14,929 nucleotides of DNA from contig CAMVJE010000033.1 of NCBI GenBank assembly GCA_947167745.1, positions 1-14,929 on the forward strand. Reading direction: 5' to 3'. The notes under the pieces are model-generated. The model ran no database searches and was not told the origin of the DNA. It saw nothing but the letters and a program-made list of their open reading frames with translations. Position numbers and translations under genes: made by a program. The first letter of the stretch is position 1, and every line of letters starts with the position of its first letter. The stretch comes from an uncultured Treponema sp. GTDB lineage: Bacteria; Spirochaetota; Spirochaetia; Treponematales; Treponemataceae. Shown here one piece after another: positions 1-14,929 of the stretch.

Positions 1-30
1 GGGTGTGGGTGAAAGCAAAGCTTGAACCCC

Positions 31-66
31 AGGGGAGAGACATCTCCCCTTCTGTGTTTCTCCCCT
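31..66 (+). repeat. GGGGAG palindrome upstream of proS, with a second copy of its right arm
   Basis: An 8-bp perfect stem, AGGGGAGA (31-38) with TCTCCCCT (43-50), closes on a GACA loop. The right arm TCTCCCCT is repeated exactly at 59-66, so the left arm could pair with either copy. The following sequence is only moderately T-rich (TTCTGTGTTTCT), so this may be a weak terminator of a gene left of the window or a dispersed REP-like palindrome. A related palindrome lies just after proS at 1951-1968. The structure is seen directly; its role is inferred. Confidence 0.5.
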
Positions 67-69
67 CAG

Positions 70-98
70 TTGTAAAACCCCTTGCTTTTCAATAAAAT
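70..98 (+). promoter_or_regulatory. proS promoter candidate placing the transcript start at the ATG
   Basis: TTGTAA (70-75) and TAAAAT (93-98) are separated by exactly 17 bases, a good match to the vegetative sigma-70 consensus. The -10 box ends 7 bases before the ATG at 106, so transcription should begin at or next to the start codon. No Shine-Dalgarno precedes the ATG, which fits a leaderless mRNA. The same arrangement is seen before kdgK, the regulator and, more weakly, the methyltransferase gene. Confidence 0.5.
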
Positions 99-105
99 AT
101 CTTCT

Positions 106-1941
106 ATGAAAACTTCAAAATTCTATATTTCAACTCTCCGCGAAGCTCCGGCCGAAGCCGTAATCGCGAGCCACAAACTCATGCTCAGGGCAGGAATCAC
201 CAGAAAACTTGGAAACGGTCTTTATACATATCTTCCGCTGGGCGTACGCTCTCTTTACAAACTCGAAAATATTATCCGTGAGGAATGGAACGAAACAGCC
301 GGCGCTTTGGAATTCAAGCCGACCGTAATTGTACCGGGCGAACTCTGGAAAGAATCTGGCCGCTGGGAAACAATGGGCCCACAAATGCTCAAGGCAAAAA
401 ACCGCGGCGAGCAGGACATGGTTGTTTCTCCAACAGCCGAAGAAGCCTACACTGCCATCGTCCGCGACGGCCTCGACTCATACAAGCAGCTCCCTGTAAA
501 CCTCTATCAAATCAACACAAAATACCGTGACGAAATTCGCCCCCGATACGGTGTCATGCGAGGCCGGGAATTCATCATGGCTGACGGCTACACCATGAAC
601 GCTGATGACGAATCTTTGGACGAGTCATACAAGGCCTACGAAAAAGCTTATTTCCGCATCTTCAAGCGGCTTGGCCTCAAAATCATTCCTGTAAAGGCTG
701 ATTCAGGCGCAATGGGCGGAAGCGGCTCAGAGGAATTCATGGTTGAGTCTCCAATCGGCGACGACACTCTTATCATCTGTCCTAACGAAAAGTGCGGTTA
801 TGCCGCCAATGTCGAAAAGGCTGAATGTGCCCTCGACGACTCAACAAACAAAAAAGGCGAAAAAGTTGCCGTAACAGAAAAAGCTCTCGAAGAAGTTGAG
901 ACACCAAATGTTTTCTCAATCGAAGACATGGAAAAATTCTTCGATGAGTCACCAAAAATGTTCATCAAGTGCCTCATTTACCGCGTAATCAATTCTTCAC
1001 TCGACTACTCTGCCCTCGACTGTGCAAAAAACTGGAAAAGGGTCAAAGATCCTGCCGGCGACTACTACCCGCTTTCTTACGCCTGTGTCTGCATCCGCTC
1101 AGACCTCGATGTAAACGAAGCAAAACTGGCCGCTACCCTCAAGGCAAGCGAAGTCGTTCTTGCAGAAGACGAAGAAATTCTCGAATACGCTCAGGCAGGC
1201 CACGGCTTTGTAGGCCCAATGACATCAAAATGCCCTCTCGTCGTTGACTATTCTGTAATCAAAGACGGCCAGGCCAGAATGCACGACGCAATCACTGGAG
1301 CTGGCAAAAACGGCTACCATGTAAAGCATGTTGAGCCGCTCCGTGACTTCACTCCATACATCAATGCAGATGTCCGCACTGTCAAAGAAGGCGACAAATG
1401 TGCCTGCTGTGGAGGCGTTTTCTACCAGAAAAAGGGCAACGAACTTGGACACATCTTCAAGCTTGGCCACAAATACACAAAAGCAATGCATGTAACCTTC
1501 CTCGGCCAGAACGGAAAACCAACAGAGCCGACAATGGGCTGCTACGGAATTGGCGTTGACCGCACCCTCGCTTCAATCATCGAGGCAAACAACGACGAAA
1601 AAGGCATTATCTGGCCAATGACCGTCGCTCCATTTCAGGTCTGCATCGTTCCAATCAAATACGAAGGCGCCATGAAAGAAACCGCAGACAAAATCTACGA
1701 CGAGCTTAAAGCCGCCGGAATCGAAGTTTTGCTTGACGACCGCGCCGAGCGTCCTGGCGTAAAATTCGCCGACATGGAGCTTATCGGAATTCCGCTTAGA
1801 ATCACCATTGGTGACAAAAATCTTCCGAACATTGAGTTCAAGCCCCGCGCCGCAAGCGAAGCCGAACTTCTTCCTGCAACAGAAGCATCTGAAAAGGCAA
1901 TCTCTTTTGTTAAAGCAGAACTGGCAAGACTCAACGGCTAA
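106..1941 (+). CDS. proS: Prolyl-tRNA synthetase, bacterial type with editing insertion
   Basis: This cytoplasmic class II enzyme charges tRNA-Pro with proline using ATP. From the ATG at 106 it has 611 residues. Class II motif 2 (YRDEIRPRYG, from about residue 140) and motif 3 (GCYGIGVDR, residues 478-486) are intact. Between them lies the long insertion typical of bacterial ProRS, which in the family hydrolyses Ala-tRNA-Pro; GHGFVGPM (from residue 365) lies in it. Cysteine pairs occur at 225/230 and near 432-435. The anticodon-binding domain runs from about residue 507 to the end. An in-frame TTG at 82 would add eight residues, but the ATG starts the conserved KTSKFYISTLREAP sequence and has a -10 box 7 bases upstream. 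There is no Shine-Dalgarno. Identity is secure. Confidence 0.97.
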   Translation: MKTSKFYISTLREAPAEAVIASHKLMLRAGITRKLGNGLYTYLPLGVRSLYKLENIIREEWNETAGALEFKPTVIVPGELWKESGRWETMGPQMLKAKNRGEQDMVVSPTAEEAYTAIVRDGLDSYKQLPVNLYQINTKYRDEIRPRYGVMRGREFIMADGYTMNADDESLDESYKAYEKAYFRIFKRLGLKIIPVKADSGAMGGSGSEEFMVESPIGDDTLIICPNEKCGYAANVEKAECALDDSTNKKGEKVAVTEKALEEVETPNVFSIEDMEKFFDESPKMFIKCLIYRVINSSLDYSALDCAKNWKRVKDPAGDYYPLSYACVCIRSDLDVNEAKLAATLKASEVVLAEDEEILEYAQAGHGFVGPMTSKCPLVVDYSVIKDGQARMHDAITGAGKNGYHVKHVEPLRDFTPYINADVRTVKEGDKCACCGGVFYQKKGNELGHIFKLGHKYTKAMHVTFLGQNGKPTEPTMGCYGIGVDRTLASIIEANNDEKGIIWPMTVAPFQVCIVPIKYEGAMKETADKIYDELKAAGIEVLLDDRAERPGVKFADMELIGIPLRITIGDKNLPNIEFKPRAASEAELLPATEASEKAISFVKAELARLNG

Positions 1942-1950
1942 TATCAATTC

Positions 1951-1968
1951 TGGGGAGTTTACTCCCCA
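1951..1968 (+). repeat. GGGGAG palindrome between proS and the secreted-protein gene
   Basis: TGGGGAG (1951-1957) pairs with CTCCCCA (1962-1968) around a TTTA loop, and another TCCCC follows at 1971-1975. No T-run follows, so it is not a canonical intrinsic terminator. Core and setting resemble the 31-66 palindrome, so proS is bracketed by two related elements. It may be a REP-like repeat or an mRNA-processing stem in a proS transcript that continues into the next gene. Confidence 0.5.
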
Positions 1969-1986
1969 AATCCCCAAAGGACAGCT

Positions 1987-3054
1987 ATGAAACAATTCTT
2001 CAAAAAAATTCTTTTCCTTTCACTTTTTGCTATTCAATTTTCATTTTTTTATTCATTACCAGCAGTCAGCAATTCAATTCCAGATTTTTCCGGCCAATAT
2101 GTTTATTACCACGACATGAGTTTTCAGCGTGAATCTTATATAGGTATTCTCTACTATGATGATTCGACCTATGCGATTCGATATTATGCTCCCGCGACAG
2201 GCAAGGGAAATTCGTTCAAACCAGAAAAAATTATTCACATTCTTTTTACGGTCGATCCAGAAAAAAAAGATCTTGAACTTACAGGCGAGCGAATTCTCAG
2301 CACAATTCAGCCAGATGACACAGATTTAATCAATTACATCCATGATTTTTTCTACGAAATGACAAAGCGACGTCAAAATGTTGGCGAACTTTCTCAACCC
2401 AAAAGCGATTATCAGGACTATGCCCAGTTTGGTGGCAGCGTAACTCTATATTTCAATCCGCTTATTCCTGTTTTCAATCTTGAGCGCATCGAGTCGGCCA
2501 GCAAAAAAATTCTCTTGCAAATCGTCACGGCAGGTCAGCTCATTTCTGGTGAAGATCAGAGTTTCGCCAAATTTGCTGGCATTGAAGAAAAATTCAATGA
2601 CAAGAATCACAAATTCAAAAAAAATAAAAAAGCAAAGCCAATAGAAATCAACTATAAAGCAAATGAAAATTCCACAGAACTAAAGGCAAAATTGGATACA
2701 TCTTGGAATGCAGCAGCCGAAAATTTCTACACTTTAGAAAATTTGGCTGTTTTCACTGTCAACGAAGTCACTTCCCCAATGGAAAATCAGATTCCTCTTT
2801 TAAAACGCCGCCTTCTTTTGGGGAACGAACTCGTCTATCCAAACTGGAAAAGCCAAAAAATTGAAACAAAAGCAAACGGAACCCTCTTCACGCAAGTTTC
2901 ATATCATTCCGAAACCGACAGCTACACTTATGACTTTAAATACCTGCATGAAATCGATTCAAAAACAGTCGGACTTTTTACACTCACAGTTTTTGCCGGT
3001 GCATACGAATCAAACAAAAAATATTTCAACGCGATTTTAGCAAGTTTTAATTAA
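1987..3054 (+). CDS. Secreted or periplasmic protein of unknown function
   Basis: I do not recognise this 355-residue protein. It starts with MKQFFKK followed by a Phe/Leu-rich hydrophobic stretch (about residues 8-23), a clear Sec signal peptide with possible cleavage near residues 23-30. No lipobox cysteine is present, so it is probably soluble periplasmic or surface material. The mature part is rich in Tyr, Phe, Asn and Lys, with a basic patch around residues 208-216 (KFKKNKKAKP). No catalytic motif or later membrane segment is evident. A Shine-Dalgarno AAAGGA (1976-1981) lies 5 bases before the ATG. The gap to proS is 45 bases, and no separate promoter is obvious, so co-transcription with proS is possible. 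It is probably a lineage-restricted spirochaete protein. Confidence 0.85.
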   Translation: MKQFFKKILFLSLFAIQFSFFYSLPAVSNSIPDFSGQYVYYHDMSFQRESYIGILYYDDSTYAIRYYAPATGKGNSFKPEKIIHILFTVDPEKKDLELTGERILSTIQPDDTDLINYIHDFFYEMTKRRQNVGELSQPKSDYQDYAQFGGSVTLYFNPLIPVFNLERIESASKKILLQIVTAGQLISGEDQSFAKFAGIEEKFNDKNHKFKKNKKAKPIEINYKANENSTELKAKLDTSWNAAAENFYTLENLAVFTVNEVTSPMENQIPLLKRRLLLGNELVYPNWKSQKIETKANGTLFTQVSYHSETDSYTYDFKYLHEIDSKTVGLFTLTVFAGAYESNKKYFNAILASFN

Positions 3055-3072
3055 TCTTACGCAAAAAATAAT

Positions 3073-3148
3073 CACTGTCGCTGTTCCGCGATTCGCTAAC
3101 GCTCAGTGCTTCGCACCGCGCAAGCGCGTCGCTCCATAGCGGAGCGGC
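3073..3148. repeat. GC-rich REP-like palindromic element in a convergent spacer
   Basis: This island is much richer in GC than the surrounding genes. It contains stacked inverted repeats: CACTG (3073-3077) with CAGTG (3104-3108), CGCG/CGCG around CAAG (3117-3128), and CGCTCC (3130-3135) with GGAGCG (3141-3146). The last stem extends outward through a T-G wobble and a G-C pair to 3128-3148. It fills the 106-base gap between the convergent secreted-protein and GerMN genes. Its compact, palindromic, non-coding form resembles REP/BIME elements, and it could also stop transcription from both sides. No long T-run is present. Whether it is dispersed in the genome cannot be seen here. Confidence 0.6.
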
Positions 3149-3160
3149 CTTTCCTGTAAA

Positions 3161-4075
3161 CTAATAATCATTTCGTCCGCGAGGACTTCCAACCCAAACA
3201 CCCTCGCTCAAATAATCGAGTTTTTTCCCTTCAATCAAAAACTGTACTTTTTTAACTGTGGGAAAACTTGTCGCTGTATAGACGATTTGCATTAATTGAA
3301 CATTCGATCCCATAGAGCCATAACTATTGAACTGAAATTCTTCATTAAAATTCAATGTTGCGATTCCATCCTTAATCGAAATTCCTAGTAATTTACTACC
3401 AGCTGGAATATAACTCTGGCATCCAGTTTTTGATTCACTTGCAGATGGCCCTTTCAAAAGTTCATTCAAGGCTTCAAACAATGGAGATTCTTTTGCAACA
3501 CTTCTACTTACTTCTTTTCGTAAAACTAATCCGTCAGAATCTATAGCCACAAAGCAGATTTTTGTTTTAGTCGTATTTGAGGGAGGCGTGACAACAGTTT
3601 GTGCTTGTGGTTTTTCCGGCTGCTTCACAGGGAGTACAGTTTTTTTCTCCTCAGTTTTTTTAGCCACTTCCACAGGTTTCTCTTGTTTCTCAGCTTTTAC
3701 AGGTTCAGGTTCAACTGATGTTTTTTTACTTTCTGTATTTACGGTAGTTTCTTTTTCTACGACCTGCTCTGGTTTTACTCTTTCTTCCATTTTCGGTTGT
3801 TCAGTCTTCACACTTTCTTCATTCTTTTTTGATTTTTTTGTCAAGTCAATTATGATTTCTTCAGAACCTTCTGATTTCTTAGAGTCTTTTTTATCATCAA
3901 AAATTTCTTTTCCGATTTTCTTTTCGATGAGAGCAGTTGCTCCTGATTTGTCAAAATTTTCTTTAATTTCTTCCTGTTTTACCAAAAAAACAATTAATAT
4001 AATTAAAAATAAAAGAATCCAGATAGCAAGACCAAGACCGGTTTTCTTTTTATTCTTTTTTTCCTTTTCACTCAT
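3161..4075 (-). CDS. Membrane-anchored GerMN-domain protein
   Basis: From the ATG at 4075 the protein has 304 residues. A short Lys-rich cytoplasmic start (MSEKEKKNKKK) precedes one membrane segment (about 13-32). A long charged, low-complexity linker rich in Lys, Glu, Pro, Thr and Val spans about 33-170. A C-terminal GerMN-type domain begins near residue 172; family features are LFEALNELLKGP, the IPAGSKLLG stretch and the DGIATLNFNEEF strand pair. GerMN domains occur in spore-germination protein GerM and many envelope proteins; their biochemical role is poorly defined. The topology suggests the domain is held in the periplasm, with the linker acting as a spacer. An upstream in-frame GTG at 4120, with GGAG 9 bases before it, would add 15 residues. 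I prefer the ATG because it gives a normal N-terminus and has a -10-like GATAAT 6 bases upstream. It diverges from kdgK. Confidence 0.85.
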   Translation of the reverse strand: MSEKEKKNKKKTGLGLAIWILLFLIILIVFLVKQEEIKENFDKSGATALIEKKIGKEIFDDKKDSKKSEGSEEIIIDLTKKSKKNEESVKTEQPKMEERVKPEQVVEKETTVNTESKKTSVEPEPVKAEKQEKPVEVAKKTEEKKTVLPVKQPEKPQAQTVVTPPSNTTKTKICFVAIDSDGLVLRKEVSRSVAKESPLFEALNELLKGPSASESKTGCQSYIPAGSKLLGISIKDGIATLNFNEEFQFNSYGSMGSNVQLMQIVYTATSFPTVKKVQFLIEGKKLDYLSEGVWVGSPRGRNDY

Positions 4076-4081
4076 ACTATT

Positions 4082-4110
4082 ATTATCGGAATATAAAGGT
4101 GAAAATGAAA
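4082..4110 (-). promoter_or_regulatory. Weak promoter candidate for the GerMN gene
   Basis: Reading the minus strand, TTTCAT (4105-4110) and GATAAT (4082-4087) are 17 bases apart, and the -10 ends 6 bases before the ATG at 4075. The -10 is one base from consensus, but the -35 matches at only two positions. If translation starts at the GTG at 4120, this site would lie inside the coding region and be spurious. Confidence 0.25.
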
Positions 4111-4120
4111 CGATTTCCAC

Positions 4121-4149
4121 TTGTTTACACTCCGATTAAAGGATAAAAT
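4121..4149 (+). promoter_or_regulatory. kdgK promoter candidate, start predicted at the ATG
   Basis: TTGTTT (4121-4126) is followed after 17 bases by TAAAAT (4144-4149), which ends 8 bases before the kdgK ATG at 4158. The predicted transcript start is within about two bases of the start codon, leaving no room for a Shine-Dalgarno. The -10 is one base from consensus and the -35 three. AAAGGA at 4138-4143 lies too far upstream (14 bases) to be a normal ribosome-binding site. Confidence 0.4.
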
Positions 4150-4157
4150 AGAAGAAT

Positions 4158-5183
4158 ATGGAACACAAAGAATTTGATTTGATTACATTCGGCGAAATCA
4201 TGCTTCGTCTTTCGCCTTCGGTTAATGAACTTATCAGCAAAAGTGACTCTTTTAAAAAGCACGCTGGTGGAGCAGAACTCAATGTAGCTTCCGGAGTCTC
4301 ACTTTTAGGCTTGCGAACAGGAATCATCACCCGTCTTCCAAAGAATCAGTTGGGTACCTTCATCAAAAATCGAATCCGTGCATCAAGTGTAAGCGATGAT
4401 TACATTATTTTTGATGATTCGCCAGAAGCCCGCGTCGGTATTTACTACTACGAAAACGGCGCATATCCACGAAAGCCGACTGTCGTTTATGACCGCAAAA
4501 ACTCTTCAATTACAAAAATTTCTCCTTCAGAAATTCCCGAAGATATATATACAAAAGCCCGCATGTTCTATACATCTGGTATAACACTTGCTCTCAGCGA
4601 TAATACACGTAATCTTGCCATTGAAATGATTAAAAAATTCAAAGCTGCAGGAGCAAAAATCGCTTTCGATGTAAATTACCGTGCAAATCTCTGGGACGAA
4701 GATACAGCGCGCACTACAATCAAGTCAATTCTCCCCTTCGTTGACATTCTCTTCATCTCCGAAGAAAGTTGCCGTCGTATGTTCCAGAAAACAGGCTCCC
4801 TCGAAGATATGCACCGTGAATTTTGCAAAGATTTTCCGAATATAAGCTACATCGCATCATCAATGCGCGAAGTCATCAGTCCTAAAGTTCACTCATTTAC
4901 ATCAGTCGTTTATTCCAAAAAAGACGATAAATTCTACACAGAGGAGCCATACAAAGACATTGATGTCGTAGACCGAATCGGTAGCGGGGATGCATACTGT
5001 GCCGGCGTTCTCTTTGGTCTTCTCAAATATGATGATCCGCAAAAAGCAACTGAATTCGGAAACGCAACATGTGCCACCAAGAACACGATCTTCGGTGACC
5101 TCCCACTTTCTGACTTTGCTGAAATCAGTTCAATCATAAAAGCACACCAAACTAAAGGCAAGCAATCCGAAATGAACCGATAA
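4158..5183 (+). CDS. kdgK: PfkB-family sugar kinase, probably 2-keto-3-deoxygluconate kinase
   Basis: The 341-residue protein belongs to the ribokinase/PfkB family and is cytoplasmic. The N-terminal GG-x-ELNVA sugar-binding element starts at residue 37. The ATP-site signature IGSGDAYCAG contains the catalytic-base Asp at residue 278. The DVNYRANLWD segment (from residue 171) is typical of 2-keto-3-deoxygluconate kinases, which phosphorylate KDG to KDPG for the Entner-Doudoroff aldolase. UxaB in the same window belongs to the same hexuronate pathway and supports this specificity. The family also includes fructokinases and other sugar kinases, so the substrate is inferred. It diverges from the GerMN gene across a very short promoter region and ends at a strong terminator, so it is probably monocistronic. 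Confidence 0.88.
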   Translation: MEHKEFDLITFGEIMLRLSPSVNELISKSDSFKKHAGGAELNVASGVSLLGLRTGIITRLPKNQLGTFIKNRIRASSVSDDYIIFDDSPEARVGIYYYENGAYPRKPTVVYDRKNSSITKISPSEIPEDIYTKARMFYTSGITLALSDNTRNLAIEMIKKFKAAGAKIAFDVNYRANLWDEDTARTTIKSILPFVDILFISEESCRRMFQKTGSLEDMHREFCKDFPNISYIASSMREVISPKVHSFTSVVYSKKDDKFYTEEPYKDIDVVDRIGSGDAYCAGVLFGLLKYDDPQKATEFGNATCATKNTIFGDLPLSDFAEISSIIKAHQTKGKQSEMNR

Positions 5184-5188
5184 AATTT

Positions 5189-5216
5189 GAGGCTCCCTTA
5201 ACGGGAGCCTTTTTTT
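5189..5216 (+). terminator. Intrinsic terminator after kdgK
   Basis: GGCTCCC (5191-5197) pairs with GGGAGCC (5203-5209) around TTAAC, extended by an A-T pair and a G-T wobble, and is followed by seven T residues (5210-5216). It begins five bases after the kdgK stop codon. Its T-run overlaps the stop codon of the convergent methyltransferase gene. On the opposite strand the stem has only a poor T-run, so it mainly ends kdgK transcription. Confidence 0.92.
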
Positions 5217-6000
5217 ATTTGGATAATTTTCTGCACTCATACAAAATAATTGCCGCTGCCTGAGCTACATTCAGACTTTCAATTGGCTGTGTTTTATCAG
5301 TATCAAGATTTTCCGCAAAAGGAATCCGAATAAGCGCGTCACAGTTTCTTCGCACAAGCCCTGAAATACCATGCTCTTCATTTCCAAGAACAATAAGAGC
5401 AGGCTTGTTTTTTTCTGAACATAATTCCGGAATATCTTCCACCGGGGTGTCGCCTCGAACATCCGTTCCAAATCGAATCATTTTTCCATTCATCGATACA
5501 AGAAGTTTTTCAATTGACTGAATAGAATATACATTTACATATTCCATTCCACCTTGAGCAACACGGTATGAACTTGTAGTAATAGAAGTCTGCTCTTCAT
5601 CACGCGGTATAACGATATTTTTAAAACCAAAAAAGGCTGCACTTCTAACAATAGCACCTAAATTATTTGCATTGCCAACGCGATCAAGTAAAATTGCACT
5701 CTCTTTATTATGAAGCCACCTGTCAGTAATCTCCGTGTTTAAATGAGGAATTTCAGGTTGCTCAATCATTGCAACCACTCCCTGATGGTGAACAGTTCCG
5801 CTCAACTTTTCAAGTTCACCTTCCGCTATATTATTATAAGGCACCTTACGTTCAGCCAAAGATTTAAACAAATCCTTAAAATCCATCATTCGGTCACGGG
5901 TATAGTAAAAACGGCGAATTTTCTGTGGATTACACTTTGTAAGGGCCTTTACCGCTTCAAAACCACACACAGCAAGTTCATTTCTAAAATCATTCTTCAT
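5215..6000 (-). CDS. TrmH/SpoU-family 2'-O-ribose RNA methyltransferase, RlmB-like
   Basis: This 261-residue SPOUT enzyme transfers a methyl group from S-adenosylmethionine to a ribose 2'-OH in RNA. Residues 1 to about 80 match the SpoU substrate-binding domain. The catalytic knot domain follows with all three motifs: motif 1 LDRVGNANNLGAIVRS (catalytic Arg119), motif 2 VLGNEEHGIS, and motif 3 IPFAENLDTD followed by SLNVAQAAAI. Length and domain order fit RlmB, which methylates G2251 of 23S rRNA, but related enzymes act on tRNA or other rRNA sites, so I leave the symbol blank. No Shine-Dalgarno precedes the ATG. A -10-like TAGACT lies 6 bases upstream. The gene converges on kdgK and its stop codon lies in the kdgK terminator. 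Confidence 0.92.
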   Translation of the reverse strand: MKNDFRNELAVCGFEAVKALTKCNPQKIRRFYYTRDRMMDFKDLFKSLAERKVPYNNIAEGELEKLSGTVHHQGVVAMIEQPEIPHLNTEITDRWLHNKESAILLDRVGNANNLGAIVRSAAFFGFKNIVIPRDEEQTSITTSSYRVAQGGMEYVNVYSIQSIEKLLVSMNGKMIRFGTDVRGDTPVEDIPELCSEKNKPALIVLGNEEHGISGLVRRNCDALIRIPFAENLDTDKTQPIESLNVAQAAAIILYECRKLSK

Positions 6001-6006
6001 AATTAA

Positions 6007-6035
6007 AGTCTAACAAAAGAGCTATTTCTCCGCAA
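6007..6035 (-). promoter_or_regulatory. Possible leaderless promoter of the RNA methyltransferase gene
   Basis: On the minus strand TTGCGG (6030-6035) and TAGACT (6007-6012) are 17 bases apart, and the -10 ends 6 bases before the ATG at 6000. The -35 keeps TTG and the -10 matches four of six positions, so the call is weak alone. It gains weight from the same geometry at proS, kdgK and the regulator gene. Confidence 0.3.
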
Positions 6036-6051
6036 GGCAAAGTTCAATATT

Positions 6052-6201
6052 TTTTTCACAAGATTATTTTAATGTTTTCCACTTTTACTTTCATTATTGT
6101 GGATATCTAGTGCGTAAAATGTGTATAACTAGTGACTTTTCCACATATTTCTCCACAATTTGTGGACTTTTTGTGGAAAAACTTCAATTTTATGTGGATA
6201 A
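6052..6201. other. Cluster of DnaA-box-like 9-mers, candidate origin or DnaA-titration site
   Basis: Compared with the bacterial DnaA box TTATNCACA there are two perfect sites, both on the minus strand: TTATACACA (6120-6128) and TTATCCACA (6193-6201). Five sites differ at one base: TTTTTCACA (6052-6060, +), ATATCCACA (6098-6106, -), TTTTCCACA (6137-6145, +), TTCTCCACA (6149-6157, +) and TTTTCCACA (6172-6180, -). The 6041-6100 side is very AT-rich, as expected of an unwinding region, and includes AGATTATTTT. The cluster lies in gene-free DNA. No dnaA, dnaN, gyrB or rpmH is in the window, so origin function is a hypothesis. Confidence 0.5.
6137..6180. repeat. Nested palindrome inside the DnaA-box cluster
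   Basis: The outer arms TTTTCCACA (6137-6145) and TGTGGAAAA (6172-6180) are perfect 9-bp inverted repeats. They enclose a second palindrome, TCCACA-ATT-TGTGGA (6152-6166), with almost the same centre. As RNA this gives two stems with a small internal loop; as DNA it gives four symmetrically placed CCACA cores. It could be a protein-binding array or a structured RNA. There is no adjacent T-run, and the operon terminator at 6200-6233 is separate. Confidence 0.6.
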
Positions 6202-6233
6202 AAAAAAGGCACTGGGATAATCCAGTGCCTTTT
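6200..6233 (-). terminator. Intrinsic terminator of the ABC importer operon
   Basis: On the minus strand, an AAAA/TTTT-flanked stem with the 8-bp GC-rich core GGCACTGG (6208-6215) and CCAGTGCC (6222-6229) encloses a six-base loop and runs into eight T residues. It begins about 20 bases after the solute-binding protein stop codon. The left edge overlaps the last perfect DnaA-box match. Confidence 0.93.
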
Positions 6234-6254
6234 AAATCAAGCGTTTAGCTTAAC

Positions 6255-7820
6255 TTATTTGATGAGGTTTTTCTCTTTAGCGAGTTTAACACCAGCATCG
6301 TTCCATTCTTTACCACCGATTTTGTCGAATTCATCAAGGAATTTCTGCCATTCGGTTGGGTTAAGAGTACGGTTACCAGTCATGAACTCAACAACACCCT
6401 GCTCGTAGAATCGTTTTACGTCAGCATTTGGCTGTGGCATTTTGTCCTGACCGATACAAGCTGTCCAAGCTTTAGCCTGCATTTCGCGGAGAGTCTTAAG
6501 AGCAGACATCTCTTTACCATTTTTAGCATACCAAGTTGGGTAGCGAGCAGCCAATTCGATATCGCCATTGTAGTAAACCATATTGCGGAGCTGTGTGAGT
6601 GGAATCATAGCAGCATCTGAATATGCTTTTGTTGGGTCTGGGATACCAGCTGTTGTTGGAACGCCATTCTTGTCGAATACGAAGTTGATTCCTTCCTGAC
6701 CCCATCCGAGGAGGTAGTAACCTTCGTCTGAAGACATCCATTCAAGGAGTTCAGCGATTTTGTCCATTTTGCCTTCTTTAGCAGCCTTTGTAGAAACAGC
6801 GTACATACGATAAGCCTGTGAGTATGTACCTGCAGAAGACTGTCCTTTTGGTCCTACTGGAGGCTCAACAACAATCCATTCACCATCTGGGAAGTTGTTG
6901 TCGAATGGTTTGTAGTTACCTTCTGCAGCATAAGCAGCATTCTGCTCACGCATGATACCAAAGCGTCCCTGTTTCCAAGCAGCGCGGAAGTCATCTTTCT
7001 TATAAGCCAACCAGTTTGGATCGATAACACCAGCGTCAACAATCTGTTTTACATAGACCATTGCGTCATAGTATTCTGGTTTATAGAGGTTAAGACCTGC
7101 TGTTTTAGCAGAAGCCAAGTTCCAAGTACCAGCAACGCCGAATGCACCAAAGAGTGGGTCGAAGCGTCGTCCGAGACCTTCGTTTGTAGCAGAAACTTCG
7201 AGGTATCCGCCGTATCCGTAGGTATCGTTTTTGCCGTTTCCATCAGGATCTTTCTCTGTGAATGCTTTCATTACATTGAAGAATTCTTCAGTTGTTTTTG
7301 GTACAGCAAGACCGAGTTTATCCAACCAGTCTTTGCGGATAAGAACGCCTTCGTTACGAACGATTGAACCCGGCTGAGCGAGTGCATATGAATGTCCGTC
7401 GATAGTTGTGAATGCGCGTGAATCTTTATCGTACAATTTTGCAGTGCGGTTAGGCATTTTGCTGTACATTGAATCAACTGGAGCAAGCAACTTTTTCTGA
7501 ACGAGAGTAGCATATACTTCATTTGAAACCATGAAGATGTCTGGCAATGTATTAGCTGCACCAGCGGCATTAACTTTTGTGTTCTGGTCAGCCTCTGATG
7601 ATGGCAAGTTTGTAAGCTTAAGGTTGATATTAAGCTTGTCTTTTACAATCTGATAACCAACCCAATCAGCTGGAATCGGACCTGCTTCAGATGCTGCAGC
7701 ACCATACCAAAGTTCGATGTCTACTGCACTACCCTTGCCTTTACCATTGCCACATGAAACCATAGCCAATGCTGCAAGAGCTGCTGCTGAAACAACAACA
7801 CCCTTCATTAACTTTTTCAT
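6255..7820 (-). CDS. Carbohydrate ABC importer, solute-binding lipoprotein
   Basis: The 521-residue protein is a family 1 extracellular solute-binding protein of the LipO/oligosaccharide type. Its N-terminus MKKLMKG, a hydrophobic core and MVSC end at Cys23, the predicted lipidation site, so it is held on the periplasmic face of a membrane. Mature features typical of the family include the ELWYG opening strand, NTLPDIFMVSNEVYATLV and the aromatic-rich C-terminal lobe. The length fits the large LipO-like binding proteins paired with LplB/LplC permeases, known or predicted to take up plant polysaccharide oligomers. The Shine-Dalgarno AAGGAGG (complement of 7827-7833) is 6 bases from the ATG, the strongest in the window. 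The gene comes last in the operon, after a 125-base gap with a stem-loop. Ligand specificity is inferred only from the hexuronate context. Confidence 0.93.
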   Translation of the reverse strand: MKKLMKGVVVSAAALAALAMVSCGNGKGKGSAVDIELWYGAAASEAGPIPADWVGYQIVKDKLNINLKLTNLPSSEADQNTKVNAAGAANTLPDIFMVSNEVYATLVQKKLLAPVDSMYSKMPNRTAKLYDKDSRAFTTIDGHSYALAQPGSIVRNEGVLIRKDWLDKLGLAVPKTTEEFFNVMKAFTEKDPDGNGKNDTYGYGGYLEVSATNEGLGRRFDPLFGAFGVAGTWNLASAKTAGLNLYKPEYYDAMVYVKQIVDAGVIDPNWLAYKKDDFRAAWKQGRFGIMREQNAAYAAEGNYKPFDNNFPDGEWIVVEPPVGPKGQSSAGTYSQAYRMYAVSTKAAKEGKMDKIAELLEWMSSDEGYYLLGWGQEGINFVFDKNGVPTTAGIPDPTKAYSDAAMIPLTQLRNMVYYNGDIELAARYPTWYAKNGKEMSALKTLREMQAKAWTACIGQDKMPQPNADVKRFYEQGVVEFMTGNRTLNPTEWQKFLDEFDKIGGKEWNDAGVKLAKEKNLIK

Positions 7821-7897
7821 TTTTTTCCTCCTTAATTGAAAACAAATGAAATCAAATTTTTATTTTGCACAAACTATGTGTTTATGCTTAATACAAA

Positions 7898-7927
7898 CGA
7901 GCAAGCAACAATACAATTGCCTGCTCG
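7898..7927 (-). other. Intercistronic stem-loop between second permease and solute-binding protein
   Basis: CGAGCA (7898-7903) pairs with TGCTCG (7922-7927); after one A-C mismatch GCAA (7905-7908) pairs with TTGC (7917-7920) around an eight-base loop. On the minus strand it is followed by only a short TTTGT, so it is at best a leaky terminator. In binding-protein operons such stems often stabilise or process the mRNA so that the abundant binding protein is made in excess over the permeases. That role is inferred. The remaining 70 bases before the gene are AT-rich with no convincing promoter. Confidence 0.5.
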
Positions 7928-7945
7928 GATTGTTACAAATTGAAA

Positions 7946-8839
7946 TTAGCCCTTTACAGAACCAAGCATTGTACCCTTTGTGAAGTATTTCTGGATGAAC
8001 GGATAAGCGAGCATCATAGGAATAGCAGAAAGGAATACACAAGCAGCCTTAATTGAAGAAATTGAAGCTGCACCGAAGGCTGTACCAGTATCCAAAGTTT
8101 CACTCATTGAAGCACCCAACAAGATGTTTCGAGTAAGGATTGGAAGTGGCTGGAGATATGCTTCTGTTAAGTAAAGCAAGGCATGCATGAAGTCATTCCA
8201 GTAGCCAACTGCATAGTACAAACCGATTGTCATGATGATTGGTTTTGACAAAGGAAGAATGATAGAAACAAGAACATACCATTCTGCCGCACCGTCGATT
8301 CGAGCTGATTCTTTGAGAGATTCAGGAATACCCTCGAAGAAGCCGCGCATAATCAAACAGTTGTATGTACCAATTGCACCAGGCAAGAAGATTGAACACA
8401 AGTGGTTGGTAAGGTGAAGATTTGTTACAACCAAGAATGTTGGGATAACACCAATGTTGAACAAATATGGGATAAGTACGAAGTAGTTAAGGATTTTGCG
8501 ACCAGGCAAATCCTGTACTGACATACAATAAGCCATTGGAACAGTGAGTGACAATGATGTTACAACACCGAACAGCATGATTTTGATTGAGTTCCAGAAA
8601 GCAAGGGCAAAGCCGTTGTTTCCCAAAAGTGCTTTATAAGCAGCTCCATCCCATTTCCATGGCATGAGAATGAATTTATCAAATGTAGTTCCGATGTAGC
8701 CGTTTGGAGTTACAGATGATGAAATTGTACTAATGATAGGGATAGCAATGATTACACCGATGAAAACAAGGAAACTGTTTACACCAATATAAAATGCACG
8801 GTCACCTGATGTTAATTTTACTGTCTTTGGTTTTTCCAT
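7946..8839 (-). CDS. Carbohydrate ABC importer permease, LplC-like
   Basis: This 297-residue polytopic inner-membrane protein has a charged N-terminus, a first membrane segment near residues 16-36 and about five more. The ABC-ATPase docking (EAA) loop is clear: ESARIDGAAEWY from Glu177, followed by IILPLSKP. The C-terminal PFIQKYFTKGTMLGSVKG is typical of the LplC/CUT1 permease group. It forms the channel with the LplB-like subunit encoded 17 bases upstream. Its Shine-Dalgarno GAGGTG is 8 bases from the ATG. No ATPase gene is adjacent, so a shared MsmX/UgpC-type ATPase encoded elsewhere probably powers the importer. Confidence 0.94.
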   Translation of the reverse strand: MEKPKTVKLTSGDRAFYIGVNSFLVFIGVIIAIPIISTISSSVTPNGYIGTTFDKFILMPWKWDGAAYKALLGNNGFALAFWNSIKIMLFGVVTSLSLTVPMAYCMSVQDLPGRKILNYFVLIPYLFNIGVIPTFLVVTNLHLTNHLCSIFLPGAIGTYNCLIMRGFFEGIPESLKESARIDGAAEWYVLVSIILPLSKPIIMTIGLYYAVGYWNDFMHALLYLTEAYLQPLPILTRNILLGASMSETLDTGTAFGAASISSIKAACVFLSAIPMMLAYPFIQKYFTKGTMLGSVKG

Positions 8840-8856
8840 TTTATTTGCACCTCAAA

Positions 8857-9798
8857 TTACAAGAGTGATGATTCGGTAATCTTCTTGACGACTTTATTAG
8901 AAATCATAACGAGAAGCATACCAATTACACCTTTGAAGATACCAACTGCAGTTGCAAGAGCAAACTCGAACTGTAGAAGACCTTGACGGTAAACCCATGT
9001 ATCAATGATATCTGCTACCGAATATACAGCAGGAGAATACAACATGAACATCTGGTTGAATCCAGCGTCAAGAACTGTACCAAGCTTAAGAAGAACAACC
9101 GTAACGATAACCGGCTTAATTGATGGGATAGTAATATACCATACTCGCTGAACTGCTGATGCACCCTCAACCATAGCAGCCTCGAACAATGACGGGTCAA
9201 TACCCATAAGAGCTGCAATAAAGATGATAGCTGCCCAACCCATCTCCTTCCATGCGTCTGAAAGAACAACTACAACCGGGAATACACCAGTATTTGTAAG
9301 GAAGTCTTTTGGTGTGCCGCCGGCTGCTTTAATGATATCGTTTACAAGGCCGTCACCAGGAGCCAGCAAAATAAGAAGGATACCATACATGATAACCCAA
9401 GAAAGGAAGTGTGGCAGATAAGCCAGCGTCTGAACCACTCGACGAAGCACATTATGAGTACATTCATACAATGCAACAGACAAAATGATTGAGAGCGGAA
9501 CCGAAATACAAAGCTTAGCCAAGCTATAAAGGATTGTATTCCTTAACAACTCTCCAAAGTAGAATGAATGGATGAATGTGCTGAAATTTTTAAATCCAAC
9601 CCAAACGCTTCCCCAAACACCATCTACAGGAGCAAAGTTTTTAAAAGCAATCTGACCATTAACGATTGGACCATACTTTAAGATAGCATAGTAAACAACC
9701 GGAATGATAAGAAGTGCATAGACCGAAAAATGTCTCTTTACGTTTTTCCAGAGATCCTTTTTCGGAGTGCTTAGAACATTTGTTTCTTGTGCGTTCAT
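8857..9798 (-). CDS. Carbohydrate ABC importer permease, LplB-like
   Basis: From the ATG at 9798 the protein has 313 residues and about six membrane segments, the first near 24-42 (YALLIIPVVYYAILKY). The EAA loop begins at Glu206 (EAAMVEGASAVQRVW) and continues to ITIPSIKP, the surface that contacts the ATPase. It heads a three-gene importer operon with the LplC-like permease and the lipoprotein. An in-frame TTG at 9810 would add four residues, but it falls within the Shine-Dalgarno sequence (TTGAGGTTAGGT) that serves the ATG, so the ATG is the better start. A strong -10 and an operator-like inverted repeat lie in the 93-base gap to the regulator gene. Confidence 0.94.
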   Translation of the reverse strand: MNAQETNVLSTPKKDLWKNVKRHFSVYALLIIPVVYYAILKYGPIVNGQIAFKNFAPVDGVWGSVWVGFKNFSTFIHSFYFGELLRNTILYSLAKLCISVPLSIILSVALYECTHNVLRRVVQTLAYLPHFLSWVIMYGILLILLAPGDGLVNDIIKAAGGTPKDFLTNTGVFPVVVVLSDAWKEMGWAAIIFIAALMGIDPSLFEAAMVEGASAVQRVWYITIPSIKPVIVTVVLLKLGTVLDAGFNQMFMLYSPAVYSVADIIDTWVYRQGLLQFEFALATAVGIFKGVIGMLLVMISNKVVKKITESSLL

Positions 9799-9819
9799 AC
9801 CTAACCTCAATATTTTATT

Positions 9820-9833
9820 TTACCGCTTGGTAA
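9820..9833. promoter_or_regulatory. Operator-like inverted repeat TTACC-N4-GGTAA
   Basis: TTACC (9820-9824), GCTT and GGTAA (9829-9833) form a perfect inverted repeat of 14 bases. It overlaps the transcription start predicted from the -10 box at 9838-9843, where a dimeric repressor would block initiation. Symmetric sites of this kind suit LacI- or GntR-type dimers better than AraC proteins. Seen in sequence; the role is inferred. Confidence 0.4.
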
Positions 9834-9837
9834 CCTA

Positions 9838-9866
9838 ATTATACTTTAAAAATCCTTATGTCTTAT
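9838..9866 (-). promoter_or_regulatory. Importer operon promoter: perfect -10, poor -35
   Basis: On the minus strand a perfect TATAAT (9838-9843) lies about 40 bases upstream of the lplB-like ATG. The hexamer 17 bases further upstream is ATAAGA (9861-9866), only half matching TTGACA. A good -10 with a poor -35 is common in activator-dependent promoters and would suit control by the AraC-type regulator encoded next door. Read-through from the regulator gene is also possible because no terminator lies between them. Confidence 0.45.
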
Positions 9867-9891
9867 TGGACAAAACCGAACTCTCTTATAA

Positions 9892-12800
9892 TTATTTCGA
9901 ACGGATTCTGCCCGGTGGAACTCCATAAATCTTTTTAAAGACGCGACAGAAATATGCCTGGTCTTGAAAACCAGCATTTTCAGCAATTTCGTAAATTGTA
10001 TCGTTGGTTTCAAGAAGCATTTTTGTCGCTATATATATTCTATACCTATTTAGATATTCCCACAAACTTAATCCGATTTCTTTGTGAAAAATTCTAGTCA
10101 AATAATCTTCGCTGACATGAACCGTATCCGCAAGTTTCCATCGGACAATCTGGTGAGAAGCATTTCTATTTAAATATAATATAGCCTTTTTGACGAGAGC
10201 GCCAGTGTGAGGAGGTAAAATTTCATCTCCTGCCAAAATTCCCTTTATGCGCTCATTAAACTGCTCTGATTCAGCAGCTCCCCGGTTACATAAAATTATG
10301 CGGGGATGCGAGCAAAGCAATTCAATCTCTTCATCTGTAGATACAGTATCGGGCAGAACAACAATAGGTACAAGAACAGTTTTTGGATTTTGGCGAATTT
10401 TTTTAATACTGTCTTCATCAACTGACTCAAACACAATAATTGACGGTGTGATTTCTTCAAGAATTTTATCAAACTCGCCCATTGACAAAATGCTTACTGT
10501 ATTTGAATCAGTCGCCCATGTGCCGTAATGGGTATGTTTTGCATTTACAAAAAGAACAGGGGCCGTACGCTGAGTTTTAATCTTCTGCTCAAGCATGTCG
10601 ACAAAATTGTGACCTATCATGTTTCGACTGTAACAAATAAGCGGCGCCCTAAATATTGAATCTGAACGCCTGAGACCGTATACTTTAATCCATTCATCGA
10701 TAGGGGCAGAATCAGGCTCCCAGAAAAGTACAACTCCATTTATCCCGGATTCTTCAATATTCTCAGCAAAGAAATATTTTGTTTTTATATCAAGATGCTC
10801 TTTTGAAACATTCTCAGAGAAGGAATAAACGGCTGCATTTTCAGAAACAGAACCATCTGGGGGTAAACCTGCAAGATTTGGCCACGGTAAATTGACTTCT
10901 GCATAATTGGAAGACTTTACGATATCACCATATTGCAAAAGGATAATTTTTTCTGCGAGAAGAAGTTCGGGTTTTTGCCAGTCAAAACGATTGGAATAAA
11001 ATTCAATATGAACACCATCAAGCTTTTCGGAAATATAAGGCATCTTCTCGGCATAATCAAAGATAGTCTGTAACGCCCTCTTAAGACGCTCGGAATCACC
11101 AAAGAGGAGTGGAAATGGCCTGTCAAGATTTGCCGCAACACTACCCGGAAGAATCTGACGAATATCAAAGAGCTTTTTATCGATAGGAAGGTCATCGACT
11201 TGAGAACGAGTCAAATCTACAAGCGTTTCTGTCTTTTCAAGTTGAGCGTCAATCTGAGAACGGAGGAACAAAAGCTGCTCAGAAAGAATATCTTTATCAA
11301 TTATACCACGCTCAATATTTTCTTCCATTTGTTGAACCTTTGCCGAAAGATTCTTAAGCGGATCGCACAAATCGCTGCCGACATTTGCAAAAAATTCAGT
11401 TTTTGCAAATTCTGCCTGCTCAGCAATCTGTTTTGCTTCGTTTGTCTGTTCAAAAAGGAAGATGCTCTGAAGCGCAGAACTCACCGAAGAGCGCAAATCT
11501 TCATAGACTATTCCCTGACAGCCTGAATAATTGCAGATTATGTAACCATAGGAGCGGTCTTCAACAAATAAAGGCTGAACGATATAGGCTCCCCTGTCAA
11601 AATCAGAGGAATAACGATCAGGAACAAGATACTCTCTTGGGAAACGGACATCTTCCAGTCGGATTTCATCGGCTACATTATAACCGCCTATATAGGTTGA
11701 ATAACTTTCATCTTCATAAAGAATAATAGCCATCGTATTGATGCCAATTTTTGAAAGATGTTCCTTTAAAGAAAGAATAAGTTTGCTTCGATCAAAAACC
11801 AGAAGTAATGAGTTTTTTAGCGAAGTGACTATCTCATTTGTTTTGTTGATTTTATATTGTTTTTCGATGAGAACTCTTTCTTGAATGCGAGGAATAAGAA
11901 CCGCAATATGGCGGATAATTTTTTCGATATATTCCTGAGAAAGACAGGTTACGCTTCTGAAAACAGAGAGCGTATTGAATATTTTGAGTAAATCACCATC
12001 ATTATTGAAAAATGTTGTAACCCTCTGAGTAAATAAATCGTAAAATTTTGATTTATCATTTTCGAAAAGGGCTGTAAGCATTGGATCTAAATTTGCGGTC
12101 TCAGGATTAAGACGGAAAATCCGGCAAACCTCGCCGGCAAACTGCTCTTTTGAACGGATTTTTGCACGCAAATCAGACGCAGACCAAATTTTTGAATGCA
12201 CACAGCCACAACTTTCTCGAATAACCGGATAGGCAGGCAAATTTGAATCGGTTACACCAAGCATTCCTTTGAGAATGTTTGAGATTTTTTCGTAAGCTTC
12301 GATACCAAGCTCTGCATGTGGCATGTGAACTGTTGATAATGAAGGAATCGAGATTCGGCTTTCTTCAGTATCGTTAAATCCACCGACTAGCAAATCTTTG
12401 GGGATTCTAATCCCCTTCATTTTAAAATAATTAACAGCAGAAAAAGTCAGCAAGTCACTTGCGGAAATAAGAGCTTCAAAATCTTTCCCGGGAATAAGCC
12501 CCCGCTCTTCATAAAGTTGAATTGCACCCTGCTCACCATCATACCAGCTCAACGGGTCGCTTATAAGATTGTCGATTACTTCATAACCTGCTTCGCTTAG
12601 AGCATCTTTATAGCCTCTAAAACGATCCTCTGCAGAAGTATGTGTTTCCGGACCTCGGATAAATGCGATTTTCTTAACATCATGGACTTGAATGAAATGA
12701 CGAACAAGCTCTTTCATTCCAGTATAGGCATCAAATTCGGCACAAGGATGCCCAGAAACTTTTTGACCGATTGTAACATAAGGCAGATTTTCAAACTGTT

Positions 12801-13080
12801 TATGAAAATCCTCGACTTGAGCAACTGGAACAGACCCACTTATACTTGATGCCCAACTTATTACTCCATCTACATTTAATGGTGTTACAAGTTTATAAAT
12901 ATCATTACGGAGTTTTTCTGGAGCATCTCCTGCATACAATTTGCCGCCTGGAAAAACAAAAAAAGCTCCTTCATCCTGCATGGCACGATCAACAAGTTTA
13001 TGCCATAGTTTTAATGCTGAGCCAGCGTGAATTGTTGAGAGAATAAAACCAAGTCTTCTTCCAGAATGCGAAGTTTGCAT
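9892..13080 (-). CDS. Hybrid regulator: sugar-binding, GAF-like, degenerate kinase and receiver, AraC domain
   Basis: This 1062-residue protein has no signal peptide or membrane segment, so it acts in the cytoplasm. Residues 1 to about 293 are a LacI/periplasmic-binding-protein-like sensor without the LacI N-terminal helix-turn-helix, ending in a Cys pair (C291, C293). About 405-560 is GAF-like, running into a coiled coil. Near 560-680 is a histidine-kinase-like core: FFANVGSDLCDPLKNL aligns with the usual F-x-AN-x-SHE-x-RTPL, but Ser569 and Asp570 replace the phosphoacceptor His-Glu. The GDSERLKRAL segment (from 661) resembles the start of the N-box, whose Asn is replaced by Tyr676, and no ATP-binding G boxes are visible. 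About 855-960 is receiver-like with Glu885 at the phospho-Asp position. The last 100 residues are an AraC two-helix-turn-helix domain. It lies upstream of the importer genes and divergent to uxaB, so it probably senses a sugar and controls both. Domain limits are approximate. Confidence 0.9.
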   Translation of the reverse strand: MQTSHSGRRLGFILSTIHAGSALKLWHKLVDRAMQDEGAFFVFPGGKLYAGDAPEKLRNDIYKLVTPLNVDGVISWASSISGSVPVAQVEDFHKQFENLPYVTIGQKVSGHPCAEFDAYTGMKELVRHFIQVHDVKKIAFIRGPETHTSAEDRFRGYKDALSEAGYEVIDNLISDPLSWYDGEQGAIQLYEERGLIPGKDFEALISASDLLTFSAVNYFKMKGIRIPKDLLVGGFNDTEESRISIPSLSTVHMPHAELGIEAYEKISNILKGMLGVTDSNLPAYPVIRESCGCVHSKIWSASDLRAKIRSKEQFAGEVCRIFRLNPETANLDPMLTALFENDKSKFYDLFTQRVTTFFNNDGDLLKIFNTLSVFRSVTCLSQEYIEKIIRHIAVLIPRIQERVLIEKQYKINKTNEIVTSLKNSLLLVFDRSKLILSLKEHLSKIGINTMAIILYEDESYSTYIGGYNVADEIRLEDVRFPREYLVPDRYSSDFDRGAYIVQPLFVEDRSYGYIICNYSGCQGIVYEDLRSSVSSALQSIFLFEQTNEAKQIAEQAEFAKTEFFANVGSDLCDPLKNLSAKVQQMEENIERGIIDKDILSEQLLFLRSQIDAQLEKTETLVDLTRSQVDDLPIDKKLFDIRQILPGSVAANLDRPFPLLFGDSERLKRALQTIFDYAEKMPYISEKLDGVHIEFYSNRFDWQKPELLLAEKIILLQYGDIVKSSNYAEVNLPWPNLAGLPPDGSVSENAAVYSFSENVSKEHLDIKTKYFFAENIEESGINGVVLFWEPDSAPIDEWIKVYGLRRSDSIFRAPLICYSRNMIGHNFVDMLEQKIKTQRTAPVLFVNAKHTHYGTWATDSNTVSILSMGEFDKILEEITPSIIVFESVDEDSIKKIRQNPKTVLVPIVVLPDTVSTDEEIELLCSHPRIILCNRGAAESEQFNERIKGILAGDEILPPHTGALVKKAILYLNRNASHQIVRWKLADTVHVSEDYLTRIFHKEIGLSLWEYLNRYRIYIATKMLLETNDTIYEIAENAGFQDQAYFCRVFKKIYGVPPGRIRSK

Positions 13081-13086
13081 TTTTCT

Positions 13087-13115
13087 ATTCTACAACGATG
13101 TCGGTATTTTTACAA
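13087..13115 (-). promoter_or_regulatory. Promoter of the hybrid regulator, start predicted at the ATG
   Basis: On the minus strand TTGTAA (13110-13115) and TAGAAT (13087-13092) are exactly 17 bases apart. The -10 is one base from consensus and ends 6 bases before the ATG at 13080. The gene has no Shine-Dalgarno, so the mRNA is predicted to be leaderless. The -35 hexamer is identical to that of proS and lies in one copy of the TTTTTACAA repeat. Confidence 0.5.
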
Positions 13116-13135
13116 GTTATATATTTTTTTTACAA
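13107..13135. repeat. Direct repeat TTTTTACAA with 20-base period
   Basis: TTTTTACAA occurs at 13107-13115 and 13127-13135, a period of 20 bases or about two helical turns. AraC-family dimers typically bind direct repeats with this sort of spacing. One copy covers the -35 of the regulator promoter, so the pair could mediate autoregulation. The sequence is very AT-rich, so chance similarity is possible. Confidence 0.35.
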
Positions 13136-13159
13136 ATACATTTTTTTAAGTTTTGCATT

Positions 13160-13177
13160 TGATAATTCACTTTATCA
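13160..13177. promoter_or_regulatory. Inverted repeat TGATAA-N6-TTATCA upstream of the uxaB promoter
   Basis: TGATAA (13160-13165) and TTATCA (13172-13177) are perfect inverted repeats separated by six bases, centred about 50 bases before the predicted uxaB transcript start. That is a common position for an activator site. The role is inferred and the short AT-rich arms limit confidence. Confidence 0.35.
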
Positions 13178-13184
13178 TTAACAC

Positions 13185-13213
13185 ATGACACAAATTATAA
13201 TTAGTGATAGAAT
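13185..13213 (+). promoter_or_regulatory. uxaB sigma-70-type promoter
   Basis: ATGACA (13185-13190) and TAGAAT (13208-13213) are 17 bases apart, and each differs from consensus by one base. Transcription should start near 13220, giving a leader of about 35 bases that contains the palindromic ribosome-binding site. It is divergent from the regulator promoter within a 174-base intergenic region. Confidence 0.6.
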
Positions 13214-13230
13214 AGAACAAATTTTTTTAA

Positions 13231-13248
13231 TGAACTTCCGGAGGTTCA
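13231..13248 (+). promoter_or_regulatory. uxaB Shine-Dalgarno within an 18-bp palindrome
   Basis: TGAACTTCCGGAGGTTCA is palindromic at eight of nine pairs, and the ninth is a T-G wobble that can pair in RNA. It contains GGAGGT (13240-13245), the ribosome-binding site, 9 bases before the ATG at 13255. As DNA it could be an operator with a central CCGG. As RNA the two halves have no loop and would need to open at the centre, so RNA folding is less likely than protein binding or pairing between two transcripts. Confidence 0.5.
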
Positions 13249-13254
13249 ATTAGT

Positions 13255-14817
13255 ATGGCTCTTAAGTCAATTAAAGATGTAGTAAAGACAGTAAAACGCC
13301 CAGAGAAAATCCTTCAGTTTGGTGAAGGCGGATTCTTGCGCGCATTCGTAGATTGGCAGATTGATATCGTCAACGAAAAAACAGACTTCAACGGCAGCAT
13401 CGTAATCGTTCAGCCACTTGAAAAAGGCATGATTGACGCGATGAACGCTCAGGACAACTTGTACACAACAGTTCTCCGCGGCATGAAAGACGGAAAACCA
13501 ACTGTTGAAACACGAGCAATCACTTCTGTAAGCCGCTCAATCAACCCATACACAAACTATGACGACTATATTGCATTGGCTTCAAGCCCGGATTTGCGCT
13601 TTCTCGTTTCTAACACAACTGAGGCTGGTATCCGCTTTGACACAGAAATCGACGGCGTTCCAGTAACTCTCGACCAGAAGCCCCAGAAAAACTACCCGGC
13701 AAAAGTCACCGCATTCCTGTACAAACGCTTCCAGGCATTCAAGGGCGACACTTCTAAGGGCTTGATTTTGATTCCTTGTGAATTGAGCGACCAGGCCGGT
13801 CTTAACCTTCGCATCAACATCCTCCGCTATGCAGAAATGTGGCAGCTGGGCCCGGACTTCATCAACTGGTTCGACGAAGCATGTGACGTTTGTTCATGTC
13901 TCGTTGACCGCATCGTTCCGGGATACTTCCCACTCCTCGCAAAAGAAGAAAACGGTAAAACTCAGGCAGAAAACCTCTGCGAAAAACTGGGCTACGAGGA
14001 CAAACTCCTCGACTCAGCTGAGCTCTTCCACTTCTGGGTTATCGAATCTAAAAAATCACACGAAGATGAACTTCCACTCGTTAAAGCAGGCCTTCAGGTT
14101 AAATGGGTTCAGAACATGGACTACTACCACACACGCAAGGTTCGCATTTTGAACGGTGCACACACATCTTCAGTTCTGGCTGCATTCCTCGCAGGTTCGA
14201 ACTATGTTCAGGATATCGTATGTTCTGAAAAAGTCGGATCAGGATTCAACACACCGAATGCTGATGCTCAGAAATTCATGCACGACATCATCTTCAACGA
14301 AATCGTTCCTTCAATCGACGGAGACCAGGAAGACCTGAAAAAATACGCACAGGATGTATGGACTCGCTTCCAGAACCCCTTCAACCCGCACCGCCTGATT
14401 GAGATTTCTTTGAACTCAGTCGCAAAATACTGGACACGCTGTCTGCCTTCAGTTCTCCAGTCAGTAAAGAAGAACGGCTCTGTTCCCAAGCTGCTGGGCT
14501 TCTCAATTGCAGCCCTCATCGCTTTCTACAACGGAACCGAAATCAAAGAAAACGCAAAAGGTCAGAAATGTCTCGTTTCTAAGCGGGAAGACGGCGAATA
14601 CGAGAACCTGGACACACTTCCTGTTCTGGAATTCTTTGCCGCTCTCAACAAAGAGACCAAAGATGCAAAAGTTATCGCAAACAAAGTCTTGAGCAATGTT
14701 GACTTCTGGAAGGAAGATTTGACAAAGGTTGCAGGACTTGAAGCAGCAGTTGCAGGTCACCTGGCTGATATTCAGTCTAAAGGTATGAAGAAAGCACTGG
14801 CTGAGATTGTGAAATAA
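13255..14817 (+). CDS. uxaB: Tagaturonate reductase (altronate oxidoreductase)
   Basis: This 520-residue cytoplasmic NAD-dependent dehydrogenase belongs to the mannitol dehydrogenase family. It reduces D-tagaturonate to D-altronate in galacturonate breakdown. The N-terminal nucleotide-binding fold opens with ILQFGEGGFLRAF (from about residue 19). The family's catalytic K-x4-N-x2-H signature is present in KVRILNGAHT as Lys295, Asn300 and His303. The PNPHRL-like segment FNPHRLIEISLNS follows in the C-terminal domain. Length and overall sequence fit UxaB better than fructuronate reductase (UxaB's relative UxuB) or mannitol dehydrogenase, but I judge that by eye. It has a good promoter and Shine-Dalgarno, stands alone on its strand, and is divergent from the hybrid regulator. 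UxaC and UxaA are absent from the window. Confidence 0.93.
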   Translation: MALKSIKDVVKTVKRPEKILQFGEGGFLRAFVDWQIDIVNEKTDFNGSIVIVQPLEKGMIDAMNAQDNLYTTVLRGMKDGKPTVETRAITSVSRSINPYTNYDDYIALASSPDLRFLVSNTTEAGIRFDTEIDGVPVTLDQKPQKNYPAKVTAFLYKRFQAFKGDTSKGLILIPCELSDQAGLNLRINILRYAEMWQLGPDFINWFDEACDVCSCLVDRIVPGYFPLLAKEENGKTQAENLCEKLGYEDKLLDSAELFHFWVIESKKSHEDELPLVKAGLQVKWVQNMDYYHTRKVRILNGAHTSSVLAAFLAGSNYVQDIVCSEKVGSGFNTPNADAQKFMHDIIFNEIVPSIDGDQEDLKKYAQDVWTRFQNPFNPHRLIEISLNSVAKYWTRCLPSVLQSVKKNGSVPKLLGFSIAALIAFYNGTEIKENAKGQKCLVSKREDGEYENLDTLPVLEFFAALNKETKDAKVIANKVLSNVDFWKEDLTKVAGLEAAVAGHLADIQSKGMKKALAEIVK

Positions 14818-14825
14818 GGCAAGTC

Positions 14826-14852
14826 TTACGCTTGACTTTTCGCCAAGCGTAA
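14826..14852 (+). terminator. Stem-loop after uxaB, probable terminator
   Basis: TTACGCTTG (14826-14834) pairs perfectly with CAAGCGTAA (14844-14852) around a nine-base loop, starting nine bases after the uxaB stop codon. The downstream sequence (CTTATATTGTATTT) is only moderately T-rich, so termination may be incomplete. The symmetric stem could also serve a convergent gene beyond the window. Confidence 0.6.
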
Positions 14853-14867
14853 CTTATATTGTATTTA

Positions 14868-14929
14868 GTGGCGGACAACTCGTGTGTTCGTCCAAGCGAT
14901 GAAGCATAGCAGCGTACCAGGAAGCCTTG
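14868..14929. other. GC-richer non-coding tail, unassigned
   Basis: The tail is GC-richer than the preceding spacer. It contains an imperfect stem, GGAC-AAC with GTT-C-GTCC, in the 14870-14895 area, and the text AAGCGATGAAGCATAGCAGCG, which loosely recalls the 3073-3148 element. It does not fold as a tRNA and no coding start is evident. It may be the beginning of a repeat or RNA element cut by the window edge. Confidence 0.2.

Follow-up and report, generated by a model that had tools for sequence, protein, structure and literature searches.

A spirochaete LacI-AraC regulator family with a dead kinase and dead receivers between sensor and DNA-binding domain

The window that we analysed, a 14,929-nucleotide stretch of a contig from an uncultured Treponema sp., encodes on its minus strand a protein of 1062 residues (9892..13080, ATG start). 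A sensor, a kinase core, a receiver and an AraC domain share its single chain, as in hybrid two-component systems (HTCS), and the residues that handle phosphate have been lost. It is quite probable that this protein is a cytoplasmic, ligand-driven allosteric one-component regulator of uronate genes whose ancestor was a hybrid two-component system on a single chain. An earlier note on the same DNA had proposed that a former kinase relay became a purely allosteric link between ligand binding and DNA binding. A non-phosphorylating link from the sensor to the DNA-binding domain is indeed the best reading, since intact homologues have the same domain order, the loss falls in one clade and the dead modules are under purifying selection; from these patterns we infer that the link is allosteric.

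Our family alignment has 193 rows (187 distinct), comprising the window protein, 80 genome loci retained of 139 related stretches, and 112 database proteins longer than 900 residues (the best 120 of 187 minus the window's own and seven shorter than 900 residues). Family members in the 80 loci come from Treponema, Sphaerochaeta and other spirochaete records, and the Treponema ruminis orthologue (L008) is 72% identical to the window protein. The intact relatives are 125 proteins gathered by similarity to two intact proteins, and so are not a random sample. Seven key residues were scored: the phosphoacceptor His, the N-box Asn, the G1 Asp, two G2 Gly, the receiver Asp and the receiver Lys.

The two ends of the window protein are readily recognised. 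Residues 1-290 (12211..13080, minus strand, as are all regulator features below) form a LacI-type sugar-binding sensor with a LacI/periplasmic-binding fold. It matches Pfam Peripla_BP_3 (E 8.7e-17), a PDB search matches it to a LacI ancestor (9nt3, 3.5e-19), and Foldseek matches it to LacI at 8.0e-15; all 50 matches listed for the full model are LacI-type. The sensor is followed by an SCGC motif (residues 290-293; 12202..12213), a string counted in 188 of the 193 family rows and 124 of the 125 intact relatives. Residues 955-1062 (9895..10218) are an AraC-type DNA-binding domain (HTH_18, 7.9e-21, 74.6 bits against a cut-off of 33.6), in which a PDB search matched the E. coli XylR structure 4fe4. 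Pfam detects nothing between Peripla_BP_3 and HTH_18 in the window protein, with HisKA, HATPase_c and Response_reg absent at E<=1, and Pfam and NCBIfam scans of residues 293-965 gave no useful match. A helical linker and GAF-like domain (residues 296-540; 11461..12195) were tentatively assigned from AlphaFold2 secondary structure, which fits a GAF domain at residues ~430-520; a profile search of the PDB returned nine rows without a GAF match, the best being a designed repeat protein. No 19-residue window of the regulator exceeds 1.6 on the Kyte-Doolittle scale, against 46 in the permease used as a control. The likeness to Bacteroidetes hybrid systems drawn in the earlier note therefore extends to the one-chain order and not to a membrane-spanning sensor, just as it had said, and the order of sensor, kinase-like core, receiver-like domain and AraC domain is borne out by Pfam, alignment and structure comparison. 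The earlier note had overlooked three features described below: a truncated first receiver, a parent architecture that is intact and an operator-like site.

The kinase core retains its folds. The AlphaFold2 model and structure comparison, with which the kinase-core profile agrees, recovered a DHp (HisKA-like) two-helix hairpin at residues 541-630 (11191..11460). Structure comparison and alignment place a reduced, Bergerat-like ATPase (CA) fold at residues 636-740 (10861..11175). The fold matches include DivL and RetS. The possibility that the central region has no kinase or receiver fold was therefore rejected, the receiver fold having been recovered in the same way. Alignment places Ser569 (11374..11376) at the H-box His and Tyr676 (11053..11055) at the N-box Asn, as had been assigned by eye; both canonical residues are kept in 125/125 intact relatives. 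The DHp hairpin is free of His and H691 is the only His within residues 541-740, so there is no intact phosphoacceptor His elsewhere in the core; the presence of one had been named in the earlier note as counting against its reading. It had also stated that no G boxes are visible. Most of this stands for the window protein: Leu687 replaces the G1 Asp, His691 the second G1 Gly and Glu705 the third G2 Gly, and the alignment has gaps at the F-box Phe and at the first two G2 Gly. The first G1 Gly, however, is retained as G689 and is Gly in 182 of 193 family rows. The CA segment that holds the N, G1, F and G2 motifs has a median length of 36 residues in the family versus 67 in the intact relatives. 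Position 569 is Ser in 118/193 rows and otherwise N, E, A, D, G, V, H, K, I or T, with His in three (L038, L042 and L045). Pfam detects HisKA in 9 of 40 family members. Of the 26 Pfam families matched in these 40, the 25 listed include neither HATPase_c nor Response_reg, so that at most one member could match either.

Two receivers can be traced downstream of the kinase core. The first (REC1) is a remnant at residues 751-837 (10570..10830), located by the AlphaFold2 model, hhalign and alignment with the intact relatives. hhalign also sets residues 784-837 against a receiver (probability 97 and E 6.8e-11 over the whole alignment). REC1 is already degenerate in the intact family, and the window protein follows the same order; its Trp (W787) is conserved in 183 of 193 family rows and 121 of 125 intact relatives. 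The REC1 segment has a median of 94 residues in the family compared with 124 in the intact relatives. The second (REC2, residues 841-951; 10228..10560) has a receiver fold in the AlphaFold2 model by structure comparison. Its receiver profile search was weak (best E 0.035), with receivers or response regulators in 21 of the 25 rows. Glu885 (10426..10428) aligns with the phospho-Asp, which is kept in 125/125 intact relatives, and the earlier assignment of this residue is thus correct. The accompanying suggestion that Glu885 could mimic the phosphorylated state fares less well. The position is variable: 139 of the 193 rows have E, 15 have D and 9 have N, with G, K and Y among the residues elsewhere. 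The rest of the pocket is dismantled: in the window protein, the acidic pair is a gap and N846, the Thr/Ser is P910 and the Lys is R933. We therefore rejected Glu885 as a conserved phosphate mimic.

The loss extends across the whole family. The window protein has a replacement or a gap at the His, the N-box Asn, the G1 Asp, the G2 Gly, the receiver Asp and the receiver Lys. None of the seven key residues is kept in 157 of the 193 rows, one is kept in 32 and two in 4, and no row combines the His with the Asn or with the receiver Asp. All seven are present in 125/125 intact relatives. Local decay in one contig was rejected because the loss is common to the 80 genome loci and the 112 database proteins. 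As far as sequence can exclude it, phosphoryl chemistry is excluded.

Contrary to what the earlier note had implied, the architecture itself is not unique, since intact LacI-kinase-receiver-AraC hybrids exist in number. A search with L085, a spirochaete LacI kinase, returned, among the 120 matches listed, at least nine LacI-HisKA-HATPase-receiver-AraC proteins of 1179-1222 residues (P0140, P0141, P0143-P0145, P0151-P0153 and P0168). The best 120 of the 3763 proteins found with P0145 all have the same five Pfam domains, as judged by eye. Six of the matches listed carry organism names, namely Anaerolineae, Anaerolineales or Thermoflexales, which we take to be Chloroflexota. The homology between these hybrids and the spirochaete family is clear: they share the order of a LacI sensor with an SCGC end, linker, HisKA and ATPase, a degenerate REC1 with the conserved Trp, a second receiver and the AraC domain. 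The hybrids keep the seven residues, whereas the spirochaete proteins retain almost none of them and are ~140 residues shorter (1062 in the window versus 1203 in P0145). By titles and abstracts in one literature collection, we found no paper describing a dead LacI-kinase-receiver-AraC family.

In spirochaetes the same LacI domain type, ending in SCGC, is joined to several other outputs. Our phylum sample consisted of 149 genomes from the phylum of a Sphaerochaeta record (G006). Sensor-type LacI matches, ordinary short LacI regulators included, occur in 28/149 genomes at E 1e-12. Frames of the present family (1071-1115 residues, E <1e-70) occur in 3/149, and we therefore rejected a phylum-wide family. 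Twenty stretches with long frames were taken and 20 proteins were scanned with Pfam for output domains. The scan found this LacI domain with an intact HisKA-HATPase-receiver module (L081-L088, with an additional Hpt in L083 and SpoIIE in L085), with an ATPase (L096 and L097, the latter also with a weak HisKA), with a chemoreceptor signalling domain (L090-L093 and L098), with SpoIIE (L089, L094 and L099) and with LuxR (L095). In L100, a 723-residue LacI-AraC protein, Pfam detects no kinase; its genome also holds a family member. Nine LacI kinases align with the family profile across 730 columns, which take in the sensor, DHp and part of the ATPase (hhalign E 2.6e-86).

A careful tree of the LacI domain and linker (47 rows, 550 columns; the long branches L086, L087, L094 and L098 left out) recovers the dead family as one clade with support of 100/100, so a single conversion of a working hybrid kinase into a one-component regulator is most likely, as judged from these sequences. 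The clade has a long stem (1.1) in a tree rooted at the midpoint only. The simple reading would be one loss in that stem, given that the residues are present in nine LacI kinases and in the 125 hybrids. Descent from spirochaete LacI kinases that lack an AraC domain (L081-L088) was rejected: they are homologous, but a quick tree groups the dead clade with the intact AraC hybrids (SH-aLRT 90). The careful tree does not settle which group is sister to the dead clade; the hybrids lie near it there and are not monophyletic, grouping together in 7% of bootstrap replicates. Later transfer between spirochaete lines may have occurred.

The gene neighbourhood points to uronate metabolism. The regulator is flanked by a divergent uxaB gene encoding tagaturonate reductase (13255..14817, plus strand; NCBIfam PRK03643, 561 bits, cut-off 359) and by ABC transporter genes on the minus strand: a first permease (permA, 8857..9810), the likely target, a second permease (7946..8839) and a solute-binding protein (6255..7820; Pfam SBP_bac_8, 7.6e-11). 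A PfkB gene resembling KDG kinase, with scores below the NCBIfam cut-offs, lies nearby. Of the 80 loci, not all of which are complete, 59 have a homologue of permease A, 57 of permease B, 52 of the binding protein and 42 of UxaB at >30% coverage of the query. The transporter lies >5 kb from the regulator in a few loci, and none of the transporter or UxaB neighbours was seen at the locus of many termite-gut members; ligand and targets may therefore differ there.

The gap between regulator and permease contains a 16-bp operator candidate, TCGGTTTTGTCCAATA (9864..9879, minus strand), identified as a cross-genome pattern that recurs before the transporter in related rumen Treponema. The pattern TTCGGTTTTGTCCAATAA is recognisable in this gap in 21 aligned gaps and in 23 rows of a further alignment picked by matching. 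A search of the window at <=2 mismatches gives a single match to the 16-mer, against 0.01 expected. At <=1 mismatch, 12 genomes gave 17 matches versus 2 for a reversed control. Of the 17, 11 lie upstream of permA, each in a different genome, 2 upstream of an SDR gene, 1 in the uxaB-regulator gap and 3 elsewhere. The pattern was derived from permA gaps, so the permA matches arise by construction, whereas those at the SDR gene and in the uxaB-regulator gap are independent. NCBIfam names the SDR gluconate 5-dehydrogenase (495 bits, cut-off 369; KduD models score below cut-off). Its site is found in three genomes, which are close relatives, with one mismatch in two of them; the T. ruminis genome has only two exact copies of the 16-mer, one ahead of permA and the other ahead of this SDR. 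At <=2 mismatches, four genomes gave 40 matches versus 19 for the reversed control, and T. ruminis alone gave 5 versus 5. The 15-base core has no match at <=3 mismatches in L009 (a 69% relative that has the transporter), in L019 (without the permease) or in most distant loci; traces are seen in L063, L064, L067, L068, L070 and L078. A match beside a fumarase gene (L122) may be due to chance.

Most of the dead modules are well conserved. We compared 11 orthologues in 55 pairs. The median dN/dS rises from AraC (0.016) through DHp (0.047), REC2 (0.075) and CA (0.092) to the LacI sensor (0.102), the linker/GAF region (0.155) and the REC1 remnant (0.164); because dS, which was defined in 32-46 of the 55 pairs and has means of 1.5-1.9, has reached saturation, only the ranking of these ratios is informative. 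Mean identities are 97% for AraC, 84% for DHp, 80% for CA, 79% for REC2, 73% for LacI, 64% for the linker/GAF region and 60% for the REC1 remnant. DHp, CA and REC2 are under purifying selection that is tighter than on the sensor, whereas both the linker and the REC1 remnant evolve faster than it. Conservation beyond that of their own sensor argues that DHp, CA and REC2 still do a job.

With the phosphate-handling residues lost and most of the dead parts retained, the signal probably passes by shape change alone. A uronate or pectin-derived sugar would bind the LacI-type domain, whose closure would be transmitted through the linker to the coiled-coil/DHp helical bundle of a putative dimer. Motion of this bundle would displace the dead CA and receiver modules, and the two AraC domains would then be freed or positioned at the candidate site that precedes the ABC transporter operon. 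The regulator is probably an activator rather than a repressor. On balance, we favour a history in which a phosphorelay of kinase, ATPase and two receivers was converted once, in the ancestor of the Treponema and Sphaerochaeta members, into a mechanical lever that carries a sugar signal through the dead DHp-CA-REC stack to AraC, most of the stack being under tighter selection than the sensor. Such a lever is plausible because in Bacteroides HTCS the unphosphorylated receiver represses the DNA-binding domain and interface mutations relieve this repression without phosphate (PMC11253607).

It is unlikely that the dead modules serve merely as a passive dimerisation scaffold or spacer, with the ligand acting elsewhere, for example through direct contact between the sensor and the DNA-binding domain. 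Shrinkage of the REC1 segment, from a median of 124 to 94 residues, is what such a role would allow, and the existence of L100 in a family member's genome suggests that LacI-AraC sensing may not need the DHp-receiver stack. However, DHp, CA and REC2 surpass the sensor in identity (84, 80 and 79% against 73%), and a retained receiver fold exceeds what a spacer needs. We find it very improbable that the protein is a pseudokinase acting in trans by pairing with an intact kinase or receiver, as DivL does with DivK and CckA. The presence of DivL and RetS among the fold matches would agree with such a role, as would the intact LacI-type kinases in some genomes of the phylum sample, but the window protein has its own sensor and DNA-binding domain on one chain, and Pfam found no such kinase gene among the nine window proteins scanned. 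DivL also retains its N, G1, F and G2 boxes (PMC4211667), of which the window family has lost nearly all. The 14 other LacI-type matches in 10 family-bearing genomes are shorter frames of 333-829 residues; this point against a partner kinase is thin because only two of them, from one genome, are identified (L092 with a chemoreceptor output and L100 with an AraC output). Least probable of all, and barely to be expected, is that Ser569 or another residue has become a new phosphosite, for instance for a Ser/Thr kinase. A precedent is the Ser/Thr phosphorylation of the pseudo-receiver regulator GlnR, cited in a review of pseudo-receivers (PMC12632262), and 118/193 rows have Ser at this position, but with ten other residues in the remaining rows the site is not conserved family-wide.

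E. coli XylR resembles the window protein in having a LacI-like sensor and an AraC domain on one chain, and has no kinase or receiver modules between them. Bacteroides HTCS share a kinase, a receiver and a DNA-binding domain on one chain and the control of sugar genes; they use a membrane sensor kinase and working phosphotransfer, whereas the window family has a LacI-type sensor without a membrane stretch and a relay that is dead by sequence. Caulobacter DivL likewise has a kinase fold with its His replaced, in its case by Tyr, and acts on other proteins (PMC4211667); in contrast, the window family lacks the ATP boxes and carries its output on the same chain. An evolved ChrS pseudokinase works through another kinase (PMC9491836). 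REC2 shares with bacterial pseudo-receivers the absence of the Asp, acidic pair, Thr/Ser and Lys. Cases named in the review belong to separate regulators or to partly live proteins such as ShkA, CikA and PleD (PMC12632262), whereas that of the window family shares a chain with its own sensor and dead kinase. According to the same review, 0.9% of HisKA domains lack the His and 2.0% of receivers lack the Asp; its available text describes no chain in which both are lost (PMC12632262). This 2025 review states that the switching mechanisms of bacterial pseudo-receivers 'remain a mystery', and lists covalent modification, multimer state and ligand binding as direct routes (PMC12632262).

The window family combines a ligand sensor, a dead kinase, a dead receiver and a DNA-binding domain in one apparently soluble protein. 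Its pathway is likely, it has a candidate site on the DNA, and a related family in which the relay is live can serve as a comparison. Because all the parts lie in this one protein, phosphate-free signalling through kinase and receiver conformations would be testable with a single purified protein.

In the intact hybrids, the LacI-kinase-receiver-AraC one-chain relatives that keep their phosphorelay residues, the first receiver is already degenerate (residues about 835-935 in the member P0145). The acidic pair is absent from this receiver in the aligned rows examined, and a Trp-Asp motif is retained. Because the degeneration is already present in the intact hybrids, one pseudo-receiver may be older than the loss of the relay. 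The LacI domain ends in an SCGC motif (residues 290-293; window 12202-12213, reverse strand) that is nearly invariant, being found in 188 of the 193 family rows and in 124 of the 125 intact hybrids. Its role could be structural or metal/redox.

Outside the regulator gene, the gap upstream of the transporter operon contains an operator-like 16-mer (window 9864-9879, reverse strand), which is recognisable in most of the rumen Treponema relatives examined. An ORF of 355 residues on the forward strand (window 1987-3054) gave no match in Pfam and NCBIfam searches; a homologue lies close to the KDG-kinase-like gene in 10 of the 80 family loci.

Pfam also placed the regulator's kind of LacI sugar-binding domain together with an MCPsignal chemoreceptor signalling domain in single proteins from five spirochaete stretches (L090:810-3269, L091:940-3369, L092:768-3218, L093:284-2719 and L098:440-2737). 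These proteins are candidate chemoreceptors that sense sugars via the LacI fold. In other such stretches, Pfam assigned Hpt (L083), SpoIIE phosphatase (L085, L089, L094 and L099), LuxR (L095), ATPase (L096 and L097) or short AraC (L100) outputs to a like sensor. The LacI sensor of the regulator's kind thus belongs to a modular sugar-sensor family.
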